Source: Nymphaea colorata (lineage: Eukaryota > Streptophyta > Magnoliopsida > Nymphaeales > Nymphaeaceae). Taken from it: 64,000 nucleotides of DNA. Shown one piece after another: positions 1-64,000 of the stretch (within the stretch, counting starts at the first letter, position 1; each line of letters begins with the position of its first letter). A program made the position numbers and the translations under genes. A model generated the notes under the pieces. That model saw only the letters and a list, made by a program, of their open reading frames with translations. It was not told the DNA's origin and searched no databases. The stretch is taken from NCBI RefSeq assembly GCF_008831285.2, contig NC_045138.2:18323934-18387933 (forward strand), in the 5' to 3' direction.

Positions 1-121
1 GTATGGACCAAGAATGCTATTTTACATCGATAGCTTGTAATGAAAATAACATATTCATCGACTGGATATGCGGTGAAAATACAGGGAACAATGTATGGCA
101 CTATGTTAGTGTATGACTAAC

Positions 122-2478
122 CTTTGCTGCTATTTGGACTGGTGACTGGTTCAGATGATGGCGGTTGTTTACCAATTGCAATTCCAGTGCCTGAACAGTC
201 AGCTCCAAGATTACCTGCATAAAATGCAGCCAATAGATTAGCAAATGGATAAAGAAAGAACGACCTTGCACTGCATATCGTTACAAACTAAAGTTTTGTC
301 TATGATAGCAAAATTTCATCTCAGGTAAGTTGGCCGCCTAGAAAGAATAACAATTTGGGCACTGTTTCAGAGGCACGGTGAAATAGACATGTGTGCAGAG
401 TGTATGCAGAAATGGCTTCGCCATAGCTGGACTTGCATAATGCATCTCAGCAATTAGAGGGCACCAGAGCAGCTACTGGAATTTTGCAATCATATGGGAA
501 TGGTGCTGCAGGGACTGATTAAGCCTATATGTTCATACTTTTCATAATGGATTCATAAATATTATAGAGGTACAGAAGCAAAACAGCATCATAGAGATAA
601 TCAACAGAGATGGATACATACATTTAGTCATGCATGGAAGGCTGTCCAACTTCATAAGGTTGGCAGCACCTTCTTTGCACTGGCAAGTATAACCAAATGT
701 TGAGTTCTTCATGCATGTTCCTTCTCCACAGTAAGCAAATTTGCATGCTGCAAGAAGCAAAAAATTCTTCGTTAACAGCTGATACATTGGTTTGGTAATG
801 AGACGCATCTGAAGGAACACTTTTGAGGACAATGTCTGTAATTGAAGATTACACATATCGAACAATTATGAACTCAACTCAAATAAAAATATCTATGGAT
901 AAATCCCCTTGATTCAAGAACGATTACCAATTAAATTAAAAATAAAACTAAATTATAGAATCAAGTGAGAAGCTCTGTCTCTGTCAATGATTCCTGCAAT
1001 TCTTCTTCATGATGATAACGATGATGGTGATGGTGCTGATGAGATTGTATTTGTTGATGTGCGATGAACAAGTGCAGGAAAGAGTACATAATCACTTAGG
1101 ATGCATGCCTAAATCATTTTGTATCATATATATGCCAGTGACGTCCTGGGGATGGTTGCAGCACTGGTCAACATGAAGATGAGTGCTTTTCATGGTGATA
1201 GTTTTCACACATATTATCAAAACGATGGTAGCACTAAAATTGCACTTTTGCAATGAGTTGCTCCATAATGTTGAGGAGCATAGCAACATAGACAGGAACT
1301 AAGTGGTTATATTTAATAGTACTAGATCTTGCTGACAATGAAGGTAATAGCTTTAATAGAGAATGACTAGCCGATGCACATTATACATCAAGCTTATGCG
1401 TACGCTCAAATTGTTACAGCAACCATCACCCCATAAAATAAACAATGTGAATGTGTTTCATACATATTTTACTAGAAGAAAACAACAAAAAGAGAGAAAA
1501 TTACGGTCAAAAATTGAAGAATTTGGAAGCTGGAACTGCGGTACTACTGCCGGAGGAGGAGGTGGAGACTGCTGATTACAGGAATAGTCCACAGTACCTG
1601 AAATCATGTAGACAAGTTTCATCAGTCTTGAGTAAACAAAGGCCAAAGAAAAGAAACTTGTCAAGCGGGTATATAATGCTGAAACTTTAGACAAGAAACG
1701 CGTGGATTACCTAGAACTTGCAGAACGATAAAATCATTCTGGAAAGCCCACCGTCACTACACTTAATAATTACTAAATTTCAATCACTGACCTCTTACAC
1801 ATTAAGACGCCAAAAAAGGTTACCGATTAAGATATCTGAGAAGCCTGCAACTTTCTCATCTCCATGAGACAATTTTAAATTTTAGAAATTTATGTGCAGG
1901 TTTTATGAGTACTATTCATTGTTTGTTACGGCAATTCCATCTATGACGGTGGAAAGCTATGTAACCATCTGAGAACAACAGGTGGCAAGTCGCCCTCATC
2001 TGAATTAAAGAAATTCTGGTAAACGTATATCTCTGCTGCTAAACAGTTGGCAGAAAGTGTGGAATAAAGCCGCAAAATGAAATAAATGTCAATTTTGGGC
2101 CCAAATCTGAAAAGATTTATGAACAGCACTCTCGTGTACATTGATACAAACCCTACCTAACAATAGGGGCAGAGACCTGTGGAAGCCTTAATTTACATAT
2201 TGGATCTGGGTCCAGTTACACATTGGATTGGATCCAATTATATGGAGCAGCCCAATTAGACCTAGGTTGTTGCTCTAAATCCAGTTGAAAATGATCCATG
2301 AAAACAAACCACCTTTGCCTACCATGCTATGGCATGCATACATTCATAGATACCACATGGTAATTTAAGTATATTTTCAATAACAAATGTATTTAATATT
2401 TGAATAATAATTAATCTCATATGAAAAATGAAACATAATTAAGAAAGTCTTGCTTGTGCTTAATTTTTCACATAGAAA

Positions 2479-2553
<75 letters not shown>

Positions 2554-3455
2554 TTTTTCTTACAGTTAGGGATGATGCAGGGCATGAACTCAAAGCCGGT
2601 GGTGTTGACCATCCTTTTCCACCCATCTTCGCACTCGCAGACGTATGGGATGAATAAGTTACTGCTGGAGGATTTACAAGTTCCCTTCCCACAACTCACG
2701 GCTTTACACACGTTGTCTGCCCCCACAAAAGAAAAAAAAACAACACAAAAATGAGAAAAAAATCCAGGAGAGTAAATATTGCTTCGTGTTTGACGTGAAA
2801 AACGAATTTGATCTCGATCAGTATCTACACGCCTGCTTTGAGCTATGTAAAGAGTTGACGCCATCAAGAACCGAACCAGCGACTTCACTTTTACCAACTA
2901 TTAGCCCAGCCGTTTATGTCAAACTTTTCATTTAAAATTTCAATAACATGTTTCATTTAGAATTGGAATAACATGAAGACAGAGATACCTTTGATTAGAA
3001 CTATATATAACTCCAATTTCACATGGTTGATCAAATATCTTTCACTTTTTAAATAAATCTAACATCACCATGTAGTGTTTCTTGTTTCATATAAACCGCA
3101 GAATCATTTTTCCCCGCAAACAGCTCCAAGATGTCCGGTTTGACTTGCAGTATAACGATCCAAACATGGGACGCAAATGGAACCATCGGGGACTACATCG
3201 CCACCGTCCACTTCGTAGATGGACAGCGGGACAAGGAAACCGAACTCCGGCAGAAAATTATGATCAGCAAGCGAGAGAAGAAGAAGAAGAGGAACAGAGA
3301 CAGCGAGAGGCGCAGAGGGAGAGATTACCGATAAAAGGAGCAAACATCGGCGACTCGGCGCCTAGCGCTCCTGCGGCGCAGCACAGAAGGATGAAGAACG
3401 CCGGAAAACAGATTCCGGCCAGCACTGTCGCCGGCATCGCTGTTGCTTTCCCCAT
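122..3455 (-). CDS. Secreted EGF-like (plant neurogenic locus notch-like) protein, 3' end outside window
   Basis: I infer five exons: 3455-3329, 2716-2564, 1597-1505, 747-622 and 214-122. All have GT/AG borders and all introns are phase 1, giving 197 codons before the window edge. The start at 3455 opens a hydrophobic signal peptide ending near LGA (residue 33). EGF-like module 1 (about 43-93) carries CKAVSCGKGTC and CECEDGW. A proline linker follows (CTVDYSC, then PPPPP, 94-124). EGF-like module 2 (125-166) carries CKFAYCGEGTC and CQCKEG, and exon 5 adds a C-terminal Cys pair (CNLGADCSGTG). This order matches the plant family annotated as neurogenic locus notch-like (Arabidopsis AT4G14746 from memory). 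Members are small secreted or cell-surface proteins of unknown role. The matching phases and cysteine spacing make the model strong. The C-terminal tail or anchor exon is missing because the window ends. Confidence 0.85.
2482..2551. repeat. (TA)n followed by (GA)n microsatellite in intron 2 of the EGF gene
   Basis: A pure TA run (about 2482-2519) passes into a GA run (about 2520-2551). On the gene's strand the CT run begins about a dozen bases after the exon 2 splice donor (GTAAG, 2563-2559), so length changes here lie close to a splice site. Confidence 0.95.
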
Positions 3456-5449
3456 CCTCTCACCAGTAAGAAGACGAAGGAGAAGGATTCCTTAAAAAGA
3501 AGGACGGGAATCCTGCTCTCCGCGGAGAATTAATTGAGGACTGGTGGGGAGATGGAGCACTGGGGTTCCAAGATCGACGCGTACGAACGATAGATCTTAT
3601 AGCGGGGAAGCCAGTGGCATCTCTAGTTAATATTTCGTGAAATATGCCGACTTTATTGACGCTAGATTGCGCTTTGTCTGGGATGACAATATTATGTCCT
3701 TTAAGTCAATTGCATAAGTTCCAATCATAAAGTGGATTGACAACAAAAGGAAAATGAATCAATAAGGATTTTCCATAAAATATATTGATAATATCTCCAT
3801 GTCTGTTAGTAAGATTAATATTAATTTTTATAGATTTCTAAACGTATCCCTTACATATGCGTACATAGACACATATAGATATTTATTTTATTACTTATCT
3901 TTTGAATTGTATCAAAGTAAAAACTGTTTGATCCGTAAGTTGTTTATCAAGTTAGTATAAATGAAAGAAAAAATAATAAATAAACAGATAATATCGTAAG
4001 TTTGTTCTTTCTTTTTTTTGTTACTTCGACTTTGCTATGTTCCTCGATTTTATTCAAGCAAATCTTACGCTCTAGCGATCTAAACCGACGTTCACAGTAG
4101 GGGTGATTTTGTCATTAAAAAGTCAAGCGCCGAAATTGGCATACTTCGGTTGACTGGTGGGTTGCACCACGGAAGCCGCTCAGGCATGGAGTTGGAGACT
4201 TGATAACGTTTTAAAAGCCCCGCCGCTGACGGATCTTTGACTTTTTTACCCTTTCACGTGATTTTCCGCCAAAACGAAATTAAATGCATTGAATAGTTCA
4301 AACGGAGTACGAACCATACCCATACCCATGAGTTTGGATCTGGACCTTACCCGTCCAGGTCCAGGGCCTCCTCCCTCCGGTCCGGTCATGAAAACTATAC
4401 ACCTAAAGCACTTTAATTTGGCACAGAGCTTTTAGTGGAATATGGATTCAGTCTTTTAAGGAAGAATCACGTATGGACCGATAGCATTGATCCAAACTAT
4501 ACCAGCTTGGTAGGTTTAGATTTGTCAGCTGGATTTGATAAAAAGGCCCGAAACAGAAGCTGCCGGAATATGAGTTTTGGATCTCGAATCTGGATGCTCA
4601 AGCCCTAAAGAAGTGTCGCGTAGCTACTACCATAAATGTTGAAAATAATATTATGTTCTTAGAACATGATGTGAACGTGTTTTGGTATTATGTTCTTAGA
4701 ACATCATATTTCTTTTTAGAGAACATGATGTCAACGTGTTTTAGTATTTAACTGTTAACTTTACAAATAATATATGTAATCACAGTTTTATTGGTAGAGC
4801 GAAAATATGTTATAACTCAAACAGGTAGGTTGGGACGCGAAATGCGGTAAATATGTTTCTTATTGAACAACTTTTTATCGATCCAACATGAATTTTCGTT
4901 CTAGGCAGGCCTCGTCCAGTTTAGTTTGGATCGGTTCTAATCCAATCCTAAATCCTAACCCGCGATCGCAGTCTAATACGACTATTGTTACATTTGGATC
5001 GGTTCTAATCCAACCCTAACCCGTGAATGACAGGTCTAATAACTGTCTATGAATGACGTGCGAAAATGTCAAAGCAAACGCCTCACGTTTCCAATATTAA
5101 ATTATGTGGAAGCGAGTCAAGATAGAACAAGCGCCGGTCGGGTCCAATCTTGAAACTTCAAACGTATCCAATTTCAGCAACGGTCTTCGAGCGTCATCGG
5201 AAACGCAATTTTCTTAGCGTCATTCCGAAACTTTACGCATTTTACAAAAGATATATGATAACCTCATAAAGACATTTACTTATTATTATTTTGACAATAA
5301 TATTATATATCGTCTTTAAAATTGTTTACATGTTTCTAAAACACATGGTAAGAAGAATAAAAATGGCATCATTTTCTTTATGTAAACTGTATTCATTTGT
5401 CAGGAAAACGTTTATATTAAATAAAGCCAACTAACCTAAGTTGAGCACT

Positions 5450-5484
<35 letters not shown>

Positions 5485-6973
5485 TAAATGTGCCCTAGCT
5501 AGCTAACTGTTTCAATTAAACATCATTCTTTGGTCATATTGTAGGCCCTGTCTGGAGGTGATTTTTTTTTTTGTTAAAGTATTTGAATATTCGTGCGTCA
5601 CAGTTATGTCACGGATCGGAACATATGAATATATAGTTTTCTGCATTTACTACTCCACCTACTTATATAGTTATATGAAGAACATTTCATAGACACAAAT
5701 AACAAATCATTTAAAGTATGAAAATTTTATCATAAAGAGCTTCTCATTTTACGCCAAATATTTTTTTCCTTTAATTTTTTCATTTCTAAGCAATCTTTTG
5801 TGTTTTTTCTATTTTTTGCAGGCTATTTAGAATAAAAGAAAATAAAAGCGCCAATAAATTATAAGAATTCACAAACCTATATTGAATGACTTTTACCGTC
5901 TTTCTTGGCCGACTCCGGGCACTATGTGGATGCTTTCCAAGTTACTTATGCGTTAACACGGGAAAGCATGTTCCCACCATTTACTTAAAGAGGCATTTTG
6001 GTCATTTTACATTGCGGAAGATTTTTTCATATTCTACTAGTAGGGGCGTTTTAGTAAATTCCAGCACATAACACATAAATGGGCCATAACATATTACCTA
6101 CTCCGTTAGTGCATTTAATGGAAACAACATTTTAAATTGTGCTTATTCTAATATTTTCTTTCTTTATTATCAGACTCCTGATTTCAGAATTAGTTTAAAA
6201 TTAATTAGTATAATCATATTTATAAATGTTTTTTTTTTTAAACACGGCAAAGCACAAATAGACCACCATTTCTACCTAACAACTTATCTAGGAATTCGAA
6301 ATCTTTAATCTTTGCGAGAAGATAAGGGAGAGAACAAGCCGGAGTTCGCGGCAGACCCTCTTTTTCAGCATTCATGTTCTAACATAAAATAGAAGTTTTT
6401 GGCTTCATATATTTATATGTTTTTTTTTATATAAGAGATATTCACCATGGAAAATCTAAAAGACCAGCCAAAAGAAATAATTTTAAGGCGTAGATAAAAA
6501 ATTTTAAATTGTTTTTGAACTTGTTAGGCATGAAAATTCCGACCACTCTGGTTAACTTTGTGGAAAGAAAATAGTGATTCTTATATACACAAGGTTTCTA
6601 TGAAATTTGCCATGCTTTTATTCGATTACCAGCCACACATTAAAGAGTGTGCCGTCCAAACATTTTTCACATACGTAAGGGTGTTGACCCAGGACATTCA
6701 AGCATGTTTTTCTTAAAGCTATTCCACACACCAATAGTCATTTTCATGGGACTCCTTATGTTGTTGAATTGAGAGAGGAAGAAAGCCGATAAAATGGAAA
6801 TACATAAGAAAATTTGGGGACAAAAAGACTCGCGAGAGCAATAGTCGACAAGATAGAAAATCGACTGTGAAAAATCTCAAAGATGGAACAAAAGATGTAC
6901 AAGACAAAAAACAAACAAAGAAAACGAGACAAATTCGGAGAGGGCAATTAGTCATCAGCTGATGATCTCAGGT
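3456..6973. other. Gene-free upstream region
   Basis: No coding exon recognised. It holds the promoter side of the minus-strand EGF gene, an (ATA)n tract at about 5450-5480, a short direct repeat containing atgttcttagaacat at about 4650-4740, and a second direct repeat (tggatcggttctaatccaa) at about 4928 and 4994. Otherwise it is AT-rich sequence without a recognisable element. Confidence 0.6.
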
Positions 6974-7490
6974 ATAGACCAATGCCAAGGGCTAGATGCA
7001 CATCACATTAAGCATAATTCACAAAAAGTGACAATAGTAGATGTGCCTTTAAGGCGCTAAGTCTTTATTATTCCGCTCCTTTCATATTCTAGACCAATGC
7101 CAAGGGCTAGGTGCACATCACATCAAGCATAATTCACAAAAAACGACAATAGTAGATGTGCCCCTAAGGCCCTAAGTCCCTATTATTCCGCTCCTTCCAT
7201 ATTCTACACCAATGCGAAGGGCTAGATGCACATCACATCAAGCATTCACAAAAAACAACAATAGTAGATGTGCCCCTAAAGCCCTAAGTCCCTATTATTT
7301 CGCTCCTTCTATATTCTAGACCAATGTGAAGGGCTATGTGCACATCACATTAAGCATATTATTTCACTCCTTCCATATTCTAGACCAATGCGAAGGGCTA
7401 GGTGCACATCACATCAAGCATAATTCACAAAAAGCAACAATAGTAGATCTGCTCCTAAGTCCCCGTTATTCCACTCCTTCCACTTCACCA
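6974..7490. repeat. Tandem array, about 115-bp unit, five units
   Basis: Units begin with agaccaatgccaagggctag or a close variant at about 6974, 7091, 7206, 7318 and 7382. Spacings are 117, 115, 112 and 64, so the fourth unit is internally shortened. The body of each unit (gcacatcacat, caatagtagatgtgcc, ctaagtcccta, ccgctcctt) is conserved. No protein is encoded. It resembles a small satellite or minisatellite. Confidence 0.9.
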
Positions 7491-7601
7491 ACAGCAAAGA
7501 ATGCCAAGTGAACCGACCAAGACTTCACCAACAGCAAAGAATGCCAAGTGAACCGACCAAGACTTCACCAACAGCAAAGAATGCCAAGTGAACCGACCAA
7601 G
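7482..7601. repeat. 40-bp tandem repeat, three copies
   Basis: The 40-bp unit starting acttcaccaacagcaaagaa occurs three times without change at 7482, 7522 and 7562. It directly abuts the 115-bp array. Perfect identity suggests recent expansion. Confidence 0.95.
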
Positions 7602-7902
7602 AAGGTTGACAAAGAGCAAGGGGATAAACAAGGAGGAGGTCCACCATGGAAGTCAAAATGACAACCATGTATCCAAAGTTTTAATGTGCATTTATTGAAG
7701 TAGTTAGTTGTTGACAAAAAATTGAACATGATGAAACTCAAAACGATCTCGTATTTAAAAATAAATTATTATGGCCATGCATTTATTGATTTATTTTTTT
7801 CTAGAATTTATGACATAGAAACAATTTCCTGCAAGTTCCTGGCCTTGGGTATCTATTACTTGAAAATCAAGCATAAACGTCTTCGCCTAAAAGCTAGCAA
7901 AG

Positions 7903-7955
<53 letters not shown>

Positions 7956-8122
7956 GAGAAACATATAATGAGTTTTTTGTCATTTAATATTAGCTTACAA
8001 CTTCTTGTCGCTATTTTTCTCTCAACCATCCATTTGCTTCATATAGACAGTTCTAGTTAGTTGTCTAAGTGACTCTAGATAAATTCTTGTCTAAGTGACT
8101 CTAGATAAATTCAAACACTTAT

Positions 8123-8159
<37 letters not shown>

Positions 8160-10209
8160 CATGTAATATCCTAGAATAGCAAGTTATGAGGCGTTTAAGA
8201 AACTTGGTGGCTGGCCTTAACATTGAAAATTATAATTAACATATTGATTTATTGTAAGCCACTCTAGCTGTTAAATGGGTAGGCACGGACTTCAGTCTAT
8301 TTTTTTTTATGAAAGGATCTATCTGATTTGAGCAATATGTCAGTCAATGAAATGATATAGAATACATATTTTATACCATAGGACGGATGGTTCAATGTAA
8401 TTGGATTTAATAACATGTAAAGACTTGTAAACCCAGAACTAGTCAAACGAAGTAGATAGTCTCCTTGTTTTTCAAGGAGAGAAAATGATCCATCTTCAAT
8501 CGGTGCTTGTATTTTTCATTGCACGCGACTTTTCCCATATGCACTTTTCTGAAGACCTGCCATTTCTTGATTGTTTTTTTTAATCTATGGATGTAAATAT
8601 ATCTGGTTTGGATCATATATCCGACAGAATTCCAAAAAAATCTAGGATATGATAAAAAATTTAATATCCAACTAAGAATAGAATCTGATTTAAGAAATAA
8701 CATCCAATTTGATATTCAGATTCAGATATACAAAAATATTTGATCGATCAGATTCACATCCGATCAATTTATTTTTAAACAAATATTGTATATCCAATGC
8801 CCTTACATTTTGAAAGTCAGCATAATTCAGCTTAAAATTCAGACAAGGATTTAGATGTCAATTTAAAACCATAATTAAATCAAATTCAGATTGTTTATGG
8901 GATTTTGGATTTGGGTATGACTTTTTTTTTCATTTTTATTCAAATTCGAATACGTAAACATCCGAAAAAATGGATATGGTTAAGAGTATATCCAATTTGA
9001 ATATAATTTATTAGCATCTTTATCTATCTCTTTGATCATGTCTGGAACTAGATGAAATGAACCACAAACCCAATTTCTGTTCAAGAAGGTATTAAATTAA
9101 ATCTTTTCATATTTGATTCATCTTTGGGACCATACCAAATCTCCAATCTTTAACGTGGATACATAGGACAGTAGGTCACAAGCGATTAATTTCATAATCC
9201 ATTTCGAGTAATTCAAATTTAAAAAAGACAAACTAAAGAAAGAAAAATTCGTGCAATCTACTAATATTATAACCAAAATCAACAAGCGAGCGATCACATT
9301 CTTCTGTCATCTACTGAATTTTTGATTCGGCATCACAAGCTTTTTCTTCTGGTAGGTTGGGTTTAGTTATAGGATGAATTAAGCCATTGGACAACACATA
9401 TTAAGAGAAGGACACTATTCCTTCTTTCCTCTGCTTATTGCCAAAATGGAGAAAAAGGGTGATAAAAAGTATCATCATATATATGTTGAGAAACTTTTAA
9501 AAATTCAGAGACAAAAATTAATCAGGCCATTTAAAACACAACTTTTTTACATTATTAAGAACACACTTAAGTCTTAAGTAATTAATAAGTAAGCGCATAA
9601 TTTTCTCCTTTATTATAGCAGAGAAGCCATTCTTAAAGAACTCAACTCTACTAAGCTTCTACTTTAGCCAACATTCATGGCACTTCACTAAAAAAATAAA
9701 AAACAATACCTGAATTTTCCAATACATATTGATTTCTCTTGTATGACCTTCTAACACGAAGAAGACATTCACCTACCCAGTTCTGAAATTAATAAAAAGT
9801 CACTTATTTGGGTAATTTTTTAAAATAGAACAAAATATTACTATTAAGTACAGCTAAAGAGGATGATTGTGCACATTAATCAACATCAAATTTGTTTATG
9901 TTGAAGGTGGTTTAGTCGTTTTGCCTCATAATTAATGCAACTTAACTAAGACATAAGTCACATAACCAAGGCTAATGGACGGCGACTGCGTGTTTTTAAT
10001 TAATTATATCTCCAAATCTTTATATGTATGGCTTTTAAGACTTCCCAATACATTAAGAAAGTTCCAATGTTTGATCAATCTTGCCAAGAAGGTTATGGGA
10101 CATGCATTCTAGCATCAATACCGTCAACATTAGTATAAGCGGTTCATTTTACAAAGGAAGGGGATAATATTAGGCAATATAGTATTAATGTGAATCAGTA
10201 TATTTTCAA
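7602..10209. other. AT-rich gene-free region with microsatellites
   Basis: No exon recognised. It contains (TA)n at about 7903-7952 and 8127-8158, and a perfect 26-bp tandem duplication (ttgtctaagtgactctagat...) at 8061-8086 and 8087-8112. At about 8590-9020 there is a degraded member of a dispersed repeat that begins ggatgtaaatat and carries many ATCCAAT/GATTCAGAT words, related to those listed at 15.9, 24.7, 44.9, 48.3 and 51.6 kb. Confidence 0.6.
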
Positions 10210-11240
10210 CATTTTGTCTTTAAGAATAACTAATGACTAATTTAAAAATATTTAAAACAGGAAAAGGTTCATATATGGAGCCTCTTCACCCGTTCAAATA
10301 GGGATGTCAGTGAACCGAATTTGGATTAGTGGATATAGAATCTAACTGATTTAACTGAACCCGGACTGTGAATTTAAAAATCAGATCCAGACTTTTTTTT
10401 TTTCCCTTCTTATTTGAATTTATAAATGTCTATAAATCAGATATGATGAAGAGTTCATCGCATTTAAATTTGACCGGCCATATTTTTTATTTAAAATTAA
10501 TTAACAAATATTTAAAATTTAATAAAACAGAAAAAACCTTAATTTTCATAGAGTCTATGTTCCGCCAGCATTGACAGCACTCGCCTGAATAGTCAAAACT
10601 TGACCCCGTCCGAAGAAAATTGAAATTAATGATCGAGCTTAATAGTTTAACTACGTACTTTTCGTCCTGTTTCTAGAATACTGGGACAGAAATGCCAAGT
10701 TCTTTCACCAAAAAAGTCTCTCCTGAAGAAGAATGAAATAATTCTCCCATATTTTTCTTGATTAGTCAAAACGAAGACGGCAGATCCTTGACCATGGCAG
10801 TCACGTGGTGTTGCTTTTATAGGGCGCTTAATGGTCTTCAATTTTGATTCTAGAATCAGAATTCTAAGAACAAAATTCCATCTCAAATTAGAATTGAAAT
10901 GAAAATTATAGTTCTAGTTTCTCTTTTTATGTTTGATAGTCCGGAATTTGGATTTTAGAAGAAAAAATGATGTGTTTGATAATACATAAATTAGAATCCT
11001 AGAGTTGATGAATTGAAATCATCATAACGTGCACGCACATAAATATGCCCTCAAGAGAGATGATTTTTTTTTTTAAATTCTGAAAAGAATAATTCCACCC
11101 TTAAGGGGGAATCACAATTCCTAAATTTTAATTCGAGAATGAGCCGATAATTTTGGAATCAAAATTCTTTGTTTGATAATGCAATTCTCATATTAAAAAT
11201 AAAAATTTAAAATGAAGAATTTCACAGTTCTCCGACTCAT
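10210..11240. repeat. Diverged repeat block, copy A
   Basis: This stretch aligns by eye, in the same orientation, with 15803-17390. Shared landmarks are the atttaaaaca(g/a) start, aatagggatgtcaatgg, aaatcagatatgatgaagagt, ttagtcaaaacga, ggcagtcacgtg, tttgattctagaatcag and ttccacccttaaggg. It shows no intact ORF. Copy B is longer. In both copies the block is followed by WAT1-type gene fragments, so the two look like diverged copies of a larger unit. Confidence 0.65.
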
Positions 11241-11419
11241 CAAACACCCATAATCTCATGATCTTCGCTACCATGTTGTTTTCACTTGTGACGGTTTACA
11301 ATTCGTATTGCTTGGTGGCTTTCACTGTTGTCCATTACCTACAGTTTTTGTTTTGGTTGTCCATTAAGGAGGCCATTGAGCACGATGAAATTTCACCCAC
11401 TCGACGGCTCCCGATCGAA

Positions 11420-11625
11420 CGATGCAGAGGGGGAAAGGGGTAGAAACAGAGGGGAAAGGGTAGAAACAGAGGGGAAGGACGAGAAGAAGAAGAAGAAGGG
11501 ATAGAAGAAGGACGAGAAGAAGAAGAAGAAGAAGGGGTAGAAGTAAAAGGGGAAGGGGTAGAAGCAAAGGGGAAAGGGAGAAGCATAAGGGGAAGAAGAA
11601 GAAGAAAGGGTAGAATCAAACAGGG
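11420..11625. repeat. Purine-rich low-complexity tract
   Basis: About 200 bases of almost pure purine built from ggggtagaaacagag, aagaagaag and ggggaagg words. The ORFs on the opposite strand here (Leu/Pro/Ser runs) are by-products of this composition. Confidence 0.85.
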
Positions 11626-11823
11626 CCTCAAATCGAAAGAGAGTTAAATTTCATTTTGTATTTTTTTTCAAAAAAATTTACCATGGTAAATTTACCACAT
11701 TAAATTCTACCTTGTAATCGGACGTAACCTTAAGTAGGCGATTGAGCACTATGAATAGCCTTCATATAATTCGTGTGCCTGGTATATTTTTGAAAAGTAA
11801 CTGATATTTATGACTTCCTCAAC

Positions 11824-11929
11824 CTGCAGTGGACCGCCATGACAAAAGTCAGAGCAGACAGGATATTGCTCGTGGAATGGAACACCAGAAGTTGGGGGAA
11901 GTAAACTTCAGTCCGGCATAATAGAAGTT
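11824..11929 (-). pseudogene. WAT1/UMAMIT-type transporter exon 2 fragment
   Basis: On the minus strand 11929-11889 reads NFYYAGLKFTSPNF, and 11873-11825 reads MSNILSALTFVMAVHCR in a different frame. Together these match the conserved second-exon region of plant WAT1-related (nodulin MtN21, EamA/DMT superfamily) transporters. A GT donor directly follows (cag|gttgagg on the minus strand), so this is a genomic rather than cDNA-derived fragment. The frame change between the two parts makes it non-functional. Confidence 0.75.
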
Positions 11930-11969
11930 GTGATCAGTAAGAGGCCTCCCAAAGCCCAATGAGATCATA

Positions 11970-12350
11970 TTGAGTTCCATCTGTCTTGGAACGGATCTTT
12001 ATATTATACTGTGTCCCTGAGGCCAAAACAAGAATTTAAAACCAAACAAGATCGAACTCGATTCGGTCAAGGAACGGGACAAATCACTGATGATCTGAAA
12101 GCCGAGATGGAATCGGAAAAATAGCGTCCGGATCGGATGTGTGGAGCCTTCCAGATGATCGTGACAGGTCTCCTTGATGGTGACGAGTCCGATCCGGACG
12201 CGATTTTTCCGATTCCATCTCGGCTTTCAGATCATCAGTGATTTGTCCCGTTCCTTGACCGAATCGGATCTTGTTTGGTTTTAAATTCTTGTTTTGGCGT
12301 CAGGGACAGAGTATAATATAAAGATCCGTTCCAAGACAGATGGAACTCAA
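11970..12350. repeat. Long hairpin (inverted repeat), arms about 165 bp
   Basis: The left arm 11970-12136 (ttgagttccatctgtcttgg ... ggaatcggaaaaa) is nearly the exact reverse complement of 12186-12350. About 50 bases lie between the arms. Only a handful of mismatches are seen across the arm. No protein is recognised. It could be a MITE, or part of a larger foldback element lying inside the WAT1-derived structure. Confidence 0.85.
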
Positions 12351-12567
12351 CTGAATCGGAAGAGTATAAAGATCCGTTCCAACTGATATTATTCTCTCTT
12401 AATTTGATGCTCACAACTTGCAAATTTTATTTTATTCTGAGACATGAAGAAGCCTTCCTACATCTCACATTAGTAAACTTTTCTTGTACTAGGGTATTTC
12501 TTCCCAACTTAAGCATGAACATATCTTTTTATTCGCCAACGTTTGGAATATTTCTATAAATTAATAA

Positions 12568-12741
12568 GCTAAGGTATAGACTATATTATTCTGATCATTT
12601 TTTGGTTGTTTTTACCAATTCAATCATGTAGATATATGATACATATATCAGATTTTCCGATACATGTTCCAATATGAAGTTAATTTAGTTATTAATCAGT
12701 TTATAGCTTTGTCAATCCATAATATAGTCTATACCTTAGCT
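12568..12741. repeat. Short MITE-like inverted repeat
   Basis: agctaaggtatagactatat at 12568 recurs as its exact reverse complement ending at 12741, a perfect 21-bp inverted pair separated by about 130 AT-rich bases. This is typical of a small non-autonomous DNA element, but target duplications were not established. Confidence 0.6.
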
Positions 12742-13096
12742 TCCATGACGATTTACATTATTCTGTGGTACGAGTTTGTGAAAAAACTATTTGATGAGTC
12801 GCTTGGATGCCATGATTATATATAGAAAAAAATGTTTATTACGAAAACTGGATGTGTACATTAATTAGATTTTATAAGGTTATTCAAATGAATGGTCATA
12901 ATTTTTCATCTCACAAATTCCAACTTACACATCTCATTTTCATTATTCTTTTTTTTTTGTTTTTTAATCCCATAATTAGACATAACATGAAAAAAAATTC
13001 TTTGAAAAGGTTGTCACCCATTTTCTCATGGCTTTTCACATTGATCTTCTTGTTTATAGGAAGTACATTTCTCACAAACCGTGAGCAATATCCTGT

Positions 13097-13480
13097 TATG
13101 CCGGACTGAAGTTGGGGGAAGTAAACTTCAGTCCGGCATAATAGAAGTTGGGGGAAGCAAACTTCTTGCCTAAGACGAACATCAGAAAGGTGGAGAACGT
13201 CATCTGTGCCTCACTTTTCCGGCAAGAACATGCAGATAATGATCTGCCTGGTGAGCCCATGAAAGATCTGGAGCTGTTCGATCGGAAAAGGCTTATTGGT
13301 ATTCTACAGCAATATTTCGGATATATTGCCACGAAAAGGGTGAAAGGAGCCATGACCTTCATCACAAAGCCATGGCGCTACACCACAAGCTCATAGTGGC
13401 TCATTCCCCGCTCCGGCGCACCTCCGTGATGATGTTCATGCCGGCATAGCTGAATTGAAGCGAGACCATGGCGATGCAGC
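13097..13480 (-). pseudogene. WAT1/UMAMIT-type transporter fragment, exon 1-intron-exon 2 (left arm)
   Basis: Minus-strand 13477-13427 reads IAMVSLQFSYAGMNII, the hallmark first transmembrane segment of WAT1-related transporters (family form: SLQFGYAGMNII). After a degraded stretch, a region near 13210-13160 reads QMTFSTFLMFVLG, and 13149-13109 reads NFYYAGLKFTSPNF, the family's exon 2 motifs. WAT1-type proteins are ten-helix membrane transporters for auxin or amino acids. Here only the first two exons are present, and stops and frame changes break the reading. It forms the left arm of the palindrome and mirrors the plus-strand copy at 13500-13803. Confidence 0.75.
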
Positions 13481-13499
13481 GAGAAAGCAAGACTCACAT

Positions 13500-13803
13500 C
13501 GCCATGCGTCGCCATGATCTCGCTTCAATTCGGGTATGCCGGCATGAACATCATTCACGAGGGTGTGCCTTAACAGGTGAATGAGCCACTATGTGCTACT
13601 GGTGTGCCGCCATGCCTTTGCGCCCGCGGCCATGGCTCTTTTCGCCGATTCTCATGGAAAGGTATCAGAAACATTGCAGTAAAGTACCAACAAGCGTTTT
13701 TCAGTCGGACAGTTTGAGATCCGTCGTTGGCTCACCAGGCAGATCGTTCTTTGCATGTTGCGGCCACAGATCACACTCTCAACTTGTTCCATGAGCAATA
13801 TCC
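13500..13803 (+). pseudogene. WAT1/UMAMIT-type transporter fragment (right arm)
   Basis: The plus strand repeats the left arm in inverted order: SLQFGYAGMNII around 13517-13553, then in another frame MSHYVLLVCRHAFAP and AAMALFA at about 13580-13640, which match the exon 1 segment MSHYVLVVYRHAFAT of WAT1-type transporters. Downstream, CGHRSHSQL is the shifted remnant of the RPKITFS region, and exon 2 is largely deleted before catgagcaatatcc (13788). Non-functional fragment. Confidence 0.75.
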
Positions 13804-13805
13804 AT

Positions 13806-14228
13806 GACCATCTGATCCTTCGTCGATCCAGCGTTTATCCTCAACCGCCTGACAGGTCGAACCTGATTGAATTTTAATGTCATTCAAACAAGAAAACGTT
13901 TTAATTGTGCAAGGAACAGTGGATCTATTTCTATGAAATAGAAGTTCTCAAATAAAAAAAAAATGCGTGCAATCATCCACATACAGATTTAATATATATA
14001 CATCAAATCTTGTATATGGAGGAAGCCTTTATGATGTTGGAAAACAATTTGACCTCCATTGAAAAGCCAAATGAAAGTCGGCTGCAACGCTCATGAAACA
14101 AAAACATCAAACCTCAAGAAAAAATATAAATAAAAAAGAAACTAATGCAGAACGTACCAAAAAAAGTTAGAGCTTACTGACATTTTCAACAACTTCTTCA
14201 TCTAGACCTTATTTGATTTTCCATTCAG
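13806..14228. other. Intergenic spacer
   Basis: AT-rich sequence between two palindromes. No gene, hairpin or repeat recognised. Confidence 0.5.
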
Positions 14229-14229
14229 C

Positions 14230-14943
14230 ACCTGGTTTTGGAATTCCCACCCTTCCCCAACGAGGAGAGAAGAAAAAGGGAGGTTTTTGGCTGCATTTCA
14301 GGAATATACCCTTTGATGGCGAATTTCACCTCAGTGCACAATGGACAGTGACGGGAAGAAAGCCCAAATATCTCGAATCTAGTCGAACAGGGGAACTGGA
14401 TGGGAAAATAATGTGGGGGAAAGTGGGTAGCTGGTGTTTGGTGGTCGTTTCCCTTGTCTATCAGAAAGAGAGAGAATCGTTGAAGGTTGTAAAAGCCGAA
14501 AGAAACAATCACAAGGCAAAGCAAATATTCCCAGAAGCTTTTCCTGCATAAGAATATTCAGGCAGGTGGATTCAGAATATGAGTTAGCCCCTAGGAATCT
14601 GAATCCACCTGCTTGAATCTTCTTATGCAGGAAAAGCTTCTGGTAGTATTTGCTTTGCCTTGTGATTCTTTCGACTTTTACAACTTTCAACGACTCTCTC
14701 TCGTTCTCACGCACAAGGGAAATGACCGGCAAACAGCAGCTACCCACTTTCCCGCACATTATTTTCCCATCCAGTTCCCCTGTTCAACTAGATGCGAGAT
14801 ATTTGGGCTTTCTTCCCGTCACTGTCCATTGTGCACTGAAGTGACATTCGCCAACAAAGGGTATATTCCTGAAATGCGGCCAAAAACCTCCCTTCTTCTT
14901 TTCCCTCTTCTCTTTGGGGAAGAGTGGGAATTCCAAAACCAGA
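14230..14943. repeat. Large near-perfect palindrome, arms about 345 bp
   Basis: The left arm (about 14230-14578, starting cctggttttggaattcccac) is the reverse complement of the right arm (about 14595-14943). The spacer is only about 17 bases (around tatgagttagcccctagg). Both arms give overlapping ORFs, but I recognise no protein in them, and the ORFs mirror each other because of the inversion. The structure fits a foldback element or a head-to-head duplicated fragment able to form a long hairpin. Confidence 0.85.
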
Positions 14944-15802
14944 GGCCTGTATTTTATAGGGAAACACCATTTTCATATGGTAACTATGGATTCAAAAGAA
15001 TTAAAGTGAAGTCATAGCAAATCAAGAATTTGCAGGTATGAACAAAATGAAACTTTATATGCATACTTTTTTGGCAGAAGGCTTTTATAGGTGAAATAAA
15101 TTTTGCTACTTACGATTGATGAAAATGCAGACAATATAGAAGAAATTGAGTGGCATGTAGGAAAAGGCAGCTTCATTTCTATATTATCTTTGTTGGCTAT
15201 TGAAGAGATGAGTAGGTGCTTTCTGCTTTTGATTGGTTAAATCTTTGAATCTTGCAAAATATGGTTTTACAACCTTTTTTTTTTTCCTGCCATTTGTTTC
15301 TAGATCCATTTTATCCTCTATATTTGTAATGAGAAGCTTCATTAATTGCCAACTTCGCACTGATGATGATGTTGTCTGAAATGGTAAGGCGCAATCTCAA
15401 CCCCACCGCTCACGCACTCATCGTCTCCTTAGGTACAAAAGATGTGTCCATTCCTCACAGACTACAGCCTCTTCACCATGTATATCATGATAGTTAGTCA
15501 TGTTGCTGCTGTTTTTGAGTACTATGGTTGGTTGGATTTGATTGCAGTGGCAATCTCAATGTTCTTAATTATTGCTGACAAGATGGTGCTGTGTAAGGAA
15601 GAACTCTTCCCCTTATCTCCATTCTTGATCAAGCAAGGGTCAGCCCATTCATACATATATCTATATGATGGAAATGTCTGTAGGTCTACGTATATTTTGA
15701 CTTTTTTTTATTGTAATTCATATTTTTATGCATAAATTGTCTAATTAATAATGAAATTTCAATTTTAAATAACTTTTTTCTCTTTAATTGATATTTGATA
15801 TA
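14944..15802. other. Intergenic region, nothing recognised
   Basis: A plus-strand ORF at 15442-15735 (97 codons, hydrophobic) has no recognisable motif or splice context. I see no repeat structure. Confidence 0.45.
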
Positions 15803-17390
15803 TATATATAAGAACAATTAATGACCAATTTACAGATATTTAAAACAAAAAAAGATGGTTCATATGTGCAGCTTATAAATTTAAATAGGGATGTCAATGG
15901 ACCAGACGATTTGGATTCGATGTCTAACCTAACTGCTTCAAAAATGCAACATGTGAATAAATATTTACATTTAGTAATTAAGAAATAAGATGAGATGTCG
16001 TCCACTCTAATTTGGTTCTAAATAAATATACGATGAAATTCGGTTTTGCATTTGATTTTAAATAAATATCTTATATCCAATCTAAAGTCAGATCTTATGG
16101 TTGGATTTGTTTGTATATTTGAAAATTACATCATATTATTTGTGAATTTAAAAGTTAGATCATACTAAACTCGGACTGCGCATTTAAAAATCGGATTCAA
16201 AGTGGTATAAAGTTTTTTTTTCCTTCTTATTTACGTTCGAACACGAATTCAAAAGTATAGATGTCCATAAATCAGATCTATGATGAAGTGTACGGCTGAT
16301 TTGAATTTAACCCATTGGCATATCTACATTGAAACCGACTAACGCCACCAAACCTGCCCTGTACCATGTTCCTTAAACATATAATGTAAAATTAAATAAC
16401 AAATATTAAAATTTAATAAGACAAAAAAATCTTAATTTTTCAGGACTCGTTTGATGAATAGGATATTTCCTGTACCCATGTCAATAAAATTCAAAATTTT
16501 GAAAATTTTCTTGCCCATCAAAGTTAGGATGAAAAAAGTAAATGTTGGGTTGGTTTTCAGAAAGTTTTTTTTCAGAAATTTCTTTCCATTTAAGGGGTGA
16601 AAAAAAATTTTCAGGATAAAAAAAAGTTGCCGTTGGATTCTCAAGCAATGCTTAATTCAACTATTTTGTTTTTTCTTCTTATGGAACTGAGAAATTTATT
16701 TCTTGAAACATAAACCCAAATACAACAAACACAAAGAGGTTCTCCAAAATCTTGATTTTGTTTCTATTTTTTCAATTCCTGAAATAAGTTTATGAAAATT
16801 CTTTTAAACTCTATATTTCCAATGCATCAAAGGGCCCCTTATAGAAACTATATTTGGTCAATATTAACAACACCGGCCTAAATAGTCAAATCACTCTTCA
16901 GGTGTCAGTCCTCAAAGTTGACCTTCCAGATCTTAAGAAAATTGAAATGATCGAACTCAACAAATCAATTACTTGCTTTTCATTCAGATTCTATAATAGA
17001 AGGACGGAAATTGCCAAGTTCTTCCCCTTCCATACCTCACAAAAAAGTCTTTCCTACATTTTGATTGACGTTTGAAGGATGCAATCTCCCATGTATACTG
17101 TTCTTGATTAATTAAAACGAACAGGTATATTCTTTAGCATGGCGGTGACATGCCGATGCTTTTAGGGGGGCGTATCGAACTTTGATTCTAGAATTAAAAT
17201 TATAAAAATGAAGCTCTACTTCAAATGTTCCAGTTTCTTTTGTGTTTGACAATCTGAAATTAAATTAAAATTCTAGAATTGATGAATTAAAACCAACATG
17301 CACCCCAAAAAGAAACAAAGAAATTCTAAAATCTATAATAATAATTCCACCCTTAAGGTAGAATCTCAATTCCAGAATTAATAACGATGC
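15803..17390. repeat. Diverged repeat block, copy B
   Basis: Homologous by eye to 10210-11240 and longer, with additional AT-rich sequence around 16330-16850. It begins at gaccaatttacagatattta, includes aatagggatgtcaatggacc (a member of the TAGGGATGTCAA dispersed family) and ends in ttccacccttaaggtagaat. It is followed at once by the WAT1 palindrome at 17408. No intact coding region. Confidence 0.6.
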
Positions 17391-17407
17391 GGACAAATCA
17401 CAAACAC

Positions 17408-17805
17408 ACCTTCTTGATGATGTTCATGCCGGCATACCCGAATTGAAGCGAGATCAATGACGACGCAACATCGCAATGCGTCGTCATTGATCTCGCTTCA
17501 ATTCGGGTATGCCGGCATGAACATCATCCACTCACGAAGGTGTGTGCCTGAACAGCTGAATGCGCCACTATGTGCTAGTGTTGTGCCGCCGGACCGCCGT
17601 GCCTTTGCGACCGCAGGCATGGCTCCTTTCGCCGTTCTCGTGGAAAGGTACCAGAAATATTGCAATAAAGTAGCAATAAGCCTGACAGTTCGAGATCCGC
17701 CGTTGGCTCACCAGGCAGATCGTTCTTCGCGTGTTCTTTCATGAGGCCACAGATCACATTCTCAACCTTCTTCCTGATGTTCGCGTTATTCTCTTGTTAC
17801 ACGTC
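17408..17805 (+). pseudogene. WAT1/UMAMIT-type transporter fragment with terminal hairpin
   Basis: The plus strand carries LISLQFGYAGMNII at about 17484-17525, then MRHYVLVLCRR and, in another frame, AFATAGMAPFAVLVER (to about 17650), and after an intron-like stretch RPQITFSTFFLMF at about 17745-17785. These are the exon 1 and exon 2 signatures of WAT1-related transporters. The first about 55 bases (17408-17465) repeat exon 1 in inverted orientation, so the fragment starts as a head-to-head palindrome like the one centred at 13490, but with a much shorter left arm. It is frame-shifted and non-functional. Confidence 0.75.
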
Positions 17806-18249
17806 CACATCGTGTTAGGAGAACATTCAAAACCTGCGTCATATCAAGTGGATTAATTATTTCAATCGTGTCAAATGGTGTTGTAAGAAAAAATATTGTA
17901 TGTCAGTTGGAATGCTATGAAATTCAGTTTTTTAATTGTTTTCCTAAACCAATGTTTATCCAGATCTTCATGAGGATATGTTGCTTATTTATAATGTGAG
18001 ACAAATAACAACACACAGATAAGATGACTAAAATTAAAACAAGATTCAGTTCAATTAATGATCCGTTCGTCATGCAAGAATGTCAAATAATATAAAAGTA
18101 AATAAAGATATAAATTGGAAAACAATTAAGCATGATACGAAATATACGAACACACTACAGTGCTGACTTTGTGGATAAATATTTTCAGGGGAGTGGCTTT
18201 TAGTTCCATTTAAACAAGAAAATGGTATATTTAGTACTTATATGTGTTT

Positions 18250-19640
18250 TGATAATTCATTTTTCTTATTAAAGACCTTCTCTTTGCTGGCACCATGGAA
18301 CTGTCATCCAGTAACACGCCCAAGATGAAAAAGAAAGTTTTCATCTTTTACTGGATGGTGGATTGACTCAGGAGATATTCAACATATAACGAAGAGCAAC
18401 GATGGAATGATTGACTTGATCAAGGAATATCAACTTGGAGAGCATCGATCATCCATGGGAAATAACATTTCTTGCAAAGTATTAGGTATTGGTTCAGTTT
18501 GTCTTAATGTGAATGACACACATATAATTTTAGTGGTTGTGTTACCATCAATATGGTACAACTTGGTGTCCGTACCAGCTCTAATTGAAAAGAGTTTTGA
18601 AGTCGCATTCAATCTAGGAAAGGTGAGGATGGGAAAGCACGGTTGGGTCAAGTTTGAAGGTAAATTGGTTGCTTAAGCCGATCAATTATTTAAAAAATGT
18701 GAACCTCGCATATATGCTGAAATGGTTAGAAAACAATTTCAAACAGAAGTCGTAAAAGCCTACAATTTGTTAGAAATAATTCATACAAATAAATATGAAC
18801 TTTTAAAAACTCATAAAGGTGTTGCATGTCATTACATTTATTGATGACTTTTCAAGGTATCAATGTATATACCGTGCATCAAATAAGTCAGAAGCACTTG
18901 ATAAATTTAGTATATATCGTCGAGAAGTTAAAAAACAACTAGGTCGAGATATTAAAATTTTGAGATTTGATCGAGTTGGAACAATATGCTTCTAATGATT
19001 TATATACTTATTGCCAAGAGAATGACACTGATAATCAAACATCAACGCCAATAATTCCGTAACAAAATGTAATTGCTGAAACAGTAGAACATTTTTAAAT
19101 ATGACCGGATCTACATTATCAAATGCATCTTTGTCTAAAGAATTTTGGGTGAGATTGTTTGCACAACTATGCATATTTTAAATAGAGTTCCATGTAAAGT
19201 GTCATCTCTACACCATATCAATTATGGATTGACAAAAAACCATATCTAAGTTACCTTCTTTGATGGAGTTCTATAACTCAGGTAAAACTTGTGAATCCAT
19301 CAAGAGATAAGTTGATGACAACTCAATCCGATGTACAATCCTTGCATATTTAAATGGATCTAAAAGATGTAGGTTTTATCATCCAGATATGGGCTTAATT
19401 GAAAGTATAGATGTTGAATTTTTTTAAGAGTTAAATAATGATGATAAAAATCTCATAGTTATTATTAGCCGTGGCCCTTATGATTTAATTGTTGTTAATC
19501 TTATTGTTCAATCAAGTAAAGATGAAGCGATCGATAATGAAAATTCTCATTCTTGTCCAACATTTATTGGAAATAAGCGACCTAAAAATCCTCCCTCATA
19601 TTCAGATGACTATGATGTTTATTTCCCATTCTAAATTGTT
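18250..19640 (+). mobile_element. Ty1/Copia retrotransposon fossil (partial, broken)
   Basis: Plus-strand pieces match Copia pol in order: a protease/pre-integrase region (about 18350-18670) and an integrase core with TFIDDFSRY near 18830-18860 and KQLGRDIK near 18930, followed by downstream integrase sequence to about 19400. Reverse transcriptase and RNase H are not seen and no LTR pair was found. It is an old, heavily decayed partial copy with more than five breaks. Confidence 0.8.
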
Positions 19641-20311
19641 TTCCAAGGTTTTTAACAATTCTTGATTAATATGTACATTGTTTTCAATTTTATTTGTAGA
19701 CCAATATCCTTTTCTTTTTATCTCGATTAATTGATTGGATTAATCAATGTTCTTGTCATAAGAGGGAGGATTAAATTGAGGGCTTTGGCTCCGAGAATTA
19801 CTTTAGATTCTCCTAGCACATAAAATCTTCCAAAAAAGTTTTTTGGGAGATTATGGTGGTAGAAAAAAAATAAGTTGAACAAAATTCGTGTTTGGTATTC
19901 AAAGGTGTATTCCCCGGAATAAAGTATACATAAACTAGGAATAAAAAATTAATGGGGTTATTATACGGACATTAATGGAACCAGGAATTGAATCAGTTAA
20001 TTTCAACAAAATAGATTGACTATATGACTAATGTGAAGCATCTGTACGTGGCAGGATCTTTACCAAGTCCATCGTTTAATCTCAAGCCAAAGAACCGATA
20101 TTCGTAAGAGTCAATATATTCACAACAGCTAATTCCCAAGTTAGACATAGTACAACAAAAGGCTTTCAAATAAACGAGAAGTTCTTGTAGGAGAAGGGGA
20201 TAGCACGACCAAGTTCATGTTTCACTTGATTCTCAGGCATTAAAAGCTTGACCAATTTCCCGAACACCAAAGATCCTAATACCATCAACAGTGAACTTCC
20301 AAGCACGCAAA
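19641..20311. other. Intergenic region and 3' flank of RING gene 1
   Basis: No gene recognised. 20166-20311 is the 3' flank of the minus-strand RING gene. It is homologous to 23613-23781 downstream of the second RING copy, showing that the duplication extends past the stop codon. Confidence 0.5.
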
Positions 20312-21003
20312 CTAACTTAGATCCGACGAAGCATGGGCTCTGCAGTAGGGGCAGTGGGAGTGAGCATTCAACCAAGGACGGAGGCACTCTGCATGATATC
20401 TGTGTAAGCATGGCAGATGGATCACTGGCTGCTGCAACTGAAGCTCATCCAAACAGATGGAGCACACATCCCCCTCCGAACCAACTTGGCTTGCAAGGAT
20501 GGCCGGCCGGAAAATTTCACCGTACTTGCAGCTAGTGGTCTCTCTCCAGCATGTCGCGGGCGAAGGCTCAGGTGTGGTAGCCTTGTTTTCCCGTCTGAAA
20601 ATTATGCTCCATCCGCGTTTGGAACTGCAACCAAACATCACTGAAGTTGGATCTTTTTCTTGCATACAGATGTCTTGAGAGAGTGGACAGACGAGGAAAA
20701 AGGCGGGGGATCGGCTCTGACTAATGTCAACAAAGTCCCCGAGACGATACCGGAATCACCAGGCTATAAGAAAGAACGGCAAACTCACCTCGGCTTCAGG
20801 CCTCGGAGCTTCTCATCTAGACTACGCCTGGCCCTGAGAGTATTTTCGTCCAGGGAAGATCCGCTGACCATTAAGCCTGAAGGGGAGTAGGCGTAGCGAT
20901 CCAACGGCCAAGTGGATGGCTTCGGCCCGATCGGCTGCTGGTGGTGGCGGCGGCTCGCCCACCTCCGGCGAGCGAGATGAACTCCCGGCAAAGTGCCTGA
21001 CAT
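20312..21003 (-). CDS. RING-H2 E3 ubiquitin ligase (RHY1A-like), two exons
   Basis: Exon 1 (21003-20789) and exon 2 (20624-20312) join at GTGAGT/GCAG borders in phase 2, giving 175 residues. The start MSGTLPGVHLARRR was chosen because the paralogue at 24356 starts with the matching MSGMLPGVEVARRR, an N-terminus I know from plant RING-H2 proteins of the RHY1A type. A mid-region SSLDENTL...ARRSLDEKL precedes the RING. The C-terminal C3H2C3 RING (CSICLDEL, LPCLHRYHAEC, HCPYC; about 133-170) has all eight ligands with spacing C2C14C1H2H2C10C2C. Such proteins bind an E2 enzyme and transfer ubiquitin; the substrate is unknown. No membrane segment is seen. The nearby second copy is broken. Confidence 0.85.
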
Positions 21004-23612
21004 GGTCAAAATTTGCCTGGTAGAGAATTTTCAGAAAGGAAAGGGACAATAATAAAGGGGGATGATATCCACTACGTGGAGGGAAGGCAACCAAGCTTCC
21101 AAAGAGACCGCTGGCTTTATAATGGTCGATTGGAAGTGGAATAACAAGCAAAACTTCCATTAAACTTCCATAAAATTGTGGAAACGCCATTTCTTCTGGA
21201 ATTGACTACTAAGGGGATGATTTAGTTCTCACGTCAAGCACACACAAACACAAATCAACCAGGACATATGATTGATTTACTCTACAAACCAATTCTTAGC
21301 TTCTCGATTCGCCTTGCGTAGTTGGTGGCATTCACCCAATCCACGACGGATTAAAAGTGAGATGCAACGTATTAATGGTGACAAATGAAACCGTAGTTTA
21401 GTGTCAATTGAAGAAAAGGTGAAATCTGCAAAGGAACTAAACCAGACCAAAGCCAAAGTTTAGACGATTCATGAGATCATGATGGAGAAAATTCTTCCAG
21501 CAAGGAGTATTCATCTGCATATTATATTCATACAGTCATCTAGAAGTATGCCAATCAACTGTGGGCGAAGATCAGCACACGTTAGCAACAAACTGTATCA
21601 CCATAGATAGACGGTTCGCGAAACAAGAACAATTTCTCTTCACCATGTTGAGATTACGTCTCAACTAGAATTTTGAAAACGGATGCAAAATCTCCGAGTA
21701 ATACCAACAGAAGGGCATGAATCCTCCCTCTTGTCTTGGGCTCGTGTCATCTGACACATAGAAGGATAAATGGATATGAATCAAATCTGAAATCATAGAT
21801 TATACCAAAGTCAGCCAGGTTATGGATTCAAGCCAGGTGGTCCTACCTGAACATTTATACGTTGGTCATACCAACATATATGTGCTAGATAATATTAAAT
21901 TATATACCACATTTTTTGTGTTACCTTTCACTACGCATGTGCGCCACATTTTTCTTAGGGCATCCCGGGGTTAGAGATGCTTAGTTTCTTCCTGTACAAA
22001 ATCATATCTGAAGAATGAATAGGTGGATACCAACCAGTCAATTAAAGGTCGGGCCTTCCACCGTCTATGGAGCCGGCTAATTATGTTCAAGATCTATATA
22101 ATAAAATCTTTTCTGGCGTAGTTGGTTGACCTTTGGTTTAAGCCAATCCATTGGTGGCGCTTGAATGAAAAAGTCCAATTCAAAATTCATGGGAGCCACT
22201 CTCTGCGCAACCCAATTAATGATGCCTATGCCTTAGAGGCAAAGAAACTAGCCACGCGGTTTTATGCAGTCAGATTTGCCACCAAGTGTCTCCACGAAAT
22301 GTAGGGTCCCTGTCTATCAAAAGAAAGATCTTTGTGTAGAAAATGAGAAATGATCATAAGCTTGATGCAACATAATGCATCTAGAAGTGGAGAGAGGTAG
22401 GTGTTTTGCGCTGCACAAAACATATTTTTTTCTGAAATTTGAGTATCTTTCGTTAGTGTAAATGAAATAGCAAAGGACCTTGACAGGAAACATGTTCAGA
22501 TTTCAGTTTTTTTTAACTCATTTTCCTTTGTCTCAATAATTTTTTTTTTACTTTTTATTTTTGGGTTGCTTAAAGTAACTAAGTTCCCTTTTTTTTTTTT
22601 TTTTGGTACAAAAGTTCCCTTTTCTTTTGTGATAACCAATAAGACATAAACCGTTCAGGTTCTTGTTCCATGTTCAAATTTGTTGTCTCTGGCTATACTA
22701 TTATCAAATTTGTTCACGTACCTGCAGTGTCTGAATTAATCGAGATCGCCCTTCCTCTTTCGATTCATTCAATTTCTTCTCCTAAATGTGTTCCTTTCTT
22801 TTGAAATCCTCTGTCTACGTGACATTAAAATATGATAATCTAAGGTATGTACTCCTGAATTATTCTAAGGATGATCTCATGATTTGATTCAACTATTCAT
22901 TTTTCTTCCTTCTCCCTAAGAATGATTCCAACAAATCGAATATGAGTCGTACAAAGATCAAAGTCACTTGACTTCACCTCCTACGCCACCTGAAGCAAAG
23001 AGCAGCAGGTGGCAGGAAGCTTCAAAGGATGTTAAGATGTCCATCATCAAATTCTCACCTCTCCTATGTTTGCATCCATAGCTTTTCTGTAATGTTGTTG
23101 GTTTTACACCAAGATCGGACGTATACATTCAAAAACCTTGATGATTTTTATTATGTAAAGAGAAAAATTGCTGTAGAGTAAGGTGCCATTAGTGGCGAAA
23201 ATTTTAAAAACTTGAAAAGGGTTCGGCATAAATCATGGTAAGTGCCCAAATTTCTGCATGTTCTGCAATAAAAATACAGAGGTGCTTCTATCGAGCATAA
23301 AAACATGTCGGACAGAGGCGGTGTTCGAGTTTCAAGCCTGATGCAGCTTCCTAATTCCATCGATATCCAGATAAACAACCATTTTTTGGACGAAATAGAC
23401 AGATCGATATAGAATAGTGAGGAGAGTTTCGTTTCTTGAAAGATTGAGAAACATCCTTTCGAAGTCCTTCAGTTGCCAACATCTCATCGAAGATACTAAA
23501 ACAGAGTCAATTGATAGACGGTAAGTTCCGTGAATTTCCAAAGTAAATATATTTACAGTAATTGAGCTCCCCATATTAGAAGCTACATCAAAAGGCTCTG
23601 TAGCTAGTTCTT
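21004..23612. other. Intergenic region between the two RING genes
   Basis: No coding exon recognised. The promoter of RING gene 1 lies just above 21003. Poly-T runs occur near 22505-22610. Several short ORFs (22122-22304, 23151-23574) show no motif. Confidence 0.5.
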
Positions 23613-23781
23613 TTAGGAGTCGGGAAAAGGACGACCAAGTTCATGAAATCCCTTGATTTCTCCGACACCAATTTCATGAACAACAACAATTCCCAATATC
23701 ACAAGCGTTAATCTCCAAACACCTAAACTACCACACAACCGATGAAAATGGATCCGCAGTAGAGGCAACGAGCTTGAGCAT

Positions 23782-24356
23782 TCAAGAAAGCGCGGAGGCA
23801 CTCCGTATGCGTCCGTGGAAGCATGGTAGGCGGATCACAGACTGCTGTAAATGAAACCCATCCAAACAGGCGGAGCACAGATCCCTCCCTGCACCTACTT
23901 GGCTTGAAAGAATCGCAGACCGGAAATTTTCGAGGGTCGTGCTCGGAATGGGCTCTTTCCGGCTTGTTTCCGGCGGAGGCTCATCCGCTGGGGGCCTGTT
24001 TCTCTGGCAGAAAAACGTACTCCATCCGCGTTTGCAGCTGCAACAAAAAGTTACGAAAATGAACACTCGGGACCTCAGGACCTGGATTTCCGATCAGTAC
24101 CGGAAAAGACTGTGAGAAGTAGAAAGCGTGAGGGAGAGCGACAAACTCACTTTGGTTTCCGGTTCCATAGCTTCTCCTCGAGGTTACGCTTAGCCTTGAG
24201 AGTATTTTCATCCAAAGAAGATTCCCCAGCAGTCGCGCCTAACGGGCAGAAGGCGTCGGGATCCATCCGGCGAGTGGAGGGCTTCGACACGATCTGGTGG
24301 TGGTGGCTTGCCCTCCTCCGGCGAGCGACCTCAACTCCAGGCAGCATGCCTGACAT
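23782..24356 (-). pseudogene. Second RING-H2 gene copy, frame lost inside the RING
   Basis: Exon 1 (24356-24151) encodes MSGMLPGVEVARRRR and SSLDENTLKAKRNLEEKL. Exon 2 starts at 24037 with the same splice phase as RING gene 1. The product follows the paralogue through CSACLDGF and LPCFH. One base is then missing relative to gene 1 (CATACGGAG against CATGCAGAG) and the frame ends at 23782 with SASALS, before the last two zinc-ligand pairs. In the other frame the remaining ligands are still visible (TECLRAF, RCLYC). The product, if made, would lack half of the RING. It is most likely a recent pseudogene of a tandem duplication, although a dominant-negative fragment or an assembly error is possible. 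Confidence 0.75.
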
Positions 24357-24737
24357 GGTCGAAAATTTCCTTCCAAGCAGAATTCTCCGGCGAGGCGAGG
24401 GAGAGGGAGAGGAGGTTGGGAAAGTCTCCTACGTTTCTGGGAAGACTGAAACGAGAGAAAAAGGCAGAAAGTTCGACGAAATTGGGGAAAGTTATAATGA
24501 GGTCCGTTTATTTGGTCGTACAGCTGGGACGGGGAGAAATTTCTTCGGTGCTTCCTTAATTCGTTGCTTTCAGATTATTTAACCAGGAAATTAGAATTTT
24601 TCCTATTATTAAAGAAGAACAAAATCTGGTCTAGGGAGTTTAGTCGATTTTTTCTTAAGTTATTAGTGAAAAAAAAACAAGGGCATAAATGCATTATTTA
24701 TCGTACGGTTCACGGAGAATGGAAATGTTCTCCTCAG
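24357..24737. other. Upstream flank of RING copy 2
   Basis: GC-richer flank with ORFs on the plus strand that only mirror exon 1. No element recognised before the duplicated segment begins. Confidence 0.4.
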
Positions 24738-25207
24738 GATAGGATATCTGATCAGAACTGTTTGAAAAAATTAGATATGAAGGAAAATTTTATGTATGGC
24801 TAAGAACAAAATCGGATTTGAATTTAAGAAATGACATCAGAGATAGTAGGTTTTAGGTTCATATTCAGTTTCAAATCATTAGAATGTTCTACATCTAATA
24901 TTCATATATTTTGAAAGTAAGTTATTAGGATAATAAGAGGGTTTAGATTTGGTCATGTATTTAAAACTCAAATTTGGATTAGATGTTAAAAATAAAATTA
25001 TGATTCTGATGGGATTTAGATAGTAAACTTAAGCATCGCATTCGGGCTTCAACATGTATGCGGTTCCCCGTCCTTGTTTTCGCGACTAAGAAATACTCAT
25101 GTTTGTGTTAGAAAATTCAGATTGTTTGGAAATTCAGTTTTGCAGGACCGATATACGCCGTTTCCAACCTCTGTTTCAAAATTACGGGTTTACAAGGTGC
25201 AGACTTC

Positions 25208-25256
25208 CATATATATATATATATATATATCTTTGTTAGACTTTTCATTTCTCTCT

Positions 25257-25300
<44 letters not shown>
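25208..25300. repeat. Two (TA)n tracts split by a CT-rich spacer
   Basis: TA runs at about 25208-25231 and 25259-25300 with tttgttagacttttcatttctctctctt between them. The matching place in the duplicate (about 52103-52173) has one unbroken TA run. Confidence 0.95.
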
Positions 25301-25302
<2 letters not shown>

Positions 25303-25508
25303 AGTACGAAGACATTAACCGAAGACAGAAACAAAAGACAATAAACGAGGAGAACAAGAAAAGGAGTGAAATGCTAGTATGAGAAGTGCCAAATGATGTA
25401 GTTGTATCTCTAAACCCCCTACTGTGGTACTCCTCCCAAATCTGCCAGTAACTGCTATGTATACCACTAAAGCTGAAATTTAGAGTGCAAGGGATAAAAA
25501 AAAAGGCA

Positions 25509-25712
25509 GACGAGCGAAGGAAGGGTCAGGAAGGAGATTAGGCAACAAAGGCCAAGAAGTTAAAAGGATATGGCGGACCAGCGAAGGAAGGGTCAGGAAG
25601 GAGATCAGGCAACAAAGGCTAAGAAGTTAAAAGGATATGGCGGACGAGCGAAGGAAGGGTTAGGAAGGAGATTAGGCAACAAAGGCCAAGAAGTTAAAAG
25701 GATAGGGCGGAA
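25509..25712. repeat. 67-bp tandem repeat, three units
   Basis: Units begin gacgagcgaaggaagggtca or gaccagcgaagg at 25509, 25576 and 25643, with strict 67-bp spacing and only a few substitutions. The duplicated segment at about 52470-52560 has a single degenerate unit. Confidence 0.95.
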
Positions 25713-26136
25713 AAAAAGGCAAGAATAGAAAAGGACACATTAATTAGTTCGACTAAAGCCAATGAGCTAGAGGTAGTCAAAGATCTTGATGTAACTTGCA
25801 AGAATAAATCGAAAATCAATAGTACAAGGAGAGACTTGCAAACTAGAGAGCTCAACAAAAAAACCAAGGCAACAGAATGACCAAGTGAGGCGAAGTAATG
25901 AGAGGTGGTGATGAAGGAGTTAGAGGAGTGAAGGCCACTACGGGGTACTTAAAGGCAGAAGGTAGGCAAAGTAAAGAAAGAAAGACATGAAATCAGTAAT
26001 ACAAAGTCCAAAGATAAAAAGGCGATGAGTGAGAAGGTAGGTCAGGCCAGACAGAGTGGGTGGTAATGTCATATTTAGAGTGTATAAAGACAAGAAAAGA
26101 AGAATCTAAAGTAGCCAAACACCACAACAAAGAGGA

Positions 26137-26460
26137 CTACAAAGTCAGATTGCTATAACTAAGGTCGAAAACCACAACACCTCGAGGAGTAACCATGTCC
26201 CAACAAACGGGACAATTAGATGGATTGTATCTGTCCCAAAAAAACCAACAAAGAATGCGGTTAAACTTACAAAAAACTGGAGCAAGAGGCTTGTAGAGAA
26301 TGCATGGAAATAAATGCACATAGTGGTTAGCCAAAGTGATTTTTACTGGAATGTGAAGTAGTTTACAAGACGTGTCAGCAAAGAGATGGCGGTGGTGGAA
26401 AGAGGGAGATGAGAAGACTAAAATAGTTAGAAAGAATACTAGAAGACTGGAACAAGCCAA
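26137..26460 (-). mobile_element. LINE-like reverse transcriptase C-terminal remnant
   Basis: Minus-strand translation contains FCKFNRILCWFFWDR and NCPVCWDMVTPRG, followed by VVVFDL. This resembles the end of plant L1-type LINE reverse transcriptase (family pattern FCKKLDRILRRFLWD ... VSWDKVTRPKSQGGLGVRDL). Only this short end is recognised; the upstream RT core and the endonuclease are not seen. The same piece, split by a later insertion, lies at 53040-53975 in the duplicate. Confidence 0.5.
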
Positions 26461-28135
26461 AGCAAAAAGACCAATGTCTGGATCAACATGAAGATCAAAA
26501 AGCTAACACTTGGCAAGGAAGGTGGACAGAGTGGTCCATTGGTATGCCTTATGCGAATATTTTGTTTCTTTTTTACAAATATTATCGAAGCTAATTCACA
26601 TTAATGGATACCCATTTGTTTTTTCTTAACAACTAAGAATTTGCTACCTTTTTAAGAGTGCACAACTAAAAAACACAAAACGACTTGAACTTATGTGATA
26701 TTTAGAGTTAGATATAGAGAAGATGAAGCAAGATCCTTCTTCATAACCAATTTAAATAGAAGCACCTTAATTCGCAGAACCAATTTAATTATACATATTT
26801 GAAGCGAGAACAGCCCTTAAGAATCTTTTTTGGTTGAACCTACAAAATATTGATTTGACACTGAATCCCTTGAAAATCAATTTCTCGAAGCAGTTGAGAG
26901 AGGACCTTAAAAACAGGCCAATGTTTATGTATATTGCTCCTTTAGATCTAACCTAACTCAAAACTATAAATGGATCAAATTGGAGGAATCAAGACGAAAT
27001 GAAATCCATGTCATTTAAAATATGTTCAATGATTGATGGCTTCATTCACACCAACTGAATAGTGTGCCAAAATGGAAAAACTATTAAGAGTAAGTAACAG
27101 AGATATAATAATATTGGTAATGATAATGACAACAATAATAGGTTTGATGAGTGTTTTTCATGTAGTTCCACCTTATTTGGCAATTTGGTGATGTTCCCGT
27201 TTTTCAAATTGATCAAGTTCATTATAGGCCACAGTTGGTGAACTCGTGACTCGGATGAGCATATGATGTGGTCATTGGTTCAGCAAGTTGACTCGTCGAC
27301 TTAGTCGAGTTCTGAAATAACCTGAATCGATGAGTCAAGACGAGTAAAGCCGGGCTGAGTCAAAGGGTGAGTGGGGTTATATGTATCAAAGTTAGCATCT
27401 CTATACACTTACTATTTTACATTATTAAACGATTTGTAACGCATGAATTGATTAGAGGTTAGAATGAAATGCCCCTAAGCAGTGCTGGGTTTTTAAATGC
27501 CCTGCTCCACCAATTATTGGAGATTCCATTGAGTTGAAAGAAACTGGTGAGATTGGCCAGCAACTCCTTCCTCCTGATTGTCCGCTACAACATTTATTTA
27601 GCCATTTTAGTTGACAGCCAATGCCAACCTCAATGCCTCCTTCTTCTCACACCAGCCGCTAGTGGTCGACGGCGTAGACTTTCGTGACAGTGGAGACATC
27701 TCTCATAATAATATGGAGACATGAAACTTGGCACACATCTAAAGAATACTTGCCGTGCTAACTTCAATTAGAAGTTCTTGACTCTTGATTTCCAAGACCT
27801 TGTCCTTTGGTGGTTGTTAGCTTTAATAGATTGGTAGGTAATATGTGTGTTTACAATCTTTTGATTATTTTACACTAAAGGTGATTTTCATTAGGTAAAC
27901 ATTGAAGAGGAAGTGCCAGACCAAGAGTAAATAGTTAAGGAAATGATATCAAAATACATTTATATGCACCCCCAAAAAATGGGTTCCTTCCCTCATCAAA
28001 TGTATGAAAGGAAATATTTACTATGAACAAGAAAACTGGAAAAAGATAAAAATATATCAAAAAATTCCAATGAGGGGAAGGAGGGATTCCGGTATACACA
28101 TGGATTACAGATTTACAAGGAGAGGGTGAGTCGAG
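26461..28135. other. Gene-free part of block A
   Basis: No exon recognised. It includes a stretch at about 27210-27380 with many gactcg/gagtc words (gttggtgaactcgtgactcgg, agttgactcgtcgacttagt), typical of a degraded non-autonomous element, and the 3' flank of the kinase gene. The whole interval recurs at 54000-55725. Confidence 0.5.
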
Positions 28136-30829
28136 TCACCTGGGTCCGGAAACTTCCGAGCCGCATCGCGTACAGAACGAGACGGGTTCGGACCCGTCCT
28201 CCACCGAACACGCGACCTGGTCGTACCCATAGGCTTCCAGGAACCGCGGCGCCCTCTCAGACTCCACCAGCCACAGCGGCGGCGCCTCGACTTCCGCCTC
28301 CCCCTCCAGCATCTTCACCACCGTCACCATACACGGCCTTCTGTTCGGCTGCTCCTGGATGCACCAGAATGCTACTTTGGTCATCCGCTCTGCCTCCTCC
28401 ATCTCCGTTTCCGTCAACTTCAGCCTCGCGTCCACCACCTCGTTGAACTGCCCCTCCATCGCCTTCAGCATTGCCCACGCCGGGAAATAGCAGTGCCGTG
28501 GGTCCTCGGCTTCCGGCACAAAGTTCCGGCGGCCGGACACCAGTTCCAGCAACACCATCCCGTAGCTGTACACGTCGCACTTCTTCGTCGCCACCGAGTA
28601 GCGGATCCATTCCGGCGCGAGGTATCCTGGCGTGCCGCGAACCGCCGTCACGACCTGCGTCGTCTCGCCTTCCCCGAGCAGCCGGGACATGCCGAAATCG
28701 GAAAGTTTGGCGACGAATCGATCGTCTAGGAGGATGTTCTGAGGCTTGATATCGAGATGCATGATCGGCTCGCGGCAACCCTCGTGGAGGTAAGCCAAGC
28801 CACGAGCCGTGCCGACGGCGACGAAGTGTCTCTGTCTCCAATTTAGCAAACCGGTGCTCGGCTGGTCTTGTGCTTTAGTGGCGGAGGTCGACGGCCTGGG
28901 CTCGAAGAGCCATCTGTCGAGCGAGCCGTTGGGTAGGAGTTCGTAGACGAGGAGCCGGTGCCTGCTGTCGGCGCAGAAGCCGCGGAGGCGGACCAGGTTT
29001 ACGTGGGAGATGCTCCCGATCGTGGCGACCTCCGCCCGGAACTGGCGGCTTCCTTGCCGGAGGGTTTCGAGCTTCTTCACGGCCACCCGCGTGCCGTCGG
29101 GCAACGTGCCGCGGAAGACGGTGCCGAAACCGCCGGTGCCGAGCTTCTGGCTGAATCCATTTGTGGCGTCGCGAAGCGCCGCAAAGGTGAACCTCGGCGG
29201 CAGTCCCGGCAGCGTCTTCAGGAATTCCTCCTCTTCCAGTTCGTCCTTGTCCTCCTCGGAGTCCTCTTCGTCTTTGATGTCAGCGATCGAACTTGCTGCT
29301 CTAGGCCGCCAGACACACCGGAAGACTGCGAACACGAGGGCCAAGCAGCCGATGGTAATGCCGATTATTGAGAAAACGCTGAGATGGCTACGTGATCGAG
29401 CCTGTGTAGCTACTAGAGTGGTGGCATTCTGGACCTTGATTCCAGCATGATATGAATCATTGGCTGCATATTTGAGGGTATAGATGTTGCCTGAAACCAG
29501 AAAGCATTCGCCGGAGAAGTTTCGGTAGAAGTACGCGCGGCAAGCGCAGGAAGCAGAGCAGAGCGACTCACAGGCAGTCACATTTGAAGTGTAATTTTCT
29601 GGTGGCTTCAAGTCATTGAGAAAGTAGTCGTAGGCCGGAATACGAATGAAATGGATGGCTGTCTGGCTACCGGAAGTGCAGTTAATTGCGTTCCTGGGCT
29701 TGCAGCCGGCGGTGACGTCGCTGGGGCTAATCTGGTCAAAATGATCGGCGGAATCAACCCCAGGACAGCTGCATTGCTGGCTCCGGCAGAGCCCATAGGA
29801 GCCGCAGAAGGACGGCAAATCACAACTCTGTTGGGGAGACACCAGCTCTCGTTCGGGCCGCCAGTCAAGCGAAAAATTCGAATTCCATGGCTGCGGCGGC
29901 ATCAGCGCGTAGGTCCGGAGGTTTCCATCGGCGTCGAGGCGCAAGATCCCCGTGGTCGAGTCGTTGCGGTCGCCGGAATCGAGGTACGTGGAAGAATTGA
30001 GAAAAGAACAGGAAGCGGATGAATTTGATGCCCGGCCTGAGTAGTACAACTCCAACGAGAACCCCGTATATTCTGCGAAGGACTGACCAGCAGCGGAGAG
30101 ATTTGAAGGGGAGAAGCACGGCTGGACAGCGCCGGCGACGCTGAAATTGGACGTCATTGGAAGAGTCTTATACGGCTGGCCAGAATAGTATAGGACGGCA
30201 CCACCGGCGTGCATTGTGAGGTTGTAAAGGCCGGAAGTGCTATCGGAGAGGGCGGCGCCCTGACGGAGCGCCTGCTCAGGAAGGAGGACGTCCGACGGGT
30301 AGTCCCAGCTCTGCCAGATGACGCGACGGGCTACTGCAAGCAACCTGGTGGACGTATTATACACTTGGAGATTGCCATTTTCTAGCATGCCGAGCATCTT
30401 GGCGCCGGAGCCGCCTAGCGTGCCGACAACGGACCCGTTGGCGTCCTTGAGAACGATGGTTCTGTTGCCGAAGAGGCTGAGGGAGCAATTTCCGGGGATG
30501 GGCCGGGAAGGGTTGAGGGACCAAACGGTAGTAGCGCGGGCGGAAGAGGGGTTGATAACAATGGAGAGAATGAAGTTGGAGTTGTTGGGTTTGAGGAAGC
30601 CGAGGATGAAGGCAGACCCATTGCTCGCGATGGGGCTTCCGGTGGAGTTGGTTGCCGGGAAAAAGGTACCTCGGTCGGTGTTGATGGTGAGGTTTCCGGC
30701 TGACCCCGGCGACGTCGTCCAGTTCGTGGGCAATACAAAGAGTTCACCGGAGGCACAGTCCACCACGTAGAAGAGGAGGAGGAGGAGGGAGAGGAGACTG
30801 ATGGTGGTGGCGGTGGTGGTGCCGCTCAT
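28136..30829 (-). CDS. G-type lectin S-receptor-like serine/threonine kinase, intact and intronless
   Basis: An unbroken 897-residue ORF. A signal peptide (1-27) leads into a Ser/Asn-rich bulb-lectin-type ectodomain with many N-glycosylation sites (about 30-200, ending IWQSWDYPSD). An EGF-like cysteine cluster (336-356, CDLPSFCGSYGLC) and a PAN-like region (about 420-460, CESLCSASCACRAYFY) follow. The transmembrane segment is about 483-504. An acidic juxtamembrane run (517-536) precedes PGLPPRFTF and the kinase domain: glycine loop GTGGFG (564-569), VAVKK (582-586), HLDIKPQN (691-698), DFG (711-713), APE (738-740). The residue before the catalytic Asp is Leu, so this is a non-RD kinase, a class often tied to immune signalling. 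It acts at the plasma membrane; the ligand is unknown. The overall form is closest to the At5g35370/SD2-5 type. A truncated duplicate lies at 55726-57090. Confidence 0.93.
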   Translation of the reverse strand: MSGTTTATTISLLSLLLLLFYVVDCASGELFVLPTNWTTSPGSAGNLTINTDRGTFFPATNSTGSPIASNGSAFILGFLKPNNSNFILSIVINPSSARATTVWSLNPSRPIPGNCSLSLFGNRTIVLKDANGSVVGTLGGSGAKMLGMLENGNLQVYNTSTRLLAVARRVIWQSWDYPSDVLLPEQALRQGAALSDSTSGLYNLTMHAGGAVLYYSGQPYKTLPMTSNFSVAGAVQPCFSPSNLSAAGQSFAEYTGFSLELYYSGRASNSSASCSFLNSSTYLDSGDRNDSTTGILRLDADGNLRTYALMPPQPWNSNFSLDWRPERELVSPQQSCDLPSFCGSYGLCRSQQCSCPGVDSADHFDQISPSDVTAGCKPRNAINCTSGSQTAIHFIRIPAYDYFLNDLKPPENYTSNVTACESLCSASCACRAYFYRNFSGECFLVSGNIYTLKYAANDSYHAGIKVQNATTLVATQARSRSHLSVFSIIGITIGCLALVFAVFRCVWRPRAASSIADIKDEEDSEEDKDELEEEEFLKTLPGLPPRFTFAALRDATNGFSQKLGTGGFGTVFRGTLPDGTRVAVKKLETLRQGSRQFRAEVATIGSISHVNLVRLRGFCADSRHRLLVYELLPNGSLDRWLFEPRPSTSATKAQDQPSTGLLNWRQRHFVAVGTARGLAYLHEGCREPIMHLDIKPQNILLDDRFVAKLSDFGMSRLLGEGETTQVVTAVRGTPGYLAPEWIRYSVATKKCDVYSYGMVLLELVSGRRNFVPEAEDPRHCYFPAWAMLKAMEGQFNEVVDARLKLTETEMEEAERMTKVAFWCIQEQPNRRPCMVTVVKMLEGEAEVEAPPLWLVESERAPRFLEAYGYDQVACSVEDGSEPVSFCTRCGSEVSGPR

Positions 30830-30849
30830 CCTGATGGTGGCGGCGAATA

Positions 30850-30883
30850 GCTCTCTCTCTCTCTCCCTCCCTCTCTCCTTATA
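30850..30883 (-). promoter_or_regulatory. Candidate TATA box and (GA)n leader of the lectin kinase
   Basis: On the minus strand TATAAGG (30883-30877) lies 48 bases before the ATG and is followed by a GA-rich run (about 30876-30850). A TATA element ahead of a short GA-rich leader is common in plants. The assignment rests on position and motif only. Confidence 0.45.
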
Positions 30884-30899
30884 GATTATGAATGTTTAC

Positions 30900-33800
30900 G
30901 ATAAAGTTTGAAGATCGAACTCTTAGAAATCTGAGCATATGAAATACAAATGAGGGGCCGAACAAAGAGAAATCTGTTGCTCTCTCTTTCCCTCTGTGCG
31001 GGCCGATCTAATGTTGTCTTATGCGAGAGAAATTCAAAGATCCGCGTTTCCGAAAAAGTAGATACTTAGTTGCGTTTACAAACTCTCTAATTTTCTACTA
31101 TTTCTCGTTTACTTCTCGTGCCTTGTTCACATCTTCGACTCCTCACCGAAAGAGAGGATGGGCAGATGAATCTAATGACCTCTGATTTCGAGGGATCTCA
31201 TCCAACTTACAGTCAACAAGTACACTAACTCCGTGTTTGCCGGGCTGGTGGCCCACGCAAAGGACTTGCAACATCGAAACAATTGAAGGAATTTTTTTGC
31301 GTAATTTCGAGTTCGTCGCCTCATTAGTATTATTCATCATATCATATTTGTATTCATTACACCAAAACTGTAGCATATATGGATCTGGATTCAGACCTCA
31401 TACCAATATCACTTATCCAGATATGAATTCCGGGTCACTTACAGCTCAATGATAGACGAGCTTCTAGGCGCCCACAATTTGAGATTTCATTTTCCCAGAA
31501 GCAAAAACTTGGTTTGGTCCCACATCACTTCATTTGGTGGTCAGATGTCACAACTCGTGTTTGTTTAGAACTCAAAACGGATGTGGTAGGTGCGACATAC
31601 GTGTTCCGGATCCGAGTCAAAAGGGAGTTCAGAGACGAGCAAACTGAGGGGATCGATCACCTACCACTTGGAAACTCCTTTGTCAATGTTTTGAAAATGG
31701 AGCTTTCAATTCATGTGAAAAGAACCGGAAATTGCTTGCATCTTTCCTTTCCAACTAAAGTCAAATTCATAATACATTTATCGTCATTACTTCAGCGTTA
31801 CCTACTTCCGACGTTGGTCTTCCTTTCTTCTTTCTTCTTCTTTATGTTGCAGATAACCAACCCCAAAATATAATATTTTAGTTTCAGAATGATATCAAAT
31901 CTCTTGCACCCTTGCTTCTTTCTTGCCTTGATTTCTTCTACTTCATTGCTGTTTGATTTCTTGATGTATATGCGGGAGTTTGTGAGGCAGCTAAATCCCG
32001 ATATCCCACCCTTGTAGGGAAAACCCAGACTAGGGGTGTTAGCGATTCGAGTCGAGCCCGAGTTCGGTCCTGTTGTGAGTGGTCAGCGGCCGAGCCACAT
32101 GGCGGCAGACTTCACAAAGTTTGTTTAATTTTATATTAATGCTTTGATATATTTGATTGCTTATATATAAAAGCTCTTAAAAATATAAAATTAGTGCCGC
32201 TCCAGCCAAAATTTCTGACTCTGCTAGTGAAACCGATTGATGCTTCTTCGCCCGACCGTGCTTCTTGCATGCCTTTAAATATTAGAGCAAATAACCAGTT
32301 TGAGCTCCAATTTATTATGCTTTATACTGGTAGTTTTGCCTTGATCAATGAAAAGTCGAAAGTATTAAATATATGGTTTCAATTTTATGGGCTATGGTTG
32401 GTGCTAAGTGGGGGAAAAGAAACAGCTCCTTTTTAAAACATGTAATCAAGTCACGTTTATTTCCTTGTAAATGAAACCAATCGTCTAATTTCCTTGTATA
32501 TAAAACCATGACCCTCTTGGTGCGAAGCTGCCCGTGAAAGAGCTGCATGTTCCAATTTGGCTCCTCTTAAGCTTGAGCTTAGCACGTTAAACAATAAATC
32601 ACCACAGAACAAGCGTTTTTAGTTATATATATATACGAGTAGTAACGCATACATGGATTACTAAAACTAGAATATGAAGCGAATGTGTATTGTATATTAT
32701 ATTATATATCAAGTTGTGAAAAAAATTGCATTAATTGAAATGAAAGGAAAGAGGATGAATATTGTTTGTTACTCATTTAGACATTGGGTTCATTTTCTAG
32801 GTTTCCCATCAGAGTTTTACAACTTTTTATGTTGTAAAAAAGGGGCCGTCAATGTGCAAGTTGAAACACGGTGGAGGTAGCGTCTTGAAGCCTCAAAACA
32901 TACTATATACCTTGGGGATCAGGGGTAGGGTGGGAGGTTCTGCCTTTTACGAAGTAGGTCAAACCCCGCTCACCCGAAGAAGTTTCTAGAAAAATTTTGA
33001 GGACCCAAAATTCTCAGTAGCAATGAGTAGTAGCGTGATTGGTGGGATGATGCCCATTCTGAAAACAACTGGATGGCTAATCAGAAATGTCGGCGTGAAG
33101 AAAAGGGATTCACGTTCCTAAACATACGCGGCTGGAATTCTGATGGAGTTCACTCTTTTATCAAGTTCGACCGTTTATAGCAATCAAATTCGGCTAATGG
33201 AATTCTGACTTTATTTTTGCCGAAATGGATTCAGCCAGAAGCAAAATAAGATCCGATTCTTGGTACGTAACCGCGTCACGCCTCAGTTGCATATCGGATT
33301 TTGATTTGAATTTGGTTCTATTGTTGCATATTGAACGGAACTCGATTGTTAATCAGACGCGTTTTTCTTCCACCTGATTTAATACAGTTTAGGATTCTCA
33401 GTCCTAATCTTTGAAGTCAATCGCATGGAATAAAAAGGAAGGAAAGATTTGATGGAAAAAAAATGTTAATTTGTTAAAAAATAAGAAAAATACAAGCAGG
33501 AAGGCTAGTGGCCAACATAACAAGTTAAACCAAGAGAAGCAAAATTTTATCCAGGCTTCGTCCATTAGAAATGAAGTATAAGGGAACTATGACGGTTTAA
33601 ATTAAAAAAGCAATAGTAGATAGGCAAATCTGAATCCAGGTGCATGTATCTACATCTTGCTGCAAACATGAGTCCACAGATATTTATGACAACCCACTTT
33701 CACACTAGGACCGGATCTCTAATTTGATAGATTCCAACTTGCCTTCTAGCAGTTTCATTTTTAGTTTTTTAAAAAAAAAGAGATTGGAACAACCAATCAC

Positions 33801-36800
33801 TTAACAACCTCATTTATAAGTTCACTAGATTCCTCACAATATTATATGTATATAAGTAAACATTTGAGGTATTACAGTCTACATCCTTCTAAAGCATATG
33901 CATATTGAACTGGCTTTGATACTACTGACCCGACCTACTCCCACAGTGGATTCAAACCCCTGATCTAATGAATCCGAACCCAAATTCTAACATTTTCGGG
34001 TTTCAAAGATATGAATCAAAGCAATTACTTAACAACTCTCTTAATAAATGCCCCCAAGATTGCTTACAATCTTAGGTAGATTACGAAGCTTTTAAATGTT
34101 ACAATATTGACTTTTTTTTATGTCATTTTTTACATATTAAGACAATTTTGCAAAAGATAATAATGACTAATTTTTGCAACAAGAGACTGTTTTGGTCGAT
34201 TTGACAGATACAGTCGCCAAGTAAGTCTCCTTATTTTTATCATTCGGGGATTTTGGAGTGATACACCACGTATCAGCATATCTGGATCAGATCCGATGTG
34301 ATATTTTACAACGTTGCCTTAACCACCAGCACGTCGATATAAGATACTCAGGCACCAGTGGCGATATGTGCTGTATAAAACACCAAGCGAGCTCATTTCT
34401 ACCTTTTCAGGCTCCTTTTTTTTTTTCTATAAGGAACTCTCTTTGTGGAGGAGAAGGAAACCAGTTAATTTAATTGGTTGCTGTCAACCAAGATCCATGA
34501 AGCCCATTCACATCCTTACCTACCTGGATTTTACGGTTTGCAGTTCAAAAAGGCTTTTACACAATATGAAATGGGCAGTATCCTTCATTGTCAATGTTTA
34601 ACGCTTGCCTGTTTTACATTTAAAATCATCTTTGCGAAGCACAGAGCCTGTTTCTTATGGTATGAATGGGCCGGATTTGGGTTTGAAGTTTTTTTCTTTT
34701 GGTTGGGGATTTGCGTGCTAAAGGGTAGAGGAGAAGCAGCTTTTATATAATATTATCAACAAAAAAAAAAGAAAAAGAAAATTGCAACTTCTAGAATTTC
34801 AGAAGGGGCTAATTTGGATGTTAGAAGTTAAGCGGCTCGTATTCCGGTTGAATCCTGCCTTTCCAAATCCGACATAAGTGGTGATGGGCAGTCTGTTAAA
34901 TTTTTTCAGTGTATCAATGGAGATGGAGTATTTTGGATTGTCTGTTAACAGGTTAGGATCTTGAGCTATGTAGAAGAGTTCGAGCTTTTACTGTGTATCA
35001 GTTTAATTCTGTACATTCACCATGGATTAAAGCAACTGAATCCTGCTAGCTAGGTATATATTAGTAACGATGTCCTCCTTTGTGGAAGAGATGATATCTT
35101 CAGGATGAACAAAATGGACATCTATTCGATCAGGGTGGTGGGTTGGTAAGAGCTCCTACTTCATTTCATTTTCTTTTTATGGGCATCACTCCTTTAAGCT
35201 ACAAAACGGTCGCAACATGATGCTTTAGTTGACTGGTGTACCACATAAAAGTTTTGAAACAACCTTGAACTCCAGGAAAAGGGAGAGGGATGCAGCCTTC
35301 TTTGGGTGTTTTCCGCTCAACCAAAGTTCAATGAGACCATTTTCCTGAAGTCTGATCATGAGTAGACATTCAGGTGGCCTGTTCTTGTTGTTTGACTATG
35401 TTGTCAGTTTCTGATTTGTTGTTTTTTGGTAATGAAAAGGAAGGAAGCCTAATCTCCCAGCAGAGTTGCTTCTGAATTGGGTCTCATATAACCAGGTATA
35501 GAGCAGAAAAAATGAAAACCTGAACCTCATTTTTTAAAGCCGAAACTTCTGATCTGACTGATGTGCATAAGATCCTTCATTCAAGACCCAGTTTTCATTG
35601 TCACCAAACACCTTAAACGGTGTTTTAGAATCCAAAACACCGTTTTAGGTTGTCCTCCAAACACATCTAAAATGTACATGGAAATTGAAGTATGACTATC
35701 TGCCTACCAGCTATGACCTCCCTGTTATTCGCCTTACCAATTCAAAAACGATTTGGATTCTATTTAGCTTATTTTGAATTTAGTACCGGATCCGGTGATT
35801 CAGAAACCGACATTCTTGACTTTTCCCGTTTGTTTCTCCAAACATTCTTGATTTTTTTATTCTTTTTTCGTATTTCATTGTCTATTTATGTACTAGATGC
35901 AAGATCGCATATAGATCAGACTTTATCCATTATAATACCACAAGTATGAGTAACTGACCAGTAACATCGATACTCAAGTTAGATGAAGAGAAGCCCCTAC
36001 CCACTTAAACCAGGGGTTGGTTTGATACCCTCTAACTTGAGGAAGGTAAAGAAGTTCTACATTTGGGTTGGGTTTGTGCCCATTGTAGATGCTTTTTATA
36101 AGCCTTCTTCTATTTCTCTTTTTTTCTTTTTTTTTTCAATTCAAGAACAGATCGTGTGAATCTTCCTTTTTTTTTCCCATTTTGGATCCATCTTAAAACC
36201 ACACTTTCCTAAAGACAAGTTTTAGCATGTCTGAGAAGACCATTCATGAATGGACAGGTGATGTTGCGCCAATCACTGAATCAGAAGTCCTGTTCTTTTC
36301 AACTCTTGGATCGGCCGATGCCGGAAATCTTACCAACAGGATGTTCTGTGGAAAAGAATCTGCTTCTTCCCAGATTTTTTTTACTAGCGATCTGACAACT
36401 ATTCTTTTAACATCCTAACAAAACATTTTTAGATGTTTCCTTTTCCTTTCTTGTTTATTCCGAGTATTCAATTCCCGGCTTCTTTCAACTATAGAAACGA
36501 TTAAAACTGTGGCGGTAAACTGTGTCCAATTATATGAAAGAACACCAATTTTGTATGTGTTTGCACTCAAAGTGTCTGCTTCTGTTTACGTGCCCACGTG
36601 GAAAAAAAAAACAAAATAGAAATAGGAAACGTCATTTGGATCTTTATGAATGATTAAGCATATTTTGCTCCGGCAATTTAGTTTGATTTAACATCTCATT
36701 TGAAAGAGAGTGGCATTTGCATGTGCCCCAAAGAATTATAACAATAGTTGGTTGGCCTGAGTAGAATGCTATCAACGTGTTCTTCATTTCAGTTTTGTGA

Positions 36801-37350
36801 GTGTTATTTTTTTAAACTGCAAACAATGACATGTGCAACACTTGACCTGAATAATGTATCTATCCATTTGCTAAAACAGCCCTAAAGCATATCTATATGT
36901 GTGTGCACTTGGAGGGGTTTCGACCTCTCACTCGAGTGGTGAAAGTGACACTTGCAAGTGTTTGCATGTGTATATGTGTGTGCACAACTGAGGATGCGTT
37001 TCATTGCACCCAATGGAAGATCAGAGGTGATCTTGAGTATGTTCATCTAGTAGATGCACTCTTCTTCACCACCTCCAAAACCCACTTGGTAGAAACGGTG
37101 AAGTATCCAACAAGATTGTTTGCAAGGAAGAAAGACTTGGTCATGTTCTTACAAGTAACAAACAAGCTTGGAACACATAAAACACTACGAATTGAAAAGA
37201 CGGAATTCTGTTTGCGCAACAATGTGAGAAAAAAAAAACATAAAAAGCCATAAATCTGAAAACAAAGAAGAAACAGTTGCAGCTTAGGTAACATCATGAG
37301 ACAAAAGATTATACCTTCGGAGGGTAGATGTTATAATTTTGAAGGATTGG
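30900..37350. other. Gene-free region upstream of the kinase
   Basis: No gene recognised. At 32032 taggggtgttagcgattcga resembles the left tip of a hAT-type MITE without a visible right tip. A perfect small hairpin (aaacggtgttttagaatccaaaacaccgtttt) lies at about 35615-35646. The stretches 34480-34700 and 35860-36180 are diverged relatives of 38040-38240 and 38350-38600, so they belong to a dispersed family also found at 57200-57760. A plus-strand ORF at 36897-37253 has no motif. Most of this interval is missing from the second copy of the duplication. Confidence 0.55.
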
Positions 37351-37510
37351 TGGGGGCCGCGCGAACGCGTTCCCCCGCTGCCACAAATTATGACGTCCAC
37401 TCTCCCACTTGGGGAGATGGTAGAATGACTCTCCTCCCAAGTGCAATGGAGGCAGTCACCCTAGGCCATCGACCTTGCTGATCGCCGATAGACCCCGTCC
37501 AGGTAAGTAT
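37351..37510 (-). ncRNA. U1: U1 spliceosomal snRNA, copy 1
   Basis: The minus strand begins ATACTTACCTGGACGGGGTC, the invariant U1 5' end that pairs with 5' splice sites. Stem-loop I follows with loop GATCAGCAAG. Stem-loop II contains CTCCATTGCACTTGGGAG with the U1A-binding ATTGCAC. The Sm site AATTTGTGG and a GC-rich terminal stem-loop (GGGGGAACGCGTTCGCGCG then GCCCCC) complete a 160-nt gene. U1 is the RNA core of the U1 snRNP that starts spliceosome assembly. Loop I differs from the usual GATCANGAAG recognised by U1-70K at one conserved base and again from copies 2 and 3 at the variable position. It has a USE and TATA upstream and lies 1.4 kb from copy 2 on the same strand. Confidence 0.95.
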
Positions 37511-38753
37511 GATTTAATAATCCACCTCGATGGCCTTTAATACACGTTCCTCGCCCCGTTCTCTCCCAAGATTGTCGATACAGGACTAAATTTCTTCCAC
37601 TGGCCGCACATCCTCGCCCGAGGTCTACTCCTGAAACCCTTCTAGGCTTTAGCGTGCCTGCTTTTGGCCAACGCTGAAACAGAGTCTTGCCAATGAGAAA
37701 TGAATCTCTTTGCTCTTAAGATGTATGAGAATTTGATTTTAACAAATTTGTTTAAGAACTCGTGATGTGAAGGAAGCTAGAGAGTGGTTGTTTTTCTTGA
37801 AAATGAGCGCAACCCGTGCATTCTACGAACCTTTTTCATCCTTTCTTATTTTCTGTAATATGAAAGTTAAAACACATAATTTTAACATTAAGTATGAGAT
37901 GCCAACATTCAACACTATATGTGTTGATATGAGAGATGCATCAAATACTCTTTTTCTTTTTTGAGGAACTATCTCACGGAGAAGAATGAACCTAGTTACC
38001 GATCCGGTACACTGACTAAGTTTGTGTAGATGTCAGACAAGATCCATGAGACCCGTTCGGTATCCGTATCTGGATTTGGGTTATACAGGTTTAAAAGGCT
38101 TTTATACAAACAGAAAAGGAAAAATACTCTTCTTGGTCAATCATGAACGCTTTTCTGTTCCCATTTAAAGTCGATTTTGTGAACATCAGCGCCTGTTTAT
38201 TGAGGTGTGGTCACACGCGTCAGATTTGCTTTTGATGGATTCTTTATTTTTTGCAATTATACAACCAGAGAAGGCAGAAATTGACATACACACAGCCAAA
38301 CTGTGCACTTCAACTTGGATTTCCAAGGTACTATTTTCCCAATTTGTTTATCTTGAGTTTTCTTGATTTCTGTTATTTTAATTTCTTAATCTATTTTAAA
38401 ACTAGATGCAATATCAAATCTTCGCAGCGAGATATATGGATCAGACTAGACCGGATACAGTTTCACAGGCATGAACAAGTAAGTAGTAGGATCAGAGCAC
38501 CCACTGATTATAAACCTCTTATATCTCTTTTTATTTCTCATCTCAATTCAAGAACAAATACTGTGAATCCGTTTCTTCTTCTAAGTTTTGGAAACTGTAT
38601 TAAAGTAGTTCTAGTTTGGAACCACTCCAACACTGCTTTAAAAAGAGAAGGTTGGGAATGATAACCAGTACTAATCTTTGAAATGTTGATGCCAAAATAA
38701 TCAAAGTTCACGCTAAAGTGAACAGAAAGAAACAATTAAATTAAGAAGATTGG
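37511..38753. other. Spacer between U1 copies 1 and 2; start of block B
   Basis: No protein gene recognised. From 37884 onward the sequence matches 57096 onward. ORFs here (37767-37964, 38251-38661) show no motif and do not persist in the duplicate. Confidence 0.5.
37535..37586 (-). promoter_or_regulatory. USE and TATA of U1 copy 1
   Basis: On the minus strand GTCCTGTATCG (37586-37576) resembles the plant snRNA upstream sequence element RTCCCACATCG (8 of 11), and TATTAAAG (37542-37535) lies about 25 bases before the RNA start. The gap between the two is 33 bases, the four-turn spacing known for Pol II-transcribed plant snRNA genes. Confidence 0.8.
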
Positions 38754-38913
38754 TGGGGGTCGCGCGAACGCGTTCCCCCTCTACCACAAATTATGACGTC
38801 CACTCTCCCACTTGGGGAGATGGTAGAATGACTCTCCTCCCAAGTGCAATGGAGGCAGTCACCCTAGGCCATCGACCTTGATGATCGCCGATAGACCCCG
38901 TCCAGGTAAGTAT
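38754..38913 (-). ncRNA. U1: U1 spliceosomal snRNA, copy 2
   Basis: 160 nt with the 5' end ATACTTACCTGGACGGGG, loop I GATCATCAAG, the loop II motif ATTGCAC, Sm site AATTTGTGG and a GC-rich terminal stem-loop. It differs from copy 1 at a few bases (loop I, and GTAGAG for GCAGCG after the Sm site). The stem of loop I stays paired (ATCGGC with GTCGAT), although both sides differ from the common plant form, a sign of selection on structure. It is the counterpart of the gene at 57961-58120 in the duplicated segment. Confidence 0.95.
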
Positions 38914-38937
38914 GATTCCACCGTCCACCTCAACTCC

Positions 38938-38990
38938 CTTTTATACGCGTTCTTGGCTCCCATTCCCTCCCAAAATTATCGATACAGGAC
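38938..38990 (-). promoter_or_regulatory. USE and TATA of U1 copy 2
   Basis: On the minus strand GTCCTGTATCG (38990-38980) and TATAAAAG (38945-38938) are separated by 34 bases, with the TATA about 25 bases before the RNA start. This is the Pol II-type arrangement of plant snRNA genes. Confidence 0.85.
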
Positions 38991-41511
38991 TAAATTCCAT
39001 TCACTATCTAAACCGCGTTCTCCTGCGTTCTCCTTGCCGCACATCCGCGCGGCGGTGTCTCTCGCAGCGCGAAAAATATCGCGAACATAGTGGGATTTTT
39101 GCTTTTATTCCATACATCCATACAGGCTTCAGCGTGTATCTGTTTATCTTTTTCGCGATCTTGAATTGAAGTTTGTGAAGCCTCCATTTTTCTCTCTATT
39201 AAATTAGTTGCCGGTTCTGTGACAAAATATTGATCAGATTATCGGTTTGGTGTTAGTTGCTATGTTCCAAAGCGTTTGATCGTGAATTTTCTGTGATATA
39301 TTATTTTATGATAAATGTCCTGTGCCCGAGGCACGTATGGGCAATTGCCCATACTGACCCATACAAATTATGTTTCAACATACTAATGCTTCGATTTGGT
39401 TATCTGTTTATTTACATATTGATGCCCTTTTGTTATTAATGTTTTGAAGGGTCCGCCCTTTGGAGATTGAGTCAGAAATTTCTAACTCCACCACTAACTC
39501 CACCACTGTTAACTGTTAAGGTTATACAACGAATTGAGCCAACTTGAGCTCGGTCGAACTCGCTTTCTTAAGCTCGAATTATTTGTAAATGAGTTCAGCT
39601 TGAGCTTAACAGGAAACTCGAGCTTATAGTCGAACAAACTCGAGTAAGGTTGTTTATTGTAGGTTATATTTTCTTTTCTATTAAATTTAACACCAAGAAA
39701 AATAGTCAAAGTCAAATGGTGAGTTGGTATACAAGCTTAAACAAGTCGAGCTTGAGCAGAAGCTCGGTGTATCCAAGTGATCTCGAGCTGACTTGGTACA
39801 GGTCTATTTGAACTCAAGCCGAGCGAGTTGAGTTCAGCTGACCGAGCTCAAGATCGACTTAGATCGTGCACAGCCCTAACCACTATCCTGTAGTATATTT
39901 TGTACCAAACAAGCACAAAAGGAGACGTGGAACTAAACCGTTTTTTTTCTAGCTAGAGCAGCTTTAGAACTTGTTTGCTTTTGGCCAATGCTTAAAGAGT
40001 CTTGCCCATGAGAATCAAAGCTCTTTTCTGCTCTTGCGATGTATGAGAATTTGGTTTAACAATTTGTTTATGAACTTGAAATGTGAAGAGCCAATAATGC
40101 GCATAGAGAGTGCTCATTTTTCTTGTAAATGAGGACGAGTCATGCTTTATGTGAACTTTTTCTTCCTTTCCTCTTTTCCATAATATGAAAGTTAAACGCA
40201 AATGTAACATTAAGCATGAGAAGTCGACATTCAGATTATGTTGAATGTGAGAGATGTACACATCAAACTACGATATACATCGCCACCGACTCATGGCAGA
40301 CTCAGAATGCTAGAATTATGTACTAGATTTTTATTTCATTGTCTTCTTCAACCAAGTTGTCATGACTCTCAAGCCAACATTGCAATTGAAAATTCTTCTT
40401 TTTGTCCAAAAATATCAATAACTAATGTTTCGTTAGCTCCAAAATGTTGCCACAATAAAGAAAGTTGACTTTTACTATATATTTTAACAATAAACTAAGC
40501 AAAGAAACACTACTTATTGAATCACCAATTAGCAAGAAACTGGCAATGATAAAGTAATAAATACCCACTGAGAAATAACGACTTTAAAAGAAGTGAAATA
40601 AACAAATTGATGGAAGTGCAGTCATGTTAAGATTGATCCTTTCATCCAAACGTGATCATGTCAACAGACTTCACAAACGAGTTCAAGCAACCCTACTCTT
40701 TCCAAATTCGAAGCATGAGATATGTTAGTTTCGCCTTCAATACGCGAGAGTTTCAGTACAAGCTGAAAGGAAAGAGGGAAGGTGGCATCAAGAAAATAAA
40801 TATAAATTACTTACGAGAGGCAAAAAATGAGGGCAGCGCCAGTGGCTTGGCAACAAGTAAAAAAACAAGAACTGATGAGATCAAATTGTGAGAAGAAAGT
40901 AGTTAAAAGAAGAAACACAATCAAGCGATCCAGGGAGAGAGTTATAAACCAACGAACAGGAGGAAGGGAGAGGAAGAGGGAGGAGACCAAAGCTGTCAGG
41001 AACGAGACCCTTTCTCTCTCTCAGACATTCATGATATCAAGTGAAGATGAACAAGTAGATGAAGAAGAAAAGAAAACAGGGTCTTTTTCGAAATTTTTTA
41101 AATAATTATTCTTGTATATTATTAATATGCATGTATGCGTGAAGATTAGTTATTGTATTGAACATTAGGAAGAAAGTTTGTGATGGAAATGAAAATGTTG
41201 TTTATTTTATGCTGTTTGATTGTATTTTATATTTGGAGAAATTTAAAAATTATACTATTTTGTAACTTTATGATGAAATATAATTACCCCTTTGTTGAAC
41301 ACACAAACATATAAAAATTTAATAAAATTTGAATGGTGCACATCAAAAACGTATTCCCCATTATATCCACTTCAATTTTCTTTAACGAAGTACTGAGAGT
41401 TGTAGTGGCACCAAATCATTTTATAACGAAGTACTGAGTCTTACCATTTCCTTTGCAAAAAAAAAAATTTGCAGTCCATTATTGTGGATGGCATTTCCCC
41501 TTTGTTATATA

Positions 41512-41560
<49 letters not shown>

Positions 41561-42281
41561 GTAGATCAGATTGACACTTGACAGATAAAAACTAGACTCC
41601 TCAAAATTGATTGTTTAAACTTTTTTTTTCTGTAATCCAACCATGCATATGTGATCTAAAGAATATTTTGACGAAAAAAATATACATTAAGTTGATCCTT
41701 TTTTTGAATCAAATAATGTTTCTATAGAAAAATTAACGGCTCTTATAGCGTCAAATTTTCACTACTAGAAAAATCTTTAGTTTTTATATAAACTACAGAA
41801 ACTAAGACTCCTTTTATGCTGAATTAGTGATTCTAGATCGTTCATATTTTGTTTAAAGTATACTTTAACAATGATTTAAGAAGTCTAGTTTTATTCCTAA
41901 CCGAATGTGGTTTCAGATATATCTCAATAACGTGGATTCTTCCGGCCATTCGGAGGAATCTGGTTTCCCACCCTCGGCCGCATTGATGAGAGGCCGCATG
42001 GAGGGATGGCAAAATACATGAAATATAAAAATAACAAAATATTAAAAGCTGATATATAAATTGAATTGCACGAGGCAAAAGATCCAAGCACAATAATAAA
42101 ACCTTTAAAATTTAATTTGCGCGTTTGATTTTATGGTTTACTTTTGTCTTGTAAATTCTGACATTATGCATTGCTCTCCAGAGTAATGAGCGTTCAACTC
42201 CTCTGAGAAAGAGAGAGAGAGAGAGAGAACGTAGAGGAAAATCGAGAGGCATGATTGACCGATGCACCCTCTCTCTCTCCC

Positions 42282-42320
<39 letters not shown>

Positions 42321-42819
42321 TAAGAACTGAAATCAGTCAACTATCTGTATAGGTGGATGGTTTTTTGTTTTTTTTGTTCCTAAAATCATGCAAGACATTT
42401 GCGATGGCTAGTTGTTTGGCCGTAATTTTGAGTAAGATAATATACCATTTACAATGGTAGTTGTTACCGATACAAAATAAAAAATAACCATCCAATCATA
42501 AAATTATCCAGTATATGACTGATAAAAAGGTTCACAAAATGAAAGATGAAAAAGTATGTAATCATTCGAATTGTAGTAGCTTAATCGGTTTCACTCTCAA
42601 GAGTTAGGTTAAAAATGTATGAGTAGCTTGTGTTCATCTCTTATTTCTGAAAGGACGTTTATCAACGTGGAAGATTATAGAAAGTAAGCTGCTGTCTCTC
42701 TCTCTCCTTCTCTCTCTCTCCCCACACACACAGGTACACACATACACAGAGGCAACAAATAACATGTCTTTAAATATAAAAAATAACAGTTCTAAAAGAA
42801 ACTATTTATAACACATTAA
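38991..42819. other. Gene-free remainder of block B copy 1
   Basis: 39518-39885 is rich in gagct/agctc words and ends in gtgcacagccctaac, resembling a hAT-type MITE; its relative is at 58660-59065. (GA)n lies at 41519-41557, (TTA)n at about 42283-42320, and CT/CA runs at about 42690-42750. ORFs such as 40827-41105 have no recognisable motif. Confidence 0.55.
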
Positions 42820-44693
42820 ACAGGTTCTTTTCACGGCAAAAGGTCACAGGGATTAAAACTGCACGGGCCAAAATCAAAGAACAAGATAAATGAAGTCGAT
42901 CAGTTTCTCCCAAATCGAAAACCAGCATGTGATTCAGGAAGAATCTGTTTCTTGGCGCCGTCATTATTCGACAGTCAGAAATTTTCATGGTTCTCAGCAA
43001 ACGAGTGAGAAACTGAAAATCCCCTCCGATCGCAAACTTTAATGAGCAACCAAAGCAAAGCCAGAGCAAACGCCAAAACCGTAAAAAAAATATGGGAAAA
43101 CGAGAACAATAGCAAATTCTTTCAAAGGGGACAAAGAGGGTAACAAGATGCGCTCACTGAAGAAGCGTCTAACGAGCATCACACTGTGGATTTCCAACCA
43201 GGGGGTCATTTCTGGGGCTGTAAAGTCCGTAACCGAATGGACAGCCAAGACGATGGAGCAAACCAAGAGATTGACGAGGAGCGGAACGGAGTAGACCGCT
43301 TTGAAGAATGCCCATAGAAGCGAGGGGTCGCCCTGAACGGAGAGGACGGAAGAGACCGCCCGAAAGAATACCCATCGAAACAAGCGGCCGTTCGGGCGTA
43401 GTGATTGTGTTACCCCGGCCTCGATGTCGGTGGCTTGCATGTTGGGAGTCGTGTCAATCACCCTGTTGGTGCAACTGAGAGCCTGACAGAGGAGCCCGCC
43501 GCGAGAGGGAGAGAGAGCAGTGGAACTCCACTCTTTCTTATGTTGTGTGCATGGTCAAGCATTAGCTAAACGACGTTATCAAGCGAGGGGTCATTCGGAC
43601 GGAGGATACCGCCCGAAAGAATGCCCGTAGAAACAAGCAGCCGTTCGGGCGTAGTGATTGTGTTACCCCGGCCTCGATGTCGGAGGCTTGCATGTTGGGA
43701 GTCGTGTCAATCACCTTGTTGGTGCAACTAAGAGCGACAGAGGAGCCCGCCGCGAGAGGGAGAGAGCGATGGAACTCCATTCTTTTTTATGTTGTGTGCA
43801 TAGTCAAGCTTTAGCTAAACGACGTTCTCATGCTACTTTGATGTTCCACTAATGACGTTAAACACGAAGCTAGCATGAGAACGTCGTTTAGCTACAGCTT
43901 GACCATGCACACAACAAGCTTGACCATGCACACAACATAAGAAAGAGTGGAGTTCCACTGCTCTCTCTCCCTCTCGCTGCGGGCTCCTCTGTTAGGCTCT
44001 CAGTTGCACCAACAGGGTGATTGACATGACTCCCAACATGCAAGCTACCGACATCGAGGCCGGGGTAACACAATCACTACGCCCGAACGGCCGCTTGTTT
44101 CTACGGGGATTCTTTCGGGCGGTCTCCTCTGTCCGGATGACCCCTTGCTTCTACGGGTATTCTTTCGGGCGGTCTCTTCCGTCCTCTCCGTTCAGGATGA
44201 CCCCTCGCTTCTATGGGCATTCTTCGAAGCGGTCTACTCCGTTCAGCTCCTCATCAGTCTCTTGGTTTGCTCCATCGTCTTGGCTGTCCATTCGGTTACA
44301 GACTTTACAGCCTAGTAATGACCCCCGGGTTGAAATCCACAGTTAGACGCTTCTTCAGTGAGCGCATCTCGTTACCCTCTTTGTCCCCTTTGAAAGAATT
44401 TGCTATTGTTCTTGTTTTCCCAAATTTTTTTTACGGTTTTGGCATTTGCTCTGGCTTTGCTTTGGTTGCTCATTAAAATTTGCGATCGGAGGGGATTTTC
44501 AGTTTCTCAGTGTTTCTTGTTTGCCGAGAACCATGAAAGTTTCTGACTGTTGAATAATGACGGGGCCAAGAAACAGATTTTTCCTGAATCACATGCTGGT
44601 TTCAATCGACTTCATTTATCTTGTTCTTTGATTTTGGCCCGTGCAGTTTTAATCCCTCTGAACTTTTGCCGCGAAAAGAACCTGCTCAGTTTT
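42820..44693. mobile_element. Foldback element, arms about 650 bp
   Basis: The left arm (about 42823-43470, starting acaggttcttttcacggcaa) and right arm (about 44010-44693, ending gcgaaaagaacctgct) are inverted copies. The segment around cggccgttcgggcgtagtga is present three times, at about 43385 and 43635 in one direction and 44080 in the other. The middle (43830-43905) holds a further stem, aacgacgttctcatgct against agcatgagaacgtcgtt. No transposase is seen and the contained ORFs mirror each other. It lies exactly at the edge of block B copy 1: the sequence before it matches 61880-61945 and the sequence after it does not resume that match. Confidence 0.8.
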
Positions 44694-46132
44694 CTTCTTC
44701 TCAGTTTCTTTAGGATCTCCATAAGCTTCCTTGTGGGCTTGAAACGTGCCTTCACAAGAGGTAACCTGAATCCTCTTTCTCTCCATGAATTTGTAAACCT
44801 CCAGTTTGCGTTTCTCGTTGATTTGCCGATGCTGTTTGTTGACTGAGTGGGGATGTTCATTCATGTTTCCTAACATTCATATGTTTGGATTTTAGTTCAG
44901 ATTTGAATGAAAAGTTATATCTAATTCGATCTAAAATCTGATTCTACAATTTTTGAGCCTTGAATCTGACTTTTACTTTCACATCCAAATCGAGTTCTCA
45001 ACCGGATCCAGCCATTTCTCACATTGTAAAGTTATTGGATATAGGATATTTATTTAAAAATAATTTGACTTGAATCTTAATAAAATCGGATACTTTTATA
45101 TATGTAAAATATAAATCCTATTGGATGTCATCCTTAAAACCAAATCCAATTAAACAGATATTAATTTTTTCTTTTTTCATGTCTTATTTTTTAAGTAAAG
45201 TTTAGTTTCATCCAAATCAAATATATTGACATCCCTATGGATGTCGACCTGTTATTAACCTTGTTGTTTTTTTTCGTGTAGGAGACAAAAGGCCAAGAAT
45301 ATTGGAATTAAAAGGCCAAGAATATTGTAATTCCAATTTTTTATGTTTTTCCAAAATAAAAAAGAATATGAAAATTCCTCAAAGTGAATACACATATGGA
45401 GAGCTTGAATATGAGTACTTCCAACTTGAGTGAGCACCTGCTCAGCTCGGTAATTCAGTTAGAACCTCAGCCTCGAGCCAAGTACATAAAAAATATTTTT
45501 CTGGTGACTTCACATGCCACGTCATGTAACCTGATATATATATATATAACCACTTAAGTTACCGATAAAGTTGTATGACCTTAAGAGCGAATTGGTAGAA
45601 AATATATATTATGTTGATTATTTTATGAGTGTAAATGTGATTTCAATAATAAAAGTAACAGCTCTTGCAATGTCAAAATTTTAGTAATAGAAAAATCAAT
45701 ATATTTCGTAAGAACAATTATGGCATTCAAATGCTCATGTTTTGGTTTAAAAAACATATAACAACATTTTAAGATGTTTGGCTTTTTAACCTTAGCTAAC
45801 TGGCATTGGAGGTCCCAATCCAGGATCTTTGGATTTGTGGGTACACAGCACTGCATCGATCCATAAGGCCATGATTAAACAAAGGTCTAGATGGCTGGAC
45901 TATTTTACCTCCCTTGCATATTTTTGCAGGACTAGTACCCTATCTTCACAAAACTGTGACCTACGGTCCAACTATAAGTCCTTCTTTCTTAATGAACCAT
46001 ATATTGTTTCATGCATTCAACCAATAATGTAGCATCTACCCTCATAGCTTCAAAGATTATCAATGTTAATTGTGTTAAATTTTGTAACTTCTTGTGAAAA
46101 TTTCATTGAATCCTTTTTGTTGGTTGGAGCAG
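44694..46132. other. Intergenic region with a MITE-like repeat
   Basis: 44885-45236 belongs to the dispersed TAGGGATGTCAA family, with its right tip tattgacatccctatgg at about 45225. A short direct repeat aaaaggccaagaatattg occurs at about 45286 and 45311. No upstream exons of the LIFEGUARD-like gene were recognised here. Confidence 0.5.
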
Positions 46133-46589
46133 GCAGCGACATCCTGGAAGCCAAGAGTGTAACGGTGTTGCTGGCTGTGAGCTTGACTCTCTATGTATTT
46201 TGGGCTGTACGGCAAGACCATGATACCTACTTTGTGGGGTCTTTCCTCTGTGGTTTTTTGATGGCTTTTATTTGTTTTGACATCTTTGGGGTATGCCTGC
46301 AATTAGAAATTTCCTTCTATTTTCTTTCCAATTATTTTGTCAAAAGCATTGAAGTTCGGTTATGTTTTGGCTTTATCTGATCTTTTTTCCCTTCCACAAA
46401 GTCACCGCGATAATCTTCGGCATTCTCAGGACAGTCGTCTTCAGTGGATACATCATCTACGATACAAGCAACCTCCTGAAGAAGCACGGCCATGACGATA
46501 ACGGTTGGGCTTCTGCCAGTGTCCCCTATATGGACATCATCAACATATTCCTTCACCTGCCCAAGTTGCTTGGGTCCGGTGGGAAATAA
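46133..46589 (+). pseudogene. LIFEGUARD/BI-1-like gene, 3' portion only
   Basis: 46133-46290 encodes SVTVLLAVSLTLYVFWAVR and FVGSFLCGFLMAF, and the frame ending at 46589 encodes VTAIIFGILRTVVFSGYI, IYDTSNLLKKHG and YMDIINIFLHL. These match the last membrane helices of plant LIFEGUARD (Bax inhibitor-1-like) proteins, which act in ER or Golgi membranes to dampen cell death. An AG at 46131 and a GTATGC at 46291 look like splice borders. The next exon, however, has no acceptor in the place that would keep the expected IFFP segment; the nearest (46401) would remove it. No N-terminal exons are visible upstream. I favour a truncated pseudogene; a gene with distant 5' exons is possible. Confidence 0.65.
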
Positions 46590-47404
46590 GTTCGTAAATG
46601 CTTTTAAATTAGAAACTTTTTATTAAAGAAAATTAGTTATAAAGATTTAAATTTAAAATGTCAATATAAAAACAAGTATTTTATGTAGCCCACTCACAGC
46701 TACATATTTATCCAGCTTGACAAAGTTTCCCCTTTGTCAATGCAGCTCTAATATACACGGCAATGTCTTTCCTTTTCTTTTCCTTTTCGTAGAAGGCTTT
46801 GAGCCATCGCCTAGCCTGGTTAGGTGTATGGATCTCGCCTAGGCAAGATTCTTTTTTTCCAATTGATTCTAAGTACTGTGCATATTCCCCTTTTATAAGC
46901 CACACCCGATGTTGTCCGTCGTTGGGAACAAACCATAAATGTCGTAAACAATCTAGGGCTAGCTTCAAGCTCAGCCAAATTGCAACACCGGTTACTACAT
47001 GAAAGAATCCATTCTTGATTAAACTGGAGGGTGAGGGTGCCTCACCATAGACAAGAGTACAATTATAAGTTTGTACATCAAAGAAGCACAAAGTTTTTCA
47101 CAAAGATTTGTAACATGTGATAATGGTGTTTGTGTTACAAAAAATATATAAAGTACACCTTTACCCATCCAACAGTCCATAGCAAGGGAGGCCCACGAAC
47201 TGGGAAACACTGTACAATGCTTTATTAGGAAGTTAATTGCATGTTGTAACAGGCACAGATATAAAAAAGCACATCGCTAGGCATATCTGTCAGAACTTAC
47301 CTTCAGGGGATGCTCGTGTTCTATTTCAAGACAAATAGTTTAGGTCTCCTAGACTCTTGCAAAGAAAGAATGAAAAAAGAGTAAAGTGAAGTAAGTACAG
47401 AAAT
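46590..47404. other. Intergenic region with one unassigned ORF
   Basis: A 127-codon minus-strand ORF (47091-46708) contains GQHRVWLIKGEYAQYLESIG. I recognise no family, splice context or neighbour relation, so I do not call it a gene. The remainder shows nothing. Confidence 0.35.
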
Positions 47405-47641
47405 TACCCTAAGAGGTAGTAGCGTACTGGGCGCAAGGTGGTCCGACTCCTTTAAGAACTCAGGTTTGAGTCTTGGAGTGGTCACTGTTGGAGTGGTCAC
47501 TGTCACGTCCCAGTGTGCTCTACCTCTGACCCGTAAAAGGGTATGAAGCATGCTCTGTAAAAACTCTGTGGGCGGGCACAGAAGGGGGGCCAATGGCCTC
47601 TCTTATGGGCAGTGGAATGAATCACTCACCCTTATAAAAAA
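47405..47641 (+). mobile_element. tRNA-derived SINE with target-site duplications
   Basis: It starts near taccctaagaggtagtagcg and carries an A-box-like tagcgtactgg and a B-box-like ggtttgagtctt with tRNA-like spacing, then a unique body ending in cccttataaaaa. It is flanked by gaagtaagtacagaaat (47388-47404) and gaagtaagtacgaaaat (47642-47658), which differ by one shift and look like a target duplication. The combination of pol III boxes, about 237 bp length and flanking repeats supports a SINE. Confidence 0.65.
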
Positions 47642-47658
47642 GAAGTAAGTACGAAAAT

Positions 47659-48324
47659 GTCTGTCGTTGGTGGGAGAGCAAGTATGTATATTTCATTTAT
47701 ATAATTTTACATGATTAGGGCAATGTTTAAAAAATATTATTAAGGGACCCGCCAGAAGATGTTGCGAAAACGAATATGATAAAGTGAGTGTGTTCTCTCT
47801 CTCTCTCTTTCTCTCTTTTCAACAGAGAGACTAAAGAAGCATACATAAGAGGTGAGAAATTCATGCAAGAAGCTTCGAAGGAAATGAGAGTGGTATGCAA
47901 AGAGAGAATAGAGTAGATCTATGAATGAATGCTCAAAGAAGCTTGGGATTCTCTCTCATCCTCAAGAATAGTGGTGGTGCCAGGGGTGGATTTTTCAATT
48001 TATATATGTATCACCAAATTGTTGAATTTCAATTGTCAATACGATTTCTTTCCTAAATGAAAAATTAATAAATTATTTTTAATCCTATATTTTTATTTCC
48101 AAGTTTTAATAAGATTTCTTTCCTAAATGAAAAGATTCATAAATTATGTTATATTATTACCTTTTCATTTTAAATTTTAATAAGATTTCTTTCTTAAATG
48201 AAAATATTCATAAATTATCTTTTAGTTTTACCTTTTATTTACTTTTCTAAAGGGCTTGATTTAGTTGTTTAAGCTTTTGGTGAATGAAGTCCGCTAGTAT
48301 TACCTATTCCGGTGGTGTATGATT
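47659..48324. other. AT-rich intergenic region
   Basis: It has a CT-rich run at about 47794-47818. A stretch taagatttctttcctaaatgaaa repeats three times with drift between about 48040 and 48205. No gene. Confidence 0.5.
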
Positions 48325-49012
48325 AGGGATGTCAACTTATCAGACTCAGCTAAAATATACTCTTTTTGCATATATTCACAAACTCGCATTCTAATATGAA
48401 CCAAGAAGTCACATTTGAATTCGAATTCAAAATCCAATTTCATAATCTGAATTTGAATTTTACAATTTATATCCAAATCCGAATTTTGAAATGAATTTGA
48501 CCAACTTTCAAAATGTAAAAATATTGGATATGGGATATATGTTTTAAAAAAAAAAATCGATCTGAGTGTTTATCTAATAGGATATTTATTTACATCTGAA
48601 TCTAATCAAAATTCAATCAGATGTCATTTCTTAAATGGAAATATGATCTCTTTTTTTATCGGATATCAAATTTCTTTCATATCCAATTTTTTCGAGATGG
48701 TTATGTCGGACTCCTGATTCAAATCAAATGCATTGACATCCAGGGGTGGGCCCGAAAGTCGGGCCCAGTCCAGCCCAACCCGATTATAATAAACTAATAT
48801 TTTTAAATTATAAAATAAAATTTTATATATAAAATATGTAGTTTAATAATGAAATATATATTATTAAAAATATTTTTTTAATCCTTAATAAGCCTGATCG
48901 GGCTGGGCCCAAGCCGAGCCGAGCCAGTCCATCAGGCCCGAGCTCGTTTCGGGCCAGGTCCCGGGCCTCCGCCGGCGGCCCGGCTTGAGGCCCAGCCATA
49001 TTGACATCACTA
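48325..49012. mobile_element. hAT-like MITE of the TAGGGATGTCAA family, interrupted
   Basis: The left tip tagggatgtcaa (48325) and right tip ttgacatcacta (ending 49012) are inverted repeats. The body is AT-rich with many ATCCAAT, GATTCAAAT and CCGAAT words shared with the copies at 8.6, 15.9, 24.7, 44.9 and 51.6 kb. A second element (48742-49000) sits inside the right tip. The outer target duplication is not clear. Confidence 0.55.
48742..49000. mobile_element. hAT-type MITE nested in another MITE
   Basis: The 259-bp element has ends caggggtgggcccgaaagtc and ggcttgaggcccagccat (imperfect inverted repeats), and GC-rich arms gcccgagctcg and ggcccggcttg around an AT-rich middle. The exact 8-base repeat ttgacatc flanks it at 48734-48741 and 49001-49008. 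Eight-base target duplications and a (C/T)AGGGGTGGGC tip are hallmarks of hAT-superfamily elements. Confidence 0.75.
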
Positions 49013-49703
49013 CATGTGAGGTACCTAATTGACAATGTTGTTGCTACATCAAACACGGATGCAACTCTGTGCCTTATTGGCGAGGGAAAGGAAGGGACTT
49101 TAGTTCTCATGCTATTAGATTTGCAAATAGTAGCACATGTTGTGCTGGGGAGTTGGATGGCTTAGCTAGGTGAGATAAAAGTGAATCTCATTAAAGTTTA
49201 ATTATGCACACACAAAAGAAGGTGGACTCCAAATTTGCTTGGAAAGTTTTATGGTGAGAAAATGATATATATATATATATATATATACTTTACTTATTAT
49301 AAAAATAACTATTAAAAACACAAAAATGATCAACTTAATATATATTTTGCATCAACTTATACTAAAGGTTATATTGTTATGGTTAAATTTCAAAAAAATC
49401 ACGTTAAATATCATATTTAATGGGCTTGGTTTTTTTTCCTGATATATTTAGAGAAACTGGTAGAATCTAGACACTTAGGTCAGACTCTTTCCGCCGCTAC
49501 CCTCCGGAATGGGCTTACGGGTATTGGGACACATGCAGTTAAGACGTATGTTGACTTTGGCAGGCACTTCTAAACGCCGCTAATGGATTGTTGGGGTTAA
49601 AGGCAACAATTGCTGCTGCAGCAGAAGCTACCTGTTGCTGTTGCTAATGCCAGCAGCACCAATGATCTGAATGCAGTTATACAGCCATTATCATTCGCAC
49701 ACA

Positions 49704-49800
<97 letters not shown>

Positions 49801-51124
49801 GAACAAAAATCAGCTGTTTTATTTGGTTACAGAACATTCATAGCTGGTGAAGAGTTGCTTAACCACATGCACTAAACTCCAATTAAATTATAAAATAACA
49901 CTAATATATGATCCATTATCAGAACACACCAACCTGTAGAGAGAACCAAATCTAAGACCAAGAGAAATAAAGGAATAAAATGATAAAGAAAGCACATGCA
50001 TGGAGGAGAAGTCCGTTGCTATCTTCATATCAAAAAACTGCTTCAACAGTTCGGTCTCGTACAAAGCAATATGTAAATCATTTTAACGAATCATGGGCAG
50101 CAATGAACCTGATGGTTGACAATATTGGCACTCATTGACTATAATGTTCTTCATGATCTGAAAAGAGTTTAGCTTTCATTGCTGCAGCAGATAGTGCAGC
50201 TCTGACAGCAGCTTTCACAATTTCTTGTAATAACCATTCCATGGTTTCATTGGTCTCCGCTTTCATCTCTTCTGTACCCATAGAGTAAGATTGAGTACAA
50301 GTAGCAGAATCAATTGAAGAAATATTAACGTTTACCAACCTTTACGATATTCTATGCTTCCCCGAATGCCATCTTGATGTATATCTTCCGAAATTCCCCT
50401 CAGAAAAAAAAATGGAAGTTTCTATTTTTTAAACTTTTAGATGGTAGCCAAGTATAATACAAAGAAGCTGAAGAGTATAGCGATCAAAGAAATATCAAAA
50501 GCAAACATAGCAGATTAAACTAAAGCTACGATTAAACATTGAAGTTTCTTATAAAAGAACTGCAACCCATGTATCACCTTGAGAAGCACTCTCCAATTGT
50601 AACAAATTAGTGGCCAATATGGAATTGCCCTCTGCTTTTGATAATCATATTGCTTGAAGTAATCAGAATTTTTTACCAGGACACACATTTCAGGAACAGG
50701 AAGCTTTTCACTCTTTCCAAATAGGATGAAACTCGGGGACAATCAGCTTCTTCGTACGAGATCCATAGGAAGCTCTTCATAACTGAATTTTGTTTTTTGC
50801 TTCATATTTCATTTTTTAACTTGCTCTGTTGTCTTGGCAATGCACGTTTTCGTTGGTGAAGAAAATCAGAAAATGGGAAAAGCCAAACATAATGGTTACA
50901 TACTCTTGGAGACAAAAACCTCTCAAACACAAACTCCGGATTCTTGCAAAACGTGTCGTTTAAATCACGACCAAGAAGTTTCACAAATAAAAACAGAACG
51001 ACGACACGATGCAAACTCAGAGATATCCCCAAACCAAAAAATTTGTGACATGAATCAATAAGAAGAAAAAGAAGTTGATGCGGACGAGGGGGAGAGAAGA
51101 GTAAAGGACGGGGATTACCAGAGA

Positions 51125-51187
<63 letters not shown>

Positions 51188-51632
51188 CTTGGTATAAAAA
51201 TAAGTCCCCGTTCTTATTGTAAGAAAACCTGCTTATTGTTAAAGGAAAGATCACAAGCATGAAGCCCTCTGTTGTAAAATTAGATGAATGTTTATCAGTG
51301 GTGAATGAATCAGGGGAGGGTTGTGGGATTTCTCTGCATTCCTGAGCCTCATTCTCTGAGGCGTCTTCCCCCCTCCCCAATTCAATATTAAATCCATATT
51401 TTTTAACCTGTAGCTGTAGCATGGGTCTGAAATCTATGTTACTGAGATCTTCAGTTTGTTTAAATTGAGAATTTAAGATCCAAAGCCATCAAACTCAACC
51501 TAATATAGGGATGAATATGCCAAATTTGTTGCGGTTGTTCATGTGGCTATGTACGAAGTTGTACCTTGTTAACATTCATAAACAATGTGGTTCTACACTG
51601 TCGAAGAGTAGGGATGCCAGTGGAATGAAATC
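49013..51632. other. Gene-poor region with microsatellites
   Basis: It contains (TA)n at about 49267-49287, 49707-49798 (one internal GA interruption) and 51125-51183. Apart from the SWI3-like scrap no gene is recognised. ORFs at 50802-51422 run through the TA tract and show no domain. Confidence 0.5.
50145..50290 (-). pseudogene. SWI3-like (SWI/SNF subunit) exon fragment
   Basis: The minus strand reads AALSAAAMKAKLFSDHEE preceded by QEIVKAAVR. This resembles the conserved C-terminal region of plant SWI3C/SWI3D chromatin-remodelling subunits (family form: LSAAAMKAKLFADHEEREIQRL). After HEE the match stops without a clear splice donor and a stop codon follows. No neighbouring SWI3 exons are seen, so this is probably a stray gene fragment. 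The match is short and from memory. Confidence 0.4.
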
Positions 51633-52099
51633 AGATAGGATATCTGATCTAACTGTTTGACAAAGTTAGGCACGAAAGAAAAATTCATGTCTGGCTAAGA
51701 ATGGAATCAGAATTAAATTTAAGAAATGACATCAGAGTTAGTAGATTTTACATTCAGATTCAGTTTCAAATCATTAGAATGTTCTATATCTAATATTCAT
51801 ATATTTTGAAAGTAACTTATTAGGATAATATGAGGGTTTAAATTTGGTCATGTATTTAAAACTCGGATTTGGATTCAGATGTTAAAAAATGAAATTATGA
51901 TTCTGATCGGATTTAGATAGTAAACTTAAACATCACATTCGGGCTTCAACATGTTGGGTTCGCCGTCTTTATTTTGGCGGTTAAGAAATACTCATGTTTG
52001 TGTTAGAAAATTCAGACTGTGGAAATTCAGTTTTGCTGGACCCTATATACCCCTTTTCCAACCTCTGTCCCAAAGTTACGGGTTTACAAGGTAAGGGCT

Positions 52100-52177
<78 letters not shown>

Positions 52178-53165
52178 AGTATGAAGGCACAAAGTCTACA
52201 AAAAATCAAAGGAAAATAAAAAGTATGAAGACAGGAACAAAAGACAACAAAAGAGTGAGAACAAGACACAAAGTGAAATGCTAGTATGAGGGCGTATTGC
52301 CAAATGCACATCAGCCTTCACCATATAATTAACAGAGTCCATTGATGCAGATATATCTCTAAACACTCTACTGTTGTGCTCCTCCCAAATCTGCCACTAG
52401 AAGCTAATAAGCCACGAGTGCCATGTACACCGCCAAAAGTGCAAGGTAGAGTGAGAAGGGCTAAAAAGAAAAGGAAGACGATACATGGAGGGGCGAAGGA
52501 TATCAGGCAGCAAAGGCCAAGCAGTTAAAAGGATATGGGAAAAAGGCAAGAATAGAAAAGATAAACATGTGACTTTGCAGCTGTATGACACATTGGTTAG
52601 TTAGATGAAAGCCAAGGAGTTAGAGGTAGTCAAAGGTATTGATGTAACATGCAAGAAAAAATCGAAAATCAATAGTACACGGAGAGACTTGCAAACTAAA
52701 GAGCTCAACAAAAAAACAAGGACAACAGAATGACCAAGTGAGGCGAAGTAATGAGAGGTGGTGGTGAAGGAGTTAGAGGAGTGAGGGGCCACTAAGGGGT
52801 ACCTAAGGGCAGAAGGTAGGCAAGGTAAAGAAAGAAAGGCATGAAATCAGTAATACAAGTCCAAAGATAAAAAGGCCATGAGTGGGAGGGTAGGTCAGGC
52901 CAGATAGACTGAGTGGTAATGTCATATTTAGAGTGGATAAAGACAAGAAAAGAAAAATCTAAAGTTGCCAAACACCACCACAACAAAGAGGACTACAAAG
53001 TCGACTGCTATAACTAAGGTCGGAAACCACAACACCCTCACCCCCCTTGAGGCGTCAAAGACAATAACCATGTCACAGGACAATTTGATGGACGGTATCT
53101 GTCCCAAAGAAACCGGCAAAGAATCCGGTCAAGCTTACAAAAAGCAGGAGCAGGAGGCTTGTAGG

Positions 53166-53869
53166 TAAGGCTGGGCGTCGGGCCGGGCTGCCGCCTGGCC
53201 GGCCCGGCCCGGGCCCTACAGCCAGGCCCGATAACCAAACCGGCCGGGGCCCGGGTGGGAAGGGCGGCCCAGCGCCGGCCCGACCCGGCCCGACTCCCAC
53301 CCTCGGGCGGTCGGGATGCCTCCGCCCTGAGCCCTCGGCTCTCTCCCGTGACCCTCCCTCTCTCTTCCCGTCTGCCTCTCCATCTCCCTCTCTCTCTCTG
53401 CTCCCTCTCCCTCTTCTCCTTCTCCCTTCCGTCTCCCTCTCCCTCTGCTCCCTCTCCCTTCCGTCTCCCTCTCCTTCTGCTCCCTCTCCCTTCCGTCTCC
53501 CTCTCCTTCTGCTCCCTCTCCCTTCCGTCTCCCTCTCCCTCTCCCGTTTCCCTCTCCCTCTCTGCTCCCTCTCCCTCTCCGCCTCCGTCCACCGCAGCCC
53601 CGCTCGCTCCCCTCCCTCTCCGCCTCCGTCCCCCGCAGCCCCGCTCCGCTCCCACACCACCTCCGTCCTCCGCAGCCCCTGCGGCTCGCAGCTCGCTCCT
53701 CTCCCTCTCCGCCTCCGTCGATCTGTCCCCCTGCAGCCCCGGCGCCCCGCTCGGTCTCCCTCTCCACTCGGCTCCCCCTTCCCGTGTCTCCCTCTTCGCG
53801 GCGGGCCGGGCCGGGCTTGGCTTTTGGTGGCCAGGCCCGGTACCCGGCCCGGCCCGATGCCCACCCCTA
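53166..53869. mobile_element. hAT-type non-autonomous element, 704 bp, with target-site duplication
   Basis: The terminal inverted repeats are taaggctgggcgtcgggccg and the reverse complement of ggcccgatgcccacccctac (TAGGGGTGGGCATCGGGCC). They are flanked by the 8-base repeat cttgtagg at 53158-53165 and 53870-53877. The interior is a very pyrimidine-rich tract with a 32-bp repeat (tgctccctctcccttccgtc..., for example starting 53478 and 53510). No transposase is encoded; the 200-300-codon ORFs here are compositional. The first duplicate has no insertion at the matching site (about 26290), so the element arrived after the duplication. Confidence 0.85.
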
Positions 53870-53877
53870 CTTGTAGG

Positions 53878-55725
53878 GTCAAGAGAATGCATGGAAATAA
53901 AGTCCACATAGTGCTTAGCCAAAGTGACTTTTTACGAGGAATGTGAAGTAGTTTACAGGACGGGTCAGCAAACAATTGCGGTGGTGAAAAGGGGGAGATA
54001 GAAGACTAAAATAGTTAGAAAGAATAGTACGAGACTTGCAGCCAGAACAAGCTACAGCAAAAAGACCGGTGTCTGGATCAGCATGATGGACAAAAAGCTA
54101 ACACTTGGCAAGGAAGGTGGACATAGTGGTCCATTGGTATGCCTTTTGCGAATATTTTGTTTCTTTTTTACAAATATTATCGAAGCTAATTCACTTTAAT
54201 GGATACCCATTCGTTTTTTCTTAATAACCAAGAATTTGCTATCCTTCCAAGAGTGCGCAACTAGAAAGCGCAAAATGACTTGAACTTACGTGATATTTAG
54301 AGTTAGATATAGAGAAGATGAAGCAAGATCCTTCTTCATAACCAATATAAATAGAAGCACCTTAATTCCTAGAACCAATTTAAGTATGCATGTTTGAAGC
54401 GAGAACTGCCCCCACGAATCTTTTTTGGTTGAACCTACAAAATATTGATTTGACACTGCTTCCCTTGAAAATCAATCTCTTGAAGCAGTTGAGAGAGAAC
54501 CTAAAAAACAGGCCAATATTTATGTATATATCTCGTTTGGATCTAACCTAACTCAAAACTATAAACGGATCAATTTGGAGGAATCAAGACGAAATGAAAT
54601 TCATGTCATTTAAAATACGTTTGTGTAGCTGATTATATATGAATTATGCAAGATTCTAATGATTGATGGCTTCATTCACGCATACTGAATAGTGTGCCCA
54701 AATGAAAAATATTAAGACTTAATAACAGAAAATTAATAATATTGATAATGATAATGACAACAATGATAGGTTTGATCAGTGTTTTCCATGTAGCTTCACC
54801 TTATTGGCAATTTGGTGATGTTCCAGTTTTTCAAATTGATCAAGTTTATTGTAGCCCACAGTTGGCGAACTTGTGACTCAGACTCGGATCAGCAGATGAC
54901 GTGGTCATCGGGTTAGCATTTCAATTGTGTTTTAAAATAACTTGAATTGATGAGTCAAGATGAGTAAAGCGGAATCCGGCCGACTCAAGGGTGAGCAGGG
55001 TTAACCTTGACTCATGCCCAGGTTATATATATCAAAGTAGGGATCTCTACACTTACTATTTTACATTGTCAAATGATTTGGTCTAAATTAGTCTAGGAAA
55101 TGAAGAGTCTGGTTGTAAACGCATGAAATGATTAGAGGTTAGAATGAAATGCCCCTAAGCTGTGCGGGGTTTTTAAACGCTCTGCTCCACAAATTATTGG
55201 AGATTCCATTGAGTTGAAAGAAGCTGGTGAGTTTGGCCAGCAACTCCTTCCTCCTGATCGTCCGCTACAACATTTATTTAGCCATTTTAGTTGACAGCCA
55301 ATGCCAACCTCAATGCCTCCTCCTTCTCACACAAACAACTAGTGGTCGACGGCGTAGAATTTCGTGACAGTGGAGACATCTCTCTTATAATAAGATGGAG
55401 ACGTTAAATTTGGCACCCATCTAAAGAAGACTTGCCGTGTTAACTTCAATTAGAAGTTCTTGACTCTTGATTTCCACAACCTTGTCCTTTGGTGGTTGTT
55501 AGCTTTAGTCGATTGGCAGGTAACTGGTAATATGTGTGTTGACAATCTTTTGATGCACCCCCAAAAAATGGGTTCCTTCCCTCATCAAGTGTAAGAAAGG
55601 AAATATTTACTATGAACGAGAAAACTGCAAAAAGATAAAAATATATCAAAAAATTCCGATGAGGGGAAGGAGGGATTCCGGTGTACACATGGATTGCAGA
55701 TTTACAAGGAGAGGGAGAGTCGGGG
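53878..55725. other. Gene-free part of block A copy 2
   Basis: Counterpart of about 26290-28135. It carries the second half of the LINE-like remnant (to about 53975) and the kinase 3' flank. No exon recognised. Confidence 0.5.
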
Positions 55726-57090
55726 TCACCTGGGTCCGGAAACTTCCGAGCCACATCGCGTACAGAACGAGACGGGTACGTCCTCCATCGAACCCGCGAC
55801 TTGGTCGTACCCATAGGCTTCCAGGAACCGCGGCGCCCTCTCAGACTCCACCAGCCACAGCGGCGGCGCTTCGACTTCCGCCTCCCCCTCCAGCATTTTC
55901 ACCACCGTCACCATGCACGGCCTTCTGTTCGGCTGTTCCTGGATGCACCAGAATGCTACCTTTGTCATCCGCTCTGCCTCCTCCATCTCCGTTTCCGTCA
56001 ACTTCAGCCTCGCGTCCACCACCTCGTTGAACTGCCCCTCCATCGCCTTCAGCATTGCCCATGCCGGGAAATAGCAGTGCCGCGGGTCCTCGGCTTCCGG
56101 CACAAAGTTCCAGCGGCCGGACACCAGTTCCAGCAACACCATCCCGTAGCTGTACACGTCGCACTTCTTGGTCGCCATCGAGTAGCGGATCCATTCCGGC
56201 GCGAGGTATCCTGGCGTGCCGCGAACCGCCGTCACGACCTGCGTCGTCTCGCCTTCCCCGAGCAGCCGGGACATGCCGAAATCGGAATGTTTGGCCACGA
56301 ATCGATCGTCTCGGAGGATGTTCTGAGGCTTGATATCGAGATGCATCATCGGCTTGCGCAACCCGCTTGGAGGTGAGCCAACCCACGAGCCGTGCCGACG
56401 GCGACGAAGTGTCTCTGTCTCCAATTTGGCAAACCGGTGCTCGGCTGGTCATGTGCTTAGTGGCCGAGGTCGACGGCCTGGGCTCGAAGAGCCATCTGTC
56501 GAGCGAGCCGTTGGGTAGGAGTTCGTAGCCGAGGAGCCGGCGCCAGCTGTCGGCGCGGATGCCGCGGAGGCGGACCAGGTTTACGTGGCGACCTCCGCCC
56601 GGAACTGGCGGCTTCCTTGCCATTGCGTTTCGAGCTTCTTCACGGCCATCCGCGTGCCGTCGGGCAACGTGCCGCGGAAGACGGTGCCGAACCCGCCCGT
56701 GGGAGCTTCTGGCTGAATCCATTTGTGGCGTCGCGAAGCGTCGTAAAGGTGAACCTCGGCGGCAGTCCTGGCAGCGTCCTCAGGAATTCCTCCTCTTCCA
56801 GTTCGTCCATGTCCTCCTCAGAGTCCTCCTCGTCTTTGATGTCAGCGATCGAACTTACTGCTCTAGGCCGCCAGACACACCGGAAGACTGCGAACACGAA
56901 GGCCAAGCAGCCGATGGTGATGCCCATTATTGAGAAAACGCTGAGATGGTTAGGTGATCGAGCCTGTGTAGCTACTAGATTGGTGGCATTCTGGACCTTG
57001 ATTCCAGCATGATATGAATCATTGGCTGCATATTTCAGGGTGTAGATGTTGCCCGATACCAGAAAGCATTCACCGGAGAAGTTTCGGTAG
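55726..57090 (-). pseudogene. Truncated G-type lectin receptor kinase (duplicate of 28136-30829)
   Basis: The minus strand corresponds to residues from about 435 to the end of the intact kinase. Signal peptide, lectin domain and most of the PAN-like region are missing because copy 2 jumps at 57090 to unrelated sequence. The membrane segment (FSIMGITIGCLAFVFAVF), acidic run and LPGLPPRFTF remain. The glycine loop is disrupted (KLPRAGSAPSS in place of KLGTGGFGTVF) and frame changes break the N-lobe and the region before the catalytic loop. From MHLDIKPQN onward the frame stays open to the original stop, with SDFGMSRLLG and YLAPEW intact. It cannot encode a receptor. The large open C-lobe suggests recent decay. 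Confidence 0.9.
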
Positions 57091-57960
57091 ATGTCAACAT
57101 TAAGTATGAGATGTCAACATTCAACACTATATGCGTGCGTGATTTTGAGAGATTTTTAAGGAACTATTGCACGGAGAAGAATGAACCTAGTTACCGATCC
57201 AGTACTCTGATTAAGTTTGTCCAGATGTCAGATAGGATCCATGAGACCCGTTCGGTGTCTGTATCTGGATTCGATTATACAGGTTTAAAATGCTTTTTAT
57301 ACAAAGAGATATGGAAAATACTCTTCATGGTCAATCATGAACGCTTTTCTATTCCCATTTAATGTCGATTTTGTGAACAGCAGCGCCTGTTTATTGGGGT
57401 GTGAACGCACGGGTCAGATTTGGGTTTGATGGATTCTTTATTTTTTGCAATTATACAACCAGAGAAGGCAGAGATTGACATTCACACAGCCAACCTGTGC
57501 ACTTTAACTTGGATTTCCAAGGTACTATTGTCCCAATTTGTTTATCCTGAGTTTTCTTGATTTCTGTTATTTTAATTTCTTAATCTATTTGAAAACTAGA
57601 TGCAATATCAAGTCTTCGCAGCGAGCTATATGGATCAGACTAGACCGGATATAAATTCACAGGCATGAGCAAGTGACTATAAACCTCCTATATTTCTTTT
57701 TATTTCTCATCTCAATTCAACAGCAAATACTGTGAATCCGTTACTTTTTCTTATTTTTGGAATCTGTATGACTCGTGCTAGTGGTGAAGAACTCTAACAT
57801 TCAGATTTGAAAGGATAATGTACTAAGATGAAAACCAAACAAAAGAAAAATACATTAGGAATGATAAGAACCAATAATGATCTGTGACATTTGTGGGTAT
57901 ATAAGACTTAGAGACCACTCAAACATAAATAGGAATAAACATTTATATTAGGAAGATTGA

Positions 57961-58120
57961 TGGGGGTCGCGCGAACGCGTTCCCCCTCTACCACAAATTA
58001 TGACGTCCACTCTCCCACTTGGGGAGATGGTAGAATGACTCTCCTCCAAAGTGCAATGGAGGCAGTCACCCTAGGCCATCGACCTTGATGATCGCCGATA
58101 GACCCCGTCCAGGTAAGTAT
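57961..58120 (-). ncRNA. U1: U1 spliceosomal snRNA, copy 3
   Basis: A 160-nt duplicate of copy 2 with the same 5' end, loop I GATCATCAAG, ATTGCAC loop, Sm site AATTTGTGG and terminal stem-loop. It differs from copy 2 by one substitution that I see, in the loop II to III region (ctcctccaaagtgc against ctcctcccaagtgc on the plus strand). Such close identity after a duplication whose flanks have diverged more suggests the gene is under selection or converted. Confidence 0.95.
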
Positions 58121-58144
58121 GACTCAACCGTCCACCTCAACTCA

Positions 58145-58197
58145 CTTTTATACGCGTTCCTGGCTCCCATTCTCGACCAAAATGATCGATACAGGAC
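58145..58197 (-). promoter_or_regulatory. USE and TATA of U1 copy 3
   Basis: On the minus strand GTCCTGTATCG (58197-58187) and TATAAAAG (58152-58145) lie 34 bases apart, the same Pol II-type spacing as the other two copies. Confidence 0.85.
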
Positions 58198-61100
58198 TAA
58201 ATTCCTTTCACTATCTAAACCGCGTTATCTCCTTCGCGAAAAATATCGCGAACATAGTCGGATTTTGCTTTTATTCCATACATCCATACAGGCTTCAGCG
58301 TGTATCTGTTTATCTTTTTCGCGATCTTGAATCGAAGTTTGTGAAGCCTCTTTTTCCCTCTATTAAATTAGTTGCCCGTTCTGTGGCAAAATATTGATCA
58401 GATTATCGGTTTGGTGTTAGCTGCTATGACCCAAAGCGTTTGATCGTGAATGTTCTGTGATATATTATTTTATAATAAATGTCTTGTGGCCGAAGCACGT
58501 ATGGGCAATTGCCCACACTGACACACAAAAATTATGTTTCAGCATATTAATGCTTTGATTTATTTATCTGTTTGTGTACGTATTGATGCCTTTTTGTCAT
58601 TAATTTTTTGAAGGTCTGCCCTCGAGGGGCCTCAGCTAAGAATTTCTAGTTCCATTGATTTTAAGTTTGCACAACGAATCGAGCTAACTTGAGCTCGATC
58701 AAACTCGCTTGGTCAAGCTTGACTTATTTGTAAGTGAGTTGAGCTTCAGCTTAACAGGAAACTCAAACTTGCAGTTGAACAAATTCGAGTAAGGTTGTTT
58801 ATTGTAGGTTATATTTTCTCTTGTATTGAATTTAAAACCAAAAGAAAAAAAATCCAAGTCAAATGGGGAGTTGGTATACATGTTTAAATAAGTCTGAGCT
58901 TGAGCAGGGGCTTGGTCTATCCGAGTGATCTGGAGCTGACCGAGTGATCTCGAGCTGACTTGGTACAGGTCCACTTGAGCTCAAGTCGAGCGAGATATGC
59001 ATCAAATTGAGTCCAGCTGACCCAGCTCGAGCTCAACTTAGCTCGTGTACAGCCCTAACCACTATGGCTTGTAGTATATTTTGTACCAAACAAGCACAAA
59101 AGGAGACGTGGAACTAAACCGTCTTTTCTAGCTAGAGCAGCTTTAGAACTTGCTTGCTTTTGGCCATTGCTTAAAGAATTTTCCCATGAAAATTGCATCA
59201 AAGCTCTTTTCTGCTCTTGAGATGTATGAAAATTTGGTTTAACAATTTGTTTATGAACTTGAGATGTGAAGAGCCAACACTATGCATGGAAAGTGCTCAT
59301 TTTTTCTTGTAAATGAGGGCGAGTCATGCTTTATGTGAACTTTTTCTTCCTTTCCTGTTTTATATAATATGAAAGTTAAACGCAAAATGTAAACATTAAG
59401 TATGAGAAGTCGACATTCAGATCATGTTGAATGTGAGAGATGTACACATCAAATATGATATACATCGCCACCGACTCATGGCAGAATCAGAATGCTAGAA
59501 TTATGTACTAGTTTTTTATTTCATTGTCTTCTTCAACCAAGTTGTCATGACTCTCGTGCCAACATTGCAATTAAATATTCCTTTCCTTGTTGTCCAAAAA
59601 CATCAATAGGTAATGTCTCGTTAGCTCCAAAATGTAGCCACAATAAAGAAAGTAGACTTTTACTATATTTTAACAATAAACTAAGCAAAGAAACACTACT
59701 TATTGAATCACCAATTAGCAATAAACTGGCATTGATAAAATAATAAATACCCACTGAAAGTTAACGACTTCAAAAGAAGTTGACTAAACAATTTGATGGC
59801 AGTGGGAGTCATGTTAAGATTGATCCATTCATCCAAACGTGATCATGTCAATGAAATCGACAGACTTCACAAACGAGTTCAAGCAACCCTACTCTTTCCA
59901 AATTCGAAGCATGAGATATGCTAGTTTCGCCTTCAATTGGTTAATTATACGCGAGAGTTTCAGTACAAGTTGAAAGGAAAGAGGGAAGGTGGCATCAAGA
60001 AAATTAATGTTAATTACTTAAGAGAGGCAAAATATGAGGGCAGCGCCAGTGGCTTGGCAACAAGTAAAATAAGAAGAACTGATGAGATCAAACTGTGAGA
60101 AGAAAGTAATTAAAAGAATAAACAAAATCAAGAGATCCAGGTAGAGTTATAAACCAACGAACAGGAGAAAGGGAGAGGAAGAGGGAGGAGATCAAAGCTG
60201 TTAGGAACGAGACCCTTTCTCTCTCTCAAACACTCGTGATATCAAGTGAAGATGAACAAGAAGATGAAGAAGAAAAGAAAACAGGGACTTTTTCAACATT
60301 TTTTAAATAATTATTCTTTTGTATTACCAATATACATGTATTTGTGAAGATTAGTTATTGTATTGAACATTAGGAAGAAGTTTTATGATGGAAATGAAAA
60401 TGTCTTTTATTTTATGGTGTTTCAGTGTATTTTATAATTGGAGAAATTTAAAAATTATGCAATTTGTAATTTTATGATGAAACATAATTACCACTTTGTT
60501 GAACACACACACATATATAAATTAAATAAAATTTGAATGGTGCACATCAAAAGCGTATTCCCGATTATATCCACTTCAATTTTCTTTAACGAAGTACTGA
60601 GAGTTGTGGTGGCACCAAATCATTTGATAACGAAGTACCGAGTCTTACCATTTCCTTTGTAAAAGAAAAGTTTGCAGTCCATTATTGTGGATGCCATTTC
60701 GACTTTGTTATATATGTATGGAGAGAGAGAGAGAGAGAGATTGATTGGTAGATAAGATTGACAGAGATCAAAACTAGACTCCTCAAAATTGATTGTTTAA
60801 ACTTTTTTTTTTTCTGTAATCCAACCATGCATATGTGATCTTAAGAATATTTTGATGAAAAAATATACATTAAGTTGATCCTTTTTTTAATCAAATAATG
60901 TTTTCTATAGAAAAATCAACGGCCCTTATAGAGTCAAAATTTCACTACTACAAAAATTTATAGTTTTTATATAAACTACATAAACTAAGACTCCTTTTAC
61001 GCTGAATTAGTGATTCTAGATTGTTCATATTTTGTTTAAAATATACTTTAACAATGATTTAAGAAGTCTAGTTTTTATTCCTAGATATATCTCAATAACG

Positions 61101-61945
61101 TGGATCCTTCAGGCCATTCGGAGGAATCTGGTTTCCCACACTCGGCTGAATTCATGAGAGGCCGCGTGGAGGGATCGCAAAATACATGAAATATAAAAAT
61201 AACAAAATAGTAAAATCTGAGATATTAATTGAATTGTACGAGGCAAAAGATCCAAGCGCAATAATAAAACCTTTAAAATTTAATTTGCGCGTTTGATTTT
61301 ATGGTTCATTTTTCTCTTATAAATTCTGACATTGTGCATTGCTCTCCAGAGTAATGAGCGTTCAACTGCTGTGAGAGAGAGAGAGAGGGAGGTGCAAACT
61401 CTCTCTCTCTCCCTCCCTCTCCTATTATTATTATTATAATTATTATTATTATTATAGCTGGATGGTTTTTTTTTTTAACTTGTAACCCTAAAATCATGCA
61501 AAAATATTTGCGATGGCTAGTTGTTTGGTCATAAATTTTAGTCAGATAATATACCATTTACAATGGTAATTGTTAACGATACAAAATAAAAAATAACCAT
61601 CCAATTATAAAAGTGAAAGATGAAAAAGTATGTAATCATTCGAATTGTAGTAGCTTAATCTGCTCAACTCTCAAGAGTTAGGTTAGAAAATGTATGAGTA
61701 GCTTGAGTTCATCTCTTATTTCTGAAAGGTCGTTTATCAACGTGGGAGACGATAAAAAGTAGTAGTGCAAGTTACAGACTCATGTCTCCCCCTCAAAGGG
61801 AACGATAACGTTCGCCTGAAATGTAAGCTGCTCTCTCCCTCTCTCCACACACAAACACATACAGGCACACACACACAGAGAGGCAACAAATAACTTGTCT
61901 TTAAATAAAAAAATAATAGTTCTAAAAGAAACTATTTATGACACT

Positions 61946-62772
61946 TTAAAACCCAATAATAGTCAGCTAGAATTCCCCCAACCTTACCTGTTATGTCACA
62001 TTAAAACCCAATAATAGTGAGCTACAATTCCCCCAACCCCACCTGCAAACAGGTGTTCTGGACGAGCCGGCCAGCTCACATGCTCTCTGACCTGTCTCTT
62101 TAAGCGACAGCAGCTCTCTTAATTAGCTGCTCCATCAAATTACCAAAATGCATGTGTTTCCATCAGAAGGTGCCAACGGCTTCTGCCCCTTCAACTTGCA
62201 GAAGAAGGGCCTTTGCCACGCAGACTGCTTCAACAGCTACAACAATCTTCCTGCCACCTTCGCCCGCAGAATAAGAGATCGAGCATCAGGAATAGCCAGT
62301 AAACAATAAGTGTCTGAATCGCCGTTTGACACAACCGCAGAAAAGCCAAATTCAGGATGAAAATGGAATTACATCCCACAAAAGAAAACCAAGACTGATA
62401 GGATGAACATGGCATCCATGGGCAATCTGTATAGGTCAATCCAAATAGATGTGGTAAAAGTCTTTTTTGTTTTTTCGCGAAAAATGTTGATTGTTAAGAT
62501 AATAAAGGCGGCAGTAGAGGAAATGCAACAAGTTGCCGTCAACATGGAACTCCACTGCAATAAATAAGAGGAGCAGATGATGAGAGCAGCCAGAGGATGT
62601 GCAGAAAGGGATAGATGAATGCAATTTATATTAAAAGAGAGAAGGAATTGAAGATCTGCGAACCAGATCGACCTCTCGCTCTCTGCCTTTCCTTTTTCCT
62701 TTTTGCTCTCACCATGACTGGTCCTCATCAGATATGCCCATCATCGTCCACCACTTCAAATTAGCCACAGAA
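61946..62772. other. Upstream region of the IQD gene
   Basis: A short duplicated phrase (aaacccaataatagt...agctagaattcccccaacc) occurs at about 61949 and 61994. The rest should hold the promoter and leader of the IQD gene. An upstream in-frame ATG at 62734 would add 13 residues, but the family N-terminus starts at 62773. A minus-strand hydrophobic ORF (62369-62728) has no known motif. Confidence 0.5.
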
Positions 62773-64000
62773 ATGGGAAAAGCCAGCAAATGGCTGAGAA
62801 GCTTCTGGGGCAGGAACAAGGAGCAGGTCAAGGACAAAGAAAAGCTAAACCAAACGTCTTCAAATGAGGACAGATCCGCCCCAACCGCAAGTCAAATTCC
62901 AAAAGAGAAACGCAGATGGAGTTTCTCCAGATCGAATCCTAAGGATTCAAATTCACCCAATTCTTCTGCTGCAAACGCCGATGCCACCACAACTGGCTCC
63001 ATTATATCCGCCTGTGAATCGGAGAGTGAACAAAAGAAGCATGAAATTGCAGCTTCAGCAAAAGATACCGTACTCGTTGGTGATACTGCCGCTGCTGTCA
63101 GTAGGCTTATCCTCGTGTCAAGCCAGCTGACTGTAGCTGAGGAAATCGCTGCCATTAAGATTCAAGCTGTTTTCCGTTCTTATCTTGTTGGCTCTCACTT
63201 GCTATTTCTTGCTCTAAACTCCAAGTTAACAAATTCAAAATGTACTAACTTCTGCTTTCTGCAGGCAAGAAAAGCTTTGCGAGCACTCAAAGGCTTGGTG
63301 AAGTTGCAGGCCCTAGTGAGAGGTCATCTAGTGAGGAAGCAGGCTACTGCCACTCTGCGGTGCATGCAAGCACTTGTAACAGTTCAGGCCCGAGCCCGAG
63401 CTCAAAGAATTAGAATGACTGAAGAAGCACGATATCATGCTCTGCAATTATCTGATCCCAAGAGAACAAATCATGAACACCAATTCAGATGTTCATATGT
63501 AAGTGAAACCCCTTTCTCAACATCTTATTTTCAAGTTTCAACATTTCTACTGTGAAATAAGTGCAAGTTATTCAAAAGTTTGCACTAGATTTAACGGTCA
63601 GAATTACATAACAATTACACATACCAACCTGAATTTGCTGAAACTTAAAGTGTAAATATCTGTTCAACAAGAAAAAAAATTAAGTAGTCCAGCACTTCAC
63701 ATCCTGGTTAAGAACATACAAAAGACAGAGTGAAAGTTCTTCCTTTAGGATAAACATAGAATAGAAAGACTACTAACTAGCAGTGTCTTTTTTTGTTCTT
63801 CTTAGAATCCTGACAGAAGGATTGAGAACATAAAAATTGTCGAGATAGACATGAGTGGAAGCGGGGATACCTCAAAGGGGACAGCCAATTCTAGGCCCGT
63901 GCCACCCCTTCCAAAGCTGGATTGCACCAAATCCGCTGCTCTAACCGAATTAGCCGATGACAGAGAATGGGTCTGCAAAAAGGACACGGAGGAATATTCA
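62773..64000 (+). CDS. IQ67-domain (IQD) calmodulin-binding protein, 5' part
   Basis: Three exons are inferred: 62773-63186, 63265-63498 and 63806 onward, with GT/AG borders in phase 0; the last runs past the window. The start gives [13 protein letters not shown], the typical IQD N-terminus. A basic, Ser-rich region follows. The IQ67 domain (about 123-190) begins [16 protein letters not shown] at the end of exon 1 and continues [21 protein letters not shown] in exon 2. The split after the first IQ helix at codon 138 is the intron position characteristic of this family. Exon 3 begins [18 protein letters not shown], also family-like. IQD proteins bind calmodulin and microtubules or membranes and act as scaffolds for calcium signals and cell shape. 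The first donor is GTTGGC, weaker than usual. Confidence 0.93.

Follow-up and report, generated by a model that had tools for sequence, protein, structure and literature searches.

Organization of the locus

The window analysed here is a 64,000-nucleotide stretch of the Nymphaea colorata genome (C1:18323934-18387933), and the searched genome amounts to 407.8 Mb. Four fold-backs of different ages, referred to as P2, P1, P3 and P4 in their order along the sequence, are located in a 5.6-kb part of this window. P1 (13168-13797, centre at about 13490; 13227-13759 and 76.4% in the self-comparison, whose palindrome percentages here and below include gaps and run across spacers) is a real palindrome, and both of its arms are fragments of a WAT1-like (EamA) transporter gene placed head to head. 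The first-pass annotation had described 11824-13805 as a single palindrome; the WAT1 palindrome stands, confined to 13168-13797, while the wider interval lumps with it a second palindrome of non-WAT1 sequence (P2, 11970-12350).

Each arm of P1 spans a portion of exon 1, intron 1 and sequence from exon 2. The left arm (P1L, 13168-13478, minus strand), delimited by tblastn and parent-gene alignment, includes exon 1 from approximately the MISLQFGYAGMNII motif, intron 1 and exon 2. The right arm (P1R, 13505-13797, plus strand), delimited by parent-gene alignment, comprises exon 1, intron 1 and the start of exon 2, and ends, as read by eye, in a short exon 3 remnant beyond a deletion. A spacer of 26 nt (13479-13504) lies between them. 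Translated comparison detected exon 1 motifs on both arms and exon 2 on P1L, with stops and frameshifts, and the exon 2 sequence of P1R is visible from the nucleotide alignment. Outside a 40-nt core the two arms are identical at 169 of 227 positions (26% different), and 45 of 49 inner columns agree. The parent-gene alignment bears out what had been read initially from the letters, namely an inverted repeat with WAT1-type coding signatures and intron remnants in both arms, and the proposed potential for long-hairpin pairing is matched by a predicted fold of -352.6 kcal/mol for the plus strand at 13200-13790, which none of 100 shuffles equalled.

A second WAT1 palindrome, P4 (17404-17783; 17404-17545 and 86.7% in the self-comparison), was absent from the earlier description and repeats the WAT1 fragment of P1, identically oriented, at a distance of 4 kb. 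Its left arm (P4L, 17404-17467, minus strand) is short and pairs without a mismatch over 52 nt (17416-17467) with the right arm (P4R, 17477-17783, plus strand), which contains exon 1, intron 1 and the start of exon 2. All 50 inner columns agree between the arms, and the predicted hairpin reaches -120.2 kcal/mol, with none of 200 shuffles as good. The spacers differ (26 nt in P1, 9 nt in P4), so that two separate fold-backs are possible.

None of P1L, P1R and P4R is open, as stops or frameshifts occur in each; the P1 left-arm frame alone has no Pfam match, no convincing match to exon 4 was found between 9 and 19 kb in the window, the PDB search gave no match and the NCBIfam matches were all below cut-off. 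The WAT1 copies are pseudogenes and not functional transporter genes.

Gene-derived inverted repeats are of a known kind; the unusual part is the clustering of fold-backs of different ages and from several donors. The interval 11.97-17.55 kb holds four of the seven palindrome rows of the window, with scores of 178-917. In 52 other loci (209,964 bases), a non-random control sample in which overlaps and one duplicate locus are counted, eight palindrome rows were detected, five of them distinct and all with scores of 133 or less, and in the 27,000 less biased bases of this control one of six stretches carried a palindrome, with a score of 133. Elsewhere in the window, a larger composite palindrome is found at 42821-44684 (arms 42821-43560 and 43918-44684, 86%) with an inner palindrome at 43581-44150 (83%); eight of its 15 non-self matches are nearby (C1:18.27-18.50 Mb), and its frame 43039-43461 has no Pfam match. 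The window also contains, at 28136-30829 on the minus strand, an 897-aa open reading frame with a protein kinase and a PAN domain and a lectin match just under the cut-off, which looks like a receptor-like kinase.

Parent-type genes and source of the WAT1 fragment

Of 168 candidates from a genome-wide search with a WAT1-type query, 150 were scored, which gave at least 97 matches. Exons 1-3 and part of the fourth are present at the two best loci, C1:37026647 and C9:6786332, whose joined exon translations match PF00892 (EamA) with E-values of 3.1e-13 and 3.4e-12, respectively. The domain match is to EamA, and WAT1 is the name under which we group these transporter genes. Exon numbers are counted from these two genes, with borders set from tblastn matches and GT/AG signals. 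The search for a parent gene that the first-pass annotation had called for was successful, the closest being the C9 gene, and the alignments to these parent-type genes support its view that a WAT1-type gene fragment had been captured into a hairpin.

The arms align exon by exon to the EamA-bearing genes, and in deriving from a gene elsewhere in the genome they resemble MIRNA genes formed by inverted duplication. All start at nearly the same point of exon 1 and, with the exception of the short left arm of P4, run on through intron 1 into exon 2. Outside the 40-nt core, the C9 gene is matched at 178/221 positions by P1R (80%), 179/255 by P1L (70%) and 185/227 by P4R, and the C1 gene at 144/212 (68%), 148/246 (60%) and 155/222 in the same order. 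Intron 1 of the arms matches that of the C9 gene at 68/90 (P1R), 67/87 (P4R) and 65/98 (P1L) positions, that is, 66-77%, whereas the C1 and C9 genes agree at 44/82 (54%); because the arm introns are closer to C9 than that of C1 is, the fragment comes from the C9 side. Since introns were kept, genomic DNA was copied, and copying from a fully spliced mRNA is ruled out by the retention of intron 1 and of the last part of intron 2. The idea that C9:6.786M and C1:37.03M are dispersed copies of the palindrome was also discarded, as both are genes that align to both arms.

The putatively detached exon 3 piece and the adjoining patchwork

Upstream of P1, the segment 11822-11957 (minus strand) had been taken for a third exon 2 piece 1.2 kb away. 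Comparison with the C9 and C1 genes (116/131 and 109/131 identical, respectively) corrects this: the segment is exon 3 with the adjoining ends of introns 2 and 3, and it is best read as a stretch that presumably formed the outer end of P1L before being separated from it. The sequence that follows it (11931-13107) is a patchwork with an exact 43-bp duplication of exon 3 sequence at both borders (11888-11930 = 13108-13150), and a small fold-back with 16-bp arms, read from the sequence, is located inside the exon 3 sequence at the patchwork border (13096-13141). The patchwork contains P2 and two segments (12387-12761, minus strand) similar, in swapped order, to C2:1623451-1624001 (C2:1.62 Mb). 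The locus around that C2 sequence (C2:1619500-1629000) has three weak palindromes of its own.

P2 and P3 and their donor-like sequences

P2 (88.9% in the self-comparison) resembles a donor-like sequence at C11:13973748-13973990, which adjoins a dormancy/auxin-repressed-like reading frame (PF05564, E 3.3e-8). Its arms match each other at 160/163 ungapped positions and match C11 at 155/167 and 153/163 (93-94%). P3 (14232-14942; 88.4%) has its donor-like sequence at C11:13552455-13553294, 0.42 Mb from the other; its outer arms match each other at 206/221 positions and C11 at 208/221 and 214/225 (94-95%), its inner arms match each other at 84/91 and C11 at 85/91 and 87/95, and the donor segments are in identical rearranged order in both arms. 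An explanation of the matches to C11:13.5-14.0 Mb by shared regional ancestry, tested with one gene of the window, is unsupported: the best relative of the IQ-motif gene (62734-63552) is on C2 and its 25 matches include none on C11, and the C11 donors thus look ectopic.

Relationships among the WAT1 arms

A degenerate direct duplication is located upstream of the two WAT1 palindromes, with a first copy at 10221-11127 before P1 and a second at 15809-17379 before P4 (both on the plus strand; 616/780 ungapped positions identical and 126 gap columns, two overlapping blocks being counted). The copies have in common a dispersed MITE-like repeat, which begins at about 10812 in the first, and the second is broken by another dispersed repeat at about 16438-16847. 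The latter repeat, of approximately 400 bp, has at least 38 other copies with 74-86% identity (40 scored of the 441 candidates that the whole query gave at first).

P1R and P4R agree at 249 of 275 positions and are closer to each other than the copies of the flanking duplication are (Fisher P = 1e-5), which makes a single tandem duplication insufficient unless conversion or constraint is invoked. In a tree of P1R, P4R, P1L and the C1 and C9 genes, from which P4L was excluded as too short, the three arms group together to the exclusion of both genes (bootstrap 94; FastTree 0.86) and P1R pairs with P4R (bootstrap 83; FastTree 0.76). The three arms have five changes in common at positions where C1 and C9 agree. 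P1L has a long branch, with 43 private changes vs 14 in P1R (P = 0.0002), a rate about three times faster.

Proposed origin: recurrent fold-back repair

From the sequences, their parents, the retained introns, the relative divergences and the pairing potential, we infer that recurrent fold-back repair synthesis most likely left the WAT1 pseudogene hairpins at this site. The source would be WAT1-like genomic DNA with exons 1-3 and their introns, from the C9 lineage after its split from the C1 gene, and the fragment would have arrived on C1 as a head-to-head inverted duplication, most likely produced by fold-back (snap-back or template-switch) synthesis during the repair of a break or fork. The unit and its upstream flank may later have been duplicated in direct orientation to give P1 and P4, and fold-backs would have continued at the site, with P2 formed inside the left arm of P1 and P3 just downstream. 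By its look, the inner stem of P4 would have been newly made or re-corrected after the duplication, as suggested by the agreement of 50/50 inner columns in P4 vs 45/49 in P1. Transcripts of P1 and P4, if made, would form long hairpins with the WAT1 antisense sequence in the 5' arm. The two copies can be regarded as candidate hairpin-RNA loci that are probably silent or give rise to few siRNAs. To this history as a whole, from inverted duplication through direct duplication and repeated folding back to silent or weak hairpin loci, we assign a probability of about 0.6.

The fold-back history is supported by P2, whose arms are near-identical yet 6-7% different from C11, and by the scrambled order common to both arms of P3. 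Conversely, the direct duplication is old and patchy, and the long branch of P1L could mean that this arm originated from a WAT1 pseudogene other than that of P1R. The junctions were read by eye.

Alternative explanations

The best placed of the alternatives, although we regard it as doubtful, is that P1 and P4 would be tandem young small-RNA genes originated by inverted duplication of their target, whose small RNAs would direct cleavage within exon 1 of the WAT1 transcripts from C9 and C1. Both hairpins are predicted to fold far better than their shuffles, and among 21-mers of the antisense arm the best penalty is 0 on the C9 gene and 1 on the C1 gene, while among 11 other WAT1-like loci, taken from 30, five reach a penalty of 3-4 and six do not reach 4; such complementarity to the parent, however, follows from descent. 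All four WAT1 arms share a 20-nt stretch, TATGCCGGCATGAACATCAT, without any difference, and of 73 loci the C9 gene is the only other one to contain it. Beside the loop lies the best 40-column window, with 2 of the 74 changes counted in a 266-column alignment of three arms (permutation scan P = 0.011), and the differences between P1R and P4R are 0/40 in the core vs 26/218 elsewhere (Fisher P = 0.019). This core was noticed prior to testing, and pairwise tests are weaker (P = 0.10, 0.10 and 0.09 for the longest run; P = 0.23, 0.06 and 0.045 for the best 41-column window). In addition, the same pattern would arise if the stem had been corrected close to the loop, the perfect 52-nt pairing of P4 is more like a recent DNA correction than a microRNA precursor, P1L diverges fast, and none of the 20 Rfam matches in the interval 9000-19000 of the window reached the gathering score of a known microRNA family.

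It is unlikely that the WAT1 and C11 fragments were picked up and carried to this place by a transposon, whether Pack-MULE-like or a fold-back element. In favour of this reading, several unlinked donors are gathered here, dispersed MITE-like repeats lie beside the units and both C11 donors are within 0.42 Mb, but the palindromes look low-copy: among the matches listed, the P2 and P3 queries returned only the locus and the donor, and the 11824-13805 query returned nothing beyond this locus, both parents, the C11 donor, the C2:1.62 Mb sequence and 57 bp at C9:14.6 Mb. Inspection by eye recognised no transposon ends or target duplications.

A mixed origin, in which the site keeps turning ectopic gene fragments into hairpins and one of these would be a tandem small-RNA gene pair with a selected WAT1-complementary core while the remainder of its sequence decays, seems quite improbable. 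Even less credit is given to the arms of P1 being different WAT1 pseudogenes set head to head by a rearrangement, which would account for the far greater divergence of P1L but is at odds with the shared changes, the single clade and the nearly identical starting point of the arms. A read or assembly artefact is rejected for P1 and P3 by the divergence between their arms (26% outside the core and 7%, respectively), an argument that divergence alone does not provide for P2, whose arms are 98% alike.

Comparison with known systems

To our knowledge, it is seldom possible to see how the inverted repeats that become plant small-RNA genes are formed. At this one locus, parent genes, donor loci and several fold-back ages are found side by side, so that it could serve to test by which mechanism such repeats form and whether small-RNA production sets in or not. 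The titles and abstract openings of the literature surveyed revealed no hairpin locus derived from WAT1.

Published lists of microRNA targets include a WAT1-related transcript for Nicotiana benthamiana (PMC4667520) and a member of the WAT1-related exporter family for rice (PMC8759253). Gene-derived inverted repeats are described as known starting material of plant small-RNA genes (PMC10004981, PMC3237417) and long hairpins as able to silence plant genes (PMC11390486). The MIRNA genes attributed to inverted target duplication (the Allen model), among them miR161, miR163 and MIR1444 (PMC10004981), resemble the present locus, as far as that account goes, in having arms that come from a protein-coding gene still in the genome and are antisense and sense to it; by contrast, introns are kept in the N. 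colorata arms, which are long and partly decayed and are known from sequence alone in one species. Like the maize Tpd1-type hairpin-RNA loci, described in an excerpted account as sources of 22-nt siRNAs (PMC11390486), P1 and P4 are long inverted repeats homologous to a host gene, although here the inner stem is short in P4 and imperfect in P1 and the evidence is that of the DNA letters. With regard to the fragility of fold-backs and quasi-palindromes, two reports (PMC3855049, PMC3907307) describe inverted duplications with small spacers, a nested later insertion and better pairing in the inner stem than in the outer arms, features that are also seen here. Those cases are from yeast and human, whereas the donors are ectopic and the events old at this site; the observation that inverted repeats are break-prone in yeast (PMC3855049) fits recurrent fold-back repair at a single site.
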